Shown here piece after piece: positions 1 to 64,000 of a DNA stretch of 64,000 nt. The stretch covers positions 1-64,000 of the IMG/VR virus record IMGVR_UViG_3300042340_000507. One strand, 5' to 3'. Positions within the stretch are counted from its first letter, which is position 1; each line of letters opens with the position of its first letter. The translations under genes were made by a program, and so were the position numbers. The stretch comes from a virus. Below the pieces are notes generated by a model that was given only the letters and a program-made list of their open reading frames with translations, ran no database searches and was not told where the DNA came from.

Positions 1-340
1 CCAGACGGTAGATGGGGATTTCTCCTGCGACTCTTTCGAAGTCCGGAGTGGGAAATGGAATCCCCAGGGCTGGGCCGAGATTCTGGCCACTGGCGATAGC
101 AAAGCCCGGAGGCTGATTGTGACCCTGTTCGATGCCGGCTTCTGGCTGCAGAAAGTGAAGGGGGATCTGAAGAAAGACGGCCAGGTGCTCCTGCAGCTGG
201 CGTCCCTCTGGGATGAGCCAGGCTGGGAGGAGCAGAGACAGGAGATCGAACAGAGACTCAGTCCTGAGCAGCTTCGGGTCATCAAGGCCCTAAAGACCAA
301 ATTGGACTACGTCAATCCCTGGAAGGACGGGATTGTCTAG
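1..340 (+). CDS. LRR protein, C-terminal part (5' end outside window)
   Basis: The reading frame is open from base 2 and ends at TAG 338-340; the start lies upstream of the window. It shows the last part of a repeat followed by the C-terminal module (FDAGFW, LKKDGQVLLQL, LWDEPGWEEQRQEIEQ) that also ends the next gene, to which it is nearly identical. The two are therefore a recent tandem duplication. Base composition is visibly GC-richer than most of the window. No enzymatic motif is seen; a binding or scaffold role is a guess. Confidence 0.8.
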   Translation, partial: QTVDGDFSCDSFEVRSGKWNPQGWAEILATGDSKARRLIVTLFDAGFWLQKVKGDLKKDGQVLLQLASLWDEPGWEEQRQEIEQRLSPEQLRVIKALKTKLDYVNPWKDGIV

Positions 341-350
341 AGATATATAA
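341..350 (+). promoter_or_regulatory. Late-promoter-like GATATATA motif
   Basis: AGATATATAA follows the stop of the preceding gene and ends only 4 nt before the ATG at 355. If it is a -10 element, the transcript would be almost leaderless. It is one of more than 20 copies in the left arm. Confidence 0.6.
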
Positions 351-354
351 GAGC

Positions 355-1287
355 ATGCAACACCTCCAATCCTTTTCCCTGTTCGAAGCCCGGAAGACTT
401 CAGGCCTGACCCCCGACCAAGAGGCATTTTTGAATGACTGCACCAAAGGGCTTACCAAAGGGACCTTTTTAGGGACCTGGTCGGTCAACCGACGGACCGG
501 TCTGGTCGATGTGGAAGGAGATTTTTACTGTAGTGGCAGCGGACTGAAGTCTCTGTCGGGCATCTCGTTCGGACATGTCAGTGGGCATTTCTGGTGTTCC
601 CACAACCGGCTGACGACCCTGGTCGGGGCACCCCAGACGGTGGGTGGGGGTTTCGGCTGCGACAACAACCATCTGACGACCCTGGTCGGGGCACCCCAGA
701 CGGTGGGTGGGGGTTTCTCCTGCGGCAGAAACCAGCTGACCTCCCTGGTCGGGGCACCTCAGACGGTGGGTGGGGGTTTCAACTGCCACCAGAACCAGCT
801 GACTACCCTGGTCGGGGCACCCCAGACGGTGGGTGGGAGTTTCTTCTGTTACAACAACCGGCTGACCTCCCTGATCGGGGCACCCCAGACGGTGGGTGGG
901 ACTTTCGACTGCGTCTTCAACCAGCTGACGACCCTGGCCGGGGCACCTCAGAAGGTGGGTGGGTATTTCTACTGCGACTCTTTCGCACTCCAAAAGGGGA
1001 AATGGAATCCCCAGGGCTGGACCAAGATTCTGGCCACTGGAGATAGCAAAGCCCGGAGCCTGATTGCTCCCCTGTTCGATGCCGGCTTCTGGCTGCAGAA
1101 ACTGAAGGGAGACCTGAAGAAAGACGGTCAGGTGCTCCTGCAGCTGGCAGACCTCTGGGATAATCCAGGCTGGGAGGAGCAGAGACAGGAGATCGAACAG
1201 AGACTCAGTCCTGAGCAGCTTCGGGTCATCAAGGCCCTAAAGACCAAATTGGGCTACGTCGATCCCTGGAAGGACGGGATCGTCTAG
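355..1287 (+). CDS. Tagged leucine-rich-repeat protein
   Basis: A 310-residue protein. Residues 1-12 (MQHLQSFSLFEA) resemble the capsid-targeting tag of T4 internal proteins. A domain with VEGDFYC and SGHFWC follows, then six near-identical 21-residue repeats of the type LxxLVGAPQTVGGxFxCxxN, encoded by 63-bp DNA repeats. From about residue 240 comes the C-terminal module FDAGFWLQKLKGDLKKDG, shared with the genes ending at 340, 8913 and 10073. The repeats form an LRR-like solenoid common in large phages. Function is unknown; an injected host-binding protein is inference. The repeat array could expand or contract by recombination. Confidence 0.85.
   Translation: MQHLQSFSLFEARKTSGLTPDQEAFLNDCTKGLTKGTFLGTWSVNRRTGLVDVEGDFYCSGSGLKSLSGISFGHVSGHFWCSHNRLTTLVGAPQTVGGGFGCDNNHLTTLVGAPQTVGGGFSCGRNQLTSLVGAPQTVGGGFNCHQNQLTTLVGAPQTVGGSFFCYNNRLTSLIGAPQTVGGTFDCVFNQLTTLAGAPQKVGGYFYCDSFALQKGKWNPQGWTKILATGDSKARSLIAPLFDAGFWLQKLKGDLKKDGQVLLQLADLWDNPGWEEQRQEIEQRLSPEQLRVIKALKTKLGYVDPWKDGIV
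610..987 (+). repeat. Six 63-bp coding tandem repeats
   Basis: Units begin near 610, 673, 736, 799, 862 and 925, each starting CTGAC and containing GGGGCACC and CAGACGGTGGGTGGG. The period is exactly 21 codons, so frame is kept. Identity is high at DNA level, indicating recent expansion. Confidence 0.9.
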
Positions 1288-1427
1288 AGATATATTCGTC
1301 GGAGTACCTAAATGGGTGGTTAAGGTTTTCGACGGGGAATCAAGCAGAGACCCAGTCCTGAGCAGCTTCAGACCATCAAGGGCTCAAGATTCAGACTCTT
1401 CTACGTTGATCTATGGAGGGATGTAAT
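1284..1427 (+). pseudogene. Decayed third copy of the LRR gene tail
   Basis: After the stop at 1287 comes AGATATATTCG, a damaged copy of the promoter that follows the preceding gene. Bases 1341-1427 align with the gene end at 1198-1287, for example CAGTCCTGAGCAGCTTC and ATCAAGG, but with substitutions and indels that destroy the frame. It is a remnant of a longer tandem array. The neighbouring minus-strand gene now ends inside it. Confidence 0.75.
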
Positions 1428-2449
1428 CTATTAAGATTAAAATCCTTCTGAAGATCCTCTATCCGGACGGCCTTTACATGATCCCCATAAAGGGTTAGAG
1501 TCCACCTCCAATCCAGATGAGTTTTGAAAACGACGTAAGTCGGGACTTGAGCTAGAGCGGCTAAGTGAGCCACCGAGGTGTCAACTGTTACTACCGCCGA
1601 GAGACCTGAGAGTTGCTGATAAGTGGCCAAGAAATCAGGCAGATCGGGATTTCTGGCAAAATCGGTGGAGATACCATGCTGGAGAGAAACTAGTTCCTTT
1701 CCGGAGGGAATTAAAAAGGCTTTGAATTCTTCCGCAGAAAAAGATTTTTCGGCTGCTATTTTGAGTTTTGGATTGCTGGCAAAACAAAACCCAATAGGAC
1801 CTTCAGGGTCGGTTGAGACTGGAAATAAAGACGGAGACAGAGAAGTTTCCAGACAGAATAGGGCAAATAGATCCCCTGCTGGGATCCAGGCCTGGTAGGA
1901 GGTCGCAAAATCATAGTCAAAGCTCCTTTCTGTAAAAAAATGCCCCTTCCACCAGTGACGGAAAAGAGTCAGTGTCTCTGGATAGACCTGATAGCTGTAA
2001 TCCTGGTTCTGAATCAACTCCAAACCCCGACTGAAGAGTAGTTCATCTCCAAATCCTTGCTCGTTCAACACGAGCAATCTAGAGCAACCGACCAGATCAT
2101 TCAATTTTTTGATCCTGGGGATCGGCAAATTTGGAAATTTTTGGACTGAGCCAAGATATCGATAAGGAAAATATTTAAAGCCTTCTAGCTTGCCCTGATG
2201 TAGTTGAGATAGAGAAAGCTCCCAGCCACTGCTCAGGTGACCGAAAGACATGCTGGTTTGAAACAATCTCTCTGCCTCGATCCACTTTTTGGTAGAGTAA
2301 GCACAGAGACCTAGATTATAGAGAACTATTCCCCGATCTGCATCAGGCATTCTAATTTTCAGGGCTTTCTGAAAACACTCTCTGGCCTCGTAGAAGTTCT
2401 TTTTTTCATAGGCTTTTATGCCCCTGTTGACCAATTTAGAAACTTTCAC
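1391..2449 (-). CDS. TPR-linked glycosyltransferase (GT9/GT41-like)
   Basis: 352 residues. The N-terminal 90 residues form tetratricopeptide repeats (ARECFQKALKI, YNLGLCAYSTKKWIEAERLF). The rest has the hallmarks of TPR-associated heptosyltransferase-like enzymes: LVLNEQGFGDELLF near residue 130, and VVTVDTSVAHLAALAQVP followed by DWRW near residue 300, the nucleotide-sugar site. It probably transfers a sugar to protein or host glycan; the substrate is unknown. The last dozen codons run into the LRR relic, so the natural C-terminus may have been altered. No GATATATA motif is seen upstream. Confidence 0.75.
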   Translation of the reverse strand: MKVSKLVNRGIKAYEKKNFYEARECFQKALKIRMPDADRGIVLYNLGLCAYSTKKWIEAERLFQTSMSFGHLSSGWELSLSQLHQGKLEGFKYFPYRYLGSVQKFPNLPIPRIKKLNDLVGCSRLLVLNEQGFGDELLFSRGLELIQNQDYSYQVYPETLTLFRHWWKGHFFTERSFDYDFATSYQAWIPAGDLFALFCLETSLSPSLFPVSTDPEGPIGFCFASNPKLKIAAEKSFSAEEFKAFLIPSGKELVSLQHGISTDFARNPDLPDFLATYQQLSGLSAVVTVDTSVAHLAALAQVPTYVVFKTHLDWRWTLTLYGDHVKAVRIEDLQKDFNLNRLHPSIDQRRRV

Positions 2450-2487
2450 TTCCGATTGTACCTAAAGGGGTCAGAAGAGTTTCAGTC

Positions 2488-3579
2488 TCAAGCCCAGAGA
2501 TCGAAAGTCACCAACTGGTTCTTGTTCAGACCAACATTGCCCGAGTGTAGGTCGTAGGATTGGGGTTTATCTGGTCCTTGCCAGACCCGGGAGATGAGAT
2601 TTGTCACGAGGTGGCAGACCGTCTTAAATTCTTCGTAGGTGGGGTGCATTGAGAGCGATTCTTCGTGATGAGCTTCCAGATTATCGTAGTAATGACGCAG
2701 ATTCTTGTCGGCCAGGTAAACGTTCTTGATAACACTGATGGGCTTAACTCCCCTATGGGTCTCTCCTCTTTTCGAGCTGGAACCCTCTTTCTGACAGTGA
2801 TAGAACCAATCAAACCCAAAGGTCAACAGCTCCTTGAATCCAGGGGGAGGAACCTTCACTTCCTCGAGACACACAATCCAGATTTTGGTGCTCTTGGAAA
2901 TTTTTTTATTCTTGTTGAATTCGGTCCATTTTTTAAGGGTGCGCTCTGTTTTCTGTGCTAGATCCCGGCCGGAGAGATTTGGAAACTCCTGTTGCAGCCA
3001 CTGACTGGTACTCAATTTTTTGTTTTCGAGTCTGTCTCTTTTCGTCATCTCTTCCGTCTTTGGAGGCCCCAACAATTTGCTCCAGACCAAATCGACCGGC
3101 ATCTGAAATTCCTTGATCCAGTAGTACCTCACCACTCCAGGAGCAGATCCACCCTGCTCCGAGATGAATTTCTTGATTCTTTGGGCCTCGTCGTAGTGGG
3201 TGGTGATCTTCAACACAGTGGGAGTTCCGGCGGGAGGCAGAGAGCCTGTAAAATCAGAGCTCTGAAATTCTGGATCTAGTTTCAGACCTCCGTCAGTTTT
3301 GAAAATCATACCAAAGGATCCAGCCCCTGAGTACTTCAGGTTGTTGTTGGGCAACAGGAATCCGATGAAGGCTTTGAATCTCAGAGGATCAGAAAGAAAA
3401 GAATCTCTGAGGACGTTGACCTGGGCAGGATCCAGAGGAGATTTTTGAAACAATTTTTGGCCGGGTCTGCCCGGCAATTTCAGATCTACGTGTTCCGAAA
3501 GGGAGGCTGAGGAATGCTGCCGATCTGGATTGGGCAGTCCTGGATTCAAAAAATGCAGAAACGAGACCAGGTTTTTCAT
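2488..3579 (-). CDS. Tagged protein-kinase-like protein
   Basis: 363 residues. The N-terminus MKNLVSFLHFLNP fits the capsid-targeting-like tag. Kinase-fold motifs occur in order: glycine loop GAGSFG (85-90), a TVLKIT strand with K124 as the likely ATP-binding lysine, YDLHSGNVG with D343 and N348 as catalytic-loop residues, and FDLWA with D360 as the DFG-type aspartate. The protein stops three residues after D360, so no activation segment or further C-lobe follows, as in some atypical phosphotransferases. It lies in an operon with the HExxH gene. An injected kinase acting on host proteins is inference. Confidence 0.65.
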   Translation of the reverse strand: MKNLVSFLHFLNPGLPNPDRQHSSASLSEHVDLKLPGRPGQKLFQKSPLDPAQVNVLRDSFLSDPLRFKAFIGFLLPNNNLKYSGAGSFGMIFKTDGGLKLDPEFQSSDFTGSLPPAGTPTVLKITTHYDEAQRIKKFISEQGGSAPGVVRYYWIKEFQMPVDLVWSKLLGPPKTEEMTKRDRLENKKLSTSQWLQQEFPNLSGRDLAQKTERTLKKWTEFNKNKKISKSTKIWIVCLEEVKVPPPGFKELLTFGFDWFYHCQKEGSSSKRGETHRGVKPISVIKNVYLADKNLRHYYDNLEAHHEESLSMHPTYEEFKTVCHLVTNLISRVWQGPDKPQSYDLHSGNVGLNKNQLVTFDLWA

Positions 3580-3594
3580 TGACTCTGGAACCGA

Positions 3595-4203
3595 CTATAA
3601 AATCTGAAAGGCCAACAGATCGGCAAAGGTGGTAGCACCTGTTTTTTTGATATCCTCCCTCATCATGTGATAAACTTGAGGACCCATGTTTTCGTTGCCC
3701 TTGAGTCGAGGTCCTTCTTGGAGCACAAAATTTTCAAATCCTCCCTCGGAGAGAGAATCCAGGGCAAAATTATTGGCGTCTTCTTCGAGCTGGCGGTAGT
3801 TCACCAGAAAATCTTCCTTGTCCCCCTCTACCACCGTTGTGAAATATCCTTTTTCAATAATGCCGTCCTGGTACTGCTGGCAGTGTCTCGATTCATGGAG
3901 GGCAATAAAAGCTTTGACTAGTGGAGGAATTGGAACCTTCTGATTGACGCACACATCTTTATCATAAAAGAAACATCCTAAAATAGGATTATTGCTTTTG
4001 AAAGGAAAATAGTGAATCTTATACCCGGGTCTGATCCTCTCCCAGAGACGGGAGTATTTGCGGGCATCCTGAGGGTACAATCCGATCTCTTCGGCAAATT
4101 GATCTGCCGAGATCGGAGGTGGAAGCTGGGCCAGAATTTTTTTTTCATCTTCTGATTCCAGGAGACCCAAGCCCCAGGATGTATAGTTTAACAGGTTTTT
4201 CAT
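3595..4203 (-). CDS. Tagged HExxH metallopeptidase-like protein
   Basis: 202 residues. It starts MKNLLNYTSWGLGLLESED, a tag-like leader with a Glu-rich cleavage-type site. ALHESRHCQQ supplies the zinc motif HExxH (H103, E104, H107). LEEDANNFALD (139-149) could give the third zinc ligand. There is no signal peptide, so it acts in the cytoplasm or inside the virion. It is first in a two-gene operon with the kinase-like gene, under a GATATATA promoter at 4216-4227. The substrate is unknown. Confidence 0.6.
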   Translation of the reverse strand: MKNLLNYTSWGLGLLESEDEKKILAQLPPPISADQFAEEIGLYPQDARKYSRLWERIRPGYKIHYFPFKSNNPILGCFFYDKDVCVNQKVPIPPLVKAFIALHESRHCQQYQDGIIEKGYFTTVVEGDKEDFLVNYRQLEEDANNFALDSLSEGGFENFVLQEGPRLKGNENMGPQVYHMMREDIKKTGATTFADLLAFQIL

Positions 4204-4215
4204 GCACCTTTTTTT

Positions 4216-4227
4216 CTGTATATATCC
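4216..4227 (-). promoter_or_regulatory. Late-promoter-like motif
   Basis: Read on the minus strand it is GGATATATACAG, about 16 nt before the ATG at 4203. Confidence 0.6.
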
Positions 4228-4249
4228 GACTAGGCTGGGGGATTTTTTC

Positions 4250-4519
4250 TTATTCTCCTAGGTGTGGATCTGGATCGACTGGTGTCCACTCGGGACCCCC
4301 CAGGACGGCCAAAAACTCCTCGTAGGTATAGGGCACCGATTTGGTCGTCAAGGCTTGGACAGTGGGTGGTTCTGGTAGTTCGTACTTAACGAAGGTTTTG
4401 GTTTCATCGACCGATTTTCTGACAGTTTCCGCCGAAGTCTCGAGAACTTCTGAAAAATCGACGGAGGATAGTTCCGAGACGTTAAAAATGACGAATCTTC
4501 TGTCGGGGTAGTTTTGCAT
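4250..4519 (-). CDS. Small partner of the adhesin, possible fibre chaperone
   Basis: 89 residues from the ATG at 4519 (MQNYPDRRFVIFNVSEL). A longer reading to 4570 would overlap the adhesin end and the promoter motif at 4525-4536, so I chose the internal start. The segment DFSEVLETSAETVRKS followed by a TKTFVKY strand resembles small proteins next to tail-fibre genes in large phages. Chaperone or fibre-associated function is inferred from position only. Confidence 0.6.
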   Translation of the reverse strand: MQNYPDRRFVIFNVSELSSVDFSEVLETSAETVRKSVDETKTFVKYELPEPPTVQALTTKSVPYTYEEFLAVLGGPEWTPVDPDPHLGE

Positions 4520-4524
4520 AGCTG

Positions 4525-4536
4525 AATTATATATTG
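4525..4536 (-). promoter_or_regulatory. Late-promoter-like motif
   Basis: Minus-strand CAATATATAAT sits about 6 nt upstream of the ATG at 4519 and inside the last codons of the adhesin gene. Confidence 0.45.
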
Positions 4537-7500
4537 TAACGAATTCTTTGTAAATTATAATTTGATCCAATTTCTGACTGAGTTAAAGCAGACGTGTAGA
4601 TCATTAGCATGGATATATCACCAGCAAATGAATTTTGACCAACATATCTCCCTATAGAATCTAATGGATTTGTGGCTGGGCCACCTATCGAAGAATCACT
4701 AACCGTACCATCAAACACACCATTTACAAAAAATGTCATTGTATTTGCCACATTATTTCGCCAAACTAAATTAACCCAATTTCCTGTATTAATAGTTGTA
4801 TTACCAAGATATTGAACCCAACTTGTTTTATAACTCCAATATGTTATTTTTCCACCATTTATACATAACTGGGAATAGACAGGACCTCCTGATTGATTAC
4901 TTATAATTGTACCCTGACCTAATCCAGTAACGGTTGTGGTTGTTCTAACCCAAGCAGAAATTGTCCATGGTGTACTACCGTTACCCATATTTATACTTGA
5001 ACTCAATAGTATTCTATCATTAGATCCATCAAAATTCCAAAATCCTCCATTTTGGGGGGAGAACCCTACTCCATTTTGTAAAGAACCGGTAACTGTTCCT
5101 GTTAAAGAGTAGGAAGCAGTTCCCCCAGCTGGATAACTAACCAAATTACCTGCATCCAGATAAAAAGACAGCCCCGAGGTGACGATCGGTCCTTGATAGT
5201 AGTTCTGGAGGATTTCTGCCTGTGAAAGTTGTTTGTTATAGAGTGAATACCTATCCAAATTTCCCTTCATTGTGCCGGAACGGTTGATTTGAAATCTTAA
5301 ATTAGTGGGGCTTGGAACGTTTGTTGTATTATTAACAATCCCATTCCAATATAAATTTAATTGGTTAGAACTGTTTTTAGTAATAGCCCAATTAATAAAT
5401 CTTCCTAAAAAAGGGGAAACTGCAGTTTCGTATGATCTCCAGTCGTAACCTGTTGGCCTTGTTATAGCATAAAAAAACTGGGCTGTCAAAAAATTAGATG
5501 AATTTCTAAATCCTAATTGACAATTTAAGCGGTAACCCCCTAAAATACCTGTGCCTGAACTGAAGCTAGAATCGATAGTACCATCCGAATTCAATCTACA
5601 TAACTGGTTAGCGGTAGAACCGTTATAGGCAGAGAATTCTCCTCCAACTAAGATTTTTCCATCAGATTGGATAGCGATGGCACCAACAGATGAACTGAAT
5701 CCAGTTCCAATAGAAAATCCAGTATCTATGGTACCATTTGTATTTAGTCTAATAATTCTATTTCTAGACGACCCGTTATAAGTTTGGAATTGTCCAGCTA
5801 CTACTATTTTACCGTTACTATCTAAGGCCAAAGCTGTTACATTTGAGTCGAATCCGGTTCCATAGACAAAACCGGTATCTATACTACCATCTGAATTTAA
5901 TCTTATTATTCTGTTCGCACTGGTTCCGTTGTAAGTGGTAAAGTTTCCACCCACTATAATTTTTCCATCACTTTGTATAGCAATACAATTTCTAATTACT
6001 GTATTATTGAATCCAGTCCCGGGGTTGAAAGAAGTGTCTATTGTGGCATCGGAGTTGAGTCTGATTATTCTGTTGTATGACGAACCTTTGTAGGAAGTAA
6101 ATTGCCCACCGACAATTAATTTACCATCACTCTGAAGGGCCATCATCTGAACATCTTCTTCGTTTACAAATCCCGTGGTCGTGTTAAAAGAAGTATCTAT
6201 AGTCATTCCTGGCATATTAATCCTTGCTATTCTTTGAGCGGCAGTCCCCTGAATAGATGTAAACCATCCACCGATGTAAGCTTTATTATTTGCTGAATCA
6301 AGAAGTAAATTTGCCTGAGTAATAGTAGCATTGACCGTTGCAATAGCCTGGAGTTGTGATCCACTGGTTGCACTTATTCTTACTAGATTTCCGAAGTTAT
6401 ATCCAACATAGTAAAGGTTGCCCGATGCATCTAATTGAAGTCCTGTGACGGCTTGGGTTTGGGTCAGAGTTAGGCCAGTGTTAAATGCAGTTACTAAGTT
6501 TCCAGAGCTATCGGTCTTAATGATGAAGCTTATAGAAGTTCCATTATACTCCGTTATTCTACCCCCCACGAAAACATTTCCATTACCGTCAACCACTATT
6601 GAATAAGTGAAAACTGAATAGGATAATTCAAAGAGTAGATTACCCGGGGTGAGTCCAGCAGAATTAGACGCAAAAGTGTTCAATTGGGTAGATTTTATTT
6701 TTTCAAAATTCAACAAAAAAGTTCCCTGAAAAGACCAATTTTCTAAATCAACTGCTGTATTGTAATTAAATCTATCATCAGACCCATCGAAAGTTATCCA
6801 ACCTGAAGAGTTAAAAATCGGCCCATTCACCAACGTTCCATTATTTCCACTGGGACCAAGATCGTACCACGTTGCTCCTGTCGCCGGATAGGAAGCAACA
6901 AAATTAGCATCCAGATTCAAAGCCAAACCGTCGGTCACAATATCCTCGTAGTTTCGGTTTGCACAGAACAGATTAGGCTGGGAATCTATCCAGAAAAGAG
7001 CATCTGGGGCTGTGGTTATTTCTGTTCTGGTACCGTTGACGAACCAAGTAGAGTATGATTTCTCTTCTGACTGCGCCAAAGTAAAATACATCGGAATATT
7101 TAACGTGATAGAGCCGGCATCCCAATAAGGATAGTTAGTAGAAGTAGAAGACAAAACAGTAAATTCTACTTTTTTCCAATTCTCTGTTAAAGATTCATTT
7201 CCTGTATTTCCTGTAAAACCAGATTGGGTTCTTTTACCAAAAATTCCTGATCCTTTTACATATGCAGATAAAGAGTAAGTTTTTCCATTTAAATACTTTC
7301 CTCCATTTCCTTGGTGGAAATGAGCAGGCCCGCTACTAGAACTTACCTTAGTAATCTTAAGAGCTTTAATCTGATTCCCGAGAGGACCTGTTACGGTTTC
7401 TACCGAATACTGAAAAATATTATTATCCCAGGAGCCGAATTGCCAAGAAGTTGTTGAATTTTCAAATGCCGGGTTTTGGTATTGGTTCGTTGTTGCCTCT

Positions 7501-7754
7501 CCCCCAGCTCCCTTGGCATAATTTATAAGACCGGCGTCGTTGTTTAGCACGGCAGCTGAAAACCCGTAGGCATTGTAGTCGGCTCCAGTTCTTTCTTGGT
7601 AAACAACATAACCTCCGATGGGAGCGTCAATCCCGTTCCAAAATCCAGTTTCAGAGGTAGGGGCATAACTGACATTGTTAATTCCGATAGATGCGGAGCC
7701 TTTTCTCAAAGAATTGGTAGAGGTGTTACTCGAAAATTTAATGGCATTGGGCAT
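4527..7754 (-). CDS. Large adhesin with LamG and delta-60 repeats
   Basis: 1075 residues. The first 100 (with GFWNGIDAPIGGYVVYQ) match in pattern the N-terminus of the adhesin at 30505, so this is probably the virion-anchoring part. A LamG-like domain starts near residue 275 (LALNLDANFVASYPATGATW). At least five delta-60 (DUF5122) beta-propeller repeats follow, typified by LQSDGKLIVGGQFTSYKG and RIIRLNSDGSIDTGF. A second LamG domain ends the protein (FWNFDGSNDRILL). It is a likely receptor- or glycan-binding fibre protein. Transcribed from 7772-7784. Confidence 0.85.
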   Translation of the reverse strand: MPNAIKFSSNTSTNSLRKGSASIGINNVSYAPTSETGFWNGIDAPIGGYVVYQERTGADYNAYGFSAAVLNNDAGLINYAKGAGGEATTNQYQNPAFENSTTSWQFGSWDNNIFQYSVETVTGPLGNQIKALKITKVSSSSGPAHFHQGNGGKYLNGKTYSLSAYVKGSGIFGKRTQSGFTGNTGNESLTENWKKVEFTVLSSTSTNYPYWDAGSITLNIPMYFTLAQSEEKSYSTWFVNGTRTEITTAPDALFWIDSQPNLFCANRNYEDIVTDGLALNLDANFVASYPATGATWYDLGPSGNNGTLVNGPIFNSSGWITFDGSDDRFNYNTAVDLENWSFQGTFLLNFEKIKSTQLNTFASNSAGLTPGNLLFELSYSVFTYSIVVDGNGNVFVGGRITEYNGTSISFIIKTDSSGNLVTAFNTGLTLTQTQAVTGLQLDASGNLYYVGYNFGNLVRISATSGSQLQAIATVNATITQANLLLDSANNKAYIGGWFTSIQGTAAQRIARINMPGMTIDTSFNTTTGFVNEEDVQMMALQSDGKLIVGGQFTSYKGSSYNRIIRLNSDATIDTSFNPGTGFNNTVIRNCIAIQSDGKIIVGGNFTTYNGTSANRIIRLNSDGSIDTGFVYGTGFDSNVTALALDSNGKIVVAGQFQTYNGSSRNRIIRLNTNGTIDTGFSIGTGFSSSVGAIAIQSDGKILVGGEFSAYNGSTANQLCRLNSDGTIDSSFSSGTGILGGYRLNCQLGFRNSSNFLTAQFFYAITRPTGYDWRSYETAVSPFLGRFINWAITKNSSNQLNLYWNGIVNNTTNVPSPTNLRFQINRSGTMKGNLDRYSLYNKQLSQAEILQNYYQGPIVTSGLSFYLDAGNLVSYPAGGTASYSLTGTVTGSLQNGVGFSPQNGGFWNFDGSNDRILLSSSINMGNGSTPWTISAWVRTTTTVTGLGQGTIISNQSGGPVYSQLCINGGKITYWSYKTSWVQYLGNTTINTGNWVNLVWRNNVANTMTFFVNGVFDGTVSDSSIGGPATNPLDSIGRYVGQNSFAGDISMLMIYTSALTQSEIGSNYNLQRIRYNI

Positions 7755-7771
7755 CTTAAAAAGAATATCTT

Positions 7772-7784
7772 CTTTATATATCGG
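7772..7784 (-). promoter_or_regulatory. Late-promoter-like motif
   Basis: Minus-strand CCGATATATAAAGA, about 20 nt before the ATG at 7754. Confidence 0.65.
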
Positions 7785-7854
7785 AAATTATCTTGCCAAC
7801 TATTTAAAATCCTTTAATCCTTAATTAGAAACAAATAGACATAATTTGAGCTAT

Positions 7855-7864
7855 GAATATATAT
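7855..7864 (+). promoter_or_regulatory. Late-promoter-like motif (variant)
   Basis: GAATATATAT lies about 20 nt before the ATG at 7885. It would fall inside the reading frame if the earlier start at 7846 were used, which argues for the start at 7885. Confidence 0.45.
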
Positions 7865-7884
7865 TTTTCTTTTTTTCTTCTCAG

Positions 7885-8898
7885 ATGGACATAAAAATAG
7901 AAATTACCGAAATAGATCTCGATAAGGCTTACTCTGAAAATCTGCTACTGTGTCATTTTAAAACTTTTTTCAGCGGTAACTTAACAGTGACTCTCAGAGT
8001 TAGAATCGAGGATCCTTTCTTCGGTTCTGATTTTTTCATCGGTCCTACGATAGTTTTATGTCAGAATTCCTGGGAATATTGGGTTTCTTTTCGCATCAAG
8101 GACATTCTATCCGATCCCACTTTAGGATTCAGAGGAGGCTTTATCATAATTTTTGAAGATGCGAATTCAGGTCTTGAAATCATGCGGAAATCCTTTACCC
8201 CCGGAGGGATTGACTACAATCTGAGAAAAACAAGTCCAGATGCTCCTTATGATAAACCCAGACTATTTATGGTGGGTGATTCGCACACCTGGACTAACTA
8301 CGGTCAGAGCCACGAGAGAATTGACGAAGCTGGAGGCTATGTTCTCTCTCGTCACGTTGTTTACAAGGTTTCGTCTTTCTCTTTTTGGAGAGGAAATTAT
8401 TCTGGCTTTTTGTCTCTGTTGCCACTAGAATCTCAAGACGCATTGCTTTTTTCTTTTGGCACCTATGATTTAAGAAGAGGATGTTTTAAACTTGCCAAAA
8501 CCCGGAATATTCCTGTTATGGAAATCGTTTACCAAACTCTATTTCAAACCCTTTATAAACTGAAATCATTAAGGGAAATTTACCCGACTATCCCTTTCAT
8601 CATTTCTTCTGTTGTACCCCCGATCAGGCTGAAAAATATTCCCGAGCAAGATCACAATGATCATTGTTGGTCATCTTCAGACGAGGAAAGACTTGCCGTT
8701 TACGAGACCTACAGAAATTTTTGGATCAGACAGGCTCCTTTTTTAGATTCGTGTAGTTTTTTAGATTGGACTTCTACCTATAAAGATCAGGAAGGATTTT
8801 GCATCCCTGATGAAATGAGAGCAGGAGATATACACGTTCAAAATTTTCGCCCTGCCTTAGCTTGTCTAGATGAGCACTTAACAAAAATTAAAAGGTAA
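7885..8898 (+). CDS. SGNH/GDSL-type hydrolase
   Basis: 337 residues from the ATG at 7885. The first ~120 residues are a beta-rich domain. The hydrolase part then opens with LFMVGDSHTW, with the nucleophile Ser about residue 133. FSFGTYDLRR supplies the central block, and GDIHVQN near the end the Asp-x-x-His-type pair. Such enzymes remove acyl or acetyl groups from glycans or lipids, which would suit a phage carrying adhesins, but the substrate is unknown. No signal peptide is seen. Confidence 0.65.
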   Translation: MDIKIEITEIDLDKAYSENLLLCHFKTFFSGNLTVTLRVRIEDPFFGSDFFIGPTIVLCQNSWEYWVSFRIKDILSDPTLGFRGGFIIIFEDANSGLEIMRKSFTPGGIDYNLRKTSPDAPYDKPRLFMVGDSHTWTNYGQSHERIDEAGGYVLSRHVVYKVSSFSFWRGNYSGFLSLLPLESQDALLFSFGTYDLRRGCFKLAKTRNIPVMEIVYQTLFQTLYKLKSLREIYPTIPFIISSVVPPIRLKNIPEQDHNDHCWSSSDEERLAVYETYRNFWIRQAPFLDSCSFLDWTSTYKDQEGFCIPDEMRAGDIHVQNFRPALACLDEHLTKIKR

Positions 8899-8927
8899 TC
8901 ATATAGTTATTTTTATACCTTTTTTTT
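8890..8927. terminator. Bidirectional terminator-like hairpin
   Basis: AAAAGGTA (8890-8897) pairs with TACCTTTT (8916-8923) between convergent genes, with T-runs available on both strands. The 18-nt loop makes it only moderate. Confidence 0.45.
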
Positions 8928-10076
8928 AAGATAGGGCGTAAATTTTATCAGAGCCTTGATTTGTTTCAAGAAAAGAGGTTCTAATTTCTGTTCTATTTCC
9001 TGCCTCGTTTCCTCAAATTTCTTAACATCCCACAGATAGGCCAGGTCCAGAAGAGCCGGTCCTTTTTCTTTGTCGACTCTCTCCCTCCAGAATTCATAAT
9101 CAAAAATTCTTTGTAAATCTGGATGAGTTAAAAGGAGCTGAGTTTCTCCCGGTTCCATCTCTTTATCCAATATCTGAGCCCATTTGTTAATTTCATTGGG
9201 TTGAGGCCAGGATCCATTCCTGAAAGACAAATTTGAGTTCGCGTAACTTCCAGGGATTGTGAACCTAAAGCTATCGGTGATAATTTGGGGACATCCCTCC
9301 AGAGAAGTTAGAGGGTTCAGATCACAATCAAAATATTCTAGTTTTTTTGGAGCTCCAACTAGATTTGTCAACAGATTACTCCAACAACTAAGAGTAAGAA
9401 CCTCCTGGGGTCCTCCAACCAGAGTGGTAATCTGGTTGGATGAACATCTCAAGTACTCCATCTTTTCAGGAACTCCTTTTAAGCTAGTTAATAGATTTTC
9501 CTCAACCTGCAAATTTTCCAAATTTTCCGGGCAGTAATATAGACTACTGATTTTATTTCTTGAGCAATCAAGGGTTTTAACTGATTGTGATATTCCCTTC
9601 AAGTTTGTCAGACCACATCCCCATGTTGATATTCTATCCACTTTCGGGGGGCAACCTTCCAAACTTTGAAGTTCCTTGTTATCACTACAATTGAAATAGA
9701 GGACTTCATCGGGAGCTCCTTCTAAAGAGGTCAATGAATTTGAATTGCAAACGTAAGAAGCTTTGACTTTTTTGGGTCCTCCTAAAAGGTTAGTTAATTT
9801 GTTACTATTACATTTAAAGGAAAAACATTGCTCAGGACATCCTTCCAGAGTGGTCATACCATTTTGAGAACAATCGAATTCTCCACTTACCACTCCGAAG
9901 GGAGTCCCTTTTAGGCTTAATAGATTTTTATTGGAACACTTAAAATCCCCCTGAACGTCTATCTTATTCGTATCTGGATTTAACTGCCAGGATCCCTTAC
10001 AACACTGGTCCAGGAAATTCTGAAGTTTGTGAGGATTGGCTCCCTCGAAAATATTGAAATTTAGTTCATTTTTCAT
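8913..10076 (-). CDS. Tagged leucine-rich-repeat protein
   Basis: 387 residues. The tag is MKNELNFNIFEGANP. A domain homologous to that of the gene at 355 follows (DVQGDFKC, VSGEFDCSQN). About nine degenerate LRR units follow (LxxLxGxPxxVxxLxCxxN; for example CNSNKLTNLLGGPKKV). The end carries the same C-terminal module (FDYEFWRERVDKEKGPALLD, LWDVKKFEETRQEIEQ). Its start overlaps the stop of the next gene upstream by 4 nt, implying coupled translation. The AT-rich, diverged repeats suggest an older paralog than the GC-rich copy at 355. Confidence 0.8.
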   Translation of the reverse strand: MKNELNFNIFEGANPHKLQNFLDQCCKGSWQLNPDTNKIDVQGDFKCSNKNLLSLKGTPFGVVSGEFDCSQNGMTTLEGCPEQCFSFKCNSNKLTNLLGGPKKVKASYVCNSNSLTSLEGAPDEVLYFNCSDNKELQSLEGCPPKVDRISTWGCGLTNLKGISQSVKTLDCSRNKISSLYYCPENLENLQVEENLLTSLKGVPEKMEYLRCSSNQITTLVGGPQEVLTLSCWSNLLTNLVGAPKKLEYFDCDLNPLTSLEGCPQIITDSFRFTIPGSYANSNLSFRNGSWPQPNEINKWAQILDKEMEPGETQLLLTHPDLQRIFDYEFWRERVDKEKGPALLDLAYLWDVKKFEETRQEIEQKLEPLFLKQIKALIKFTPYLKKKV

Positions 10077-11263
10077 CTTTTTAAATAGGCGTGCCGGGTT
10101 TGTAAAGCCTTGATGGTTTTAATTTGTTTTGGATCCAATTTTTTCATAAGCTTCTCTCTTTCGTGCTCCCAACCAGGCTCATCCCAAAGATAGGAGATAT
10201 CCAGAAGAACCTGACCGTCGAGTTTTAGATCCCCGGTTAATTGATCCCACCAGTAATCTGCGTCTATAAAAGGCAGAGTGGACATCAGGTTAGATTCCTC
10301 TGCATTTCCATTTTTTATTACCTCTAACCAACCTCCAATTCCCCATTTTTTGTCTTTAAGCCTACCAAATTCTATCTGAACTCGGTAAGGCCAATGATCC
10401 CCTTTTAAGATAGTCACCAGATCACACTTCATAACAACCATTCCATCCAAAGATTCTAGCGGTAAATTCAAAGCCAGATTGTCTAGTTTATTCTGATCTG
10501 GATGCAAAAACCTGCAATTTACAATTCCTTCTACCCCCGTAACACGGATTCCCTCCTTCACCAAGGGAAAAAAAGAGACATCTTGACAATCTTCCGCAAA
10601 ATGTACATTACGTATCACGAGATTGTTGCAGGTGTCTGGCATTATTTTTAGACACTCGCTCAGATTAAGATGCAAAGGTTTCAAGCCTTTATCAATTCTA
10701 TAGTAAGAATTTTCTCTATCCTTGTCTGCGATAAAGAGGCTATTCACGTGTTCCAAATTATACCCGGAGTCCAGTAAGACAGGCAAATTGGAGGAATGAA
10801 TAAAAAAATTACCGTTAATCCTGACCTTTTTTTTACCAGGGTCGATGACAATTTTTTTAATTACGCTTTTGTTAATAGAAGTTGATCCATTCAGAAAAAT
10901 AGTGAAAATTTCAGGATCCACCCCCGGAGGAACTCCGGATTTAAGCAGACTGAATTTATCGATCAGATAATCAGCCGCCTCTTCCCAATTCTTTCCCGCA
11001 GTGATCCATCCAGACCTAGCATTTTTATCCCTCAAATAACCGGTTTCTTGGTACACTATGCCACTGGGATAAAAGGGAAACATATCGTTCATGAGCAGAA
11101 CATTGTTCCCCATTTTTTTCATTCTGTCCGTGGTAGCATCTCTAAAACCCAAATCCTGAAGGGCCTTCCATTTACTAGGAAAGGAAATCTCCCAAATATT
11201 TTTTCTATGGATTAGAGATTCGTTGATGAATTCAGTGAAATTTTGGACGATAGTCTTTTTCAT
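10073..11263 (-). CDS. Tagged protein with LRR-family C-terminal module
   Basis: 396 residues. The N-terminus MKKTIVQNFTEFINES is a strong match to the tag pattern ending in Glu. The body is not recognised and lacks obvious LRR units, although VRINGNFFIH and related strands suggest a solenoid. The last 70 residues (FIDADYWWDQLTGDLKLDG, LWDEPGWEHEREKLMKKLD) are the same module as in the LRR genes, so tag and module are shared around different middles. It is second in the minus-strand operon beginning at 13153. Confidence 0.65.
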   Translation of the reverse strand: MKKTIVQNFTEFINESLIHRKNIWEISFPSKWKALQDLGFRDATTDRMKKMGNNVLLMNDMFPFYPSGIVYQETGYLRDKNARSGWITAGKNWEEAADYLIDKFSLLKSGVPPGVDPEIFTIFLNGSTSINKSVIKKIVIDPGKKKVRINGNFFIHSSNLPVLLDSGYNLEHVNSLFIADKDRENSYYRIDKGLKPLHLNLSECLKIMPDTCNNLVIRNVHFAEDCQDVSFFPLVKEGIRVTGVEGIVNCRFLHPDQNKLDNLALNLPLESLDGMVVMKCDLVTILKGDHWPYRVQIEFGRLKDKKWGIGGWLEVIKNGNAEESNLMSTLPFIDADYWWDQLTGDLKLDGQVLLDISYLWDEPGWEHEREKLMKKLDPKQIKTIKALQTRHAYLKR

Positions 11264-11278
11264 TCTTGAAATTATTTT

Positions 11279-13153
11279 TTACTCCTCTCCTTTTATATCC
11301 GGAATAATTCTAGTCCTAAAAACTTCTTCTACCTTAGGAAATTCTTCCAAGATGGCTTTTAAAGTATTCTGAACGTCGTCTCCAAATCCATGGACGTCGT
11401 TTAATAACTCCATAGCTTCAATGGTGTTCTGGTAGATCTTTTCGGCATCATCCCAATTAAAATCGCTGCCCATAAAGTCTTCGTAAATCAAAAAATCCTG
11501 GAGGGTAGAAAATCCTTTTTCTTCAAAATAGGATTTTACTTCATCGACTGTAAATTTAAACTCCTTTTTAATCGCCCCAGAAACGATTCCAAACAATTTT
11601 TCCCATTCTTTTTGAGAAATTTCATTCTTTTCAATCTGGGTTTGGATCCAAGTAGCACCTAAAAAAGAAAGAACATTTCCTCCTTTTTTGTTGGTACTAC
11701 CTATTTCTTTGTAGATCGTATCCAAAATTTTCTTGATTCTTAACTCATCGTGTACATTTTTTGAAATTATATCTATTATCTCTTTCCTATGCGGAACCCC
11801 CTCCTTCTCCAGATACCAAGACAAATGTTTGTTTCTCGTGCTAAGAAGGGGACGACGGTTATTCTTATCCCCGTAGTCATAGACGGTGAGATCCGGATTG
11901 ATTGTATAAGTCAATAGAGCATTTTCAGCATTTTGATCTAACTCCATTTGGTTAATAGAAATTTGCAGTCTGCCGGTGGTATAACTTTCCCATTGCGTTT
12001 GCTGTTGAATACAAAGAGCAGATGATGTTATTCTACAGACTTCACTAATTCCGTACCAGGTTCTAGCAGAAGTTAAAATGATATTATCTTTGGTGAAAAT
12101 ATGAAGAATTTTCACCGCGGGTGATTGGTTCTCCAGATCATTGATGATCTGGTGCACACTTTTTGACCAACCTTTTTGTACTCCTTTGGCGTTATCTAAA
12201 AAGTGCTGAAAGGCAACTTCGGGCTTACTCTTATCCGAAAGCTCAGGATAAGTTCTAGTGTCTTTGTACATCCCCGACTGGGATAACAACACGTTTTCTG
12301 CCCGATTTGGATACTCCCTTAAAATCTCTTCGGTTCTATTTCCGTGTCTATCTCTTGCAAATACTTTAATTGTCCCCTCTTTATGTTCAAGCTTTAGAAT
12401 TGGCCAGATGGTGTTAAAAACTTCATCATAGAGTTTTTTCATGGCAGGAGATTCGTTTTTTTTCTTTAAAATCTCTTTTCTGAAATAATCTTTGATGATA
12501 GGGGCATGATTCCCAAAAAATTGATCAACCTTCATTTCTCTGAGCTTTTCGTCTAAATCGTCATTCAGTTTTTCGATGGCTGGCATTCCTTCTATATCTC
12601 CTTTCTCCTTTGCCCTGATATAACCTTCAGGATCTACATACGGCAAAGGAAATCTGTCTTTGATCTGTTTTTGCTGAGCCAACTTCCGAAGTAGGTTTGA
12701 AAAATCCAGATTTTTAGTCAAATTTTCGATCTCTAATTCTTTTTGTCTCTCATTTTTATCCGAATTTTCAATCTCCTTGATTTTTTTATCAAGTTCACTG
12801 TCACTTAATCCTATTTCAAGAGTGGGCATCTCCAAGGCAAAATAAACAAAAGGATAGGTGTAAGAAGGACTGTTTTTCTTCTCAAGAAATTCTTTTACGG
12901 TAGCAAAAACAGGTTTGCCCCTTAATTTTCCGCCTTCGAATCTAAATTCATCTAGTGCTTTTTCTTTTTCTTTGCTATCCAGATCAATGCCTCTCAAATC
13001 GGATCCTTTTAGTTGCTCCAAGTTCTTTATTTCTTCCGTCGGGTTTGCTTTTTTATATTTAGCAATTTTATAAAGAAAATTCTTGGCTGCTTCTACGTTT
13101 TCCAACAAAGGGCTGGAAAAAGAATCAAAAGATAAAATGTGAATATTTTTCAT
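11279..13153 (-). CDS. Large tagged protein of unknown function
   Basis: 624 residues, first gene of a three-gene operon. The leader MKNIHILSFDSFSSPLLENVE ends in a Glu-type processing site. It is rich in charged helices (for example KELEIENLTKNLDF). A central segment with TSARTWYGISEVCRITSSA and LTYTINPDLTVYDYGDKNN looks enzymatic or binding-like, but I do not recognise it. It is the largest tagged protein here, hence a candidate injected effector. Transcription probably starts at 13178-13189. Confidence 0.6.
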   Translation of the reverse strand: MKNIHILSFDSFSSPLLENVEAAKNFLYKIAKYKKANPTEEIKNLEQLKGSDLRGIDLDSKEKEKALDEFRFEGGKLRGKPVFATVKEFLEKKNSPSYTYPFVYFALEMPTLEIGLSDSELDKKIKEIENSDKNERQKELEIENLTKNLDFSNLLRKLAQQKQIKDRFPLPYVDPEGYIRAKEKGDIEGMPAIEKLNDDLDEKLREMKVDQFFGNHAPIIKDYFRKEILKKKNESPAMKKLYDEVFNTIWPILKLEHKEGTIKVFARDRHGNRTEEILREYPNRAENVLLSQSGMYKDTRTYPELSDKSKPEVAFQHFLDNAKGVQKGWSKSVHQIINDLENQSPAVKILHIFTKDNIILTSARTWYGISEVCRITSSALCIQQQTQWESYTTGRLQISINQMELDQNAENALLTYTINPDLTVYDYGDKNNRRPLLSTRNKHLSWYLEKEGVPHRKEIIDIISKNVHDELRIKKILDTIYKEIGSTNKKGGNVLSFLGATWIQTQIEKNEISQKEWEKLFGIVSGAIKKEFKFTVDEVKSYFEEKGFSTLQDFLIYEDFMGSDFNWDDAEKIYQNTIEAMELLNDVHGFGDDVQNTLKAILEEFPKVEEVFRTRIIPDIKGEE

Positions 13154-13177
13154 TAATTTTAGGGATAATTATTTTGA

Positions 13178-13189
13178 GGATATATATCC
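13178..13189. promoter_or_regulatory. Palindromic bidirectional late promoter
   Basis: GGATATATATCC is a perfect 12-bp palindrome between divergent genes starting at 13153 (minus) and 13203 (plus). Both strands present the GATATATA motif at suitable distances of about 25 and 14 nt. Confidence 0.6.
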
Positions 13190-13202
13190 ATAAAAAAACG
13201 TA

Positions 13203-13418
13203 ATGGGTAAAAACATCAGCACCACTTTTGGAGAGTTTTTCAGCAACTTATCAAATGTCTCAGAATCCTTCGAGCAATCCTTAAACAAAAACATCGTTAA
13301 TCTGAGAAAAAAATTCGAAGAGGGTGAATTTGAAAACATGGACGAAGAAAAATTTGAAGAAACCTTACAGAGGGTCGTTAATTTAGTTCGATCTATCAAT
13401 AAGAATCTGAAATCCTAG
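13203..13418 (+). CDS. Small helical protein
   Basis: 71 residues (MGKNISTTFGEFFSNLSN). Mostly amphipathic helix with an acidic middle (EEGEFENMDEEKFEE). The N-terminal TTFGEFFSNL could be a weak tag variant. It is expressed from the palindromic promoter and runs convergently into the gene ending at 13420. Function unknown. Confidence 0.55.
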   Translation: MGKNISTTFGEFFSNLSNVSESFEQSLNKNIVNLRKKFEEGEFENMDEEKFEETLQRVVNLVRSINKNLKS

Positions 13419-13419
13419 C

Positions 13420-14376
13420 CTATAGACCAGCTTCTCTAGACCAATAATCTATGTCACGATGTTTATTAAGTCTCTCCATAAACCTGGAATTTTTAAATTC
13501 TAGAGAATTTCTCAATTCCAGAAAATCAGGTTCTTCCCAAATCAAAGCCAAAAATTGATGAATCCAGGGGTCATTGGCATCTACCAAGTCTTCAATCCAA
13601 TCTTTTTCAAGCATAGAAATCAAGAATGGGTGTAAATAATCGCTCTCTTTCCATAATCTGATCCACATTTTAGTCCCCCATTTTTCTCCGGGTAGAGAAC
13701 TCACTCCGTCAATTAGTACTTTTCCTCCTATCTTCCTAGCTACTCCTTTCCAACTGGCCAAAGAAGGCAGCCTCGTTTGATAAACTTGGTACTCCCCCCC
13801 GACTTCTTTGGGTCCTCCTTCTATAGATGTCAGCGAGTTGTTTACACACGTAAAGGATCCGGTTAGTACCTCCGGACAGCCTTTGAGACTCTTCAGATTG
13901 TAATTACCGATTAGATTCAGAGTGGTCGGGATACTGATCGAAGATACATAACTCAAATTCTCAAATTTAGGCATGTAATCTAAATTCTCTATCTGAGTGG
14001 AAGACAAAAGAAGAGAAGAGACCTTTTCTGAAATTCCTTCCAAAGAATCAAGCTTAATTTCTTCCTCCCTGGGTCTTTGGGGAGAAATTGACACGTGTCG
14101 ACAAATTCTGGGAAAATTTTTAGCGGTTTTAAGAAAAGCGGGAGGGTAAAATATACCATCTACACGATCGATGTTTAAATCTGGGGTCTCGTCTGAATCC
14201 ATCCACGAGAGGTCAAGACTTTTGTCTATTATCAATTTCCCTGTCTTTTGATCTTGAGTGATCCAAAACCTCAAATTGTCATTATTCAGACCTTTCTTCA
14301 GGATTTCTGTTTGTTCAGGGGACAGACCGAAATTGTTTTCGCTCTCAAAAATCAGAAAAGGAACAAGATGTTTCAT
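13420..14376 (-). CDS. Tagged LRR-like protein
   Basis: 318 residues. The tag is MKHLVPFLIFESEN. A helical start (LSPEQTEILKKGL) parallels the gene at 355. LRR-like strands follow (GNYNLKSLKGCPEVLTGSF, CVNNSLTSIEGGPKEVGG). The C-terminus (WIRLWKESDYLHP, LIWEEPDFLELRNSLEF) is a diverged form of the family module. Transcribed from 14385-14397. Function unknown; same proposed class as the other LRR proteins. Confidence 0.7.
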   Translation of the reverse strand: MKHLVPFLIFESENNFGLSPEQTEILKKGLNNDNLRFWITQDQKTGKLIIDKSLDLSWMDSDETPDLNIDRVDGIFYPPAFLKTAKNFPRICRHVSISPQRPREEEIKLDSLEGISEKVSSLLLSSTQIENLDYMPKFENLSYVSSISIPTTLNLIGNYNLKSLKGCPEVLTGSFTCVNNSLTSIEGGPKEVGGEYQVYQTRLPSLASWKGVARKIGGKVLIDGVSSLPGEKWGTKMWIRLWKESDYLHPFLISMLEKDWIEDLVDANDPWIHQFLALIWEEPDFLELRNSLEFKNSRFMERLNKHRDIDYWSREAGL

Positions 14377-14384
14377 GAAACTTT

Positions 14385-14397
14385 TTTATATATCTCC
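14385..14397 (-). promoter_or_regulatory. Late-promoter-like motif
   Basis: Minus-strand GGAGATATATAAA, about 11 nt before the ATG at 14376. It lies in the divergent gap with the small gene at 14415. Confidence 0.6.
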
Positions 14398-14414
14398 GTA
14401 AAAATAATCAAATT

Positions 14415-14555
14415 ATGGGAAAAATTTTTCAATTCATTCGAAAATTGATGGGTGTATCAGGGTCAGACCAACCATCAGATCTTGATTTTTTAGAGTCAGA
14501 AGAAGCCCAACCCGAAACAGATTCTCATCCATTATCGGAAGGATCTCTGGATTAA
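14415..14555 (+). CDS. 46-residue acidic protein
   Basis: ATG at 14415, TAA at 14553-14555. Begins MGKIFQFIRKLMGVSGSD and ends with an acidic, Pro-rich tail. The N-terminal amphipathic segment resembles that of the small proteins at 13203 and 16074. It is followed at once by a strong terminator, which supports it being a real transcript. Function unknown. Confidence 0.5.
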   Translation: MGKIFQFIRKLMGVSGSDQPSDLDFLESEEAQPETDSHPLSEGSLD

Positions 14556-14578
14556 GTTCTTCGTTTTAAAAAATCATC

Positions 14579-14607
14579 AAAGACATCCTTAGGATGTCTT
14601 TTTTTTT
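14579..14607 (+). terminator. Rho-independent terminator
   Basis: AAGACATCC (580-588), loop TTA, then GGATGTCTT (592-600), followed by seven further T. A perfect 9-bp stem. Confidence 0.85.
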
Positions 14608-14635
14608 GTGAACCCTGGGATTCTTGAGATGTGAA

Positions 14636-14645
14636 AGATATATAC
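14636..14645 (+). promoter_or_regulatory. Late-promoter-like motif
   Basis: AGATATATAC, 18 nt before the ATG at 14664; it would drive the lysis-like cassette. Confidence 0.6.
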
Positions 14646-14663
14646 ATCAACCACACGATAGTC

Positions 14664-14768
14664 ATGATCACTTACAAAACCAAAAAAAATCTCACCATGC
14701 AACCCAGAATCTTTACCCCGTTTTTATCTGGCCTGCCTTTTGTTAGAGGAAGGAGGACCGGACTATGA
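14664..14768 (+). CDS. 34-residue leader-type ORF before the holin
   Basis: ATG at 14664 to TGA 14766-14768 (MITYKTKKNLTMQPRI...). Its stop overlaps the ATG of the next gene at 14765, and a GGAGG Shine-Dalgarno sequence lies inside its last codons. This layout suggests translational coupling to the downstream membrane protein. It may have no function of its own. Confidence 0.4.
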   Translation: MITYKTKKNLTMQPRIFTPFLSGLPFVRGRRTGL

Positions 14769-15109
14769 GTTTTTTCAGTAAAATCCTCCACAATGAGGAG
14801 TTTAACACCGTTGATCCCAAACAGAGATTTAATTTCATGCTGCAGAACATGCAGTCCAATCGATGGAAAATCACCCTCCTGGTTCTGTTCATTTTCTTTT
14901 TTATAGTTTTCGGCATAGTCCTAGCCGTTATCTTTAAGGCATCTATCCAAGAATCTTGGAAAGAACTACTTCTTATCCTGATGGGAGCTTTTGTTGGAAA
15001 TCTGAACAAGGTCGTTGATTTCTGGTTCAGTAACGACGACAGAGATAAATTGTTGGTTCAAAAGATGGACGAAGAAGACGGAGAATCTTTTTCAAATATA
15101 AACAGTTAA
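14765..15109 (+). CDS. Putative holin (two-TM membrane protein)
   Basis: 114 residues. A charged N-terminus, one hydrophobic segment at about residues 39-60 (LLVLFIFFFIVFGIVLAVIF), a second amphipathic one around 68-82 (LLLILMGAFVG), and an acidic C-terminus (KMDEEDGES). Preceded by GGAGG at a good distance. Small size, two membrane segments and position at the head of a run of membrane genes fit a holin, but no family is certain. Confidence 0.5.
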   Translation: MSFFSKILHNEEFNTVDPKQRFNFMLQNMQSNRWKITLLVLFIFFFIVFGIVLAVIFKASIQESWKELLLILMGAFVGNLNKVVDFWFSNDDRDKLLVQKMDEEDGESFSNINS

Positions 15110-15113
15110 AGAG

Positions 15114-15377
15114 ATGAAAACACCCATTACTTTTGAACAATTTAGCAAGGATCCAGTTAAGGGTCTTTTGTTTATAGTTATAGTTGCTATTGGATATCTT
15201 TATATAGATATCAAAATGAATTACTCTGGGCAAGTTAGCAAATGTGACGAGGAGGTGGTCGTGTTGAATGCCAAAATAGATAAACTGACTGAGCATGTGA
15301 GAAAGAGTGATTCAACCCTGGGGTACACAATCTCCAAAGTAGAAATGTTAGAAATACTAAGAAATGAAGGCAAATAA
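15114..15377 (+). CDS. Membrane-anchored coiled-coil protein
   Basis: 87 residues. A single N-terminal membrane segment (GLLFIVIVAIGYLYIDI) is followed by a periplasmic-type coiled coil (VVVLNAKIDKLTEHVRKSD). The start MKTPITFEQFSKD also resembles the tag pattern. The 3' end overlaps the next gene by 14 nt. It could be part of the lysis cassette. Confidence 0.5.
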   Translation: MKTPITFEQFSKDPVKGLLFIVIVAIGYLYIDIKMNYSGQVSKCDEEVVVLNAKIDKLTEHVRKSDSTLGYTISKVEMLEILRNEGK

Positions 15378-15753
15378 AATTCTCTTCTGGGGAGGTCTAG
15401 CCATCACTTTGGCTCTGACTGTTGTTCTGGCAGATAACCCCACTCCAGTTGATCCCAAAGAAAAAGAACTGGATGATCTCTTGAAACGATCCCAGAGCAG
15501 AATGAAAAAGGTCAACGCCTTGGTCAAAAAAATTGACCAAGTTGCCTCGACCGAAGTCACTACTATGAAAGAAAATATCGAGACTCTGCAAGAAGAAAAA
15601 ATTGCATTAACTGCAGAGAAAGATAATCTGGTTGAAGAAAAACAAAAATTAACTCAAGTCCTTTATGAAACTGAAGCTGTTTTGTTGTCTCGTGATTCTG
15701 CTGTTCCTGCCCCTTTTAAGCTGGAGCCAATCTTACCCCTATCAGAGGATTGA
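15364..15753 (+). CDS. Inner-membrane spanin-like protein
   Basis: 129 residues. An N-terminal membrane segment or signal (ILFWGGLAITLALTVVLA) is followed by a long coiled coil (METLQEEKIALTAEKDNLVEEK-type heptads) and a Pro-rich end. This is the architecture of an i-spanin. The next gene starts inside it in another frame, as spanin pairs often do. Assignment is by architecture and context, not by family. Confidence 0.45.
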   Translation: MKANKILFWGGLAITLALTVVLADNPTPVDPKEKELDDLLKRSQSRMKKVNALVKKIDQVASTEVTTMKENIETLQEEKIALTAEKDNLVEEKQKLTQVLYETEAVLLSRDSAVPAPFKLEPILPLSED

Positions 15754-16060
15754 AAACGGGGACACGGTAGTTGTCATGAAAAAGAACCAGGCTGATGCGG
15801 TTAACCTGGTCTTTAGAAGTAACCACTTTACCATCGATTCCCTCAGGTTGAAGAATCTTTTATTGGTTAATCATGTGCTGAATTACGATTCTACTTTGAA
15901 AGAATCCCTGAAAATATCAATTACTTTGGATAGTATTTTAACCTCTGAATACGCACAAGCCATGAGAAACAAGAGCCAGGCAGACAGGAGCAGTAGCAGA
16001 GCGAATAAAATTATGCCCATTGCCTGGTTTTCTTTCTTTGTTCTGTTCCTAGCTTTTTAA
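15665..16060 (+). CDS. Overlapping secreted/membrane protein, possible spanin partner
   Basis: 131 residues. A cleavable-looking signal (LFCCLVILLFLPLLSWSQS) opens the protein and a C-terminal membrane segment (AWFSFFVLFLAF) ends it. The first 89 nt overlap the preceding gene in a different frame. With anchors at both ends it could be a one-protein spanin, but no clear lipobox follows the signal. I am unsure. Confidence 0.45.
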   Translation: MKLKLFCCLVILLFLPLLSWSQSYPYQRIENGDTVVVMKKNQADAVNLVFRSNHFTIDSLRLKNLLLVNHVLNYDSTLKESLKISITLDSILTSEYAQAMRNKSQADRSSSRANKIMPIAWFSFFVLFLAF

Positions 16061-16073
16061 AAAAAAATTTACC

Positions 16074-16325
16074 ATGAAAGAAATTTTCAAAACCATTCTA
16101 AAATTTATCTTTGCCAACACTAAATTGGACGAAAAATTAGCAGACACTCTTGAAACTGCCAAAGAGGAAATCACTAGAATAGATAAAAAATTCGATGATT
16201 TCAAGGCTGATCTAGAAAAAGTTCCTGTCGAAGAGGCTGAAGTTCCTACTGAAGAACAGCCTTCAGAACCAGTAGAAACTGAAGCTCCACAAGAAGTGTC
16301 GGAGACAACCGAACAGAACGTGTAA
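16074..16325 (+). CDS. Small acidic protein
   Basis: 83 residues. A helical first half (MKEIFKTILKFIFANTKLD, EITRIDKKFDDFKADLE) is followed by a Pro/Glu-rich disordered tail. Last gene of the lysis-like cluster. Function unknown. Confidence 0.5.
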   Translation: MKEIFKTILKFIFANTKLDEKLADTLETAKEEITRIDKKFDDFKADLEKVPVEEAEVPTEEQPSEPVETEAPQEVSETTEQNV

Positions 16326-16353
16326 ATTAAGTTTAGAATAATTTAGGGGGATT

Positions 16354-16938
16354 TTAATCCTCTTCCTCTATCCAAAATTTTTGACGTTGCCTTGTAACAC
16401 GGAGGTTCCAATAATTTTCATATTCATATGAATCTGTGGCCATAAGATTGTCCCAACCTTCTTGTTCGTAGGCATCTTTTCCGGCTTCACGCAGACACTG
16501 GTTGATCTGATCCCAGAATTCCTGTAATGTTTTAGATTCCAGAGCCGTTGATTTTATAGGATCTAGATCCAAACAATTACCAACACTTAGATCATCTTCT
16601 TCCCCTGCTTCAATAGAAACTTTGCCAGCTTTGATGTTATTCAAGACTGAGTCCTGAAGAATTTCTGAAAAACTATTCGGGGTGTTATTGGGTTTTCTTA
16701 AATCCTCTTTTGTCAACTCCGAAATTGGAACCCTTAAATATCTATCATAGTAATCTTCGAAATCATCTCCCTGATAATTAAATTCAAATTTAACACCTCC
16801 GAACGCAAAGATAAGCCATTTTTGTTCGGTGCTACCCACCAGATATTTAGGTTGAAAGACCCCCAGATCTTCAATTCCGTATATCAACGTCTCTTGCTTG
16901 TCTGTCTCAAAATTTTCAAATACTTGGACGTGTCTCAT
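16354..16938 (-). CDS. Tagged acidic protein of unknown function
   Basis: 194 residues. The start MRHVQVFENFETD matches the tag pattern. The body is acidic with aromatic strands (WLIFAFGGVKFEFNYQGDD) and no recognised motif. The promoter motif at 16942-16952 ends only 3 nt from the ATG, so the mRNA may be nearly leaderless. Confidence 0.55.
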   Translation of the reverse strand: MRHVQVFENFETDKQETLIYGIEDLGVFQPKYLVGSTEQKWLIFAFGGVKFEFNYQGDDFEDYYDRYLRVPISELTKEDLRKPNNTPNSFSEILQDSVLNNIKAGKVSIEAGEEDDLSVGNCLDLDPIKSTALESKTLQEFWDQINQCLREAGKDAYEQEGWDNLMATDSYEYENYWNLRVTRQRQKFWIEEED

Positions 16939-16941
16939 GAT

Positions 16942-16952
16942 TTATATATCTC
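16942..16952 (-). promoter_or_regulatory. Late-promoter-like motif
   Basis: Minus-strand GAGATATATAA, immediately upstream of the ATG at 16938. It is the tightest spacing in the window. Confidence 0.55.
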
Positions 16953-16968
16953 AAGAACACCCCATATT

Positions 16969-17559
16969 TTATTTTTGAATCGCCCAGCTTCCAATAAATT
17001 CATTCGAGATCTTGGCCTGTTTACCTGTCTTTTCCGTTAAGATTGAAAGAGCCAGGTTGACTCCATAGTTTCCTAGAAACACTCCGTCTTCATCCCAGAT
17101 TTGACAGTTTTTGTCTTCCTTGTGCTGCCATGTTTGAAGATCTGTATTCAGATAACCAGAACCACTAATCCATCCTCCGGACTTCACCTTCCCCAGCCAT
17201 GTCTCGTAGTGGTCCAGAGTTCCTTCGTAAGAAAAATTGTGGTTCAAATAGATCAGATCTAAAGAGGAAGCACCAAATACCTCTAAAATTGTATTAGAAT
17301 CCGCTCTTATCAGAGCTATCTGGGAAGAAAATTCAGAGTTTTGATTCACCAAATTTTCTAGATCTATCAGGTTTTTATCTCTATCGGAGTCTTGTTCCAC
17401 CACATCGGCCAAGTAAATTCTGGTTCCAGGCAGGGATTTAATAAGATAGTGGATCCAGCTAAGATTTTGAACTCCATAGAATAAAATTCGGGCTTTGGGT
17501 CTCTTTTTAATCAAAGATTTGATCAAAGAGATTTTGGTTTGGTCTTTTTCTGGTGTCAT
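16969..17559 (-). CDS. SAM-dependent methyltransferase-like protein
   Basis: 196 residues from the ATG at 17559 (MTPEKDQTKIS). An upstream start at 17610 would read through the terminator hairpin and is rejected. A Rossmann-like pattern is seen: RILFYGVQN, RIYLADVVEQD, IALIRADSNT, LDLIYLNHNFSYEGTLDHYETW, WISGSGYL. This matches class I methyltransferases of the type found near CmcI-like genes. It belongs with the glycosylation island. Substrate unknown. Confidence 0.55.
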   Translation of the reverse strand: MTPEKDQTKISLIKSLIKKRPKARILFYGVQNLSWIHYLIKSLPGTRIYLADVVEQDSDRDKNLIDLENLVNQNSEFSSQIALIRADSNTILEVFGASSLDLIYLNHNFSYEGTLDHYETWLGKVKSGGWISGSGYLNTDLQTWQHKEDKNCQIWDEDGVFLGNYGVNLALSILTEKTGKQAKISNEFIGSWAIQK

Positions 17560-17578
17560 ATTTTTTGGTAAAGGGAAG

Positions 17579-17603
17579 AAAAAACCCCACTTAGGTGGGG
17601 TTT
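17579..17603 (-). terminator. Rho-independent terminator
   Basis: On the minus strand, AAACCCCAC, a 4-nt loop and GTGGGGTTT, followed by further T. It lies directly after the small HTH gene ending at 17625. Confidence 0.8.
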
Positions 17604-17624
17604 CAAACAAAAAGCTGGATTCAA

Positions 17625-17837
17625 TTATTTTCTAGGCCTCATAATCTTGTAGGCATAGTTTACAATAGACTGGTTACTGTAAACAGAATTCAAAACATAT
17701 GAAACATAGGAAGGAGAATAACCGGTCATTTCGGAAATTCTTTTTTGATCTCCCCTTCTAATTTTTTGGCTGATGAGTGCCAATTTTTGAGAGTAAGTCA
17801 GAGGGGTTTTTTTGGATTCGATGGTTTTTTGTGGCAT
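17625..17837 (-). CDS. Small HTH DNA-binding protein
   Basis: 70 residues, basic. ISEMTGYSPSYVSYVLNS (about 36-53) reads as a helix-turn-helix of the XRE/AsnC-like type found in small phage regulators. It has its own terminator just downstream, so it is a separate transcription unit. Its target is unknown. Confidence 0.6.
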   Translation of the reverse strand: MPQKTIESKKTPLTYSQKLALISQKIRRGDQKRISEMTGYSPSYVSYVLNSVYSNQSIVNYAYKIMRPRK

Positions 17838-17923
17838 TTTTTTGATTTAACCCTTATTATAGATAGGATGAATTCAGAAGTTTCCCCTCCCAAATTTTTT
17901 TTGTTACTTACTTTCTTTTTCTT

Positions 17924-18046
17924 TGGATTGCCTGCCACCAAATTTAGTCCCAAAAAGATTACTATAAATACAGGTTACAAATTTAGTTTTCATGTTTTTG
18001 TTTTTCTATCCAATTAAAATCTAAGAAATTTGAATTTAGCTTATTT
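17924..18046. repeat. 123-bp direct repeat, copy 1 (glycosyltransferase relic)
   Basis: Identical over 123 bp to 26189-26311. There the sequence codes, on the minus strand, the last residues of the GT25-like protein and the first residues of the HtrL-like protein. Here neither gene continues, so it is a relic. The surrounding 17838-18120 holds no gene. Confidence 0.9.
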
Positions 18047-18120
18047 CGCACAAATTTCTTGTATATATTTTCCAACCGATTTCTTCGGGTCACATTTAAT
18101 TTTAGATCTGGGAGGAATCT

Positions 18121-19863
18121 TTAAATTTTGATGATGAGAGTACTTGCTCCATCCCAGGATTCTTCAAACAAAAAACTTCCATGTTCGAAAACACGAATTT
18201 TAGCAACATTCTGAAAATCACTTTTGAGCCAATAATAAGTTCCCAAAGAATGCAGTATGCTTTCGGTCCTACCATCCTCAAATGTAATTTCTATTGTTCT
18301 TTCGACTTGGGAATCTCTCAAATTGCGGCTAAAGATTGAAAAGCCCAAATCTTGCCCGGCAAGATCCCGGACAGCAAAAAGTGCGGTTAGACACCCTTGA
18401 TATTTTGGATCTGTGTTATATACCCCCGTGACCAAATTCCATTTGGTGTCAGGAAAATCCAGAAAAAGTTGGGTTAAGCCATCTCGAACCATGTAGGTGT
18501 CAGGATCTTGAGAAGTCAAATTCAAATGGAAAAATTTTTCCACGTCCAAAAAATCCAAATTGCCCTGTCTCTGAATCAAATAATTTCGATAATCCTCTTC
18601 TAATTTAATTTCTTGAATCAAATTTTTGAAATGTTTAATGTCGGCAAAGATGGGCACCGAAGAAACATCAGAATCCCCATTGAAATAAAATAAGGCTTGG
18701 GCTGGACCAGGAGAACACAGTTGGGGTAGATTGCCTAAGAATTCCAAAGACTTTGGCCCAAATTGGTTGTCCCCCGTCAGATACAAAAAAGTTTTGTAAC
18801 CCATTGAATCTGCCAACGCCAGGGAATGACTCAAATTGCGAAGCACAGATAAGCCATATCTTTGATACGAAGGCAACCAGTGGTTTATTTCCAATTCATC
18901 GGTTCCAAACCAAAATCTGAGAATGGGAATATTAGTGTAATCCGAACCAAAATAGGGTGCTTCTTTCAGGTAAATAAAGAAATTTATGCGGGCCAAAGTT
19001 TCAGGTTGAAGCCGAGAATTCGAAACAACCATGACATCAAATCCAAGTTGTAACAAACCGTCCAAAGAGCGATTCAAAATTTCTTCCGTCTCTGGATTGT
19101 AAATGTAGGTCGTGATTAAAATGAGAGGCTTGTCAGTTTGAGAAATTTTTGGTGACTCAGAATTGACCCCAGATTTGGAAATTCTTTTCAAATATCCGTT
19201 CGGATTAAACGTGGCATTTGTTCCAAACATGTCAGTCCATCTGCGATCCACCACGAATTCTGGGTTATTTCGAAGTAAATTTTCCGTGGCCAACATCGGA
19301 CCACCCCCGTAGGCGGAGGGATCTTCAAAATAAATTACCCCGTCCTCGATGATGTAATATGAATTTAAGGAGACCCAAGGAGAAAATTTTGAGAACGCCT
19401 GACTTACATCCTCCGCAAAGTGAGACCCGTCATCAATCACCAGGATGGTGTTGAAACCCGACATGAGATTGACATCATAACCTTGATAGCCTTCGCCAAA
19501 TAAACGAATATTGGGGTGGGATGTTACCACAGGATTCAGATCCTCTGGAACGGCAAGATCTATCGAGTGGACCATCCCACCCCAACGAGAAACGATGTCC
19601 GCCAGATATAGTGCTCCTCCTCCTTCATGAGTTCCAATTTCCACCACCAAATCGGGTTTAACCTCCTCGAGAATCATCTGGTACATGACATAATCAAATG
19701 GACATTTCAGATATCTAATACCCCGATAGGTCACCGCGAAATGACCCGAATTGGGCCAAACGTGGCTGCCTTGAATGGAAGCCAAATTTAAATCATATGT
19801 TTTGGGAAAGGGAACATTTGTCTCCATAGTTGAATTCAATGTGATTAAAAAGTTTCTTGGCAT
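18121..19863 (-). CDS. CmcI-like methyltransferase fused to a glycosyltransferase-like domain
   Basis: 580 residues. Residues ~40-230 are cephalosporin-hydroxylase/CmcI-like: YRGIRYLKCPFDYVMYQ, LVVEIGTHEGGGALYLAD (SAM site), VHSIDLAVPED, ILVIDDGSHFAEDV, YYIIEDGV. From about 245 a second domain begins (PLILITTYIYNPETEEIL, LGFDVMVVSNSR, FLYLTGDNQF), with the look of a GT-A-type glycosyltransferase. It probably makes or modifies a methylated glycan. It sits between two relics of a GT25 gene, so this segment replaced an older glycosyltransferase. Confidence 0.7.
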   Translation of the reverse strand: MPRNFLITLNSTMETNVPFPKTYDLNLASIQGSHVWPNSGHFAVTYRGIRYLKCPFDYVMYQMILEEVKPDLVVEIGTHEGGGALYLADIVSRWGGMVHSIDLAVPEDLNPVVTSHPNIRLFGEGYQGYDVNLMSGFNTILVIDDGSHFAEDVSQAFSKFSPWVSLNSYYIIEDGVIYFEDPSAYGGGPMLATENLLRNNPEFVVDRRWTDMFGTNATFNPNGYLKRISKSGVNSESPKISQTDKPLILITTYIYNPETEEILNRSLDGLLQLGFDVMVVSNSRLQPETLARINFFIYLKEAPYFGSDYTNIPILRFWFGTDELEINHWLPSYQRYGLSVLRNLSHSLALADSMGYKTFLYLTGDNQFGPKSLEFLGNLPQLCSPGPAQALFYFNGDSDVSSVPIFADIKHFKNLIQEIKLEEDYRNYLIQRQGNLDFLDVEKFFHLNLTSQDPDTYMVRDGLTQLFLDFPDTKWNLVTGVYNTDPKYQGCLTALFAVRDLAGQDLGFSIFSRNLRDSQVERTIEITFEDGRTESILHSLGTYYWLKSDFQNVAKIRVFEHGSFLFEESWDGASTLIIKI

Positions 19864-19956
19864 TATATGGGATTAAACGTGGATGTTTCAAGGTGTTTCT
19901 AAATCCAAGAAGATACGTAAGATACCAACTCTAGGTTTCCAATTTTAATTCTCGGA

Positions 19957-19970
19957 GAAAATATATAAAG
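19957..19970 (+). promoter_or_regulatory. Late-promoter-like motif (variant)
   Basis: GAAAATATATAAAG about 17 nt before the ATG at 19987. Confidence 0.5.
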
Positions 19971-19986
19971 AAAATTAATTTCATAT

Positions 19987-20443
19987 ATGTCGAGGGTTCT
20001 GAATTTCAATCAATTTTCAAAATTGTATGAGACCGAGACCGGCCAGCCCGTAACTTTAGACACAGAAGCTAGGGACTTGCTGGATGTGATTATTTATCTA
20101 GTTTCATCCTGGTATGGTTCTTTGCTAAGTTTAACTCCGAGTGGAGAATATAAAGAAATCTTACAAGATTTAACCTCAATTATTTCAGCAGGGGTAGATC
20201 AAAAAGGAGAGGCCATGAAAAAAAATCATAGCCAAAGTTGGAGCTTCGATCAGCAAGGAATTTAAAGAAGCAGGCTTGGAAAAGCTTTGGACAGACGCAG
20301 GAAATCTATCGGCTGACTCATATACAGCTTTAGTTGACCAATTTAAAGACGATAAGGATAAGTCAGAGGCCGCTAGCGGGAAATATTTCAAATTCCCACC
20401 CAATCCACTCCATTTCTTTTCTGAATTTTTCCAGTCTATCTGA
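19987..20443 (+). pseudogene. Tagged internal-protein-like gene, frameshifted and truncated
   Basis: The start MSRVLNFNQFSKLYETE is a clear tag. Frame 1 continues to a stop at 20265. At an A8 run (20218-20225) the natural frame shifts: removing one A gives a continuous helical protein (KKIIAKVGASISKEFKEAG, LEKLWTDAGNLSADSYTALV) up to about 20373. There it runs into the GT25 relic and stops at 20441-20443. The gene has therefore lost both its frame and its 3' end. The homopolymer indel could also be a sequencing error. Confidence 0.6.
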
Positions 20444-20509
20444 TCTTTTCTCTAAGTTTATAACAATTTTTTTAATTTCTGAAAAAGTGATTTTAGACAT
20501 GTTTTTTAT
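20374..20509 (-). pseudogene. Relic of a GT25-like gene 5' end
   Basis: 136 bp matching 26847-26982 with three mismatches. On the minus strand it encodes the start MSKITFSEIKKIVINLEKRS and about 42 codons of the GT25 gene, then stops at the junction with the tagged gene. Confidence 0.85.
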
Positions 20510-20796
20510 TTCTGCTCTGAGGAACCTGATTTTTTCTCCTTTTCCTTCTCTTTTTTTGGTCTCTTCTTTTTCTTTTCTGGAGTCTTAAATTTAAGAAAAG
20601 CAGGTAAAAATTCAGGATTTGTGTACAGCAGATTCAAGGCATCGGTGATTTTAAATTCTTTGCCTAAAAAAATCCGGTCTAGATCTTTGATTCTCTGTTC
20701 CCAGGACTTGTAATCAAAATCCTCTTGATTTGCGACGTCTTTGACCGAGATTTCACCCCTAATTAATTTCTGGAGAAGTCTGGCTCTTTTAGACAT
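20506..20796 (-). CDS. Small basic protein of unknown function
   Basis: 96 residues from the ATG at 20796 (MSKRARLLQKLIRGEIS). A longer frame to 20967 would overlap the divergent promoters and is rejected. The C-terminus is a Lys/Glu-rich tail. The promoter motif at 20886-20897 points at it. Function unknown. Confidence 0.5.
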   Translation of the reverse strand: MSKRARLLQKLIRGEISVKDVANQEDFDYKSWEQRIKDLDRIFLGKEFKITDALNLLYTNPEFLPAFLKFKTPEKKKKRPKKEKEKEKKSGSSEQK

Positions 20797-20885
20797 CGAA
20801 TTTTCCACTGCGATGACACCTTTTTTTTCGAACAGTGGATATGGGAGGAGATATTTCACAGGATCAGAAGGACAAGTTCTTTTGG

Positions 20886-20897
20886 CTATATATCTTG
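20886..20897 (-). promoter_or_regulatory. Late-promoter-like motif
   Basis: Minus-strand CAAGATATATAG, about 90 nt before the ATG at 20796. Divergent to the plus-strand motif at 20914. Confidence 0.5.
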
Positions 20898-20913
20898 AAG
20901 GACTGTTCTTGAT

Positions 20914-20923
20914 CGATATATAG
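20914..20923 (+). promoter_or_regulatory. Late-promoter-like motif
   Basis: CGATATATAG, 24 nt before the ATG at 20948. Confidence 0.6.
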
Positions 20924-20947
20924 ACTGAAGCCAAAAAAAATTCTCCG

Positions 20948-23707
20948 ATGACCCCAGAAATAGACAAAAAAGTAAAAGAACTATTCGAGCAAACCCCTGA
21001 AGAAATTGGGGTTGGTTATGGACTGGTAATGAAAGGCGGCCAACTGACAGGAGAACGGGGATTTGTTTATTACGTTCCTAGAAAAATTCCTATTGAGGAC
21101 CTCCAACCGGACCAGATTCTACCTTCCCAAATCGATCTAGATGGTGTTTCACACCAAACGGATGTCATTGAGATAGGAGAAATTAATCTTCTAAATTGTT
21201 CTCCTAATGTTGCTAATAACTGTTATGGGTGGCAGACGGTCTCCCCTGGCAACAGAGGAACAATTCGTCCTTTGCAGGGAGGAATTTCTCTGAGATCTGA
21301 TTTTCGAGGGATTGGGACTTTAGGATTTCTGGCTCTAGATTCAGACACCGGATCGTTAGTAGGTGTGACCAACAATCACGTAGTGGTTGGGGCTCCTTTT
21401 TACACCGGAAATAGATTACAGCCAACTGTTCCTTTGCCTTTAGTGCCTAGCGATAACGAGGTGAACGATAATGCCTATAACACAGGAGAGGCTGGGGCAG
21501 ATCCTCTTTTGAAGATTGGTGAAGTAGTTAGATACGTTCCCATTTATGCTACCTCAGTTGCAGGAGTTCCTCAGACTATTTATAATAACGTTGATGGGGC
21601 TTTGATCTCTATCCTACCTTCGGTGGTAACCGAAAGCGATTCATGGAGACAATATGGACTTCTTGGACAAACTGGACCTATGCCTTTCGCTACTACTGCA
21701 GAGATAAATTCTTTGATTGGCCAAACAGCTGCTAGCTCCGGTCGAACTACAGGGGTGAAAGAGGGTTCTAACTGTGGTTTACTGATACACTCTGTTAACT
21801 ACAGTAGTCAGGTAGCTCCTTATCCTTTAAGACCCTATTCTGGAGCTCCTGCCTTATTTCAGAATTTAATATCTTTTACCAGAATTAATCCCGCTTGTAA
21901 CTACCCCATAGCACCTGGGGATTCAGGTTCAGCCTTATGTGCAATTATCAATGGTACTTATAAAATAATTGGTCTTTGTTTTGCCGGTTCCCTTTCTTTT
22001 GGCCTCGCCTGCCGTATAGATTATGTTGCGGCAGAACTAGGAATTGAGGCTTGGGTAGGGCAAACCCCTAACTATGTGTCTAGCAAAAACATTCTCAGTA
22101 TTCCGGGGGTATCAAACCAAAAAATCCAAATTTGCGAGGGTGAAGAATATTGGCAGGTAGGACTTTATAATTCCCTAGTTCCATGCACTCAGCCTTCGGC
22201 TTCGAATACCCCCTCTCAAACCCCCACTAACACCCCGACCCCTACCAATACTCCTAGCCCAACACCAACCCCCTGTGCCTGTACTACTTTCGAGATAATA
22301 ACAGGGGTGGGTGTTATTTCGATCCAGTACACCAATTGCAATACTGGTGCTATCTCTTTTTTAGGAGGGGCATCTCCAGGCTTACCTTATCCAACTGGCA
22401 GTCTAATCAGAATCTGTTCTTGTTCAGTTCCTCAGGCAGTTGGTGGAACCATCACCGTCCAAAATCCAGTTTCTGGGTGTTCCCCCTACAACTTGACCAT
22501 CGGCACAGTGACTGGAAATGCAGGAGATGTGGTGGAAGTTCCTGTTATTTTGAATCTAAACCCTTCTATTCAGTTTCAGCTGGGATCTATTTCTCTCTGG
22601 GTTCTTTATGACTCTAATGATTTATCCTGTGCTTCTCCTTTCTACACAGATCTGAATCCAATTTTCACCCAAAACACAGTTTTCAACTGCGGGACTCCGG
22701 ATCCTTCTTTCGGAACGGGACTGGAAGTATTTAGCTTTGCGTGGTTTGATTTATCGGGGCCCAATTGGACAACAGGTACCTTGTTTAAAATCAGATTTAC
22801 TGTTTTACAGTCAGGAACCCATCCTTTGATTTTCGCTCCAGATCCTTCATATTATGAAGTTGCTGACCCTAACGGTATTCCCTATCAACCAATGACAACC
22901 CAGGCCGGAGCTGTCGTTGCTCCTCTTACCCCGACCCCTACTCCTAGTCCTACTAGCACCCCTATTGCTGCTTTTATAAGTCAATGGACTACGACAACTT
23001 CTAATGAAACTATTTTCCTCCCGTTGGTTCCTTCTGGCTCATATAATTTCACAGTCAATTGGGGAGACGGTAACACCGAAACAATTACTACACCGAGTCA
23101 GAATTTTCATGTCTATTCCACTGCTGGAACTTACACTGTCACTATTAGAGGTCAAATTCAAGGTTGGAGTTTCGCCCAGGTGGCATATTCTAGACAAAAT
23201 ATAGTTTCCGTATTGGAGTGGGGTCCATTAAGAGTTGGTAATTACGGTGGTAATTTTAACGGGTGTACTAATTTAAATCTGAGTTCCATTTCAGATTCTC
23301 TTGATCTCACTGGGATTACAAGTTTATATTCTTTCTTCGAGAATTGTGGTAATATAACTACAATTCAAAATATCAATTCTTGGGATGTCTCATCGGTGAC
23401 GAATATGTCGGTGATGTTCGGTGATTGCTTCGTCTTCAACCAGTCTCTCGATTCTTGGGATGTCTCATCGGTGACGAATATGTCGGGGATGTTCCGTAAT
23501 TGCTCCGTCTTCAACCAGTCTCTCGATTCTTGGGATGTCTGTCTGGTTAACAATATGAATAGTATGTTCGAGGATTGCTCATCCTACGATCAGGATATTT
23601 CAAGCTGGAACGTGCCATTAATTCCTTCTCCTCCTTCTCTTTTTGATTTTGGAACCCCAGCTTCTTGGACGTTAGCTGAAAAACCCAACTGGGGAGCTTC
23701 CTGTTAA
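20948..23707 (+). CDS. Trypsin-like protease fused to cohesin and DUF285 domains
   Basis: 919 residues. Residues ~100-380 form a chymotrypsin-fold protease with a full apparent triad: H144 in TNNHVV, D216 in NVDGALI, S326 in APGDSGSA. Pro/Thr linkers follow (TPTNTPTPTNTPSPTPTP). A cohesin-like domain (LTIGTVTGNAGDVVEVPVIL) spans about 515-655. A second Pro/Thr linker, a PKD-like domain (YNFTVNWGDGNTETITTP) and BspA-type DUF285 repeats (SWDVSSVTNMSGMF) end the protein. No signal peptide, so it is probably a virion surface protein that binds and cuts. It sits between glycosyltransferase genes, which might modify its Thr-rich linkers (inference). Confidence 0.8.
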   Translation: MTPEIDKKVKELFEQTPEEIGVGYGLVMKGGQLTGERGFVYYVPRKIPIEDLQPDQILPSQIDLDGVSHQTDVIEIGEINLLNCSPNVANNCYGWQTVSPGNRGTIRPLQGGISLRSDFRGIGTLGFLALDSDTGSLVGVTNNHVVVGAPFYTGNRLQPTVPLPLVPSDNEVNDNAYNTGEAGADPLLKIGEVVRYVPIYATSVAGVPQTIYNNVDGALISILPSVVTESDSWRQYGLLGQTGPMPFATTAEINSLIGQTAASSGRTTGVKEGSNCGLLIHSVNYSSQVAPYPLRPYSGAPALFQNLISFTRINPACNYPIAPGDSGSALCAIINGTYKIIGLCFAGSLSFGLACRIDYVAAELGIEAWVGQTPNYVSSKNILSIPGVSNQKIQICEGEEYWQVGLYNSLVPCTQPSASNTPSQTPTNTPTPTNTPSPTPTPCACTTFEIITGVGVISIQYTNCNTGAISFLGGASPGLPYPTGSLIRICSCSVPQAVGGTITVQNPVSGCSPYNLTIGTVTGNAGDVVEVPVILNLNPSIQFQLGSISLWVLYDSNDLSCASPFYTDLNPIFTQNTVFNCGTPDPSFGTGLEVFSFAWFDLSGPNWTTGTLFKIRFTVLQSGTHPLIFAPDPSYYEVADPNGIPYQPMTTQAGAVVAPLTPTPTPSPTSTPIAAFISQWTTTTSNETIFLPLVPSGSYNFTVNWGDGNTETITTPSQNFHVYSTAGTYTVTIRGQIQGWSFAQVAYSRQNIVSVLEWGPLRVGNYGGNFNGCTNLNLSSISDSLDLTGITSLYSFFENCGNITTIQNINSWDVSSVTNMSVMFGDCFVFNQSLDSWDVSSVTNMSGMFRNCSVFNQSLDSWDVCLVNNMNSMFEDCSSYDQDISSWNVPLIPSPPSLFDFGTPASWTLAEKPNWGASC

Positions 23708-23710
23708 AAC

Positions 23711-25387
23711 TCAGTTTTCTCTTCTGAGACTACCTGCATAGTGTTCAAAACGGTCATGTTCGGTGGGGGTCATCAGCAAAAGAGCCGGCTTTAAATCCCC
23801 TTTTTTGACCAGCTGAAACATATGTGACATCCAGGTTTGTTCATAGGGATGAGCCCAAGTTGTGTCCAAGAACATTTTTTTGTTGCCCGTCTTACTGACC
23901 ACCTGAGGCCAATTGGAGTAGTAGATTTCTCCGTCTACATAAGGCACTCCCTGGTGGGAATAAATGTGATTAAACACTGTTCGAGGTGCTTCTGGATCGT
24001 GGCCTATTTTTGGTAATTGTTTCTTGTCGGGAAAATACTCATCCCTGACTGTTTGTGGCACATTGTACCAAGACCACTGAGTGCCGTTGTCCCCAAAAAA
24101 TTCACTGTAATTCAATTTCAGAAAATCATATTCTCCTGAGGAGATAATGTTCATTACTTTCTGATACAATCCCTCGATGTGTCTAGGAAATCCATTGCGA
24201 CAGCGGGTGTCGGGATGCGGATAAAAGAACATATCGTCTTCAAAGAAGAAGTAATAATCTAAATTCTGACCGTCTGCATGCTCTGCGATAAATTGCCTGC
24301 CTCCGCAGATGCCTAAATTGTTGTGTTTCAGATGGGTAAATCCGTGTTCTTGACAGAGTTCTTGGTATCGAGGAGTTGTAGTCAGGTCGGTGGAATTATC
24401 CAACAAGAATTTCTGGGTCTTCTGAATAAAATGGCTGTCGTACTGGAGCATCGAAGTAACCAGGGTTTCAAATTGTCGAGGACTGTTAAATCCAATGACA
24501 TAAAGTCCCACGTTTTCTGGATTGAGCCGAGTGGATGTTATCTGGATAGCATCAGAACTCTGGAGAATCAGTCTATCCTCTTTCAGATCCTCGAAAAATT
24601 TACCTATAAGACCATTGGATTCTATGTCATAGTGAATAAAAGTTTCTGAGAATCTGTAAAGTAGAATTGAAAAAACGGATTCCTCAGTTCCCATATACCC
24701 GGCCTGGAGAGTTGCCATTAAAGTTTGATAGTATAAGGCATTGACGGCGGAGATGGAGGTTTTAGGTCCTCCGAAGAAACCCCCTCTGGCAACTAACTTC
24801 ACGTCACTCCCGGCATATTCGTTGATTTTTGGGTATGAAAACCCGTGAATTTCCGTGTTCGCCTCATAGGGAAAACACACAAATCCAAATTTATGAAAAT
24901 ACTTGGAGAGCTTGTCTTGCACTCGATCGTGTGTGAAATAACCAGGATGAACGGTATTGGTAAGTCCTGCGTCTATCCAAAACATGTGTTCAGAATCAAA
25001 AGGATCCATAATTTTTGCATCATGAAGCAAAAACATCTTAGACATCACCAAGGGATTATAAAATTCTAATTTGGCCTGGGTTGAGCCAGGAAGCCAAGTT
25101 GCCTGTGATAGCCAGTTTGGGTTTTCTCTAATTTGTTGAATCAGATGATAGTAATCGTTGCTTTTAAACCATCCTGTCTCTCTTAAAATAAAGAGAGTAT
25201 TTTTAGGATCTCTCCTTTCTTCGACAAACTTTTTCAATTCAGAATCTCCAAAAACAATTAGATTATTGGGGATGGAAAGTAGTTGCTCAAATTTTTGAAG
25301 GTAATGATTGTAAGATCTTGACCAACCTTCTGATAAGGATCCTCTCTGAATGTTCCAAAGTCCGGTGACAAAAGTAATTCTAGTCAT
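23711..25387 (-). CDS. HtrL/YibB-like protein fused to a second glycosyltransferase domain
   Basis: 558 residues. The first ~290 match the HtrL/WlaTC pattern (TFVTGLWNIQRGS, EFYNPLVMSKMFLL, HMFWIDAGLTN, ARGGFFGG). The C-terminal ~270 look like a GT-A domain with an acidic metal-binding motif (YYFFFEDDMFFYPHPD) and a later KTGNKKMFLDTTW segment. Last gene of the glycosyltransferase operon. Its start overlaps the previous gene by 8 nt. It probably adds sugars to a virion or host glycan. Confidence 0.7.
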   Translation of the reverse strand: MTRITFVTGLWNIQRGSLSEGWSRSYNHYLQKFEQLLSIPNNLIVFGDSELKKFVEERRDPKNTLFILRETGWFKSNDYYHLIQQIRENPNWLSQATWLPGSTQAKLEFYNPLVMSKMFLLHDAKIMDPFDSEHMFWIDAGLTNTVHPGYFTHDRVQDKLSKYFHKFGFVCFPYEANTEIHGFSYPKINEYAGSDVKLVARGGFFGGPKTSISAVNALYYQTLMATLQAGYMGTEESVFSILLYRFSETFIHYDIESNGLIGKFFEDLKEDRLILQSSDAIQITSTRLNPENVGLYVIGFNSPRQFETLVTSMLQYDSHFIQKTQKFLLDNSTDLTTTPRYQELCQEHGFTHLKHNNLGICGGRQFIAEHADGQNLDYYFFFEDDMFFYPHPDTRCRNGFPRHIEGLYQKVMNIISSGEYDFLKLNYSEFFGDNGTQWSWYNVPQTVRDEYFPDKKQLPKIGHDPEAPRTVFNHIYSHQGVPYVDGEIYYSNWPQVVSKTGNKKMFLDTTWAHPYEQTWMSHMFQLVKKGDLKPALLLMTPTEHDRFEHYAGSLRREN

Positions 25388-26258
25388 TCAATTCTTCTAA
25401 TATTTTGTAAAAACTTTTATTTATCCTGAGGTGTTCCTCTATATCTAGATCGGGGATCCCCGAATTTTCGTGCCACCAAGTATCAAACAATTTAATTGAA
25501 AAAATCGATTCGTTGTTTCTCCAGATGACAGTCATGATATTTTCTTCGGGATAAACTCTACCGTCAGATCTTGTTATTTGATCTGTGTAGAGTTCAAAAA
25601 GATTAGTTAGTTTTTCACACGATATTCTATTTCCACCAAAAATTCCCCCGATGATATGGTAATCCGCTGAATAATTGTCATAATGTTTCATGTCTACCGT
25701 TTGTGACCAGAAGTTTCTCTGATTCTCTTTTCCTATTATGAAAATTTTATCATTAGTGAAGGAGATCAAATTTTGTAAAAAATTGTTATTGAAAATGTGA
25801 CTTTCGTAATAACTTCTATGACCTAGGTTTTGTGTGAGATGTTTATTAGGAATTAGCCCGCAGTGGGACAATCCCGCATCAATCCAGAAAAAATAGTCAA
25901 ATTCATCATCTAAATTTTTTTTTAACAATTCGAACTTTGCGTATTGTATTTCTAAACATCTGTCTGAAGAATAAGCCTCCTGATAGTTTTTGTACTCCTC
26001 GAACAAAGCCTGTTGATTAGTTTTGGATAAATCGAAAATTTTTATTTCTAAATTTTCTAGATTTACTCCATTTTCATCATAGAAAAAATTTGATAGATCT
26101 TGAATTTCTGCCTCTGAAGTGTAGCAAATATACTTAGCATTCTCCATTTTCATTAAAGAAAGCAAACTGTATTTATAATGGAGGTTCCTGGATTGCCTGC
26201 CACCAAATTTAGTCCCAAAAAGATTACTATAAATACAGGTTACAAATTTAGTTTTCAT
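25380..26258 (-). CDS. HtrL/YibB-like glycosyltransferase
   Basis: 292 residues. TKFVTCIYSNLFGTKFGGR, a YAKFELLKKNLD segment, DYFFWIDAGLSHCG and IIGGIFGGNR align with the family pattern seen in the N-terminal half of the next gene. The start overlaps the GT25 gene by 11 nt. Its first codons are part of the 123-bp repeat also found at 17924. Confidence 0.7.
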   Translation of the reverse strand: MKTKFVTCIYSNLFGTKFGGRQSRNLHYKYSLLSLMKMENAKYICYTSEAEIQDLSNFFYDENGVNLENLEIKIFDLSKTNQQALFEEYKNYQEAYSSDRCLEIQYAKFELLKKNLDDEFDYFFWIDAGLSHCGLIPNKHLTQNLGHRSYYESHIFNNNFLQNLISFTNDKIFIIGKENQRNFWSQTVDMKHYDNYSADYHIIGGIFGGNRISCEKLTNLFELYTDQITRSDGRVYPEENIMTVIWRNNESIFSIKLFDTWWHENSGIPDLDIEEHLRINKSFYKILEELND

Positions 26259-26311
26259 GTTTTTGTTTTTCTATCCAATTAAAATCTAAGAAATTTGAAT
26301 TTAGCTTATTT
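26189..26311. repeat. 123-bp direct repeat, copy 2
   Basis: Identical to 17924-18046. This copy spans the functional overlap of two glycosyltransferase genes and is probably the source. Confidence 0.9.
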
Positions 26312-26973
26312 GAAGTGTATAAATTCCAGTTGTAAATCATTTGGTAGTGGTTATTGTAGTGGACATTCCCTATATCAGAGAACCCACTTGAATGTGTTAC
26401 TATTGGTAGAGAAGAGGCAAAAGATTTTGTGTTTGGGTACAATGCCAGATCCATGTATTCATCTATGGGTTTTTGTCTGTGATAATTTTCTATGTAGATG
26501 TCCGTGTCCCATTTGCTAATTATTTCACAGCATTTTTTATTTAATATAAAACAATAAGTGCCGAAAACTCCCCTATGTATTTCTGGGTTTTTTTCTGGTA
26601 GCTCGTGAAGATTAATTAAATTTTTTGAGAAGTTTTCAACGGGTCTATGAAAGCATGGAGCAAAATGAAAAAAATCAAAGTCTATTTTAGATAATTCGAT
26701 CTCACATTTGGAGATTTGTTCTTTTGCGTAAGGCATAAAACAGGAATCATCCTCAAATACCATAAAAAAATCTTCCTCTAATTCAAGACATTTTTTGGCT
26801 ATTTCTTGGTGTGAAATTGCACATCCTATATAAGAAGATGTATCTATAGCGGGAAATATTTCAAATTCCCATCCAATCCACTCCATTTCTTTTCTGAATT
26901 TTTCCAGTCTATCGGATCTTTTCTCTAAATTTATAACAATTTTTTTAATTTCTGAAAAAGTGATTTTAGACAT
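26248..26973 (-). CDS. GT25-like glycosyltransferase
   Basis: 241 residues. The start KKIVINLEKRSDRLEKF, the central GCAISHQEIAKKC, the acidic FMVFEDDSCF and the later HRGVFGTYCFILNKKC are the signature of LPS-type glycosyltransferase family 25. Its 5' and 3' ends are duplicated as relics at 20374-20509 and 17924-18046. Operon with its neighbours. Confidence 0.8.
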   Translation of the reverse strand: MSKITFSEIKKIVINLEKRSDRLEKFRKEMEWIGWEFEIFPAIDTSSYIGCAISHQEIAKKCLELEEDFFMVFEDDSCFMPYAKEQISKCEIELSKIDFDFFHFAPCFHRPVENFSKNLINLHELPEKNPEIHRGVFGTYCFILNKKCCEIISKWDTDIYIENYHRQKPIDEYMDLALYPNTKSFASSLPIVTHSSGFSDIGNVHYNNHYQMIYNWNLYTSNKLNSNFLDFNWIEKQKHEN

Positions 26974-26982
26974 GTTTTTTAT
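26847..26982. repeat. 136-bp repeat, intact copy
   Basis: Pairs with 20374-20509 (three mismatches). It holds the 5' end of the GT25 gene and a few bases upstream of its ATG. Confidence 0.85.
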
Positions 26983-26985
26983 GCT

Positions 26986-28281
26986 TTAAGAAACCGAATG
27001 TGATAATTGACCTGTAATTCTTTCACACCAACCCTTGGATTCAGAATGAGGCCATACTACCCAATAGGCTGGATGAACCGCCGTCTGAAATTCTCTCCAG
27101 ATTTTATAGTATCCATCTGGGTCCATCATCATTCTGGATATTTCCTGTTTGTCTGCATCTTTCCGGAAAAGGGTGTTGTCCTGGGCATCGTGAAAAGCCA
27201 CAACCCAAAAATCATAATCAGGCTCTGTTACCTGGTGATATCCCAGATCAATGCAGTGTTTAAAGACCCTCGAGAAACTATTCATCCATTGGTTCTCGTC
27301 TCCTCCGAATTCTTCAATCCCCGGATTAGGAGGGTATTTTTTATCCAGAGTTGCCTGTTGAACTGATCTGCCTGAGAATAAAATACCCGCATATTCTTCA
27401 TATTGTCTGAGGGTCCTGACAGGACCAAATCCATATCGACCGTCGTGTCCTTCCTGCTCTAATCCGTCCATCCCAAAGAGCTTACGGTTCATCAAATGGG
27501 ATCTTTCGTTCTTTTGGACCCACTGTTTATCGTCGTCCCACTGTTTGGTTCTGCCTTTGCGGGTGTACTCATGCCAGATGACTACTCGATGGGGATGGAA
27601 CAAATCATATCCCCAGGTATAGGCTCTAGCGGCAATGGAAATTTCTTCTCCGTGAAAATAATAATAAGGGTTGTGCGGAACCTCCTCACAGAACTTCCCG
27701 AGCGTAAATGCGAAGTGGGCCGAGTAAAACCTTGACGCTACCGGAGCGGTCAAGTTTCTCCAGTCTGGGATGGTCTCAGGTAAAAAAAACACTGCCCCCT
27801 CTGGAATAAATCGATCGAAGGCCATCCTCCAGGGATCTTGAATCCTGCCGGCTGGTTCGTTTTCTGGATCAAAAGAGGAAACGTAAGCCGTTAGCAAAGG
27901 TTTTTTGTGACCCATTTTCTTCAATTGATTTACCATCTGAATGAGATCTTCATCCCAACGAGGAGCAAATCTCATGTGGGAATCAATCTGGAGAGTGTAT
28001 TTTTCCCCCTGGTACTGCTGTTGAACTAGGTGTCTGGCCCAGCATACCCCTTGACTTTCTTCGTGAGGTACATCCAGGATGCGAAAATTGGAGTTGTTTC
28101 TAAACTCGTCCAGATTATCAAAACCATCATCTGGGTGGAACTGACGGCAAATGCCTATCCTTAAATGTTGAGGTGATTTAGCACTTTCAATCATGCTTCT
28201 GAGGGTGGGAACCAGCTGGGGATCCCGATAAGATGCTATTTGAACGAAAATAGTCGGGGAAGAAGAATTACTTCTGGGCAT
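26986..28281 (-). CDS. Skp1-type GlcNAc-transferase family protein
   Basis: 431 residues. The family pattern (PF11397) is clear: TIFVQIASYRDPQLVPTL, LRIGICRQFHPDD, ESQGVCWARHLVQQ, LQIDSHMRFAPRWDED (DxH metal site), SAHFAFTLGKF, YYYFHGEEISIAARAYTWGYDLF. Known members add GlcNAc to hydroxyproline or mucin-like protein. A Thr/Ser/Pro-rich virion protein such as the one at 20948 is a plausible acceptor (inference). Confidence 0.8.
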   Translation of the reverse strand: MPRSNSSSPTIFVQIASYRDPQLVPTLRSMIESAKSPQHLRIGICRQFHPDDGFDNLDEFRNNSNFRILDVPHEESQGVCWARHLVQQQYQGEKYTLQIDSHMRFAPRWDEDLIQMVNQLKKMGHKKPLLTAYVSSFDPENEPAGRIQDPWRMAFDRFIPEGAVFFLPETIPDWRNLTAPVASRFYSAHFAFTLGKFCEEVPHNPYYYFHGEEISIAARAYTWGYDLFHPHRVVIWHEYTRKGRTKQWDDDKQWVQKNERSHLMNRKLFGMDGLEQEGHDGRYGFGPVRTLRQYEEYAGILFSGRSVQQATLDKKYPPNPGIEEFGGDENQWMNSFSRVFKHCIDLGYHQVTEPDYDFWVVAFHDAQDNTLFRKDADKQEISRMMMDPDGYYKIWREFQTAVHPAYWVVWPHSESKGWCERITGQLSHSVS

Positions 28282-28298
28282 AGATGGAAATTATGAGG

Positions 28299-28499
28299 TT
28301 ATTTTTTAATTCCGTATTTAATGAACTTGTACCAGAACCTCTCGTGCAGAAAATAGACCAGGGGTTTAAAAAAGAGTTCTCCTGCCCCAAGAAGAGATGA
28401 GATCTGCCAATCTAAACCGGCACAGAGGGCAATGACAACTGTGGTCAGGGTTCCGAGGATTCTATAGCTGACTGTTTTAGCCAGGTGTCTTTTGAACAT
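28299..28499 (-). CDS. DUF2061 small membrane protein
   Basis: 66 residues from the ATG at 28499 (MFKRHLAKTVSYRILGTL). The pattern KTVSYRILGTLTT, GLDWQISSLLGAGELF and FLHERFWYKF is the DUF2061 signature, with two membrane segments. A longer frame to 28622 would cross the opposite-strand promoter and is rejected. Function unknown. Confidence 0.75.
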   Translation of the reverse strand: MFKRHLAKTVSYRILGTLTTVVIALCAGLDWQISSLLGAGELFFKPLVYFLHERFWYKFIKYGIKK

Positions 28500-28554
28500 T
28501 ACAACCTTTTTATCTGCATAAGGGGAAGAAAGTTTCAAATTGTTCAAAAAAGAG

Positions 28555-28564
28555 GGATATATAA
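28555..28564 (+). promoter_or_regulatory. Late-promoter-like motif
   Basis: GGATATATAA, 12 nt before the ATG at 28577. Confidence 0.6.
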
Positions 28565-28576
28565 GAGAAAAAAAAC

Positions 28577-28957
28577 ATGCACAATTTACGTACATACGAA
28601 GATCTTCGCTTGAACGAGGCATCAGACACTAAAAGTGAGTCCTTTGAGACCTTTGCTGACAATCGCCTGTCAGGTGCTTCTAAAATAGCAGATAATGCCA
28701 AAGAAAAGGGAGGAGACGCCATGTTGACCTACCACCACTTCAACGTCAAATTACCTATCTATCAAAAATCAGCCAAGGGTAAATTCTCGCCAGAGCAGGG
28801 AATAGAAACTCTGAATTCTCTGATTGACGAGTTAAATCAGAGCGTGGGTAAATCTGTTAAAATTTCTCAGGTTGAATTCCAGAAGTTAGTCGGACTTATA
28901 GAAGTCTGGGGTGAACTCTTAATTAAGTACCAAGAAAAAAAAGGGACAGATGAGTAA
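28577..28957 (+). CDS. Tagged small protein
   Basis: 126 residues. The tag is MHNLRTYEDLRLNEAS, ending in a Leu-Asn-Glu site like T4 prohead protease targets. A Ser/Asp-rich stretch follows, then a helical domain (IETLNSLIDELNQSVGKSV). The stop overlaps the next ATG by 8 nt. Internal head protein is the inferred role. Confidence 0.6.
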   Translation: MHNLRTYEDLRLNEASDTKSESFETFADNRLSGASKIADNAKEKGGDAMLTYHHFNVKLPIYQKSAKGKFSPEQGIETLNSLIDELNQSVGKSVKISQVEFQKLVGLIEVWGELLIKYQEKKGTDE

Positions 28958-29417
28958 GGTTCAAAAAATTTGGGAATTTTATATGGATCCCCTAGATATG
29001 GATCTTCTAGATGATCTGGGCTTAAGTCGATTGGGTGGCTATGTTTTTCAGTGGGATAGTAAAACTGAAACCCCTTTGGTTGAGGTCATCATTGCATCAA
29101 ATCCTAGAAAGGCTTTAGAGATCTATGCTGAATATGGTTGGTTTGGACCTGATATTGAGCTAGCAATGAATAAACACGATATTAAATTTAAGTACTTCAA
29201 AGATTTTTTCATCTATTTAGAAAGTCAAGGTGTCATCTTCAACGCCAAAGTTATTGAGCAGCTTTTTGTCAAACCCGATCAAACATCTCCTGGCTATGGC
29301 AGGGTCAACGCCTTGAATCCTTTTACCGTGACCCAGTTTCTGAAATCAAAGTTCGAAAATGTGGAATCTCGCTACAACTACTACTTCAAACAATCGACCT
29401 CTTGGCAGCAGTTGTGA
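28950..29417 (+). CDS. Protein of unknown function
   Basis: 155 residues, acidic start (MDPLDMDLLDDLGLSRLGG). Translationally coupled to the tagged gene before it. No motif recognised. Ends 4 nt from the convergent gene. Confidence 0.55.
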   Translation: MSKVQKIWEFYMDPLDMDLLDDLGLSRLGGYVFQWDSKTETPLVEVIIASNPRKALEIYAEYGWFGPDIELAMNKHDIKFKYFKDFFIYLESQGVIFNAKVIEQLFVKPDQTSPGYGRVNALNPFTVTQFLKSKFENVESRYNYYFKQSTSWQQL

Positions 29418-29421
29418 GTGA

Positions 29422-30030
29422 TTACTTTCTTTTCTCCGCCTTAGCTTTTTTTGCCTGTTGGTAAAGGGCCTTATCGTGCATTTTTGTTGTTTTCCCTCCT
29501 GTAATGAAAGAATTTACTCTAGCGTGAGCCCATTGGTCTGGAGTTGTTCCTGGGATATGTCCTATCGCCCAGGCGGCCTTGCCACGTTTAAACACTTGTT
29601 TAAGTATTCCTAAAGGAAATCCACTTTTTTCTGCTTTCTTTTTGAGTGCTTTGTTAGCTGGAGAACTAGAAGTATCAACTGAACCTGCTGCTGATCCTTC
29701 TTCCAAGGGGTCACACTCTTCTCCTGACTCTTGCAGTTCAAGAAAAACCTCGTAAGCAGCCTGCTCAATTTTGGATCCAAAATCTTCGTATACAATTAGG
29801 TTGGATTCCAAAGAAATCTCTTCATTCTCCCCAAACATTTCCTTGTATTTTTTTGTGTACTTGCTCATCTTAGTCTCAACTTTTTTACCTTTACCGGCCT
29901 TTCTGCTTTTATAATCTGCGTCCCAGGGACCGTAGGCTGAGGGGTCAGAATCTTCCTTGTCTTTATGCTTCAAGATCTCTCTTTTCATCACTCTCGGATT
30001 TTTGGTCAAATATTTTTTCGGTATTTTCAT
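29422..30030 (-). CDS. DUF5872/DUF5824-like protein
   Basis: 202 residues. The basic N-terminus (KKYLTKNPRVMKREILKH, DPSAYGPWDADYKS, KYTKKYKEMFG) and the C-terminal half (PLGILKQVFKRGKAAWAIGH, WAHARVNSFITGGKT) correspond to two small domains that I recall as common in large phages and giant viruses. Between them is an acidic linker with LIVYEDFGSKIEQAA. The start overlaps the HNH gene. Function unknown. Confidence 0.6.
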   Translation of the reverse strand: MKIPKKYLTKNPRVMKREILKHKDKEDSDPSAYGPWDADYKSRKAGKGKKVETKMSKYTKKYKEMFGENEEISLESNLIVYEDFGSKIEQAAYEVFLELQESGEECDPLEEGSAAGSVDTSSSPANKALKKKAEKSGFPLGILKQVFKRGKAAWAIGHIPGTTPDQWAHARVNSFITGGKTTKMHDKALYQQAKKAKAEKRK

Positions 30031-30418
30031 GACTTTGTGCGTCTTTATTTTCGGCCTGTGCTTCCGCAGAATTCCTGTGGCAGGAGAGTTTTTTGTAGAT
30101 CAATTCTATCTCTTCATAGGACAAATTGCTTTTCTTAGAATTGATATCGACCGTGCAAGAAACCACGTTGCCTTCTATATATCCTTTGGCTGAATCTATC
30201 CGGTCAAAACTTCTGGAAAAAGGGCCTTCCTCCTCGAATTTTTTACCGGTGTAGTAGCACTGTGAATAGGTCAAGAGATTCTTGACCGTGGGAAAACTAA
30301 GGCCAAATTCCAGACCTCTGTCTTGGGCACTCTGATAAATCTTGAGCATTTTTTTGGCCACTTCTAAATCAGTGATTTCTTTGGACTGCTCGAACCTGAA
30401 TTTTTTTTTTGTTTTCAA
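29963..30418 (-). CDS. HNH-type endonuclease-like protein (TTG start)
   Basis: 152 residues using a TTG start at 30418, just downstream of the promoter motif at 30429-30439 and an AGGA sequence. Earlier in-frame starts lie upstream of that motif. YSQCYYTGKKF, SFDRIDSAKGYIEGNVVSC and INSKKSNLSYEE form the treble-clef DRIDS..GY..GNVV pattern of a phage HNH family. It could nick or cut DNA or RNA, or be a selfish element. Confidence 0.65.
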   Translation of the reverse strand: MKTKKKFRFEQSKEITDLEVAKKMLKIYQSAQDRGLEFGLSFPTVKNLLTYSQCYYTGKKFEEEGPFSRSFDRIDSAKGYIEGNVVSCTVDINSKKSNLSYEEIELIYKKLSCHRNSAEAQAENKDAQSHENTEKIFDQKSESDEKRDLEA

Positions 30419-30428
30419 AATCTTTTTT

Positions 30429-30439
30429 CCTATATATCC
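30429..30439 (-). promoter_or_regulatory. Late-promoter-like motif
   Basis: Minus-strand GGATATATAGG, about 10 nt before the TTG start at 30418. Divergent with the motif at 30480. Confidence 0.6.
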
Positions 30440-30479
30440 TGGACAAAACAGATAATTCTCGAGGAAGGCAGTACAAAAA

Positions 30480-30488
30480 GATATATAG
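30480..30488 (+). promoter_or_regulatory. Late-promoter-like motif
   Basis: GATATATAG, 16 nt before the TTG at 30505. Confidence 0.6.
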
Positions 30489-30504
30489 AAAAAAAAGAAA
30501 ATCT

Positions 30505-32037
30505 TTGCCAACAGCCCGTCCCTTTGCCTATAATTCATCCGGCACTTCTTCCAGAGTAGCAGGCACTCTTCAATTTGGTACTATGACCATCGGAGGCACC
30601 GCTCCTTCCTCTACCTATCAGAGCGGGACTGGTCTCCAGTGGTGGAATGGTCCAGATGAAGATATTGGTTATGCCATCATCGCCAAAACAGTTCCCTCTG
30701 GCACACAGCCAACCCCGGTGGTAGGTCCTAACGAAATTTTAAATCCCACCTTATCGGGGGCAGTGGGTGGATCACTACCGACTGGGTGGACCGCATCCGC
30801 TGTTCCATCAGGTATCACAATAACCTATGGGGCAGTTCAGACATCGGGTGGGATTTCGTATTTTGATATTGGGGTTAGTGGTACTAGAACAGTCGGAACA
30901 GGTTCTTTTTTTATTACGACAACCTCATTGGATCTGGTCGCTGCTCTGGGTCAAACCTGGGGAGCTAGATACTGGATTGCAGGAGTTACCGGGTCCATCC
31001 CAGGTCTTGCTATCCAGACCCTTGAACTTCAGGAAACCACAACTTTAGGAACCTCGACTTTTAACATTATTCCAACTTCTGAGTTGAAACTGTACGTTGG
31101 TTCCAGAACTTTAACCGGTTCTGATACCAATCGGGTTAGATCTAGGATTTCTTTTGCACTTATAAATGGGGTGTCGGTAAATTTTACCCTCCGAGTCGGA
31201 TCTCCTATTTTTGGTTTGCAGCAATTGGCCTCTGTGGGCTTCAACCGGGCGGCCAATCAGTCCCAATTTTTACAGATGTCTGCCCAGCTGTCGGGTTTAA
31301 ATCCTGCCACTGATGATGCGGCTGTCCGGGCCTTAAACGCCAACAGCTGTTGGACCAACTACAACCCTGCCATCACCTCCAATCTGATTCTCTCTCTAGA
31401 TGGAGCCAATGAGGCTTCTTATCCAGGCTCGGGAACGGAGTGGTGGAATTTGGTGTCTGTCCAGGGAGGTTCACCTAAGGCGGATCTGTTTAACTCCCCT
31501 TCATATGGCAGTGGTAAATTTGATTTTGATGGACTCACTCAGTATGCTCAAACCCCATCCAACGTCACGGGGAGCCAATGGAGCGTTGAGGCGTGGTTTA
31601 AAACAGGAGCATCTTTAGTTGGAGAAGAGACCTCGATAGTTTCAGCCTTAGTTGCCAACGGAGATGTAGCTTTTTCTTTGGGTAATTATGACTCTGCCGA
31701 AAATTTTTTGGATATTGGTTTCTACAAAAATGGGTCATGGTTCACCTCTTTATATAGAATAACCCCTAGTATCGGCACAATTTATCAGTTGGTGGGAACT
31801 TATAATGGATCGGACTTAAGTTTCTATCAAAATGGTACTCTTTTGGGAAGCAGTTCTTTACCTGGAGCCCCTACTTTTGATAGTCCAGTGACCATAGCAC
31901 GTAGTGGAAATCCAGGTGAGGGATCCGAATTTTATTTCCAAGGTTCCGTTTATATCATCAGAATTTACTCTTCTGCTTTAAATTCAGGGGACGTTTCTAA
32001 AAATTGGAATGCAAACAAGGACAGATTCGGTCTGTAA
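30505..32037 (+). CDS. LamG-domain adhesin (TTG start)
   Basis: 510 residues from a TTG at 30505 (protein M-PTARPFAYNSSG). A frame extending upstream to 30409 crosses the promoter and is rejected. The N-terminal 80 residues (LQWWNGPDEDIGYAIIAK) parallel those of the adhesin at 4527-7754, suggesting a common virion attachment. The C-terminal ~210 residues are a LamG/concanavalin-like domain (NLILSLDGANEASYP, FDFDGLTQYAQTP, WSVEAWFKTG). Receptor or glycan binding is likely. Confidence 0.8.
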   Translation: MPTARPFAYNSSGTSSRVAGTLQFGTMTIGGTAPSSTYQSGTGLQWWNGPDEDIGYAIIAKTVPSGTQPTPVVGPNEILNPTLSGAVGGSLPTGWTASAVPSGITITYGAVQTSGGISYFDIGVSGTRTVGTGSFFITTTSLDLVAALGQTWGARYWIAGVTGSIPGLAIQTLELQETTTLGTSTFNIIPTSELKLYVGSRTLTGSDTNRVRSRISFALINGVSVNFTLRVGSPIFGLQQLASVGFNRAANQSQFLQMSAQLSGLNPATDDAAVRALNANSCWTNYNPAITSNLILSLDGANEASYPGSGTEWWNLVSVQGGSPKADLFNSPSYGSGKFDFDGLTQYAQTPSNVTGSQWSVEAWFKTGASLVGEETSIVSALVANGDVAFSLGNYDSAENFLDIGFYKNGSWFTSLYRITPSIGTIYQLVGTYNGSDLSFYQNGTLLGSSSLPGAPTFDSPVTIARSGNPGEGSEFYFQGSVYIIRIYSSALNSGDVSKNWNANKDRFGL

Positions 32038-32057
32038 ATGCTGTTAGGTATGTTCTT

Positions 32058-32150
32058 TTCAAAAAAACGGATATATAGAAAAATTTAAAAGCAAGTTATG
32101 GTTCACAATTTCAACCAATTTTTACAGGACCTTAACGAGGAAAAATCAGA
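32058..32150 (+). repeat. Promoter-plus-tag cassette, copy 1
   Basis: About 93 bp almost identical to 35722-35814. It contains the GATATATA motif, the leader, the ATG and the codons of MVHNFNQFLQ..LNEEKS. Past the cassette the two genes differ completely. Confidence 0.85.
32069..32078 (+). promoter_or_regulatory. Late-promoter-like motif
   Basis: GGATATATAG, 19 nt before the ATG at 32098. Confidence 0.65.
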
Positions 32151-33039
32151 GTCTAAATCCAAACCCAACCTGACCTTTCGTGATTTTGACGGTCTTATCC
32201 TAGAAAAGGATTTGCAAATCGAGCACGTATATCGATGTGTGGATAAAGAAATGTCCATAGCCATTGAGCACTGTCTAAAAAAAGGAATTCCTAAAGAATT
32301 CATCAAATATGGAATTGGAATTTTAGGCAGAGAATCAGATTACGGGCAGACTGTCCAGGGGTTACTTCCAACCAGATACGGAATCAAATCAGTTCCTGAG
32401 TATGCAATCAATTACGTCACTCAAGAAATTCCTTCCCTAGGGGGTCTAGTTAAAAAAATCGCCCAAGAGGTTTCAGATAAGGAAAACTGGGCTCCAAGTA
32501 TGGGAATAGCACAAATGACTCCAGATGTTGCTAAGAAATACAACGTCGACCTTAATGCCCTGATGACAATGTCGGGTTCTTTGTATGCAGCCTGTAGATA
32601 TCTGAAGGATCTCTACGAACAGAATAAGAAAAACTATTCCGAAAAATCTCCCTCGGTCATCATCGACAAAGGGAATTTAATCAATAATCCTAGCTCTACC
32701 GGAAATTCTGTTATGGATGCAGCTATAATCTCGTATAATTTAGGAGCAGAGCGTCTCCAAAACAAGTACTGTCAAACAGATAATCCTGGTTACGCAGCCC
32801 CTGTAAATTCACCAGGCGGCGTTTATCTGCCATTTCCTAAAGAAAAACCTGATTTTAAACTTCGGGTTTTAAAAGATAAGCCCATCCCCAATTATTTACC
32901 CAATATCAAAACATCTACCAAGAGCGTGGGTAAGAAGATGCTAGATAAAATGGGGTGGAAAACAAAAGATGAATACATCTCGAGTTTAGGATACCTCAAA
33001 GAAGTTGTTGAGAGGTCTAAAAAGGTAGGATGCATTTAA
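32098..33039 (+). CDS. Tagged lytic transglycosylase-like protein
   Basis: 313 residues. The tag MVHNFNQFLQDLNEE is followed by an SLT-like domain: GILGRESDYG with E79 as catalytic acid, WAPSMGIAQMTPDVAKKY (131-148), LYAACRYLKDLYEQN, and IISYNLGAERL (211-220). Known relatives cleave the murein glycan strand. There is no signal peptide, so it must be carried in the virion or released at lysis. First of a run of cell-wall genes with the same promoter and tag. Confidence 0.75.
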   Translation: MVHNFNQFLQDLNEEKSESKSKPNLTFRDFDGLILEKDLQIEHVYRCVDKEMSIAIEHCLKKGIPKEFIKYGIGILGRESDYGQTVQGLLPTRYGIKSVPEYAINYVTQEIPSLGGLVKKIAQEVSDKENWAPSMGIAQMTPDVAKKYNVDLNALMTMSGSLYAACRYLKDLYEQNKKNYSEKSPSVIIDKGNLINNPSSTGNSVMDAAIISYNLGAERLQNKYCQTDNPGYAAPVNSPGGVYLPFPKEKPDFKLRVLKDKPIPNYLPNIKTSTKSVGKKMLDKMGWKTKDEYISSLGYLKEVVERSKKVGCI

Positions 33040-33045
33040 TTTTTT

Positions 33046-33396
33046 TTATTGTCCACATTTGGACTTTTTTCTAGCCTCTATCTCCATCCAGTGTTGATTA
33101 ACTCTTCCGTTTTTGATGAGCCCCTTCATGTATTCGAAATGGAAGAGAACCAGCCCCATCCTTTTATATTGGTCCCAGTGTATTTTTTCGTGAGCTAAAA
33201 TAGTGCCGCAGTCATCTCCTTCATTTTTGTATTTTTTCTCAATAAAAATTCCAACAGGGGGAATGGTAGCCGCCATCTGTTTACCTGGAATATCAAACGG
33301 GAGATAAAAAACCCTCTCTTTTTTAGCAGAAAAAAATGAGAACAAGAAGCATGCCGAAGAGATTAAAATGATGTATTTTCCTATTAATTTTTTCAT
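33046..33396 (-). CDS. Membrane-anchored HExxH metallopeptidase-like protein
   Basis: 116 residues from the ATG at 33396 (MKKLIGKYIILISSACFLF); the frame could extend 7 codons to 33417. A signal-anchor is followed by a short domain with ILAHEKIHWDQYKRMGL, the zinc motif HExxH, and MEIEARKKSK, a likely third-ligand helix. A periplasm-facing peptidase is likely; the target is unknown. Convergent with the transglycosylase gene. Confidence 0.6.
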   Translation of the reverse strand: MKKLIGKYIILISSACFLFSFFSAKKERVFYLPFDIPGKQMAATIPPVGIFIEKKYKNEGDDCGTILAHEKIHWDQYKRMGLVLFHFEYMKGLIKNGRVNQHWMEIEARKKSKCGQ

Positions 33397-33445
33397 CAGG
33401 AGAATTTTGCCTACCAAATATAGGATAAAGTCTTCAAACTTTGGT

Positions 33446-33454
33446 GATATATAG
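33446..33454 (+). promoter_or_regulatory. Late-promoter-like motif
   Basis: GATATATAG, 19 nt before the ATG at 33474. The leader resembles the cassette at 32058. Confidence 0.6.
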
Positions 33455-33473
33455 AAAAATTTAAAAACAGATT

Positions 33474-34673
33474 ATGGTTCACAATTTCAACCAATTCCTA
33501 ACCCATAGATCTTTGTTAGAATCACAAATTTTAGAGAGAGCAGAAGGTGACTTTTTTCCGGAGGAAAATATTGAGATTTCTATTGATGATATCAAAGTAC
33601 CAATGAGACCTCCTGACAAGTCATCATCTTCTGACAAATCAGGAACAGTTCGTGCAACTCAGACAGAGATTCCAGCAGATGTGGTTGAATATACGGTTAG
33701 ATCAGGAGATACCTTGGCTAAAATTGCCCTGTCTTTGGGGATGAAAGCTACAGATTGGAAAAAAATTTACACCCCTAATGCATCTGTAATTGGACCTGAC
33801 CCTAATAAAATACGAGTGGGAATGAAATTAAAGGTTCCCAAGGGATCTTCTCCTTCTACCAGTACTCCAAGTCCAACCTCTTCTAAAACTGATAAAGAAC
33901 AGGATAAAAAAATTAAGGTGGTTCAGATTAGTAACCAAACTGATCCTGATTATATCAAAAAGTTAAAAGAGGTTAAATCTTCTATAGATTCTTCTGGGTC
34001 TAAAGTACTGTTTGATGTAAATAAACCTTTAGGCTGTGCTACTTTTGTTAATGGGTTTACCAAAGCCGTAGAGTATGTAAATGATGCCTGGAAAGCCAGA
34101 GATACGATAGAAGGAACCGTAATTTATGATGTATTTAAAGGTCTGGATAAGGATCAGATCGCAACATGCATCAATCTTTGGAATGAAATTTATCAAAGAC
34201 AACCAGCTTTGGTATTGGATGGTACAAACTCGAAAAACGTCAAATGGAGGTTGGGCCAGAAAGGGGGGAAAGAAATTAGGAATTTAATCATAAACCTCTT
34301 AGAAAAAAATCCATTAGATGCAAAAAAACTAAAAATAGGAGATATCTGCGGAATCTTCTATCCTGCATCAATTCGCCAGGAGCAAGCATTTTATGAAGCA
34401 GGAAAAAATTACTTTACTGACGCAAATGGTAATAAAGGGAGAGGAAACGTACCAGGAAGAACGATCGCCGAAGGTAAATCTTGGGCTATGAACTCACACG
34501 TTGGTATAGTAGGAGCCATTGAAAACGGAAATCCTGTGATATTTCACGCTATTCCTAAATATGGTGGCCTAGCAGTAGATATCTGGGCGGATGGAGTTGA
34601 TAAAATTCACGGGGGAGGTAAAATAGTTTGGGTGAAAAGACCCAAAACTTCTCAATCCGTGATAGAGTTATGA
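33474..34673 (+). CDS. Tagged LysM protein with cysteine-peptidase-like domain
   Basis: 399 residues. The tag MVHNFNQFLTHRSLLESQ is followed by a LysM domain (YTVRSGDTLAKIALSLGM to GMKLKVP, ~73-122) for murein binding and a Ser/Thr/Pro linker. The C-terminal ~215 residues have LGCATFVNGFTKAVE, with C188 a candidate nucleophile, and NSHVGIVGAIENG, with H342 a candidate base, as in NlpC/P60 or CHAP peptidases. The spacing is unusually long, so the family is uncertain. It would cut peptide bonds in murein. Confidence 0.6.
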   Translation: MVHNFNQFLTHRSLLESQILERAEGDFFPEENIEISIDDIKVPMRPPDKSSSSDKSGTVRATQTEIPADVVEYTVRSGDTLAKIALSLGMKATDWKKIYTPNASVIGPDPNKIRVGMKLKVPKGSSPSTSTPSPTSSKTDKEQDKKIKVVQISNQTDPDYIKKLKEVKSSIDSSGSKVLFDVNKPLGCATFVNGFTKAVEYVNDAWKARDTIEGTVIYDVFKGLDKDQIATCINLWNEIYQRQPALVLDGTNSKNVKWRLGQKGGKEIRNLIINLLEKNPLDAKKLKIGDICGIFYPASIRQEQAFYEAGKNYFTDANGNKGRGNVPGRTIAEGKSWAMNSHVGIVGAIENGNPVIFHAIPKYGGLAVDIWADGVDKIHGGGKIVWVKRPKTSQSVIEL

Positions 34674-34697
34674 GGGATTTGCTTGAGAGAAGAGATA

Positions 34698-35273
34698 CTA
34701 AGAAATAACATAGACAAGACAACCGTTTTTGGTAAGGTCAATTATTTTTTTGTTGAATTCCGGTGGGGTAGAAAAACAACCTTTTGACCAAAGAGTCTTT
34801 ATTTTTATCCCATTTATGACAAATTCTGTGGAATGGAAGATGATTGCCCTTTGGTAGGCATTATTATTTTCTCCTACATCAAGGCCTTTAATTCTCATGG
34901 AGTATCCTAATTTCCCGTGATAAGTTTCTGCGGTAACAAAGACACCTTTACAACTCAAGTAGCTTCCACTGACGTTGCTAAATTTTTCGGGAATGAAAAA
35001 ACCTGATTTTTTAGCATGGGAAACTCTGCTTTCCAGAATTATTTCTCTCTTTTTCATGTCCAGTACGTACAATCTATTGACAAAAATGTTTTTTCGATAA
35101 TCGATGACTATTACTCGATCAGTTCTTTTAGGCCTGTATTTTTTTATTAACTCTTCAGATTGTGAATAAAAATCAGTCTGGTTATCGATTGATAATCTGG
35201 GTAAAGGATAACCAAATAAATTCCCAACTAGCAGTAAAAAAAATGGGAACAAAAGAATTTTAATTGCCTTCAT
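34698..35273 (-). CDS. Secreted L,D-transpeptidase-like protein
   Basis: 191 residues. A signal peptide (ILLFPFFLLLVGNLFG) precedes a domain matching murein L,D-transpeptidase family PF13645: VIDYRKN, KFSNVSGSYLSCKGVF, YSMRIKGLDVGENNNAYQRA, IIFHSTEFV, and SKGCFSTPP with the catalytic Cys. It would act on the host cell wall in the periplasm. Minus-strand gene embedded among plus-strand tagged genes. Confidence 0.7.
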   Translation of the reverse strand: MKAIKILLFPFFLLLVGNLFGYPLPRLSIDNQTDFYSQSEELIKKYRPKRTDRVIVIDYRKNIFVNRLYVLDMKKREIILESRVSHAKKSGFFIPEKFSNVSGSYLSCKGVFVTAETYHGKLGYSMRIKGLDVGENNNAYQRAIIFHSTEFVINGIKIKTLWSKGCFSTPPEFNKKIIDLTKNGCLVYVIS

Positions 35274-35337
35274 ATTTTGAATTTATTTTAGAATGTGATT
35301 TGTCTCCAAATATAAGAGAAAGCCTTCAGACATTAAT

Positions 35338-35346
35338 GATATATAG
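35338..35346 (+). promoter_or_regulatory. Late-promoter-like motif
   Basis: GATATATAG, 21 nt before the ATG at 35368. Confidence 0.6.
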
Positions 35347-35367
35347 AGAAAAATCTTCTAATTTTTC

Positions 35368-35664
35368 ATGAAAACATACCATCAATTTCTGAACGAAGCC
35401 ACAACTAAATCCAGCCCCATCACCCCTTTTGAAGACAGCCTAAAATTGATCATGGGGATTCTACAAAGTGAAGAACTGAAAAAATTATTGGGGGGCCAGT
35501 CAATTTCATCGCTCAAAGCAAATTCTGAGATCTCCACCGACCACGGAATGGGCAGGGAAACATCGGTTCAAAGATTCACCGTAAACGGAAATTTGAATCT
35601 AGAGGTAACGTGTGTTGCAGGAACAGGATCTCAGCAGACCCAGTGCACCGTCAAGAAGATTTAA
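35368..35664 (+). CDS. Tagged small protein with T4-like capsid-targeting sequence
   Basis: 98 residues. MKTYHQFLNEA is the closest match in the window to the T4 internal-protein leader (MKTYQEFIAEA). The body ends with a small beta domain (FTVNGNLNLEVTCVAG, QCTVKKI). A degenerate copy lies at 37684. After the stop, 24 bp match the 3' end of the gene at 37865, a second relic. Internal head protein is the inferred role. Confidence 0.65.
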   Translation: MKTYHQFLNEATTKSSPITPFEDSLKLIMGILQSEELKKLLGGQSISSLKANSEISTDHGMGRETSVQRFTVNGNLNLEVTCVAGTGSQQTQCTVKKI

Positions 35665-35721
35665 TGTCTTTGCTCTCCAACAGGGTTTCTACAAAAGTGA
35701 AAAGCTGTTGGACACACCAGG

Positions 35722-35814
35722 TTCAAAAAAACGGATATTTAGAAAAATTTAAAAGCAAGTTATGGTTCACAATTTCAACCAATTTTTACAGATCCTTAAC
35801 GAGGAAAAATCAGG
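35722..35814 (+). repeat. Promoter-plus-tag cassette, copy 2
   Basis: About 93 bp almost identical to 32058-32150; a single change in the promoter core gives GGATATTTAG. Confidence 0.85.
35733..35742 (+). promoter_or_regulatory. Late-promoter-like motif (one mismatch)
   Basis: GGATATTTAG, 19 nt before the ATG at 35762. Confidence 0.5.
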
Positions 35815-36103
35815 ATCTGACCCCAAACCCAACATCAACCCTAAAGGTTTAAAATTAGGCTCTGGTGGAACCAAAAATCCAAAAGAGGTCCCAGACGTGA
35901 AGAAATTACAGCAGATTCTAATAGATGAAGGATTTTTAAAAACAAAAAGCGGTATTCCCACTGGATATTTCGGAGAATTAACCGCCAGTGCTCTTGAAAA
36001 ATACCAGAAATCAGGAGGAAGTCCTGCTTCAAAGACTTCGTCTTCCCAAACACTGTCACAGATAAAGCCCCCCCTATTACAATCCCCCTTCCGAAAGTAC
36101 TAG
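35762..36103 (+). CDS. Tagged peptidoglycan-binding protein (5' part of a frameshifted gene)
   Basis: 113 residues as read. The tag MVHNFNQFLQILNEE is followed by a PG_binding_1 domain (VKKLQQILIDEGFLKTKSG, GYFGELTASALEKYQK). At a C7 run (36068-36074) the frame leaves what looks like the natural continuation; a shift there gives PYYNPPSESTRVDSTE and joins without a stop to the gene at 36165. It was probably one enzyme: tag, murein-binding domain, then transpeptidase-like domain. Confidence 0.65.
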   Translation: MVHNFNQFLQILNEEKSGSDPKPNINPKGLKLGSGGTKNPKEVPDVKKLQQILIDEGFLKTKSGIPTGYFGELTASALEKYQKSGGSPASKTSSSQTLSQIKPPLLQSPFRKY

Positions 36104-36164
36104 GGTCGATTCAACGGAGAGAACAAAAGCTGTCTTTGAATGGTGGGAGAAAAAAGCTGGGAAG

Positions 36165-37067
36165 ATGTCCAATAGATCTTTCAATTTTATTCTACGTCTG
36201 CAAAAAGAAAATAAATTGAAAAATGAATCTTTCCTAATTGCAAACAAAAAAGCGGGAACAATTAGTCTTTTTGCTCCCGGCTATAAATTTGTTATCAATT
36301 CTTTCTTCGCATCGGGTAAAATAAAGGATTTAGGTATAGGAAAACCTAAAACATATCCTGATTGGTACTCAGCTTCTGTAAAATTCTCCAGAGAGAAACC
36401 AAATGATCCTCAAAGCAAAAGATTTGTAGATTTTTTGAAAAAAATAGGTTGTAATCTAGAATGTAGTTACGAAGATGCTGAAAAAAAGAACAATGAGTTT
36501 CGAAAAAAAAATCCGGAAGCTCGCATTCCTTTTATTTACCCCTCTGAAGGGGGAACTACAAGACCGGGAGTTTTTAGAGTATCAAATACAGGGGGGCAAG
36601 AAAATTACCTGACAGGAGGAAGTTCAGATCCTCAGGGTAAGATCCCTACTGGTAACATTTTCCGGTTATATACCTTAGATACCAATGAGATGATTCCGAT
36701 GGCTGTTCACGGACACGCAAATCAAACTAGGCAAGAAGTAGCAGGGGATTTGAAAAAAAACTTTGTCCCCATTTCTTTTGGGGGTGAAAATAAAGCTTCC
36801 GATAAAGGCAGAGTAGGGGCAGGTTGTTTAAATGTGGACCGAGAATTTTTAGTAAAAATGGGTGAAATTAAACCTAGTTACGTTATTATTTTACCGGATG
36901 TTGGTGATGATAAAGACCTAGTGCCTTTAGTGCCTTTAATTTTATCAACTAGTTCGTTCCAAAAGATGCTCATCAGCATCGAAAAAGAAGGAAAGGAGAT
37001 CGGAAAAAATTTATACTCATTGGTCAAAAATAAATTATCAGGTTCTCTATTTAATATTTTTAAATAG
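36165..37067 (+). CDS. YkuD-like L,D-transpeptidase domain (3' part)
   Basis: 300 residues from the ATG at 36165, although the frame is open back to 36066 and fits the preceding gene after a one-base shift. IPMAVHGHANQTR with H182 and GRVGAGCLNVD with C221 give the His and Cys of an L,D-transpeptidase-like active site. No own signal peptide or promoter is seen, supporting the fusion view. The 3' end overlaps the convergent archaemetzincin gene by 21 nt. Confidence 0.6.
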   Translation: MSNRSFNFILRLQKENKLKNESFLIANKKAGTISLFAPGYKFVINSFFASGKIKDLGIGKPKTYPDWYSASVKFSREKPNDPQSKRFVDFLKKIGCNLECSYEDAEKKNNEFRKKNPEARIPFIYPSEGGTTRPGVFRVSNTGGQENYLTGGSSDPQGKIPTGNIFRLYTLDTNEMIPMAVHGHANQTRQEVAGDLKKNFVPISFGGENKASDKGRVGAGCLNVDREFLVKMGEIKPSYVIILPDVGDDKDLVPLVPLILSTSSFQKMLISIEKEGKEIGKNLYSLVKNKLSGSLFNIFK

Positions 37068-37667
37068 AAAGTAATTTTTTCGCATTTTTTGGATGCAATT
37101 GTGACAAAATTCTGTCTGTGCCCTGTCTATGTTCTTTGCATTACCTTTGGCATCTGTCATGAGACACCCTCTATCCTCACAGTGAGGCAGGCCCAGAGTG
37201 TGGCCCACTTCATGAATAGCAACCTTTTGCAGTCTAGATTTACTACGAATAGGCACCACCAAACAAACATTTCGATAGGCTAATCCTAAAATTGACCATT
37301 CTGGATAGGTTACTCCATTTAGAGTTCTTCTGGTGTAGACCTGACCTTCAATAAGCAGTAGGGTCTTTCTGGCCGAATTAATGGAAGAGAATCTTTGAAG
37401 AATCTTAATGCCTGTGTAACCCTGTCTAGTGGAGGATCTAGCAAAAGAAATAGTATCTAAAGGTAGTCCTTTCCCGACAGTTACCTCCACTTGATAGGTT
37501 TCAAGAAGATTTTTTTTAACAAATTCAATCCTTGATTTGCTGATGTTTCCGACGGGAATTATTTCGATCGAAGGCTTGACCAGAAAGGAAGGTCCCTGGA
37601 TTTTACCCTCGTAGGAGGAACAAGACATGATGATGACTAAAGATAAAAGAAGTATTTTTTTCATCAA
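37047..37667 (-). CDS. Archaemetzincin-like lipoprotein
   Basis: 206 residues. A lipoprotein signal (LLLSLVIIMSCSS) is followed by a metzincin domain. HEVGHTLGLPHCEDRGCLM and, exactly 17 residues later, CHNC reproduce the archaemetzincin signature HExxHxxGxxxCx4CxMx17CxxC. It should bind two zinc ions and cleave proteins, anchored in a membrane facing the periplasm. I do not recall this family as a usual phage gene. Confidence 0.85.
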   Translation of the reverse strand: MMKKILLLSLVIIMSCSSYEGKIQGPSFLVKPSIEIIPVGNISKSRIEFVKKNLLETYQVEVTVGKGLPLDTISFARSSTRQGYTGIKILQRFSSINSARKTLLLIEGQVYTRRTLNGVTYPEWSILGLAYRNVCLVVPIRSKSRLQKVAIHEVGHTLGLPHCEDRGCLMTDAKGNAKNIDRAQTEFCHNCIQKMRKNYFLFKNIK

Positions 37668-37683
37668 GATGGTTTTGCCCCCC

Positions 37684-37901
37684 CAAATATAAGAGAAAGC
37701 CTTCAGACATTAATGATATACAGAGAAAAATCCTATAATTTTTCTGAACGAAGCCACTACAAAGTGAAGAACTGAAAAAACTATTGAGGGGCCAATGACC
37801 TACAAATTCACAGTGAATAGGAATTTGAATTTAGAGGTGACGGATGTTTCAGGAAAATGCACCGTCAAGAAGATTTAATGTCTTTGCTCTCCAACAGGGT
37901 A
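37684..37901 (+). pseudogene. Relic of the tagged gene at 35368 with its promoter
   Basis: Matches 35306-35688 in blocks with internal deletions: the leader AGCCTTCAGACATTAATGAT, the damaged promoter GATATACAG, CTGAACGAAGCCAC, AGTGAAGAACTGAAAAAA, and GCACCGTCAAGAAGATTTAA. The ATG is lost. The 3' portion overlaps the end of the convergent gene at 37865. Confidence 0.8.
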
Positions 37902-38467
37902 TAGGTAAAAGAAGGACCGTGAATTCTAGCTGCTTGCCGGCAGATTTTCATAAACTCATCAAAGTCCTGTGTTTTCTGAAACACCTGACATCCTTCAGAC
38001 CAGTTTTCAACCCAAGTTGAATGTCTGCCTGCCTTGTGGATGTTGATGCCAAAAATACCAGTCTGAATTCTACTTTCCTCGAAGATTAGGTTTTTGTCGG
38101 AATCCCGATAAACCCTCATGGGTTTTTGCTGTCTCAAAGCTTCATATTTACCCTGGTGCAGGCCCAAAGTGTGAGAACCTCGATACTGACCGGGCACCAA
38201 TCTGGCCACTCCGTCGGGATTTCTGTGCTCCAGAACCCCTTTCGTGCCTGGGTCCGTCGTGGCCGCCCAGCTGTAGAATTTTGGCTTTTCCTTCTCCAGA
38301 TACGAGACTGTTATCCAGTCATCGAACAGGTTGGTCACTTTATCCCCGGGTTCTGAATTACGGATGCCGACAATGTTTAGATCAAAACCTTTGTTCTGTG
38401 AGTCTGAAAACCAGACATACCCCTTGGCCAATAGAGCCTTTCTAATTTGTTCGGAGGTGTAAGTCAT
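37865..38467 (-). CDS. L,D-transpeptidase-like phage protein
   Basis: 200 residues. FDLNIVGIRNSEPGDKV, TTDPGTKGVLEHRNPDG, LVPGQYRGSHTLGLHQGKY, GINIHKAGRHS and WSEGCQVFQKT form a pattern I have seen in phage proteins next to lysins. The His of GINIHKAG and the Cys of SEGCQ suggest a YkuD-like active site. No signal peptide. Whether it cuts or cross-links murein is unknown. Confidence 0.55.
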   Translation of the reverse strand: MTYTSEQIRKALLAKGYVWFSDSQNKGFDLNIVGIRNSEPGDKVTNLFDDWITVSYLEKEKPKFYSWAATTDPGTKGVLEHRNPDGVARLVPGQYRGSHTLGLHQGKYEALRQQKPMRVYRDSDKNLIFEESRIQTGIFGINIHKAGRHSTWVENWSEGCQVFQKTQDFDEFMKICRQAARIHGPSFTYTLLESKDIKSS

Positions 38468-38493
38468 AGGTGAATGGATGATTTTTTCATACT

Positions 38494-38525
38494 AAAAAAA
38501 GGCCTAGGTTAAAAAAACCTAGGCC
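38494..38525 (-). terminator. Rho-independent terminator
   Basis: A perfect inverted repeat GGCCTAGGTT/AACCTAGGCC with a short loop, followed on the minus strand by seven T. It ends the endolysin transcript. Confidence 0.85.
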
Positions 38526-38546
38526 ATATTGTTTCAGATCTCTATT

Positions 38547-39389
38547 TTAATTGAGAAGTGCATAAAATTTTTTAAACTCTGATAAACGTTCGCTAAGTCC
38601 AATTGTACCTCCGTTTACTCTTTTACTAACTAATGTAACTATCTCATCTGAAGCACCTCTGTCACAGATAGACCACAAGTTATTTTTTTGGAAAAAGAAG
38701 GCGGCAGAGGCAAGAGCATATTTAGTTGCTACCAGATCCGGATTTGCTATTACGTCATCATCAACTATTTTATTGAATTCTGCATAGTTAGATTTGCCAG
38801 TGGTTTGCAAGAAACCCCTTCCCCTATATCGGAATCCATCGCCTGAAGCCTCATCGCCATTCCCCATTCTCGAAGAATAAACTTTGTTTGCTATCTTTTG
38901 TGGGTTTCTTGCATAAGACTCATTTAAATTCCCAGGAAAGTACTTAGGGAATATTTTTTTCAAACCATCAGCGGAATAATTCAAATTCTCTGTCACTGAT
39001 TTGAAATGGCCCGACTCGTGCGATGCCTGAGCTAATAGGTGAGCAAGTCTCAGAGGGGTGGTGATGCCAAATTTAGCTGCCGTATCGGGGATTTCTGCAA
39101 TAACAGAGTCTGGTACGTGTCCTTTCAGTTTGTCCAATTTCAAGGCGGGACTAGACTGGGATCCCGTAGTAGTTTGGGACTTGACAGATTCAGAGACAGG
39201 AGCTAAGGTGACGAACATCTTGTTCCAAGTCCCCGGACCCACTATGCCATCCGTCCCAAGACCGTTGGCCTTTTGCCATTCTTTGACTTTGGCTTCCGTT
39301 CCAGGTCCAAAGACACCGTCGGGACTTAATCCCAATTTAGACTGGAGTTTTTTCACGTCCTCTCCTTTGGACCCAATTTTTAGTAACAT
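38547..39389 (-). CDS. Endolysin: PG-binding domain plus GH19 lysozyme
   Basis: 280 residues. Two short peptidoglycan-binding motifs (DGVFGPGTEAKVKEWQK, DGIVGPGTWNKM) occupy residues 1-60. The catalytic domain is GH19-like: LLAQASHESGHFKSVTENL with E125 and E134, YSSRMGNGDE, FRYRGRGFLQTTGKSNY. It hydrolyses the murein glycan strand at lysis. It has no tag, unlike the other murein enzymes here, and has its own promoter and terminator. Confidence 0.85.
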   Translation of the reverse strand: MLLKIGSKGEDVKKLQSKLGLSPDGVFGPGTEAKVKEWQKANGLGTDGIVGPGTWNKMFVTLAPVSESVKSQTTTGSQSSPALKLDKLKGHVPDSVIAEIPDTAAKFGITTPLRLAHLLAQASHESGHFKSVTENLNYSADGLKKIFPKYFPGNLNESYARNPQKIANKVYSSRMGNGDEASGDGFRYRGRGFLQTTGKSNYAEFNKIVDDDVIANPDLVATKYALASAAFFFQKNNLWSICDRGASDEIVTLVSKRVNGGTIGLSERLSEFKKFYALLN

Positions 39390-39399
39390 AGAGTTTTTA

Positions 39400-39411
39400 C
39401 TTTATATATCA
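39400..39411 (-). promoter_or_regulatory. Late-promoter-like motif
   Basis: Minus-strand TGATATATAAAG, about 11 nt before the ATG at 39389. Divergent with 39440. Confidence 0.6.
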
Positions 39412-39439
39412 GAAATTCGTCTCAACGCTGGGAAAAAAA

Positions 39440-39451
39440 CGATATATAAAG
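39440..39451 (+). promoter_or_regulatory. Late-promoter-like motif
   Basis: CGATATATAAAG, 12 nt before the ATG at 39464. Confidence 0.6.
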
Positions 39452-39463
39452 AAAAAAAATTTC

Positions 39464-39772
39464 ATGGCTTACCGTATAGTTCTCCGTCAGGACACCTCAA
39501 CCAACTGGACCTCCAATAACCCAACTCTGTTGAGTGGAGAATTTGGGTTTGAAACCAACACTTATAATCTTAAATTAGGCAACGGGGTTTCAACCTGGAC
39601 ATCTTTACCTTATTGGAACTCGATTGTAGCTGGTCCTGCTGGGGCTCCTGCCACCGGAGGATCTACTGGAGCAACTGGACAAATGGCTTTCACTGGTAGT
39701 TCTACCGGAGGGTATCTTTATGTCTGTGTTGCAGGTTCTACCTGGTTGAGAACAGAATTGACTAGTTTTTAA
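39464..39772 (+). CDS. Small fibre-like protein with Mtd_N-type start
   Basis: 102 residues. IVLRQDTSTNWTSNNPTLLS, GEFGFETNTYNLKLGNG and WTSLPYW are the hallmark of N-terminal domains of phage receptor-binding proteins (Mtd_N type). A short collagen-like stretch (GPAGAPATGGSTGATG) and a beta C-terminus follow. Likely a short virion decoration or tip protein. Confidence 0.7.
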   Translation: MAYRIVLRQDTSTNWTSNNPTLLSGEFGFETNTYNLKLGNGVSTWTSLPYWNSIVAGPAGAPATGGSTGATGQMAFTGSSTGGYLYVCVAGSTWLRTELTSF

Positions 39773-39966
39773 ATTCGGTTTTTGACTTCCTGCTTTTTCC
39801 ACCAAAGGCGGGCTAAATCCCTTTTCAGATTACTACAGCTAAAAAGCTGCCCAACCCCTAGTAATAAAGTCACTATTGCCCAGATTTTTGGCAAAAAGAT
39901 GAGGCACAGAAGCCACACAAAAAAACCCAGAGCATAGGCTGGGAAATTTTCTTTAAGATTTTTCAT
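39769..39966 (-). CDS. Small two-TM membrane protein
   Basis: 65 residues, with adjacent hydrophobic segments (YALGFFVWLLCLIFLP, IWAIVTLLLGVGQLF). Its start overlaps the preceding gene by 14 nt, and its end overlaps the convergent fibre gene by 4 nt. Close to the endolysin, so a holin role is possible but unproven. Confidence 0.5.
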   Translation of the reverse strand: MKNLKENFPAYALGFFVWLLCLIFLPKIWAIVTLLLGVGQLFSCSNLKRDLARLWWKKQEVKNRI

Positions 39967-40156
39967 GTTTGGAGGAAAGATATTGTTGTGCTGCTCTGCC
40001 CATCCACTGTAAGGGATCTTCTAGCTTGGGCTCGCCCTTCACGGATCCGGAATGAAATCCTGAATTGGGAGTGGCATTTGGACTGCCGGTGGAGGCCAGA
40101 TTGAGTCTTTCCAATTTGGAAACAATCTGTTTTAAATATTCTGGATTTGAATACAT
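39953..40156 (-). CDS. Small protein of unknown function
   Basis: 67 residues (MYSNPEYLKQIVSKLERLN). First gene of a two-gene unit under the promoter at 40171. No motif recognised. Confidence 0.55.
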   Translation of the reverse strand: MYSNPEYLKQIVSKLERLNLASTGSPNATPNSGFHSGSVKGEPKLEDPLQWMGRAAQQYLSSKHEKS

Positions 40157-40170
40157 AGGCCTTGAATTGG

Positions 40171-40183
40171 CTTATATATCTTT
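40171..40183 (-). promoter_or_regulatory. Late-promoter-like motif
   Basis: Minus-strand AAAGATATATAAG, about 15 nt before the ATG at 40156. Confidence 0.6.
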
Positions 40184-40199
40184 CATCAACTCTGGTTTT

Positions 40200-40457
40200 T
40201 TATTCCCTCCCCTGTGATTCCACCAGTGAAATCACCTGGTCCAGAGTTTTAAAGATCATCATAGATGGATCCTGGTCGTCCTGGATACCCAACAGCATCT
40301 CTCCAGATTCTGATCTACCCACTCCCAGGGTGCCTAGACCCTCGCAGATCAAAGGATAGAATTCATTCGGCTGAAGTTTTTCCCAGATTTCTGCGTAGTC
40401 GAAATCATGCCAATCAAAGTTAAATGCTTCTTCGTATTGCTTGCTAAATTCTGCCAT
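40200..40457 (-). CDS. Acidic protein of unknown function
   Basis: 85 residues (MAEFSKQYEEAFNFDWHDF). Begins the run of short minus-strand genes. No motif recognised. Confidence 0.55.
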   Translation of the reverse strand: MAEFSKQYEEAFNFDWHDFDYAEIWEKLQPNEFYPLICEGLGTLGVGRSESGEMLLGIQDDQDPSMMIFKTLDQVISLVESQGRE

Positions 40458-40573
40458 TTGAGGAGAGGTGGGTTAATTTTTTGTAATTTCGGATGAATGT
40501 GAGTGGATAAGTTAAGAAGAAATCCCGTGTTTAAAATACAAGATCCCTTGTAAGAGTTTTTGGGTTTAGATCT

Positions 40574-40756
40574 CTAGTCCTCGTAGAAAGAAAAAGCACC
40601 ATCGGTGTCCGTGTAGTCCAGAAAGTATTCCGTTTCGGATTCAAAAAGGTCTGTTTTTAAAGGGATAGCGGAAACTTCTGACTGCTGCTGGTGAGAGTCA
40701 GCAGAAGATGATTTTTGGGGTCCGTTCTGTAGAGGTGGAAGAGAATCAAGAGACAC
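40574..40756 (-). CDS. Short acidic protein of unknown function
   Basis: 60 residues. Start overlaps the stop of the gene at 40756-40956 by one base, supporting an operon. The C-terminus is Asp/Glu-rich. Confidence 0.45.
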   Translation of the reverse strand: MSLDSLPPLQNGPQKSSSADSHQQQSEVSAIPLKTDLFESETEYFLDYTDTDGAFSFYED

Positions 40757-40956
40757 TAGTTGTCAGATGATTTTTGGGTCTGCTCTTTTTGGACTTGATT
40801 CAATAAAGTCACAAGGATCTCCCCTAATTCATAGTAGTTGGGACAGCTAGAGGTTAACTTTTGGGCTACCTGAATAAAGTCACCGGGTCCGAACAGAGGG
40901 GAGTTGTTGATAATTTCTTTGCATTCGGCTAAGACAAGATCTTTTTCTGGTTTCAT
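40756..40956 (-). CDS. Small helical protein of unknown function
   Basis: 66 residues (MKPEKDLVLAECKEII). Helical, no motif recognised. In an operon with its neighbours. Confidence 0.5.
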   Translation of the reverse strand: MKPEKDLVLAECKEIINNSPLFGPGDFIQVAQKLTSSCPNYYELGEILVTLLNQVQKEQTQKSSDN

Positions 40957-40968
40957 ATGATTGTGGAA

Positions 40969-41232
40969 TTAAGAAGTGATGTATTCTAAGATGTCTGACA
41001 TCTTTGCTCTTCCCGATTCCTCTGGGAAGAACCAGGATTTTCCTCGACTATCTATGATAGCAAAATTTCCTTCTAGCCATTCTCCTAATGCGGTGGGGGT
41101 AAGCGTATAACATTTTTCATCCCACTGATCGTACACGTCGAAATAATTCTTAGTGCCTGGAGATTTAACAATTCTTAAATTATCTCCTTCGTAGTTGATG
41201 AGGGGAGTGCCTTTGGCGGAAGAATGCTTCAT
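40969..41232 (-). CDS. Small protein of unknown function
   Basis: 87 residues. DVYDQWDEKCYTLTPTALGE and KSWFFPEESG are distinctive but not recognised. Expressed from the motif at 41247, the last late-type promoter before the early-type arm. Confidence 0.5.
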   Translation of the reverse strand: MKHSSAKGTPLINYEGDNLRIVKSPGTKNYFDVYDQWDEKCYTLTPTALGEWLEGNFAIIDSRGKSWFFPEESGRAKMSDILEYITS

Positions 41233-41246
41233 TCTTATGTTTTTTT

Positions 41247-41256
41247 TTATATATTT
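41247..41256 (-). promoter_or_regulatory. Late-promoter-like motif (variant)
   Basis: Minus-strand AAATATATAAAA, about 15 nt before the ATG at 41232. Confidence 0.4.
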
Positions 41257-41290
41257 ATTTTTAAAAAGAAGTTTCGGATTTTTTGGCAGT

Positions 41291-41527
41291 TCATGAAACT
41301 ATTTTCACCTCCGAGTCGGTTTCTATGACGACTCTGGCCCCACAAGAAATGAGGGGCTTGGTCTCGGTGCCCGATCCGCAGTAGGTAATCTTACTTGGCC
41401 CTAAAATCTCAACCTCATTACAGTAGGTATTTTTTTTACCTTGTTTCACTGTAATAACTGGTAAATCCGTTCCTTTTGTTTTGTTGGAACGAATGTGATG
41501 TTGGTTGACGTGGATTTTAGTTTTCAA
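41291..41527 (-). CDS. Small beta-rich protein of unknown function
   Basis: 78 residues (MKTKIHVNQHHIRSNKTKG), beta-rich with three Cys. Start is 12 nt after the stop of the 57-residue gene. No family recognised. Confidence 0.5.
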   Translation of the reverse strand: MKTKIHVNQHHIRSNKTKGTDLPVITVKQGKKNTYCNEVEILGPSKITYCGSGTETKPLISCGARVVIETDSEVKIVS

Positions 41528-41539
41528 AATTCAAAAGAT

Positions 41540-41713
41540 TTAATTGTTGGGTGTGATTGATTTTTTAATCTCTTCTAATAAAAAATCTACTTGTTCATCT
41601 AACATACTTATACCATGTATTTCTTTTATTGATTGGTATTCATTTACACTAATTATTGCTTTAGCTTCTTTTTCACCATCTGTGATTGTAATTTTAATTT
41701 GTAAATTTTTCAT
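41540..41713 (-). CDS. 57-residue protein of unknown function
   Basis: ATG at 41713, TAA at 41542-41540. Begins MKNLQIKITITDGEKEAKAI and ends in SITPNN. The last codons contain the repeated motif also found at the end of the thymidylate synthase gene. Codon structure and tight packing support it; function unknown. Confidence 0.55.
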   Translation of the reverse strand: MKNLQIKITITDGEKEAKAIISVNEYQSIKEIHGISMLDEQVDFLLEEIKKSITPNN

Positions 41714-41797
41714 AATTTAAATTTTTAATTTGATAAAGGTATTGTTATTTTTTAATATCTTTCTTATAAATCTGCTTTAAATATTGTTTTTCATTAT

Positions 41798-42055
41798 CTA
41801 ATAAATATGTACAAGTTCAGTATTTATATCATCGAGTTTTATCCCTTTTTCTAACACATTTTGAATGAAATTAAGAGCATCATCATAATTATAAAATCTA
41901 GTAAGGCCGGTATATTCCCCACCATCATAATGTCTTATAGACTTCCAATAAGGTATTCCTATAAAGGTTTTCCTTTTTTTAATCCAAAAAAATGGTGTAC
42001 CTTCTTTACCATACTCATCTACATACACACTTTTAAATATTTTGTAGTTGCTCAT
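41798..42055 (-). CDS. Small protein of unknown function
   Basis: 85 residues. FWIKKRKTFIGIPYWKSIRH and FYNYDDALNFIQNVLEKG. Overlaps the end of the preceding gene by 4 nt. No assigned function. Confidence 0.55.
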   Translation of the reverse strand: MSNYKIFKSVYVDEYGKEGTPFFWIKKRKTFIGIPYWKSIRHYDGGEYTGLTRFYNYDDALNFIQNVLEKGIKLDDINTELVHIY

Positions 42056-42621
42056 AAAAAATCAGGTTTTTTGTAATACTCCCATACTTCATCCAATTGT
42101 TTTGGGTCTTTTACCCACATAATCCAATCATCTTTTTTAATTTCTTCCTCCAACACATCAATGTAAAATGTTTTTGGTGTAAATGGAAATCCTTTAATTT
42201 CCAAAGAACTATGAAATCGGTTTGTATTGTTGATAGCATCCTCTCGAGTCATGTAAATAGGTCCTGACCAAGTTGTTCCATTAGGACATCTTTTGATAAT
42301 AGCGTCATTATATGTAACCCTACCATCCTTATCCTTAAACAATCCACCCTCTCTTTTGTTTTGATACCAAGGTTTACCTGCTAAATCACTAACATTTCCC
42401 CACTCTTCATCTTTACCTGTAATAGGCCCCAGTGGTTTGTAGTTAGCTAATTTGTGAAATAAAGAGGCTACAATCGGTGCTGAACCACCTGAGTGTCCTT
42501 GTTTTTCAAATACCTCCATTAGTTCCATAACTGCCTCTCCGATGGCTCCTCCATAGTCAGAATCTTCTCCAAAGAAGCCTGCTAATTCTAATTCAAATTT
42601 TGCGTGTGATGTTGTGCTCAT
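42052..42621 (-). CDS. Conserved phage-type protein of unknown function
   Basis: 189 residues. Starts with SHAKFELELAGFFGEDSDYGG. Other segments: SVASLFHKLANYKPL-like helix, WYQNKREGGLF, CPNGTTWSGPIYM. The layout resembles conserved early proteins of phages; I recall no function. Confidence 0.6.
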   Translation of the reverse strand: MSTTSHAKFELELAGFFGEDSDYGGAIGEAVMELMEVFEKQGHSGGSAPIVASLFHKLANYKPLGPITGKDEEWGNVSDLAGKPWYQNKREGGLFKDKDGRVTYNDAIIKRCPNGTTWSGPIYMTREDAINNTNRFHSSLEIKGFPFTPKTFYIDVLEEEIKKDDWIMWVKDPKQLDEVWEYYKKPDFL

Positions 42622-42651
42622 AACTTATATTTTTTTAATTGCTGGATGTGA

Positions 42652-43215
42652 TTATAGTACCGCATATCGTAATGTACACCCAGTATATCCCATAGGTCTA
42701 TACTCTTCAGGATTATCTAATACTCTTTCTAACATATTACGAATCATTTGTTTATCATCTTCATATGTTCTTTTAGGCGCGTCAATATCTTGAGGAAACT
42801 CAGGTGACCAAGTTAATGTTATACTTTGTTTTGGTTCAAAGGTTTCTGGGTTAAATGTTATAGGTGCAAACACACACCCATCTTTTACTGGCTTATACAT
42901 CTCTTCTGGTTCGTATATTTTTGGAGTAAATGATATAGTATAAACATATCCTACTTTATGTTTATAAGTTGGATTTTCGGAATCTGATATTTTAATAGAT
43001 TTCGCAACAATGGGAGTTGTCTTGTCTTCAGTAAGACCTGAAGGTAATTCCATCCATATAATCTTATCAAACTCAAAATGTTTAATTAGTTCTGCTTCTA
43101 CTTGAATACGTTGTTCTTCTGATAGTTTAGTTATCGATTCAATATCATTATAACCATAAGTTTTATCTGCACTTCCGCAGATTGATAGTAGTTTTTCTGT
43201 TAAATTTGATTTCAT
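42652..43215 (-). CDS. Protein of unknown function
   Basis: 187 residues. KLSEEQRIQVEAELIKHFEF, then a beta domain (VGYVYTISFTPKIYEPEEM, FEPKQSITLTWSPEF). Not recognised. Just after its stop lies another copy of the TTAATTGYTGGRTGTGAT motif. Confidence 0.55.
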   Translation of the reverse strand: MKSNLTEKLLSICGSADKTYGYNDIESITKLSEEQRIQVEAELIKHFEFDKIIWMELPSGLTEDKTTPIVAKSIKISDSENPTYKHKVGYVYTISFTPKIYEPEEMYKPVKDGCVFAPITFNPETFEPKQSITLTWSPEFPQDIDAPKRTYEDDKQMIRNMLERVLDNPEEYRPMGYTGCTLRYAVL

Positions 43216-43232
43216 AAATTATATTTTTAATT

Positions 43233-43320
43233 TCATAAATGTTTCTTTTTGTGTTGTACTAGATTACCATACCCACCAATTTGTTTGCTACAAATATCAC
43301 AAACAAATTTTTCTAAAGTT
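43233..43320 (-). pseudogene. Out-of-frame C2H2 zinc finger of the GIY-YIG gene
   Basis: In the frame shifted by one base from the upstream gene, the sequence reads TWNKGKTLEKFVCDICSKQI and then GGYGNLVQHKKKHL before a TGA at 43235-43233. This is a C2H2 finger (CDIC..HKKKH), as found at the end of phage GIY-YIG/NUMOD3 nucleases. One extra A at 43341-43344 would explain the break. Confidence 0.7.
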
Positions 43321-43890
43321 TTACCTTTGTTCCATGTAGGTTTTCCCTTTTTTGGTTTCACTTATTTTGTTACTATGTTCTTTTGTTCTTGGTGGTTTTG
43401 GTTTCCTTAATTTTTCTCTATTCTCTCCTTTTTTCATTGGATTATTATCACCTGATAATGCAATGCTCATTTTATATCTATACTCATCAGATTTATGAAA
43501 TCCATGTGATATTCTTTTTTGTATTGTTTCTTCGGATTGCGTTACCCCAATTTGATATTCTCTTAATTTTTGTTTTTGCTCTTCTGTTCTTGCGTATCTT
43601 AACTTTTCTCTAACTTCATCTGATGGATTGAATAACCCCTCACCCCCATCTGTCATATTTGTCAACATATCTCTACCATATTTTTGAATTAAATATTTTT
43701 CAGTGTCACATGCACCTTCCCATTCAATATCCGATTCAATAATTTCAACATCATATCCATATTTAGCAACAACGTTTTTCCAATGTATGTTTCTATTTCT
43801 ATAAGAATAAGCTCTTTCTTCATAAAGGCCAATCCCAACATAAAAAACTTCATTAGTATTTTTCTTTTTGTGTAAATAAACAACTGCCAT
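43321..43890 (-). CDS. GIY-YIG homing endonuclease with NUMOD3 repeats
   Basis: 189 residues as read. The N-terminal nuclease domain shows VVYLHKKKNTNEVFYVGIG, HWKNVVAKYGYDVEII and AEKYLIQKYG-type helices of the GIY-YIG fold. DNA-binding NUMOD3-like units follow (SEETIQKRISHGFHKS, ALSGDNNPMKKGENREK, TKEHSNKISETKKGK). A zinc finger is cut off by the frameshift. It sits directly downstream of the thymidylate synthase halves, as a second mobile endonuclease at this locus. Confidence 0.8.
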   Translation of the reverse strand: MAVVYLHKKKNTNEVFYVGIGLYEERAYSYRNRNIHWKNVVAKYGYDVEIIESDIEWEGACDTEKYLIQKYGRDMLTNMTDGGEGLFNPSDEVREKLRYARTEEQKQKLREYQIGVTQSEETIQKRISHGFHKSDEYRYKMSIALSGDNNPMKKGENREKLRKPKPPRTKEHSNKISETKKGKTYMEQR

Positions 43891-43961
43891 ATATTATTTC
43901 TTTTGGTATAAATATATGAAAGTTGTGAAAAAGGTGTTTTAATTGTAGGTTATTTTTCATG

Positions 43962-44762
43962 TCAATTGGACAGGGGCGCTTTAATTGTTGGATGTGATAC
44001 ATAATTTTCTAAAATAATATCTCCTGGCATAAATGATTCGATACCATCTCTAACGTGAACATTTGGTAGTCTAAATGGTTCTCTTTTTATTTGCTCTTTT
44101 GCTTGTTCAATATGATTTAAATACAAATGTGTATCTCCTAAATTACCAATCAATTCATCAGGTATCATTTGTACTTCATCTGCAATCATTTCCAATAATA
44201 ATCCATAAGAAGCAATGTTGAATGGTAAACCCAAGAATGTATCTACTGAGCGTTGATTCCACATTAGAGAGATTGCTCTGGTTGGAACTTCGGCTTCATT
44301 CATTATTTTAATATTTAACTCTTTAATATGTTCTCGGGTTTCCATTTTAAATCTTTCTGTTGATTGAAATATATTACACCGTTCTTCATAACTTAACTCT
44401 CTTGTATAAACTTGAAATCCATAATGACAAGGTGGGAGAACCATTTGGTCTAATTCACCTACATTCCAAGCCGAAACCATTAATCTCCTACTATCAGGAT
44501 TTGTTTTAAGGTCGTTGATTAGGTTTTGGATTTGGTCAATATACTGTGTTCCTTTTACATATAAGGGTTCAATATCATCACCATCATCAATTTTTAATGT
44601 TGTTGGAATAGCAACTTCGGTTTTCCATTTTCTCCACTGTTTACCATAAATTGGTCCCAAATCACCCCACTTCTTAGCAAACTCATCATCTGTTTTGATT
44701 TTGTTGATGAATTCTTCTTGGGTGTATGGTCTTCCATCTGGGTGTAAGTGTTCTTTATTCAT
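43962..44762 (-). CDS. thyA: Thymidylate synthase, C-terminal half
   Basis: 266 residues. Carries DLGPIYGKQWRKW, DSRRLMVSAWNVGEL, the active-site Cys in MVLPPCHYGFQVY, LPFNIASYGLLLEMIA, DTHLYLNHIEQAKEQ, and the terminal SHPTIKAP. All are core elements of dUMP to dTMP synthesis. Its ATG overlaps the stop of the HNH gene in between. The break falls in the variable insert found in Bacteroidetes-type enzymes, so the two halves could assemble into an active enzyme. Confidence 0.9.
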   Translation of the reverse strand: MNKEHLHPDGRPYTQEEFINKIKTDDEFAKKWGDLGPIYGKQWRKWKTEVAIPTTLKIDDGDDIEPLYVKGTQYIDQIQNLINDLKTNPDSRRLMVSAWNVGELDQMVLPPCHYGFQVYTRELSYEERCNIFQSTERFKMETREHIKELNIKIMNEAEVPTRAISLMWNQRSVDTFLGLPFNIASYGLLLEMIADEVQMIPDELIGNLGDTHLYLNHIEQAKEQIKREPFRLPNVHVRDGIESFMPGDIILENYVSHPTIKAPLSN

Positions 44763-45726
44763 AACTTTTTATTTCATTTTTTAATTGTTCTAAATCAATA
44801 TCACATCTTTTACTTTTAGTTCTATTACTACTCCATTCTATCATTTGTAGATTACAGTGATGACTAATAATTTCAGGTTCTACATTATTCAAAAATCCTT
44901 CAATTATTGAGTATTTGTGGTCTAATTGGAACCCAATTTTTCCATTTGTTACTCTTTCTAAATTATTTGGGTTTATAATGTTTTTATACATTTTATATGT
45001 TGTTTCAGTTAATCGTTTAACTTTTTTTCTATAAATTTGGTAATCCGACAAAAACTCATCAGGTATTATCCATCCTCTTTCGATTTTTGTTTTAATACCA
45101 TTACCAATTCTATTTTCCGAGTTAATATTAGCGGAATTATTAACCCCGTATTTATCTTTTAATACTTGCTTTATTTTCTCTTTTATACTGTGAGATTTAA
45201 ACGGGTTGTCAACACCATACTTTTTAATCCAAGTATTTAACGCTTTTTGTTTTATTGCATCACTATGAAAAGAATGTTCAACACCATATTTTTTAATCAT
45301 AGTTGATTTAATTTTCTTTTTTAGTTCAGGACTTTGTAAAGTATAACCACCGTATTTTTCATTAACAGTTTTACGTCTTTTATTATTTCTTATGATTTTA
45401 TCTGTTTCCGATAAACTATTATATCTTTCTCTAAATTTATTTTTAGTTAGTTCCGAATTGTTATTACACTTTGCAGAACAAAATTTTCTATTCAAATCAA
45501 TAATTGGGTTACCACAATGGAAGCAAGTATTAACGGAGTTTCTATCTTTCAAGATATACCTTATCCTATCAACCAATTTAGGATTGTAAATAGTTAGATA
45601 TTGAGTACTATCAATAATATCCTGTTTAAGTGATGATTCAATTACTCTTAATTTTTGAGACAATATTTTATACTCATTATTTTTTATAACACACAAGGTT
45701 GTTTCAATTTTAGTTTTTAGACACAT
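44755..45726 (-). CDS. HNH homing endonuclease inserted in thymidylate synthase
   Basis: 323 residues. An N-terminal helical part, then a zinc-finger-like CFHCGNPIIDLNRKFCSAKC and modular repeats of the KKYGVEHSFHSDAIKQK type (three copies). The C-terminal HNH core is FQLDHKYSIIEGF, EIISHHCNLQMIEW and SSNRTKSKR. It fills almost the whole gap between the two synthase halves: 44 nt before it, none after. So it is an intervening gene, not an intron-borne one as far as I can see. Confidence 0.8.
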   Translation of the reverse strand: MCLKTKIETTLCVIKNNEYKILSQKLRVIESSLKQDIIDSTQYLTIYNPKLVDRIRYILKDRNSVNTCFHCGNPIIDLNRKFCSAKCNNNSELTKNKFRERYNSLSETDKIIRNNKRRKTVNEKYGGYTLQSPELKKKIKSTMIKKYGVEHSFHSDAIKQKALNTWIKKYGVDNPFKSHSIKEKIKQVLKDKYGVNNSANINSENRIGNGIKTKIERGWIIPDEFLSDYQIYRKKVKRLTETTYKMYKNIINPNNLERVTNGKIGFQLDHKYSIIEGFLNNVEPEIISHHCNLQMIEWSSNRTKSKRCDIDLEQLKNEIKSYE

Positions 45727-45770
45727 TTTGGTTTCTTTTATAATAAATATCTAAAAACCAACAAAAGTCA

Positions 45771-46088
45771 TTATTTTTCCTCATCTTTCTTTAACTTCTC
45801 ACATTCTTTTAGGTATGCTTGATAAGCATCCCCCGTCCAAATGTTACAGTCATTTTTAAGAAGATACTCTATTGATGTATCGCCTCTTAAAAACCAAAGT
45901 AATTCTGTACATATTGACTTCCACGCCATTTTCTTGGTTGTAAGAAGTGAAAACCCTTCACTCATTTTATGACGGATTTGTCTACCAAATACTGAAATAG
46001 TACCAGTACCTGTTCTATCTTTCTTTTCCACTCCATTATCTAATATATCTTGGAGTAGTGATTGATACTGTTTATCGAGGTTGTTCAT
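45771..46088 (-). CDS. thyA: Thymidylate synthase, N-terminal half
   Basis: 105 residues. [37 protein letters not shown] (folate/phosphate loop), [21 protein letters not shown] and [11 protein letters not shown] are typical of the N-terminal third of the enzyme. It ends ...LKKDEEK at TAATGA, exactly where the insert of related enzymes would continue into the C-terminal half (MNKEHLHPDG). No residues seem to be missing between the halves. Confidence 0.9.
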
Positions 46089-46260
46089 AATGTTCTAATT
46101 GTTGTTCGTTAAAAATGTGTAATAATCCATATTCATCCATTTCGGCTACTAATCTAATTTCACCTTTTATTGTTGTGAATACGGATACAATTGTGCAAGG
46201 AAATTTATATCCTTTCGGTTTCCACGCTTTATCTCCTACTTTAAATTTTGTGTTATTCAT
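46072..46260 (-). CDS. Small SH3/KOW-like protein
   Basis: 62 residues ([35 protein letters not shown]). The layout suggests a small beta-barrel. Its 3' end overlaps the synthase start by 17 nt. Confidence 0.5.
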
Positions 46261-46264
46261 ATAT

Positions 46265-46558
46265 TTAATAATTTATTCCATTTTCATATTTGTTAATTGT
46301 ATCTTCCATCTGATGGAACATTTGTTTAATTCTCATCCCAAGTTCATATGGGTCGGCATGCTTAACACCTTCTAATGTTATTCTATGGTTGGCTTTAAAC
46401 CATTGTGGTGTTTTAGACCATTTTTCTTCGCCTAAAAATCCTTCATATTTTCTGTATGCCACATCATGCATTGTAACCAAACAATCAAATCTGATTTCAC
46501 ATACTCGTTGTGTATTTGCAACAATTTCAGGTACAGGTGTTATTTCTATTTTATTCAT
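46265..46558 (-). CDS. Protein of unknown function
   Basis: 97 residues, with WSKTPQWFKANHRITLEGVK and YELGMRIKQMFHQMED. Not recognised. Short gaps to both neighbours indicate an operon. Confidence 0.5.
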   Translation of the reverse strand: MNKIEITPVPEIVANTQRVCEIRFDCLVTMHDVAYRKYEGFLGEEKWSKTPQWFKANHRITLEGVKHADPYELGMRIKQMFHQMEDTINKYENGINY

Positions 46559-46585
46559 GACTTTCTATAGTTTTGTTGTTGTATG

Positions 46586-47041
46586 TTAAGATAACTGGAG
46601 TAAAATTCTATCTTCTTTTTTAAAACATTCCCCATTTATTATCATATCGCCACTTTCATTTTTTTCAGTTTCAACGGTACAATAAATCCATCTGAGTTGT
46701 TGAAGGTGAGATACAACGCTAGATATTTTACACCATTTAGGTTTAAACATATCACTTGCCGTGTCGATATCATCTAACAACTTAAACATAAATTCAAGTT
46801 TATGTGTTAATGTTGCAATATTAATACCTCTACGTTGTGATAAATCAATAGCATAAGTGTCTTCAGTCATTTTAACTAATTCATCATCAACAGAGTGAGC
46901 TTCTTTTGCTTTGTTATAGCAATACTTCACATAATTTTTATTACCTTCTATCCCTTCATACCCTTCGAGAATATCTTCAATTGATGATAACACATCTCTT
47001 AATTTGTTTGCTGAATATAGCATTTTGTGTTTGTCGTTCAT
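46586..47041 (-). CDS. Helical protein of unknown function
   Basis: 151 residues. Helical throughout (LRDVLSSIEDILEGYEGIEG, YCYNKAKEAHSVDDELVKM) with a short beta end. Not recognised. Confidence 0.5.
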   Translation of the reverse strand: MNDKHKMLYSANKLRDVLSSIEDILEGYEGIEGNKNYVKYCYNKAKEAHSVDDELVKMTEDTYAIDLSQRRGINIATLTHKLEFMFKLLDDIDTASDMFKPKWCKISSVVSHLQQLRWIYCTVETEKNESGDMIINGECFKKEDRILLQLS

Positions 47042-47047
47042 AACTTT

Positions 47048-47152
47048 CTAGTGTTTTAGATGTTTTTTCCAAATGTTTACTACCGCTTCTGCTCTTGGGC
47101 CTTTTAGTTTTGACCAACGATTAATCCAGTGTTGTATTTCTTCTTTATTCAT
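47048..47152 (-). CDS. 34-residue basic protein
   Basis: ATG at 47152 overlapping the end of the preceding gene (ATGATGA), TAG at 47050-47048. Reads MNKEEIQHWINRWSKLKG and ends IWKKHLKH. Overlap with its neighbour supports it; function unknown. Confidence 0.5.
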   Translation of the reverse strand: MNKEEIQHWINRWSKLKGPRAEAVVNIWKKHLKH

Positions 47153-47906
47153 CATCTTTTTTTTCATGTCTAAACCAATTAATCATTCCATCATAAAAAA
47201 CACTACCATGATTTATCGAACCATAATCTTTATGTTCTGCAAAATGTTCAGCATCCAGCAAATCATCTTCGTTTTGTGTTGAGTTTGGTGGTTTCACATT
47301 TGATTTTCTTTTTTCCAACTCATTCCACCATTCATCCGATGTCATATAACTCAAATCGGGATTAATCCTAATTTCTCCGGGTTCATATCCCAATAAGATT
47401 GTGGCCGGTAATCCATAATACCATATTTTTCTTCCAATCTCTTTTTCTGGGTTTATGAAATTAAAAGGATGTTCTGATATTTTACTTATCAAAGAATGTG
47501 CTTCAGCCAATGCCCCTCCTAAATCTCTCCAATGAAATTTATAAACTTCCTTACCATTTGCTTTAATTGTACATATCCCACCATTTCTGATGCTCCACTC
47601 ATCCCACTTATATTTGGTTGAATTAAATTGTCTATAATTTATTTCCCAGCAAACTCTATGAACACCCGTATCGATGTATGGGATAAGCTCTCTCATGGTT
47701 GGTACTTCATCATCATTATCCGAATGATAAACTGAGTAGTCTAACCACCATGTATCAGGACACCCATTCCATTTACCTAAATTGTGTTCATATCCATCAA
47801 TTGAGTAAACTGGATAAAGTCTATCTCCTATTTGAATATCAAATATTTTATGCGGTTTTCCAAATTTTTCGGCGGCCTGTTCTAATGTGTAATTTTGTTG
47901 TTCCAT
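47145..47906 (-). CDS. Protein of unknown function
   Basis: 253 residues. A beta-rich first half (DIQIGDRLYPVYSIDGYEHN) and GICTIKANGKEVYKFHWRD, GALAEAHSLISKIS. A conserved early-type phage protein by appearance; function unknown. Confidence 0.55.
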   Translation of the reverse strand: MEQQNYTLEQAAEKFGKPHKIFDIQIGDRLYPVYSIDGYEHNLGKWNGCPDTWWLDYSVYHSDNDDEVPTMRELIPYIDTGVHRVCWEINYRQFNSTKYKWDEWSIRNGGICTIKANGKEVYKFHWRDLGGALAEAHSLISKISEHPFNFINPEKEIGRKIWYYGLPATILLGYEPGEIRINPDLSYMTSDEWWNELEKRKSNVKPPNSTQNEDDLLDAEHFAEHKDYGSINHGSVFYDGMINWFRHEKKDDE

Positions 47907-47909
47907 AAC

Positions 47910-48128
47910 TTATTTTTCAAATTTTTTTAATTCATCGTATAAATCTTGATTTAACTCTTTGAGTTTATTTCCCAACTCTAAAAGAGCATGTTCGTTCCAA
48001 TACCCTTTTTCATCTTCGGGTCTAAAATAGTAAAATCCATCAATATCAGGCACAAAATAACCTATCAATTTTCCACCATGTGTGGTGGTAATTTTATAAC
48101 TATGTTCTACTAATTCGTAATTTAACAT
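47910..48128 (-). CDS. Small protein of unknown function
   Basis: 72 residues (MLNYELVEHSYKITTTHGG, YFRPEDEKGYWNEHALLELG). Not recognised. Confidence 0.5.
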   Translation of the reverse strand: MLNYELVEHSYKITTTHGGKLIGYFVPDIDGFYYFRPEDEKGYWNEHALLELGNKLKELNQDLYDELKKFEK

Positions 48129-48146
48129 TGAGTTTAATTTTGGTTT

Positions 48147-48188
48147 TCAAAATAGGTAGTCTTGTGTGTGAATTAGTTTGTGTGTCAT
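48147..48188 (-). pseudogene. Truncated copy of the gene start found at 51007
   Basis: ATG at 48188 gives MTHKLIHTQDYLF then TGA. This matches the first 12 codons of the gene starting at 51007 (MPHNLIHTKDYLL) at DNA level. It is a leftover of a duplicated or recombined gene. Confidence 0.6.
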
Positions 48189-48457
48189 AACAAGTTTTTT
48201 AAAGTATATTCAATAGCTGCTTCATATGCTTCTGTTGGTGAATCATAGTGTGTGTCTGTAGGTTTAAATTCAGCATTCCTCTTCTCTTTCAAATTAAAAT
48301 GCTCAAAATACCAAGACCCCATAATGTTCACATTCACTACAGTCCAAATCCCATGCTTCTCATACAACCACATTACTACGTCTGATATAGTTGACAATAA
48401 TACTCCATGTTTTTTAAACAGAATTTCAGCAATTTCAAATTTTACTGGTGTGTTCAT
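48185..48457 (-). CDS. MNTPV-family paralog A (internally deleted)
   Basis: 90 residues. MNTPVKFEIAEILFKKHG then VVMWLYEKHGIWTVVNVN and SPTEAYEAAIEYTLKNLL. Compared with paralog C, the segment before VVMWLYEKHG is missing or replaced. From WTVVNV onward it is nearly identical to paralog C, showing recombination between paralogs. Function unknown; the family seems common in Bacteroidetes phages. Confidence 0.6.
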   Translation of the reverse strand: MNTPVKFEIAEILFKKHGVLLSTISDVVMWLYEKHGIWTVVNVNIMGSWYFEHFNLKEKRNAEFKPTDTHYDSPTEAYEAAIEYTLKNLL

Positions 48458-48888
48458 ATTAAATTATTTAGCGTGTACTCAATAGCTGCTTCGTATGCTT
48501 CTGTTGGTGTTTTGAAATTTTCTCCTGATGTAAACTCTTTTTTATCAGTATCAATAGACCAATAAAATTCTTTTTGGTCTATCCTATGTGCATAAATCCA
48601 AATCCCATGTTTCTCATACAACCACATCACAACTTCTGCAATGGTTGGTGCTGAGTAGTAGATTGCATTATCATCATTCGGGTATGGAATTTTTTTTAAA
48701 AGCATACCTGATTTACCACCATTCAAGTTCCAATCCCAAATACAATCTTTATCGGATTCATATTCTGTACCTGTTGTTAAATAAAATTCTTTATCGTACT
48801 TACTTTTGCGATAAAAGTGACGACATTCCCAAGAAAATCCTTTTTCTTTTAGGAGTTTTGCAATTTCAAAATTTACTTCAGTGTTCAT
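48454..48888 (-). CDS. MNTPV-family paralog B
   Basis: 144 residues (MNTEVNFEIAKLLKEKGFSW, YYSAPTIAEVVMWLYEKHG, TPTEAYEAAIEYTLNNLI). The ends match the other paralogs while the centre is unique. The start overlaps the previous stop by 4 nt. Confidence 0.65.
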   Translation of the reverse strand: MNTEVNFEIAKLLKEKGFSWECRHFYRKSKYDKEFYLTTGTEYESDKDCIWDWNLNGGKSGMLLKKIPYPNDDNAIYYSAPTIAEVVMWLYEKHGIWIYAHRIDQKEFYWSIDTDKKEFTSGENFKTPTEAYEAAIEYTLNNLI

Positions 48889-49271
48889 ATTAAATTATTT
48901 AGCGTGTATTCAATAGCCGCTTCGTGTGCTTCTGTTGGTGAATTATAGTGTGTATCTGTAGGTTTAAATTCAGCATTCCTTTTCTTTTTCAAATCAAAAT
49001 GTTCAAAATACCAAGACCCCATAATGTTCACATTCACTACAGTCCAAATCCCATGTTTCTCATACAACCACATCACAACTTCTGCAATGGTTGGTGCTGA
49101 GTAATATCCAGCATTTCTTTTATGCATAGATGTATCTCCAATAGTATGATTATTCCAATCTCCAAGTTCAAAAGTATAAAGATTTAAAGATGAATAATAA
49201 CTCCAACATGGTATATCAAACCCTTTCTCTTTTAGCAACTTTGCTATCTCAAAACTTACTGGCGTGTTCAT
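48885..49271 (-). CDS. MNTPV-family paralog C
   Basis: 128 residues (MNTPVSFEIAKLLKEKGFDI, YYSAPTIAEVVMWLYEKHG, SPTEAHEAAIEYTLNNLI). Complete-looking family member. Overlaps neighbours on both sides. Confidence 0.65.
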   Translation of the reverse strand: MNTPVSFEIAKLLKEKGFDIPCWSYYSSLNLYTFELGDWNNHTIGDTSMHKRNAGYYSAPTIAEVVMWLYEKHGIWTVVNVNIMGSWYFEHFDLKKKRNAEFKPTDTHYNSPTEAHEAAIEYTLNNLI

Positions 49272-49623
49272 TGGTTAGTGCTTTAATTAGTGCATCCGCT
49301 TTCATTACTTTAATTTTTGCCTCTACAAGCATCCACCATTTCATTCTTTCTAAATCAGGAGAACGCGGAATATCTGAATCCATTAACGGCCTAACCGTGT
49401 CATAGGTATAATCATCCACCGGCATAATAGAAGCAAAGTACTCGCGCTTGGTTAATTTGCCATGAATAAAATCGTCTGGGTGTGTTTCGTTATTGCTCAT
49501 AGTGGGCAATTCAATAGGGGTTACATACTCGTCAATGTATTGCATGATGTGTTTTGCGTCTATCATTGACACCTCGCATTTTTCAGCGGCAGTTAAAAAC
49601 ATCTCTTTTGTGTATAGTTTCAT
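49249..49623 (-). CDS. MKLYTKE-leader protein of unknown function
   Basis: 124 residues. The start MKLYTKEMFLTAAEKCEVSM shares the MKLYT leader with two other genes here. YVTPIELPTMSNNE resembles a phrase in the gene ending at 54529. The 3' end overlaps paralog C by 23 nt. Function unknown. Confidence 0.55.
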   Translation of the reverse strand: MKLYTKEMFLTAAEKCEVSMIDAKHIMQYIDEYVTPIELPTMSNNETHPDDFIHGKLTKREYFASIMPVDDYTYDTVRPLMDSDIPRSPDLERMKWWMLVEAKIKVMKADALIKALTNEHASKF

Positions 49624-49646
49624 AGTTTGGTTTGGTTTAGGTTGGG

Positions 49647-49979
49647 TTACACGATTCTACCCTTAATCGCACCTGCATAATGTTTGACAAATTTTTCGAC
49701 TTCAACTTTTAATTCGTCAAGAGTATCGGTTTTAAACTCTTTCCTCAAAATTTCATCATCAAGGAAATACACTTGGACTGTTCCTTCCCAAAAATTACCA
49801 ATGTTTTTATGTGGTGGATAAAACCTGCTGCTAATTGACAGCAAGGAGCCATCAAAGTCCAATTTAAATCCACAGTCCCATTTCCATTTTGGTTCATTGT
49901 GTATTTCCTTTTTTTCGTTTGCTTTGGCTTCCCAGAGCATTGCAAAATCCCAATCCAATTCTTTTGTGTATAGTTTCAT
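49647..49979 (-). CDS. MKLYTKE-leader protein of unknown function
   Basis: 110 residues (MKLYTKELDWDFAMLWEAKA; FWEGTVQVYFLDDEILRKEF). Shares only its leader with the neighbours. Not recognised. Confidence 0.55.
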   Translation of the reverse strand: MKLYTKELDWDFAMLWEAKANEKKEIHNEPKWKWDCGFKLDFDGSLLSISSRFYPPHKNIGNFWEGTVQVYFLDDEILRKEFKTDTLDELKVEVEKFVKHYAGAIKGRIV

Positions 49980-49992
49980 AGGTTAGTTTGGT

Positions 49993-50253
49993 TTAGGTTG
50001 GCATGTAATCTTCAAAGTCCTTTTTTGCTTTTTCCATTTTTTCTTTCAATCGGTTTTTTTCATCCACGATAATTGCAGACGCTTGCTCTCTTGAGATTTT
50101 AAATTCATAAATTTTCGTTCCATGGTTATAAAGCGTAATTTGAGGAGTAGTGTATTGTTGGTTTACTCCTGCAGCAAAGGATTCGTAATCAGCGACAGCC
50201 CTGTTGAGCTTATCCATAAGCTCTCTTGCGTGGTTTAATTGATGGTGATTCAT
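49993..50253 (-). CDS. Helical protein of unknown function
   Basis: 86 residues; long helices (MNHHQLNHARELMDKLNRAV; ASAIIVDEKNRLKEKMEKA) flank a short beta segment. Not recognised. Confidence 0.5.
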   Translation of the reverse strand: MNHHQLNHARELMDKLNRAVADYESFAAGVNQQYTTPQITLYNHGTKIYEFKISREQASAIIVDEKNRLKEKMEKAKKDFEDYMPT

Positions 50254-50266
50254 GGTTTAGTTTGGT

Positions 50267-51007
50267 TTAGTAAATGTATTTCCCTACCCATTGGGTATGA
50301 CCTTCGGGGGTTGTTGTTTCCTTATGTACTTTTTTCAAAGGACAGGTAGGTATTTCTTTTCTGATAGATTCATATTGAGACTCATCAAACTTAACCCAAC
50401 CGGCTTCTGTGCCATAATAATATTCACTTGACATATAAAAATATTGTATCTCACATTCAAACGCAGTAGGTAATTCGGGTTGTGATAAAGATTCAACATA
50501 ATTATCAAACCACTTAGTATATTTTGAAATAGCTTGAATCATATCCCACGCCGTAACATCTCCTGTTGGAAGTAGAGTAACTAAATTGTTTCTAATTGTA
50601 AGCATATCCTCATTGGTGTACTTGTACTTCTCTTTGGCCTTGTTGTAGCCATTTATAAAGCCAGCCTTTAAGTAACCAGTATAATTAAAAAATTCGTTTG
50701 GATCATCATCACATGATTGACTCTGCTCGCTGTATTCTCTTTCCGCTAACTCTTCAACTTCATCTTCAAGCGGTGGTAGCAAATCCACACCTTCAAGGAT
50801 TGGAAAGTCATTAAGTGGTAGATGAGCAATGATTTTTTTGAAATTAAGTCCATTTTTCCCATTATCTGAGATTACATTTTTGTTGACTCTACCGATTTTA
50901 GCATTAAACAGAGAAGTCTCACCAAGAAAACACCAATCACCCTCTTTAATCTCTGAATCATCAACCACCAACAGGTAGTCTTTTGTGTGAATTAGGTTGT
51001 GTGGCAT
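50267..51007 (-). CDS. Conserved early-type protein (LVVDDSEIKEGDW)
   Basis: 246 residues. The N-terminus (MPHNLIHTKDYLLVVDDSEI, KEGDWCFLGE) is a phrase I recall from many Bacteroidetes phage and prophage proteins. The rest is modular: an acidic linker, GYNKAKEKYKYTNEDM, and a C-terminal segment (CPLKKVHKETTTPEGHTQW). Function unknown. A fragment of its start recurs at 48188. Confidence 0.6.
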   Translation of the reverse strand: MPHNLIHTKDYLLVVDDSEIKEGDWCFLGETSLFNAKIGRVNKNVISDNGKNGLNFKKIIAHLPLNDFPILEGVDLLPPLEDEVEELAEREYSEQSQSCDDDPNEFFNYTGYLKAGFINGYNKAKEKYKYTNEDMLTIRNNLVTLLPTGDVTAWDMIQAISKYTKWFDNYVESLSQPELPTAFECEIQYFYMSSEYYYGTEAGWVKFDESQYESIRKEIPTCPLKKVHKETTTPEGHTQWVGKYIY

Positions 51008-51055
51008 AACTTTTATTTTTTTATTTATGATGTAAATATACGAAAATTATTTCAA

Positions 51056-51643
51056 TCATCCAAATTGTTTGAAACAACTTATCAAATTTTCTGTTAATCC
51101 ATCCCAATCTCTTTCCTCAATTATTTTATAATCAAATTCATTCCTTTCGATAGATTGGTTCTCTAAAACACCCAAAATACGTTCTTTAAGGGAAATTGAA
51201 GGAAGTACTTTGAACTCATGCTCAAATTTTTGATAAAATGGTTCGGAGGGTATGATTACTTCTATCGTTAATATTTGTTTCTCTTTTACAATTTCAATTA
51301 ACTTCCTAAGACAAGCAAGTTCTGCTTCTTCGTGACTTTGGAAACCAAAACCTTTTGTCCAATTTATTTGGTAATAATAGAATGCAAACTCTTTGTCTTC
51401 GTCATCTTTAAATCCGACATGAGAATTTATTTTATACTTCTCTCTAATCCACCTAAATGCTTGTGAGAATGTTGGTGCGGGGTAATAATATTCTCTATTG
51501 AATTGTTCTCCATCATTCAAATACCCAATCCATAATTTTAATGTTTCCATATCATAACTACCAAAACAAGGTTCATCAAACCCAAGTTCTTTAAGTGCTA
51601 ATGCTTCTTCGTAGGGGACAAATTCTTTTTTTAATGTGTTCAT
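51056..51643 (-). CDS. Divergent MNTPV-family protein with extension
   Basis: 195 residues. MNTLKKEFVPYEEALALKEL, YYPAPTFSQAFRWIREKYK and SHEEAELACLRKLIEIV follow the same three-block plan as the MNTPV family but are diverged. About 80 extra residues follow. Its 3' neighbour gap is short and its start overlaps the next paralog by 4 nt. Confidence 0.6.
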   Translation of the reverse strand: MNTLKKEFVPYEEALALKELGFDEPCFGSYDMETLKLWIGYLNDGEQFNREYYYPAPTFSQAFRWIREKYKINSHVGFKDDEDKEFAFYYYQINWTKGFGFQSHEEAELACLRKLIEIVKEKQILTIEVIIPSEPFYQKFEHEFKVLPSISLKERILGVLENQSIERNEFDYKIIEERDWDGLTENLISCFKQFG

Positions 51644-52005
51644 AACAAGTTTTTTAAAGTGTATTCAATAGCTGCTTCGTATGCTTCTGCTGGTGAATTA
51701 AATGGATTGATATTGAGTTGTACTATTGAATTTGTTGATCTGGATTTTTGACTTTGGATTGTAAATTGAAATTTTGAAACATTACCTAAATGTGAATACA
51801 ATCCTCCATTAATCCAAATCCCATGCTTCTCATACAACCACATCACTACTTCTACAATGGTTGGTGCTGGATAATTATTACCTCTATGATTTTCAGTCAA
51901 TTCTCTTGTGTCTGGGAAATAAAATTTTTGATTATCGCCAAAATCTAATTTATATCCCTTTTCTTTTAGCAACTTTGCTATCTCAAAACTTACTGGCGTG
52001 TTCAT
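51640..52005 (-). CDS. MNTPV-family paralog D
   Basis: 121 residues (MNTPVSFEIAKLLKEKGYKL, NYPAPTIVEVVMWLYEKHG, SPAEAYEAAIEYTLKNLL). Lies 2.4 kb from the A-B-C array but keeps near-identical ends with a unique centre. Confidence 0.65.
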   Translation of the reverse strand: MNTPVSFEIAKLLKEKGYKLDFGDNQKFYFPDTRELTENHRGNNYPAPTIVEVVMWLYEKHGIWINGGLYSHLGNVSKFQFTIQSQKSRSTNSIVQLNINPFNSPAEAYEAAIEYTLKNLL

Positions 52006-52229
52006 TTTATATTTGTTAATGGATAAGCGTTTAAAACGGCCTCTTCAACTTCATCATAAGTTGCAATATCAGTACTAGAACCTAAACAGGGTATACTTTC
52101 AAGAGAAGCTTTTAAAGCGGCTTCAACATGAAGTTTGGCAAATTCAATCATTGCTGTTTTAACATCTTTATGATTGATAATACAACCTGTTACTTTAGTG
52201 TATGTTTCTTCTGCTGTTGGTATTTTCAT
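52002..52229 (-). CDS. Conserved early-type small protein
   Basis: 75 residues. MKIPTAEETYTKVTG, AMIEFAKLHVEAALKASLES and AVLNAYPLTNIK match a family I recall from Bacteroidetes phages. Function unknown. Starts just after a TTAACACCAAATA leader. Confidence 0.6.
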   Translation of the reverse strand: MKIPTAEETYTKVTGCIINHKDVKTAMIEFAKLHVEAALKASLESIPCLGSSTDIATYDEVEEAVLNAYPLTNIK

Positions 52230-52231
52230 TT

Positions 52232-52516
52232 TTATTTGGTGTTAAAGGTTTCGTTTTTTATTGTGTCTAAAACTGCTAAGACACCATCCAAGTAGATTAT
52301 GTCTCTAAAAGATGATGAATTGGTTTTTGCTTCTTCAAATTTGTCAATTGCTTTTTGGATTTTAACATTCATCTCATTATTATGCATCTCTTTTGCTTGA
52401 TTAAATAAGTCAACACGGGTAACACCATATTGGCCAAGTGTTATTTCCTTGTTTTCAAATCGAATTAGCAGGTCCCAGACTTGGCGTTCATACCACTCTA
52501 TACTACTTTGTTTCAT
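52232..52516 (-). CDS. Helical protein of unknown function
   Basis: 94 residues (MKQSSIEWYERQVWDLLIRF ... NETFNTK). The last codons double as the conserved leader of the next gene. The KQSSI.W start is shared with the gene at 54063. Confidence 0.55.
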   Translation of the reverse strand: MKQSSIEWYERQVWDLLIRFENKEITLGQYGVTRVDLFNQAKEMHNNEMNVKIQKAIDKFEEAKTNSSSFRDIIYLDGVLAVLDTIKNETFNTK

Positions 52517-52755
52517 TTACTGTCAATTTTAAGATTTTCAATTTCGTGCTTTACTTGCATAAGATATGGGCTTAGTGTTAATTCGGCAATATCTTTTGCA
52601 ATACCCATAGAGTGAAGTGCTGAAGCATATACCTCCATCATCTCATCAATTGCAATTAATGAACATTTTTTAGCATTATCTTCGGGATATGGTCCATCTG
52701 CGACCAGCTGATAATATTTGTAGTAAAGTTCTTCTGATTTTTCTTTAGGTGTCAT
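52513..52755 (-). CDS. Conserved early-type small protein
   Basis: 80 residues (MTPKEKSEELYYKYYQLVAD; AKKCSLIAIDEMMEVYASAL; MQVKHEIENL). Family recalled from Bacteroidetes phages; function unknown. Overlaps the next gene by 4 nt. Confidence 0.6.
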   Translation of the reverse strand: MTPKEKSEELYYKYYQLVADGPYPEDNAKKCSLIAIDEMMEVYASALHSMGIAKDIAELTLSPYLMQVKHEIENLKIDSK

Positions 52756-52982
52756 TTCTCTTTGGTGTTAAATGGTTGATTTCTGATTTCAGACTCAAGT
52801 TTCATCATATCAATAAAACATTGTCTTAGATGTGAATACATTCGTCCAAGTTCAAACCCATATACAATATCGTCCCTTTCACCACTACATAAGTCTAGAA
52901 CTAATTGGGCATTGAATTCAAACATTTTCTTGAAGTGTTCAAGTTTTTCTATTTGTTCTTGAGTAATAAGATATTCTTTCAT
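52752..52982 (-). CDS. Helical protein of unknown function
   Basis: 76 residues, helical (EQIEKLEHFKKMFEFNAQLV) and ending QPFNTKEK. Its 3' end overlaps the next gene by 4 nt and includes that gene's leader motif. Confidence 0.5.
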   Translation of the reverse strand: MKEYLITQEQIEKLEHFKKMFEFNAQLVLDLCSGERDDIVYGFELGRMYSHLRQCFIDMMKLESEIRNQPFNTKEK

Positions 52983-53007
52983 GTTTATTTGGTGTTAAAG
53001 GTTTGAT

Positions 53008-53199
53008 TTATCCCCATCCTATTAGTTTGCTAACTTCGCTGGGATTGGGGTGTTTATGCTTCTTTTCACGCATCACTTCGAGATAGTATTTTCCACATTC
53101 TCCCATAAACATAGGGTCTCCAGCTGAAGCAAATCTATATGTGCTAAGAAGTTGTTCATAGTTAGCAGAATCAATCCACTCTTTTTGTTCTTGTGTCAT
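53008..53199 (-). CDS. Small protein of unknown function
   Basis: 63 residues (MTQEQKEWIDSANYEQLLST; YYLEVMREKKHKHPNPSEVS). Flanked on both sides by the TTAACACCAAATA leader. Not recognised. Confidence 0.5.
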   Translation of the reverse strand: MTQEQKEWIDSANYEQLLSTYRFASAGDPMFMGECGKYYLEVMREKKHKHPNPSEVSKLIGWG

Positions 53200-53218
53200 T
53201 TCTATTTGGTGTTAAAAT

Positions 53219-53857
53219 TTAGTAAGCTTCAGCGTAGATTTCCATATTTCGAAAGTCTGAATAATAACCATCAGTCCAACTTACTCTACGATTGCCACAT
53301 TGGCACCGGTGGTATTGTGGATTCCAACCATCACATTCATCTTCACAGTTCTGACCTGAAAAGCCAATGTAACCATCGCCGATTTCAACTTTACGTTTCT
53401 CAACTTCTTTTTGGAATGCAATATCGTTGGCGATTGAGATTGCAGTTTCTACCGAAAGACCATCACCAAAGGTTCGTCCATTGACCAAACAAAAGGCGAT
53501 AGCTTCATTGACCAAATTAGATTTTTCAGCTTCTCGTTGTTTTAGGAGCTCTGCTTGTTTCTCTTTCTCTTCCTTTTCTTTCACCATTCTCTCACGCATT
53601 TCGTAAGTGGATTTGGTGTTGTAGTAGGAACGAGCCGCTGATTGCAGACGGTCATAAACCTCATTTGGAGTTTTCAACTTTTCCAACTTAGCTTTACTTA
53701 AACCAAAGGTACGGCCCGGAAATTCTTTATTAGCGTTCTTCAATAGTTCGTTGAATTGATTTAGATATTCCTTAGCTTTATCTTCATAAGCTTTAGACAA
53801 TTCCAAATTTTCTTCTTTAGTTAGGGTTTCTTTAATTTGATAATACATAACTCTCAT
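53219..53857 (-). CDS. Coiled-coil protein with C-terminal Cys cluster
   Basis: 212 residues. A long helical region (EKEEKEKQAELLKQREAEK) is followed by GQNCEDECDGWNPQYHRCQC, a Cys/His-rich stretch that could bind zinc, and an aromatic end (VSWTDGYYSDFRNMEIYAEA). Function unknown. Confidence 0.6.
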   Translation of the reverse strand: MRVMYYQIKETLTKEENLELSKAYEDKAKEYLNQFNELLKNANKEFPGRTFGLSKAKLEKLKTPNEVYDRLQSAARSYYNTKSTYEMRERMVKEKEEKEKQAELLKQREAEKSNLVNEAIAFCLVNGRTFGDGLSVETAISIANDIAFQKEVEKRKVEIGDGYIGFSGQNCEDECDGWNPQYHRCQCGNRRVSWTDGYYSDFRNMEIYAEAY

Positions 53858-53908
53858 TTTTTAATTACAAAGTAAAGATAAGTTATTTTTTAATTCCACC
53901 CAAACTTT

Positions 53909-54058
53909 CTATATTAATTTTGTGTTAAATTTTTCTATTTTAATTGCTCTTCCACCACAGGATGTAATCATTTTATCACACCAAAATGGTAAAGTAACCC
54001 AATTGTAAATAAGATAATAAGTCCCACCTTTCCATTTACGATACCATCTATACTGCAT
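53909..54058 (-). CDS. 49-residue aromatic protein
   Basis: ATG at 54058, TAG at 53911-53909. Begins MQYRWYRKWKGGTYYLIYNW and contains CDKMITSCGGRAIK. Its end encodes FNTKLI over a copy of the leader-like motif. A compact, strongly aromatic ORF in line with its neighbours; function unknown. Confidence 0.55.
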   Translation of the reverse strand: MQYRWYRKWKGGTYYLIYNWVTLPFWCDKMITSCGGRAIKIEKFNTKLI

Positions 54059-54062
54059 TAAT

Positions 54063-54296
54063 TCAAATTTCATTTGCTATACAATTAAAAGTTTCGTTGT
54101 AATATTGCTCGTAGGATTCCCATTTTTCTTTTTGAACTGCATCAATAGCGCTGTTCCAAGTTTCAGCGTGTTCCTCTTTGTGCATCTCATGGGACTGTAC
54201 AAATATCCCAATTGTTTGCATGATTTGCTGGTGTGTTAATATGGTCTCTAATGCCTGTTGTAACCATAAAATACTACTTTGTTTGGTGTTGTTCAT
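54063..54296 (-). CDS. Helical protein of unknown function
   Basis: 77 residues (TKQSSILWLQQALETILTHQ; HKEEHAETWNSAIDAVQKEK). Shares the KQSSI start with the gene at 52232. Overlaps its upstream neighbour by 4 nt. Confidence 0.5.
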   Translation of the reverse strand: MNNTKQSSILWLQQALETILTHQQIMQTIGIFVQSHEMHKEEHAETWNSAIDAVQKEKWESYEQYYNETFNCIANEI

Positions 54297-54532
54297 TGTT
54301 GTTTTAATTTCATTTTATGCCCGAAATAAATAAATTCCGTTATGTTATTATCGGGACTAAATATATTCACACCGTCAAATGGTGGTTGTAAATAATGATT
54401 AGCTAATTCGTTGAAAAAAATTTGTAACTCTTGGCTATCAAATTCAAATGTTAAATTTTCCGGAATATCAATTCCAGCCGACTTTAATTGATTGATGAAT
54501 TTTATCAATGCACTTTCCGAATCAACCCTCAT
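54293..54532 (-). CDS. Small protein of unknown function
   Basis: 79 residues (MRVDSESALIKFINQLKSAG; ANHYLQPPFDGVNIFSP). Overlaps both neighbours by 4 nt, a tightly coupled operon. Not recognised. Confidence 0.5.
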   Translation of the reverse strand: MRVDSESALIKFINQLKSAGIDIPENLTFEFDSQELQIFFNELANHYLQPPFDGVNIFSPDNNITEFIYFGHKMKLKQQ

Positions 54533-54792
54533 TTGTTACCTCCTTGTATTTGATCACGCATCCATTTCGCTCCCTCAATAAAACTACCAAGGTTATCTCC
54601 TGCTGTATCATCATTGTTTGACCATTTCATTGAGTTTTTATCAAATACCCAATTACTTGCATTGTGATATATCTCATCCTCATTTGGTAGTTCGATGGGT
54701 TTAAGTGTAACCATTAATAAATATGCTAGCTCAGGGTTAGCTTTTGCTTGAGCAATTGCAATACTCATTTGTTCTTCTGTGTATAGTTTCAT
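54529..54792 (-). CDS. MKLYTEEQ-family protein
   Basis: 87 residues from the ATG at 54792; a longer frame to 54876 lies inside the previous gene and is rejected. MKLYTEEQMSIAIAQAKANP, LKPIELPNEDEI and IEGAKWMRDQIQGGNK match a family I recall as widespread in Bacteroidetes phages. Function unknown. Confidence 0.65.
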   Translation of the reverse strand: MKLYTEEQMSIAIAQAKANPELAYLLMVTLKPIELPNEDEIYHNASNWVFDKNSMKWSNNDDTAGDNLGSFIEGAKWMRDQIQGGNK

Positions 54793-55070
54793 AGATTTTG
54801 TTTTATCTTTTGATCCCAAAAAAATCTTAAACATCCCCAGTAAATAAGCACCAAACATTGCCACTTGGGTACCCATCCGGCCATGGGGGATTCAGTTTTC
54901 CACAAAAAATAGGTGTGGATGTTTTCAGAGTCATTCCAATGTCTCTCAGAGGGTGCAAATTCAATGAGAACAGTGGACCACCTTGCTCTAAAATAAAAAT
55001 AGTGGTTTAAAAATTCTCCCTCTGCCTGGATAGGACACTGACCGGAGGGTTTGTAGAGCCATTTTATCAT
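54789..55070 (-). CDS. Aromatic small protein of unknown function
   Basis: 93 residues (MIKWLYKPSGQCPIQAEGEF; YFYFRARWSTVLIEFAPSER). Stop overlaps the next ATG (ATGA). Pattern recalled from phage hypothetical proteins; no function. Confidence 0.55.
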   Translation of the reverse strand: MIKWLYKPSGQCPIQAEGEFLNHYFYFRARWSTVLIEFAPSERHWNDSENIHTYFLWKTESPMAGWVPKWQCLVLIYWGCLRFFWDQKIKQNL

Positions 55071-55135
55071 TTTTTTTGGATATGCCGGACGTAGTTAAGA
55101 TTTCCAAATTATTCGCAGTACTTTGACAAGATCTA

Positions 55136-55495
55136 TCAAATCTTTTTCCTCCGTGATAGACATATCTTCTCCTTCAAAAGGAAATCCGGATTTTTAGCAA
55201 CGCACTCCCAGAATTCTTGCTCGGTCATCAGACGAGTGCAATTGTTGACTGGATCATCGACGTGGAGTGAATAGTCTACCTCTTCCATCCCTCCGGCCAC
55301 GCGAACATACTCTTGATACAGGTTTTCGGAGGGTGTAACGGGCTCGTGGTCATTTAATAGATCTACTTCTAGACCTTCACTGAATAGATCTAGACCTTTA
55401 TAATCAGGGTTGTTCTCGTGCATGTAGGTTATGCCTTTTACCCAGAGTAGGGTAATCACCACGGCAGCAATAAAAATTATCAGAAAAGGAGACAT
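55136..55495 (-). CDS. Membrane-anchored acidic protein
   Basis: 119 residues. An N-terminal membrane segment (FLIIFIAAVVITLLWV) precedes an acidic domain with LMTEQEFWECVAKNPDFLLK. Function unknown. Confidence 0.55.
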   Translation of the reverse strand: MSPFLIIFIAAVVITLLWVKGITYMHENNPDYKGLDLFSEGLEVDLLNDHEPVTPSENLYQEYVRVAGGMEEVDYSLHVDDPVNNCTRLMTEQEFWECVAKNPDFLLKEKICLSRRKKI

Positions 55496-55514
55496 GAAAA
55501 AATGTTTTAATTTG

Positions 55515-55754
55515 TTATAAACTGTCAGGAGGGATAAATTTATTTTTCTTCAAATGTATTAAATAATTTTCAGATTCCTCCAAAGAACTTAAAGAAGTCA
55601 AGTAAATTTTTATATCATCTCTTAAAAGAGAACACCTGTACTCTTTTTCAAAATGAGTGCTGGTAGAATTGTGGTAGGTGTCGGTAAGAATTAGAATCTC
55701 TCCCATGACTCCATCTTCTAAATCAAGATATCTAACGTTTTCTTCTTTCTCCAC
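55515..55754 (-). CDS. Small protein of unknown function
   Basis: 79 residues (YLDLEDGVMGEILILTDTYH; LSSLEESENYLIHLKKNKF). Start is next to the stop of the preceding gene. Not recognised. Confidence 0.5.
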   Translation of the reverse strand: MEKEENVRYLDLEDGVMGEILILTDTYHNSTSTHFEKEYRCSLLRDDIKIYLTSLSSLEESENYLIHLKKNKFIPPDSL

Positions 55755-55755
55755 T

Positions 55756-56040
55756 TTAGGAATTTAGAGCAATGTAGGTGGGTCCTTGACCAGGATAAGT
55801 TTGGGCCGGAGCATCTTCCACAACCTCGACTATTTTCCAATTTTTGTTCATCTCTTCTAAAAGTGATCTGTGAAATTTTTTCGTTTCCGGGGGTGAATCT
55901 AGATCTTCTAACAGAATAGAACACTTGGTGATTTCTGCAACCCTTATCTTCTTTAAATTAGAAGGAAATCCGGCAGCGTCTTTCAGATCCACCAATCTGC
56001 CGATAATGTAGATCTTGTTGAGATTGAACTGATTAGTCAT
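55756..56040 (-). CDS. Small beta-rich protein of unknown function
   Basis: 94 residues (LNKIYIIGRLVDLKDAAGFP; ITKCSILLEDLDSPPETK). Overlaps the RpiB gene by 8 nt, so they are co-translated. Not recognised. Confidence 0.5.
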   Translation of the reverse strand: MTNQFNLNKIYIIGRLVDLKDAAGFPSNLKKIRVAEITKCSILLEDLDSPPETKKFHRSLLEEMNKNWKIVEVVEDAPAQTYPGQGPTYIALNS

Positions 56041-56473
56041 TGAAAATAGGAATTAAATTAACTCTTTGTTCGTGTCTTCCCCCTTCGAAGGGAGTTTCTA
56101 AGAAGGTCTTTACTATTTTCCAGGCCTCGCTGGAGGAGATAAACCTGGCAGGTAGACATAAAATGTTGGCGTCGTTGTGGCTTCTGGCCAGTCTAGAAAC
56201 TTCCTCGTTCCAACACAAAGCTGCTCTGGACCTATTCCACTTATTAGCAGCCATGGTCATTCCGTTGCCCGAACCACAAATTAGAATTCCAATGTTGTTA
56301 TAAAGGGTTCCTGACAGTGAATGAGCGATGTTTGGATAGTCTACTGACTCTTCAGAATGGGTACCGAAATCTCTGACCGTGAATTCGTTTTCTTGAAGCT
56401 TGTCGATGATAAAACTTTTGAGCTCATAGCCTGCATGATCCGAGCCAATGTAAATTGTTTTTTTATTTGTCAC
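56033..56473 (-). CDS. rpiB: Ribose-5-phosphate isomerase B
   Basis: 146 residues, the usual family length. IYIGSDHAGYELKSFI, DYPNIAHSLSG, the active-site Cys in GILICGSGNGMTMAANKW, RAALCWNEEVSRLARSHNDA and ILCLPARFI are all present. It interconverts ribulose-5-phosphate and ribose-5-phosphate, which could feed nucleotide synthesis together with the phage thymidylate synthase. Looks intact. Confidence 0.9.
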   Translation of the reverse strand: MTNKKTIYIGSDHAGYELKSFIIDKLQENEFTVRDFGTHSEESVDYPNIAHSLSGTLYNNIGILICGSGNGMTMAANKWNRSRAALCWNEEVSRLARSHNDANILCLPARFISSSEAWKIVKTFLETPFEGGRHEQRVNLIPIFND

Positions 56474-56544
56474 GTGGGATTTATTTTTTATGAATTTGAA
56501 TAAGGTATTTATCTTATAGGAGAAATATTCTGATTATTTCTTAC

Positions 56545-56796
56545 TTAGTCCTCTGTCCTGCAATTTTTTCTGAATAAATGAACTAATTGGATCAATTCAT
56601 CGTCAAATTCAATTCTTAAATGAGAAGAAAAAGTAGAAATAACAAACCAGGAATTGGAATCGTCTGTGAAAGGCAGGCCCTGCAAGGTAAAATCTGGAAA
56701 ATTGAGCACATAGTGGGGACAGCACGTTTCCCCGGTCTCGTCATCGATCATGTAATCTTTGTCAAATCCCAGGGAGATGAGGGTTGATTCTAGCAT
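56545..56796 (-). CDS. Small protein of unknown function
   Basis: 83 residues. A CCPHYVLNFPDFTLQGLPF phrase, then WFVISTFSSHLRIEFDDEL. Beta-rich; not recognised. Confidence 0.5.
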   Translation of the reverse strand: MLESTLISLGFDKDYMIDDETGETCCPHYVLNFPDFTLQGLPFTDDSNSWFVISTFSSHLRIEFDDELIQLVHLFRKNCRTED

Positions 56797-56798
56797 GT

Positions 56799-57011
56799 TT
56801 ATTCGGGATTTAGGGCTTGTTTTTGACCTTCGGAAATACCCATCTCGTAGGCTTTTTGGAGATCTGATAAAGTCTGTTCGTATAATTCCCTGTAAATAGA
56901 CAGGATTTCATTTTTCTTGTCGTCCGGAATTTCTCGGAGGGCTTTGAAAATCAACTTCGTGATCGGGATTCCCGTCAGGGAAAGATCCTCTAGATAAACT
57001 AATTTTTTCAT
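56799..57011 (-). CDS. Helical protein of unknown function
   Basis: 70 residues (MKKLVYLEDLSLTGIPITK; LYEQTLSDLQKAYEMGISEG). Not recognised. Two-nt gap to the next gene. Confidence 0.5.
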   Translation of the reverse strand: MKKLVYLEDLSLTGIPITKLIFKALREIPDDKKNEILSIYRELYEQTLSDLQKAYEMGISEGQKQALNPE

Positions 57012-57030
57012 TTTTTTTATTTTTTTAATA

Positions 57031-57564
57031 TTAATCCCACCAAGATTTCAACCCAGTGTTTGTATCCTTTAATATTTCAAATAGTTCATCCCATTCATCG
57101 TTTTCTATTTTAAGTGAACACTCAGATACTTTAGAATTATGTTCACTCTCTTCTTTAGTTAGGTTATCTTTCAATGTAAATAATTCAGAATTATCGGTTA
57201 GTGGAACAAACTTAAATTCTCTATGAACTAATTTACCACACTCTTTTTCGGCCAATTCAATATAAGAATCATCTAAGTGATTAGACAAAATTTGGATAGC
57301 CCTTCGCATTTTGGTAATTTTTACAAGCCGTGTCTCATTAACCTCCGAACCTTTGGTTTCTATACCATTTGCCATATCACTAATTCCTATTTTCATAAAA
57401 TGTAATAAACTATGATTATCCCACCATTTAAACTCATATAGGGGTTTTCTGAACATCCAAATGTTCTTAAAGAAGTTGATACACATTTTAATAGGGTATA
57501 TAAAATCGTTATAGTAATACTTAACCATATAGCTGTTTAAATATTTGCATTCGTTCTTCCTCAC
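57031..57564 (-). CDS. Protein of unknown function
   Basis: 177 residues (FKWWDNHSLLHFMKIGISDM; YIELAEKECGKLVHREFKF). The start overlaps the preceding gene by 44 nt, so a later start (Met at about residue 14 or 27) is possible. Not recognised. Confidence 0.5.
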   Translation of the reverse strand: MRKNECKYLNSYMVKYYYNDFIYPIKMCINFFKNIWMFRKPLYEFKWWDNHSLLHFMKIGISDMANGIETKGSEVNETRLVKITKMRRAIQILSNHLDDSYIELAEKECGKLVHREFKFVPLTDNSELFTLKDNLTKEESEHNSKVSECSLKIENDEWDELFEILKDTNTGLKSWWD

Positions 57565-57898
57565 TCATTGCTCGGGGTAACTCATAATCATCAGTTCGAT
57601 TTTCTTCCAAGTATTGGTGTAGTTCTTCTACCGTTCGACATAATTCGTCCCCATCTTTATCTGTCATTTTCAAATCCATTCGTTCTCCCCATTCTTTTTC
57701 CCAACACCACCAATCAAATGTTTCTTTACCTTCTTTGCCATAGATTGAACCAATTAACATAGAGATAGCACTTTCTAATGGGTCAACAAAATTTATAAGG
57801 TCAACACCTGATTTATACGCTTTATCTAAGCTTTCTTGTTGTTCTTTAAGTTTAGAAACAATTTCTTTGAACACTTCTAGTTTTATGCTGTAATCCAT
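57521..57898 (-). CDS. Acidic protein of unknown function
   Basis: 125 residues (INFVDPLESAISMLIGSIYG; FDWWCWEKEWGERMDLKMTD). A recognisable early-phage style but no function known. Overlaps its upstream neighbour by 16 nt. Confidence 0.55.
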   Translation of the reverse strand: MDYSIKLEVFKEIVSKLKEQQESLDKAYKSGVDLINFVDPLESAISMLIGSIYGKEGKETFDWWCWEKEWGERMDLKMTDKDGDELCRTVEELHQYLEENRTDDYELPRAMSEEERMQIFKQLYG

Positions 57899-58188
57899 TC
57901 TGTTTTACTTTTAAGTTGGATACTTTCACTTCCATCATATTCATTGATAATAAAATCTTCTCCTTCATCTACCCACACTACGACTAAATCTTCAACCCCA
58001 CCGATGTACGTGTCCATATAGGTATTTCTAGCATACTCGTTTGCACCATCAAAATCTTCTGATCCAACCAACTCTACTAACTTTGGATCAAATATTGCCT
58101 CAATGGGCGCTCCCCAAGTGTAGAACCCAGCTCCGTATCCACGGGAAATAAGAACTGCTACTTTACCATCTTTAATTAATTTATTCAT
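57883..58188 (-). CDS. Small protein of unknown function
   Basis: 101 residues (DGKVAVLISRGYGAGFYTW; VEDLVVVWVDEGEDFIINEY). I recall similar phage proteins but no function. Confidence 0.55.
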   Translation of the reverse strand: MNKLIKDGKVAVLISRGYGAGFYTWGAPIEAIFDPKLVELVGSEDFDGANEYARNTYMDTYIGGVEDLVVVWVDEGEDFIINEYDGSESIQLKSKTEWITA

Positions 58189-58192
58189 AGTT

Positions 58193-58471
58193 TTACATAT
58201 TTTTAATTTCTTTTTCTACCTCCACCCAGAATGTTGTTTTGGGATGGTTTGCCCAATAACAGGTTTCCGATTCTTCGTCATCATCTTTCATAAACTGGAA
58301 TATTTCACCAACAACAGCAAGAGCTGATTCTTTCCATTTTGGATTTGAATAGAAACTTTTGTATTCACCGGTTGTTACTTCATAAACTTTATTAGTTGAA
58401 AATCCAACCGACCCGACTATTTGAAGTGCCTTTTCTTTTGGTGTAATTGTGATTGGTTTGTATTTAGACAT
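58193..58471 (-). CDS. Small protein of unknown function
   Basis: 92 residues from the ATG at 58471 (MSKYKPITITPKEKALQIV); the frame extends to 58510 but would overlap the kinase gene. Helical plus beta; not recognised. Confidence 0.5.
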   Translation of the reverse strand: MSKYKPITITPKEKALQIVGSVGFSTNKVYEVTTGEYKSFYSNPKWKESALAVVGEIFQFMKDDDEESETCYWANHPKTTFWVEVEKEIKNM

Positions 58472-58506
58472 AGAATTTTTTTGAGTTAAAGAGCTTATTT
58501 TCAAGC

Positions 58507-58890
58507 TCACAGAACAATTTCGAATCTTTCCTTCATTTGGAGGATTCTTTCGTCAGGTACTCCGTGGACATTCTTTCCCCCGTGTCTGTTTTCAACAATC
58601 AATGAAAAAACGGTGAATCCGTATTTTTCTGCAAGTTCATAATAGGCCGACATTTCCCATTTTCTGGTGAAAGTGTTGGACACGACTACCTTATCTTCTC
58701 CTCTACTCATAGCAGTTTCTGCAGTTTTTTTGCACCACTCGTGAGCTTCTTTGAGCAGAAGAGGATCAAATTTATATTCGTTGTCTTTCATGAAGAACAT
58801 ATCAGCCTCGACGTGAGAACCCCCGATTGCTTTGGCTAGGGTGGATTTTCCAGCCCCTGGGCAGCCTCTTAATAAAAATAAAGATTTCAT
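58507..58890 (-). CDS. P-loop kinase, 5' polynucleotide kinase-like
   Basis: 127 residues. Walker A is GCPGAGKSTLAKAI near residue 9. EADMFFM, VVVSNTFTRKWEMSAYYELA and VFSLIVENRHGGKNVHGVP follow the pattern of the kinase half of T4 Pnk and related AAA_33 kinases. It lies 18 nt downstream of the phosphatase gene, so the two activities that are fused in T4 PseT are separate genes in reversed order. It would phosphorylate 5'-OH RNA ends for ligation. Confidence 0.7.
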   Translation of the reverse strand: MKSLFLLRGCPGAGKSTLAKAIGGSHVEADMFFMKDNEYKFDPLLLKEAHEWCKKTAETAMSRGEDKVVVSNTFTRKWEMSAYYELAEKYGFTVFSLIVENRHGGKNVHGVPDERILQMKERFEIVL

Positions 58891-58908
58891 CCTTTTGTCG
58901 AATTTGTT

Positions 58909-59364
58909 TTAGAATGCTCCGTAGTTAACTTGAAAACAGGCAATACCTTGGTCCCTCCACATTTTTACTACTTTATCTCTATCATCATAAACGCACATTA
59001 TTTCATTTCCCTCCGAGATAAATTTATCCATCCATGCCTTCTTCAAGACCTCGTCCGGGGTGTAATCGTGATGTGATCTCATTTGGAGGAAATCAGGCAC
59101 GATCCCTTGATCACCCAACCACTGCTCGGTTTCTTTTCTGGAAATCTCATCTCTCCCCGAGAAAATCCCTACCTTTAATCCTGCCTGCTTTAAAAACTGA
59201 AAAGTTCGGATAACTGGTAAATTGGGCTCATCCAATTGGATGTTCTCAGGAGCAAAAAATTCTTTCCAGTTCAATTTGCCAGTTGGCAGAGTAGCCTTGG
59301 ATCTTCTTTTTTCGATCAGAGCCAGGGTTCCATCCAGATCGAAAATAACCGATAATTTTTTCAT
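58909..59364 (-). CDS. HAD phosphatase, PseT 3'-phosphatase-like
   Basis: 151 residues. HAD motif I is VIFDLDGTLA. GIFSGRDEISRKETEQWL gives motif II, a Lys lies in the DEVLKKAWMDKF helix, and MCVYDDRDKVVKMW gives the DD motif. This matches the phosphatase domain of T4 polynucleotide kinase, which removes 2',3'-cyclic or 3'-phosphates. Together with the kinase and the RNA ligase it forms an RNA-repair set. Confidence 0.75.
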   Translation of the reverse strand: MKKLSVIFDLDGTLALIEKRRSKATLPTGKLNWKEFFAPENIQLDEPNLPVIRTFQFLKQAGLKVGIFSGRDEISRKETEQWLGDQGIVPDFLQMRSHHDYTPDEVLKKAWMDKFISEGNEIMCVYDDRDKVVKMWRDQGIACFQVNYGAF

Positions 59365-59371
59365 GATTTTA

Positions 59372-60064
59372 TTAATTTGATAAACTTAAAGGCAAAAAGA
59401 GAAGTGTGGGATTTTTCTTTTGAATGTCGACATCTGGATATTTTTTTCTAAATTCCATAACGTCAAACTTTTTGGTGATTAAATGGTGGCCGTTTTTGGT
59501 GGGGATAATAGCCTCTATTTTCGGACCCACCTTGTGGCCGACAGGAAACCCAGCTTCATCAAAGTCGACTACGGTGATGGGTTGGCATCGATACTCCAAA
59601 TAGGACATCATCATAGGACTTGGAGTTTGTGACCCATCAACATCCACAATCCATCTTTTCTCGTGGGTTTGGATTTGGCCAACAACAGAATCGAAAAGAT
59701 TTTTTTGGTTCGCTTGACCATTTCGAATTCTTTCTGCCAAGGCAACCATCATGCTCAAAGAAACATCTTGGTGATTTTGCTTTTGAACATGAATATAAGC
59801 ACGGGCTTTAAACAGCTCGCACAATTGTTTAATTTCATCGTATCTACGGTCTAAGTGGTCAACACTTTCGATACAGTAGGTTTTGATTGTTCTGACCGAT
59901 TGGTGGTTGTCCCTTTCTTCTCCGGGCTGGTCCTTTTTTCTCTTTAACACATAGAGCATGTAAAAATCTCCAGTTTTCTCAAAATTGAGCAGAGGTTTTA
60001 TTAGATGAAGGTTGTCGATCATGGTGTTGTAATTTGTAGCAAATATACGAAAAAGATCCGACAA
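59372..60064 (-). CDS. Conserved phage protein, possibly primase-like fold
   Basis: 230 residues. The pattern MIDNLHLIKPLLNFEKTGDF, KQLCELFKARAYIHVQKQ, KRWIVDVDGSQTPSP, EAIIPTKNGHHLITKKF and KKNPTLLFLPL is one I recall from many phages. The DVD and the IPTKNG..LIT strand suggest an archaeo-eukaryotic primase-like fold, but this is a weak guess. Upstream of the phosphatase and kinase. Confidence 0.55.
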   Translation of the reverse strand: MSDLFRIFATNYNTMIDNLHLIKPLLNFEKTGDFYMLYVLKRKKDQPGEERDNHQSVRTIKTYCIESVDHLDRRYDEIKQLCELFKARAYIHVQKQNHQDVSLSMMVALAERIRNGQANQKNLFDSVVGQIQTHEKRWIVDVDGSQTPSPMMMSYLEYRCQPITVVDFDEAGFPVGHKVGPKIEAIIPTKNGHHLITKKFDVMEFRKKYPDVDIQKKNPTLLFLPLSLSN

Positions 60065-60142
60065 AAAATAAAACCAAAAAAGGTTTAAATTTGGATCGGC
60101 AAAAATTATTCCATTTCAGAATTTACTTAAAGAGTCTTATTT

Positions 60143-60532
60143 TTAGTTTTGGTCTTTTTGAGACTCAGCGTTTTTGAAAATAAATATAAGATGCATTACT
60201 AACATTAAGAAGTTTAATAATTTAAAAAATACATCTCCAACACCGATATTTTCAAATACCAGGACACACCCGATTACAACACTCACCCCGGTCCATAGAT
60301 TAGCATTTTTAGAATCAATAGCATTTGCTCTTTTATAAATGGTCGCAAAGGTATACCAATAAACTAAAAATAACATACCACATCCTAATAGTAACACTAT
60401 TATATTTAACTCCCATCCCACACCACATGTGAACCCAGCTAGGTACTGCAAAATATTTGCAAGAATAGACCTTAAAAAATAAGTGGTACCGCCAATTCGA
60501 CCAGAGAAGTCAAAATATTTATTTTTAATCAT
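60143..60532 (-). CDS. DUF805-like membrane protein
   Basis: 129 residues from the ATG at 60532 (MIKNKYFDFSGRIGGTTYFL); a longer frame to 60622 lies within the previous gene. FSGRIGGTTYF, a set of membrane segments and IYKRANAIDSKNAN are typical of DUF805. Function unknown. Confidence 0.7.
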   Translation of the reverse strand: MIKNKYFDFSGRIGGTTYFLRSILANILQYLAGFTCGVGWELNIIVLLLGCGMLFLVYWYTFATIYKRANAIDSKNANLWTGVSVVIGCVLVFENIGVGDVFFKLLNFLMLVMHLIFIFKNAESQKDQN

Positions 60533-60920
60533 CGTTTCTTTCTTTGATTGAATCTGATGAAGAATCAGGAGGAATTGCACCCCATATTTTCGCAAAATCC
60601 TTGTCTGATATTGAACGAGCAATAAAGTCGGATTTCGTGAGTGGATCGTTCAGAGTGTACATCCAGGCGTTGTAGTACTTTTGGTAGGCAGAATCCATTC
60701 TTGATATTTGTGAATTGGAGGTTGCCAAATCAATCCCGTGATGCACTCCCCTAATAAATTCTTCAATCTCCTGGTTTGAAATTAGGGGCAGGGATTTACC
60801 TAAAGCCAAGCCTACCTCGTTGCCTAAATCCGACACTTCACCATTAGGGTAGGAAACATTTTTTAAGTGGTCTGAAATTTCCTCTGTTATCCTTTTGAAG
60901 TCGAAGTTTTGGTAGGTCAT
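60525..60920 (-). CDS. Protein of unknown function
   Basis: 131 residues (ISDHLKNVSYPNGEVSDLGN; IEEFIRGVHHGIDLATSNSQ). Helical; overlaps the DUF805 gene by 8 nt. Not recognised. Confidence 0.5.
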   Translation of the reverse strand: MTYQNFDFKRITEEISDHLKNVSYPNGEVSDLGNEVGLALGKSLPLISNQEIEEFIRGVHHGIDLATSNSQISRMDSAYQKYYNAWMYTLNDPLTKSDFIARSISDKDFAKIWGAIPPDSSSDSIKERNDD

Positions 60921-60937
60921 TTTTTATGATAACTTTC

Positions 60938-61372
60938 TTAATTTATTTTCTGAAATGTGGTAACCAGATCTGTTGTAAGTGGAGATGGACTGCACTGAAC
61001 CTGCTGAACGATCTTAAAACCAAGTCGATGAAGTTCTTTGTTAAGTTCTTCATGATCTAGATTTGCTCTGCCACCCTTGTTTTTAAAGGACAGATCTTCA
61101 CCTCCTCCAAACCAGGCGTGATGCAAAGTTGCCTTTCCCCCTATATTTAAAACTCGATGCATTTCCGGCAGATAATCTCGAATAATATCCCAGTGAATAT
61201 GAACAAAAGAATCGAAGGAAACAATTGCATCGAAGGATGAACTTGGGAAGCAGGTCAAAGATTTTCCATCGTTCATGTGGTAACCGTGGATTCTATCTCC
61301 AAATCTATCTAAACAAAATTTAAGAGGAACAGAGTTGTATTCAACCAAACTCAGGGAAGGACAGTGATTCAA
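60938..61372 (-). CDS. SAM methyltransferase, 3' part of a frameshifted gene
   Basis: 144 residues as read. LSLVEYNSVPLKFCLDRFG, HMNDGKSLTCFPSSSFDAIV, SFDSFVHIHWDIIRDYLPEM and GGKATLHHAWFGGGEDL belong to a class I methyltransferase. Its true N-terminus is the fragment at 61369-61578; one base missing near 61399 separates them. The repaired join would read LEIAPGGGRITEFFLNHC, the SAM-binding loop. Confidence 0.7.
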   Translation of the reverse strand: MNHCPSLSLVEYNSVPLKFCLDRFGDRIHGYHMNDGKSLTCFPSSSFDAIVSFDSFVHIHWDIIRDYLPEMHRVLNIGGKATLHHAWFGGGEDLSFKNKGGRANLDHEELNKELHRLGFKIVQQVQCSPSPLTTDLVTTFQKIN

Positions 61373-61578
61373 GAAAAATTCTGTGATTCTACCACCTCCG
61401 GCGCTATTTCTAAATTTCTATTTCCCAGATGGGGAACATAAAGAGGATAAATTAGATCAGTCCAAAGCTGCTCAGGGGAAGAAAAATTAGTTGACCAGTA
61501 TTTAAGATCGTTTTTATTTTCCCAAATTGCAGGATCATTCCAGAATTTCTGCTCTTCTAAATTGATATGGACTTGCAC
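61369..61578 (-). CDS. SAM methyltransferase, 5' part of a frameshifted gene
   Basis: 69 residues as read. FWNDPAIWENKNDLKYWSTN and LGNRNLEIAPEVVES: the glycine loop of the SAM site is garbled exactly at the shift. Restoring one G gives NLEIAPGGGRITEFF and joins the next ORF. Substrate unknown. Confidence 0.65.
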   Translation of the reverse strand: MQVHINLEEQKFWNDPAIWENKNDLKYWSTNFSSPEQLWTDLIYPLYVPHLGNRNLEIAPEVVESQNFS

Positions 61579-61581
61579 TAG

Positions 61582-62652
61582 CTATTCGTTTTTAAGTAAA
61601 AATCTGTTGCTGATGACCTTGAAAGAAATAGTTGTGTCCATGCTGCGAATGACCAATCCTTCCCTCTCGGCATTGGGGTTGAGAACAGATTTCCCTTCAG
61701 TCTGCTGTAAGAGTTCTTCGATGGTGTCTGGTAGAAGAAACTCAGTCCCGAGAATCGGTACGGTCTCAAATCCTAAGTCTTCCATAAGGGAGATAAAAGA
61801 TCTGAGGTTGAATCTTTCCTGTTTATCAATGTCAAAAGCATTGTAGAAACGAACGGTATGACCTTTGAGCTTGTAAGGATTCTTCTGAATTCCTTCCCCG
61901 ATCAATTCACCCTGAATGCAAAGGTTAAGACCAGTATCCAGTAGCTTCTTCTTGATGTCCATTTCACGGGCCACTTTCCAGAAAGTGTTTTCCCGCTTAG
62001 GCCGTTCGATCCCATCATCGCACAGTTCCGTTCCTGACACAAATTCACCTGGTTCTGCCAACTCGAGATTTCTAGAGCAAACCCCAAATTCACCGTCTTT
62101 GACATAAAATGATGCGGAACTGCCGTCCAACTTTTCGGTTGCATAGAACTGGTGTTTACTGGTGATCTTCCATTCTTCGTATTCTCTAGACAAATTTTGG
62201 ACCCTTTCCTCATCGGTTCGGCGGAGAAAAGAAGGAAAGTAGCCTTTTACTTTGCCAGCCAGTTCGGCGGGAATGGGTGGTTCGTATTTAATCACCCCAA
62301 GAATTTCGGTTACATCCATGCCAAGATATACATTTCCCCTAACGGGAAGCACATTCAGGGGCATGAGCAATCCCTGGGATAATTCTCCTTTCAAACGGAT
62401 GGTCTTGAGTCTAAATCCCTCGACATCTCCCATTTTCTTGAAAGATGATTTTCGGAGAAACTCAAATTCATCCCGGACCGGAAGAAAAGAATCAATCTCA
62501 AAATAAACACAGGTATCTCCAGGTTTAAACTCTCCTTTCTTGGTTACCACCTGCCACCCATCAACAACAGCCAATTCGATGGCGTCTGCTCCTTTGATGG
62601 ACTTGATCTCCTTGACCAATCTGATGGAAGCTAATTTTCTGGTTTGTTCCAT
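61582..62652 (-). CDS. RNA ligase with N-terminal OB-like domain (Rnl5/DRB0094-like)
   Basis: 356 residues. The N-terminal ~120 residues (LASIRLVKEIKSIKGADAIE, VVTKKGEFKPGDTCVYFEID) are an OB-type domain as in Deinococcus RNA ligase. The nucleotidyltransferase core has motif I ATEKLDGSSASFY with K174 for AMP attachment, CSRNLEL, GELIGEGIQKNPYKLKG, FYNAFDI, EGLVIRS (IV) and SFKVISN (V). It seals RNA breaks with 3'-OH and 5'-phosphate ends, which the nearby phosphatase and kinase would create. Confidence 0.85.
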   Translation of the reverse strand: MEQTRKLASIRLVKEIKSIKGADAIELAVVDGWQVVTKKGEFKPGDTCVYFEIDSFLPVRDEFEFLRKSSFKKMGDVEGFRLKTIRLKGELSQGLLMPLNVLPVRGNVYLGMDVTEILGVIKYEPPIPAELAGKVKGYFPSFLRRTDEERVQNLSREYEEWKITSKHQFYATEKLDGSSASFYVKDGEFGVCSRNLELAEPGEFVSGTELCDDGIERPKRENTFWKVAREMDIKKKLLDTGLNLCIQGELIGEGIQKNPYKLKGHTVRFYNAFDIDKQERFNLRSFISLMEDLGFETVPILGTEFLLPDTIEELLQQTEGKSVLNPNAEREGLVIRSMDTTISFKVISNRFLLKNE

Positions 62653-62665
62653 ATTATGTAATCAA

Positions 62666-62860
62666 TTAAGACTCGGTTGAAACGGAAGAATCACTTCCTG
62701 AAGGAGCAGAAGCCAAAATCCACACAAAAAGAGAAATAAGCACCAGTCCAAATCTGTCGTCGTTACTCCAATTTGAAATCATCAGATCCCATCTGATAAA
62801 TCCAATAATTAAATAGAGGGAAAATAAAGATTTTAGAGGAGTGATAAACCATTTTTTCAT
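62666..62860 (-). CDS. Small membrane protein
   Basis: 64 residues. Two hydrophobic segments (PLKSLFSLYLIIGFI; FGLVLISLFVWILASA). Function unknown. Confidence 0.5.
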   Translation of the reverse strand: MKKWFITPLKSLFSLYLIIGFIRWDLMISNWSNDDRFGLVLISLFVWILASAPSGSDSSVSTES

Positions 62861-62935
62861 AAGACAATTTTTTTTTATTCTTCTAAACGATTTGAAAGGA
62901 GAAAAGTTCCGAATAATCTTTCAGATCCTTTCTTT

Positions 62936-63385
62936 CTAAACGCTATGCGGGATGTTAACTCGAACACAGGATTGAGACTGTCCCTCATTCATCAAAAAAT
63001 TGTTGATGTATCCCATGATGTTAGCAGAGCCAATTGGATTGGCCGAATGGGTGTAAACTAAGGGGAAAATAATGCCCGATGATTTTTTCCCTACCCTGCC
63101 CTCGAGGGTGTCGTATTTATTCAGGTAGTAATCGACCAACCATTTTGCACAGTCCATCTCAGTCTTTTCAAGGATGTTTGAGTAGTTGAGCTCGTAATTA
63201 GGTTTAACATTGTTGAAATATTCCTCCATGACAGTATCACCCAGATCGTGGTCCAGTGAAATGATCTCAATGTTTTCTAATCCTATATCAGTGACAACTT
63301 TTACAAACTGCTCGTAATTTCGAACAACTATCCAGTTTTCATCGTTTGGGGTTCGAATATCATCTAAGTAAATTCTTTTTTTCAT
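62936..63385 (-). CDS. Cyclic-phosphate processing receiver-type protein (cREC)
   Basis: 149 residues. KRIYLDDIRTPNDENWIVVR, YEQFVKVVTDIGLENIEII and SLDHDLGDTVMEEYF match the stand-alone receiver family that comparative genomics has linked to RNA 2',3'-cyclic phosphate processing. Its place next to the tRNA-like gene and near the RNA ligase, kinase and phosphatase supports a role in RNA repair (inference). Confidence 0.65.
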   Translation of the reverse strand: MKKRIYLDDIRTPNDENWIVVRNYEQFVKVVTDIGLENIEIISLDHDLGDTVMEEYFNNVKPNYELNYSNILEKTEMDCAKWLVDYYLNKYDTLEGRVGKKSSGIIFPLVYTHSANPIGSANIMGYINNFLMNEGQSQSCVRVNIPHSV

Positions 63386-63415
63386 TTTTTGTGAGCTATT
63401 TTTTGCATTCTTGTG

Positions 63416-63547
63416 TAGTCAGGACAGGATTCGAACCTGTACGTGGGTTGAGTCCTTTGAGAATAACACCTTTCGGTCTCTTGAGTCTCTCCTGCAACAT
63501 CCCCCACAGCTTTAGCTTACTTGCTTCTACCATTCCGCCACCTGACT
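63416..63547 (-). tRNA. Unusual 132-nt tRNA-like gene (Leu-type ends)
   Basis: The 5' end AGTCAGG pairs perfectly with the 3' CCTGACT (7-bp acceptor stem). The T-arm is canonical (ACAGG-TTCGAAT-CCTGT). The D-arm region (TGGCGGAATGGTAGAAGC) resembles tRNA-Leu, and GTGGG/CCCAC could be a variable-arm stem. Class II tRNAs are about 85-90 nt, so roughly 45 nt are extra. I found no standard 5-bp anticodon arm with a 7-nt loop, so the anticodon is not assigned. No CCA is encoded. Confidence 0.65.
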
Positions 63548-63627
63548 ATAATTCACCTGCCTTTTATCTCCTCATATATTCCGCCCAAAATTATTATTAT
63601 AATTATAAGTAAAAACGTCTGCATATT

Positions 63628-63918
63628 CTAAAAATGCTCCCCGAAGCCGTGTTGAGTGGCTACCAACTGTGGGTTTTCCAAGTAGCGACCAATCTCTTTG
63701 TATCCAGCCTCGATGCTTGTAAATGCAATACTCTTACATCCAACCTTGACGATACATCCTCTGTCTAGCGCGTGAATGCCAATCTCCCAGCGTTTAAGGT
63801 TTTCAATCCTTCTGCGTTGCTCTCCTTGTTCTTTGCTTTCGCATTGCTCTGTTGACTTTTCAAAGCACTGTGGCATTTCTCCGACAGGTTCTACTCTTAA
63901 TGTTTGTTCTTCGTTCAT
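63628..63918 (-). CDS. Protein of unknown function
   Basis: 96 residues. A Glu/Gln-rich start, then RRRIENLKRWEIGIHALDRG and SIEAGYKEIGRYLENPQLVA. It lies between two tRNA-like elements. Not recognised. Confidence 0.5.
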   Translation of the reverse strand: MNEEQTLRVEPVGEMPQCFEKSTEQCESKEQGEQRRRIENLKRWEIGIHALDRGCIVKVGCKSIAFTSIEAGYKEIGRYLENPQLVATQHGFGEHF

Positions 63919-63952
63919 TTTGATTGGGTTTAAATTGTTTTTATATTTTTAG

Positions 63953-64000
63953 TAGTCAGGACAGGTACTGCCCCTGTTGCTTGTTCTTTTGCTTTTATGC
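63953..64000 (-). other. 3' end of a second tRNA-like element (cut by window end)
   Basis: The same acceptor and T-stem sequences as the first tRNA are present (ACAGG...CCTGTCCTGACTA), but the 7-nt T-loop is GGCAGTA instead of TTCGAAT. Only 48 nt are visible. A degenerate copy is likely. Confidence 0.45.

Follow-up and report, generated by a model that had tools for sequence, protein, structure and literature searches.

A predicted NAL1-type protease joined to adhesin-type modules in a large phage: a candidate surface-digesting adhesin

The gene described here belongs to a large uncultured phage and lies in the linear IMG/VR virus record IMGVR_UViG_3300042340_000507 (177,044 bp), whose first 64 kb (64,000 nucleotides) formed the stretch analysed, referred to below as the window. 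An open reading frame on the plus strand, free of internal stops, encodes a protein of 919 residues, exactly where the original prediction had placed it. The N-terminal protease is followed, in order, by a Thr-Pro linker, a Cys-rich module, a cohesin-like domain, a second Thr-Pro linker, and a PKD-like domain with DUF285 repeats. Neither linker, nor the Cys-rich module that separates them, was part of that prediction. The features are:

20948..23707, plus strand: whole gene, 919 residues (open frame)
20948..22177, plus strand: predicted NAL1-type trypsin-like serine protease, residues 1-410 (phrog_20754, alignments, AlphaFold2, Foldseek)
21377..21379, plus strand: codon of catalytic H144 (invariant column)
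21593..21595, plus strand: codon of catalytic D216 (invariant column)
21923..21925, plus strand: codon of catalytic S326, in GDSG (invariant column)
22193..22288, plus strand: Thr-Pro-rich linker 1 (composition scan)
22256..22483, plus strand: small Cys-rich module (seen by eye)
22490..22816, plus strand: cohesin-like domain, residues 515-623, borderline (Pfam PF00963)
22913..22975, plus strand: Thr-Pro-rich linker 2 (composition scan)
22967..23170, plus strand: PKD-like domain, about residues 674-741 (Pfam profiles below cut-off, alignment, model)
23318..23617, plus strand: DUF285 (BspA/PARCEL) repeats, residues 791-890 (Pfam PF03382, E 6e-31)
23376..23540, plus strand: 75-bp tandem repeat inside DUF285, 2.2 copies, 95% matches (repeat analysis)

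The gene stands alone on the plus strand amid minus-strand glycosyltransferase genes and does not belong to a visible tail operon. The surrounding minus-strand cluster (18121-28281) encodes glycosyltransferases and methyltransferases, among them a PF11397 GlcNAc-transferase (E 9e-72) and a glycosyltransferase of family 25, and its products might glycosylate the Thr-Pro linkers. A 2OG-Fe(II) oxygenase was sought in the virus record and gave no match. Also on the minus strand, positions 4527-7754 encode a 1075-residue protein made of DUF5122 beta-propeller repeats and a LamG domain, with a virion structural PHROG match. GC content is 54% over positions 1-2000 of the window and 29-46% in the remaining 2-kb bins. 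Outside the window, the record encodes a conserved 1199-residue protein at 166617-170213. Because its relatives, 25-32% identical, occur in Flavobacterium, Tenacibaculum, Chryseobacterium and PAU phages and in the 462-kb LR756500, we group the virus with the large phages of Bacteroidota and the huge metagenomic phages related to them. A giant open reading frame of 3778 residues likewise lies outside the window (G000:155231-166564, loci L007/L008); its product and the window protein are the only two of the record that have long Thr-Pro linkers.

Residues 6-366 match phrog_20754 (E 2.4e-16), a family that carries "protease" as a database label only, with no function recorded there, and that lacks the C-terminal 500 residues of the window protein. 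When the region is aligned with a "putative serine protease" of an archaeal virus and three proteins from Rhizobium plasmids, H144, D216, S326 and the GDSG motif are invariant, and these catalytic columns are precisely the residues that had been named as a complete triad. In a larger alignment of 63 sequences, one of them a fragment and 62 covering the triad, His-Asp-Ser is intact in all 62 distinct sequences. The AlphaFold2 model, built with an alignment that included 12 viral homologues, has a mean pLDDT of 79 and a pTM of 0.83 and shows a double beta-barrel fold. Its top 34 Foldseek matches in the PDB are all structures of NAL1 (NARROW LEAF 1), the best being the rice leaf-shape protein of that name (E 2.8e-15); query TM is 0.50-0.59, with about 17% identity over about 400 columns. 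Bacterial proteases resembling alpha-lytic protease come next in the ranking; the best predicted viral structure is an uncharacterized protein of Virus NIOZ-UU157. Both NAL1 profiles score below their curated cut-offs (NAL1_N, PF25608, 15.0 bits versus 27; Nal1_C, PF25819, 11.8 versus 26.1). From alignment and model, residues 1-410 are predicted to be a NAL1-type trypsin-like serine protease, in agreement with the trypsin-like assignment made earlier. The likeness to NAL1 covers the overall fold and the N-terminal domain that precedes the trypsin fold. The window protein differs in its viral origin and in the linkers and adhesin modules attached to its protease, which have no counterpart in NAL1. 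Protease activity has been demonstrated for a maize homologue of NAL1 (PMC12915138).

When the protease or the cohesin region served singly as the query, scans of viral and genome contigs picked up no relatives, and alignments were therefore required. Alignment-based scans of viral contigs gave 14 loci and then 79 loci, revealing a viral NAL1-type protease family that is almost without annotation. Most members are free-standing proteins of about 400-435 residues with no adhesin module of their own. Distant bacterial relatives are present in plasmid records. A scan of 84,980 genomes with the A4 alignment found none, which is weak evidence of absence because only two peptide patterns were used. 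A tblastn search with the protease over 50,697 phage records hit nothing beyond the archaeal Aeropyrum coil-shaped virus (E 0.1), and among those records no tailed phage in culture was seen to carry the protease.

The genomic neighbourhood of the family was compared across 35 clusters at 70% identity, with a strict definition of the Thr-Pro linker. The gene immediately upstream of the protease encodes such a linker in 11 of 33 clusters, against 11 of 231 other genes at the same loci (Fisher p 6e-6, a nominal value, since the contigs are related and the genes lie close together). The protease start falls -10 to +25 nt from the upstream stop in 20 of 33, as in coupled translation, and in five clusters the protease is itself fused to Thr-Pro linkers. 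"Virion structural protein" PHROGs are matched by two of 23 upstream neighbours, and one neighbour matches the same PHROGs as the DUF285 part of the window protein. Contractile-tail genes are present in several of the records: Baseplate_J occurs in 6 of 13; a gp19-like tube match, below cut-off, occurs in 7 of 13, and in six of those seven the gp19-like gene shares its strand with the protease, some 16-72 kb away.

Beyond the first linker, the Cys-rich module had no phmmer relatives among the loci compared at that stage, and similar stretches are seen by eye after linkers in L080 and L140. The DUF285 repeats at the far end, as originally predicted, score 107 bits against a cut-off of 25 (PF03382). 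Because the 75-bp unit inside them is duplicated nearly exactly, the length of the array has probably changed recently. We label the domain before them PKD-like because both PKD profiles score below cut-off (PF00801, 20.4 bits versus 23.5; PF18911, 22.6 versus 27). Its core, YNF.V.WGD, is invariant in 17 of 17 aligned rows, and like the DUF285 part it is modelled mostly at pLDDT > 90, so that the earlier PKD assignment holds as a likeness and falls short at the Pfam threshold. A fold search of the PDB with the C-terminal model gave no significant match. Modelling domain by domain, which had been proposed as a check, upheld the protease fold and gave a confident PKD-DUF285 part, but left the cohesin-like region at low pLDDT.

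The PKD-DUF285 pair is a mobile unit, seen in 20 viral contigs. It forms the C-terminus of Thr-Pro-linked proteins of about 2000 residues (L026, L028), and in LR756500 it belongs to a 384-residue protein adjoining a fibre-like gene. The N-terminal part of the L026 protein was considered as kin of the record's 1199-residue protein, and phmmer rejected the relationship. DUF285 in phage is not unusual by itself: it is present in many phage records and was previously reported in jumbo phage pir03 (PMC7765460), and PARCELs have been described as spread horizontally (PMC2996958). To the BspA-like surface repeats of this class the window protein adds a PKD-like unit and an N-terminal protease.

The cohesin-like domain is a borderline match to PF00963, reaching 24.8 bits as an excerpt (E 2.7e-5) against a cut-off of 24.1 but 20.3 bits in the whole protein, with an E-value of 5.7e-6 in a one-genome search; the model of the region is not confident. 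The earlier cohesin assignment is thus retained at borderline strength. Its supposed oddity in a phage is lessened, as a cohesin-like match of some kind occurs in 6 of 50 virus records searched and is absent from 44, a count that is not a controlled enrichment because the protease-free records in the set are only six DUF285-only contigs and LR756500, all without a cohesin match. In the protease-carrying records L136, L138 and L141 the cohesin-like proteins begin with an apparent signal peptide, and those of L136 and L141 end in an apparent sorting domain for type IX secretion, with repeats resembling dockerins close by (all by eye).

Two further viral contigs, L111 and L129, also encode a protease-PKD-DUF285 fusion. 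The protein of L111 is 37% identical to that of the window in the protease and 37% in the PKD-DUF285 part; for L129 the values are 31% and 36%. A PKD-like stretch is visible by eye in L116, and L080, L105 and L119 have Thr-Pro linkers with other modules. The L129 record also encodes the 1199-residue protein (35% identity, E 9e-113). There the gene that stops immediately upstream of the protease-DUF285 gene is Thr-Pro-linked and has a cohesin-like match of 19.8 bits, which is below cut-off; the cohesin-like domains of this gene and of the window gene show weak pairwise similarity. Parts that form one protein in the window are therefore encoded by neighbouring genes in L129. This pattern is the strongest evidence that protease and adhesin modules would work jointly.

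The reading we prefer, and to which we give close to an even chance, is that the protein is a phage adhesin, most likely of the tail or virion surface, whose own protease would cleave a host-surface protein. The C-terminal PKD-like/DUF285 module, perhaps with the cohesin-like domain, would attach to the host surface, the Thr-Pro linkers would serve as extended tethers, and the N-terminal protease, kept near the surface by its tether, would cut a protein or glycoprotein there, either the receptor itself or one that blocks it. We favour this reading because of the domain order, the tethers, and the coupling or fusion of the protease to adhesin-type genes in relatives. It is supported by the intact triad, the NAL1 fold and the proteolytic maize homologue (PMC12915138), by the repeated occurrence of PKD-DUF285, both in large phage proteins with Thr-Pro linkers and next to a fibre-like gene, and by the virion structural PHROGs among upstream neighbours. 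It is weakened by the isolation of the gene on the plus strand among glycosyltransferase genes, by the free-standing state of most relatives, and by the failure to find a cultured tailed phage carrier among the phage records. Of the receptor binding and digestion put forward by the original prediction, surface binding and digestion is kept as the best-fitting reading; the dockerin partner it suggested is unsupported, since no Dockerin_1 match occurs in the virus record and the cohesin-like domain is borderline. Its term "virion-type" describes something we infer rather than observe.

Such a protein would be the protein-cutting counterpart of polysaccharide depolymerase tailspikes. Comparison with these, and with S74-type self-cleaving fibre chaperones (both from general knowledge), concerns only a similar way of working, an enzyme joined to an adhesion module: the window enzyme has a predicted trypsin fold, in contrast to the glycan-cleaving beta-helix of the tailspikes or the S74 dyad domain.

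The tethered surface protease is preferred to three alternatives. The best placed of these, which we consider rather unlikely, is a morphogenetic protease whose substrates are the Thr-Pro-linked fibre or adhesin proteins of the phage itself, cut for maturation or assembly, in cis here and in trans when encoded next door. Free-standing proteases usually sit just behind a large Thr-Pro-linked protein gene, with start and stop nearly touching, and conserved peptidases of jumbo phages are mostly taken as maturation enzymes (PMC7824862). However, under the strict test the upstream gene is Thr-Pro-linked in about a third of clusters, not in all; a processing enzyme would not need the PKD-DUF285 binding modules fused to it in the window, L111 and L129; and some records carry two or three tandem proteases. 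A host-takeover protease, attacking a host protein within the infected cell in the way that plant NAL1 acts on TOPLESS-type corepressors, seems improbable to us: NAL1 proteins work as regulators inside cells, on a protein target, and the window gene lies outside any obvious structural operon, but Thr-Pro linkers, PKD-like and DUF285 modules are of extracellular or virion types, and the protease genes of relatives are coupled to fibre-like genes. A host receptor bearing a dockerin, bound through the cohesin-like domain and then digested by the protease, is very improbable. The cohesin-like match lies at the Pfam cut-off, and some related phage records have secreted cohesin-like proteins whose repeats resemble dockerins by eye, but the absence of a Dockerin_1 match from the virus record, the 44 records with no cohesin match, the unconfident cohesin-like model and the C-terminal model's lack of a significant PDB match all stand against it.

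Phage enzymes that clear sugars from the cell surface are well known; to our knowledge, virion enzymes that cut surface proteins have been little described. A conserved protease that keeps its triad and that, in many large phages, is fused to adhesins or coupled with them offers a concrete candidate family for the digestion of protein receptors or surface layers, and it gives the NAL1-type proteases, characterised in plants, a large viral branch. A broader version of the tethered surface protease, in which large tailed phages of many environments share an uncharacterised family of virion-displayed NAL1-type proteases that, fused to modular Thr-Pro-linked adhesins or encoded alongside them, strip protein layers or receptors at adsorption as a proteolytic class of phage "depolymerase", seems to us somewhat less likely than not. 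Each part is already known singly, the protease through the phrog_20754 label and DUF285 from a jumbo phage (PMC7765460). As far as our tools show, the NAL1-fold link, the extent of the viral family and of its triad conservation, the Thr-Pro coupling and the recurrent protease-PKD-DUF285 fusion are new, and a search of open-licence papers found none that treats NARROW LEAF 1 and bacteriophage together.

Several family members have unusual arrangements. Two or three tandem paralogous NAL1-like proteases occur per phage contig at L046:2990-7275 (a contig shared with L091), L080 and L096. At L053:5941-9324, in an uncultured virus contig, two long intein-like insertions split the protease; the L050 homologue is uninterrupted. 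The protease at L133:7998-9908 carries a C-terminal phosphatidylethanolamine-binding-protein-like domain (PF01161, E 1.4e-11), and L107, L108, L126 and the second L080 protease have similar C-terminal ends. On Rhizobium conjugative plasmids, the NAL1-like proteases at L038:2860-3852 and L039:2908-3861 adjoin radical SAM and HEXXH peptide-modification genes.
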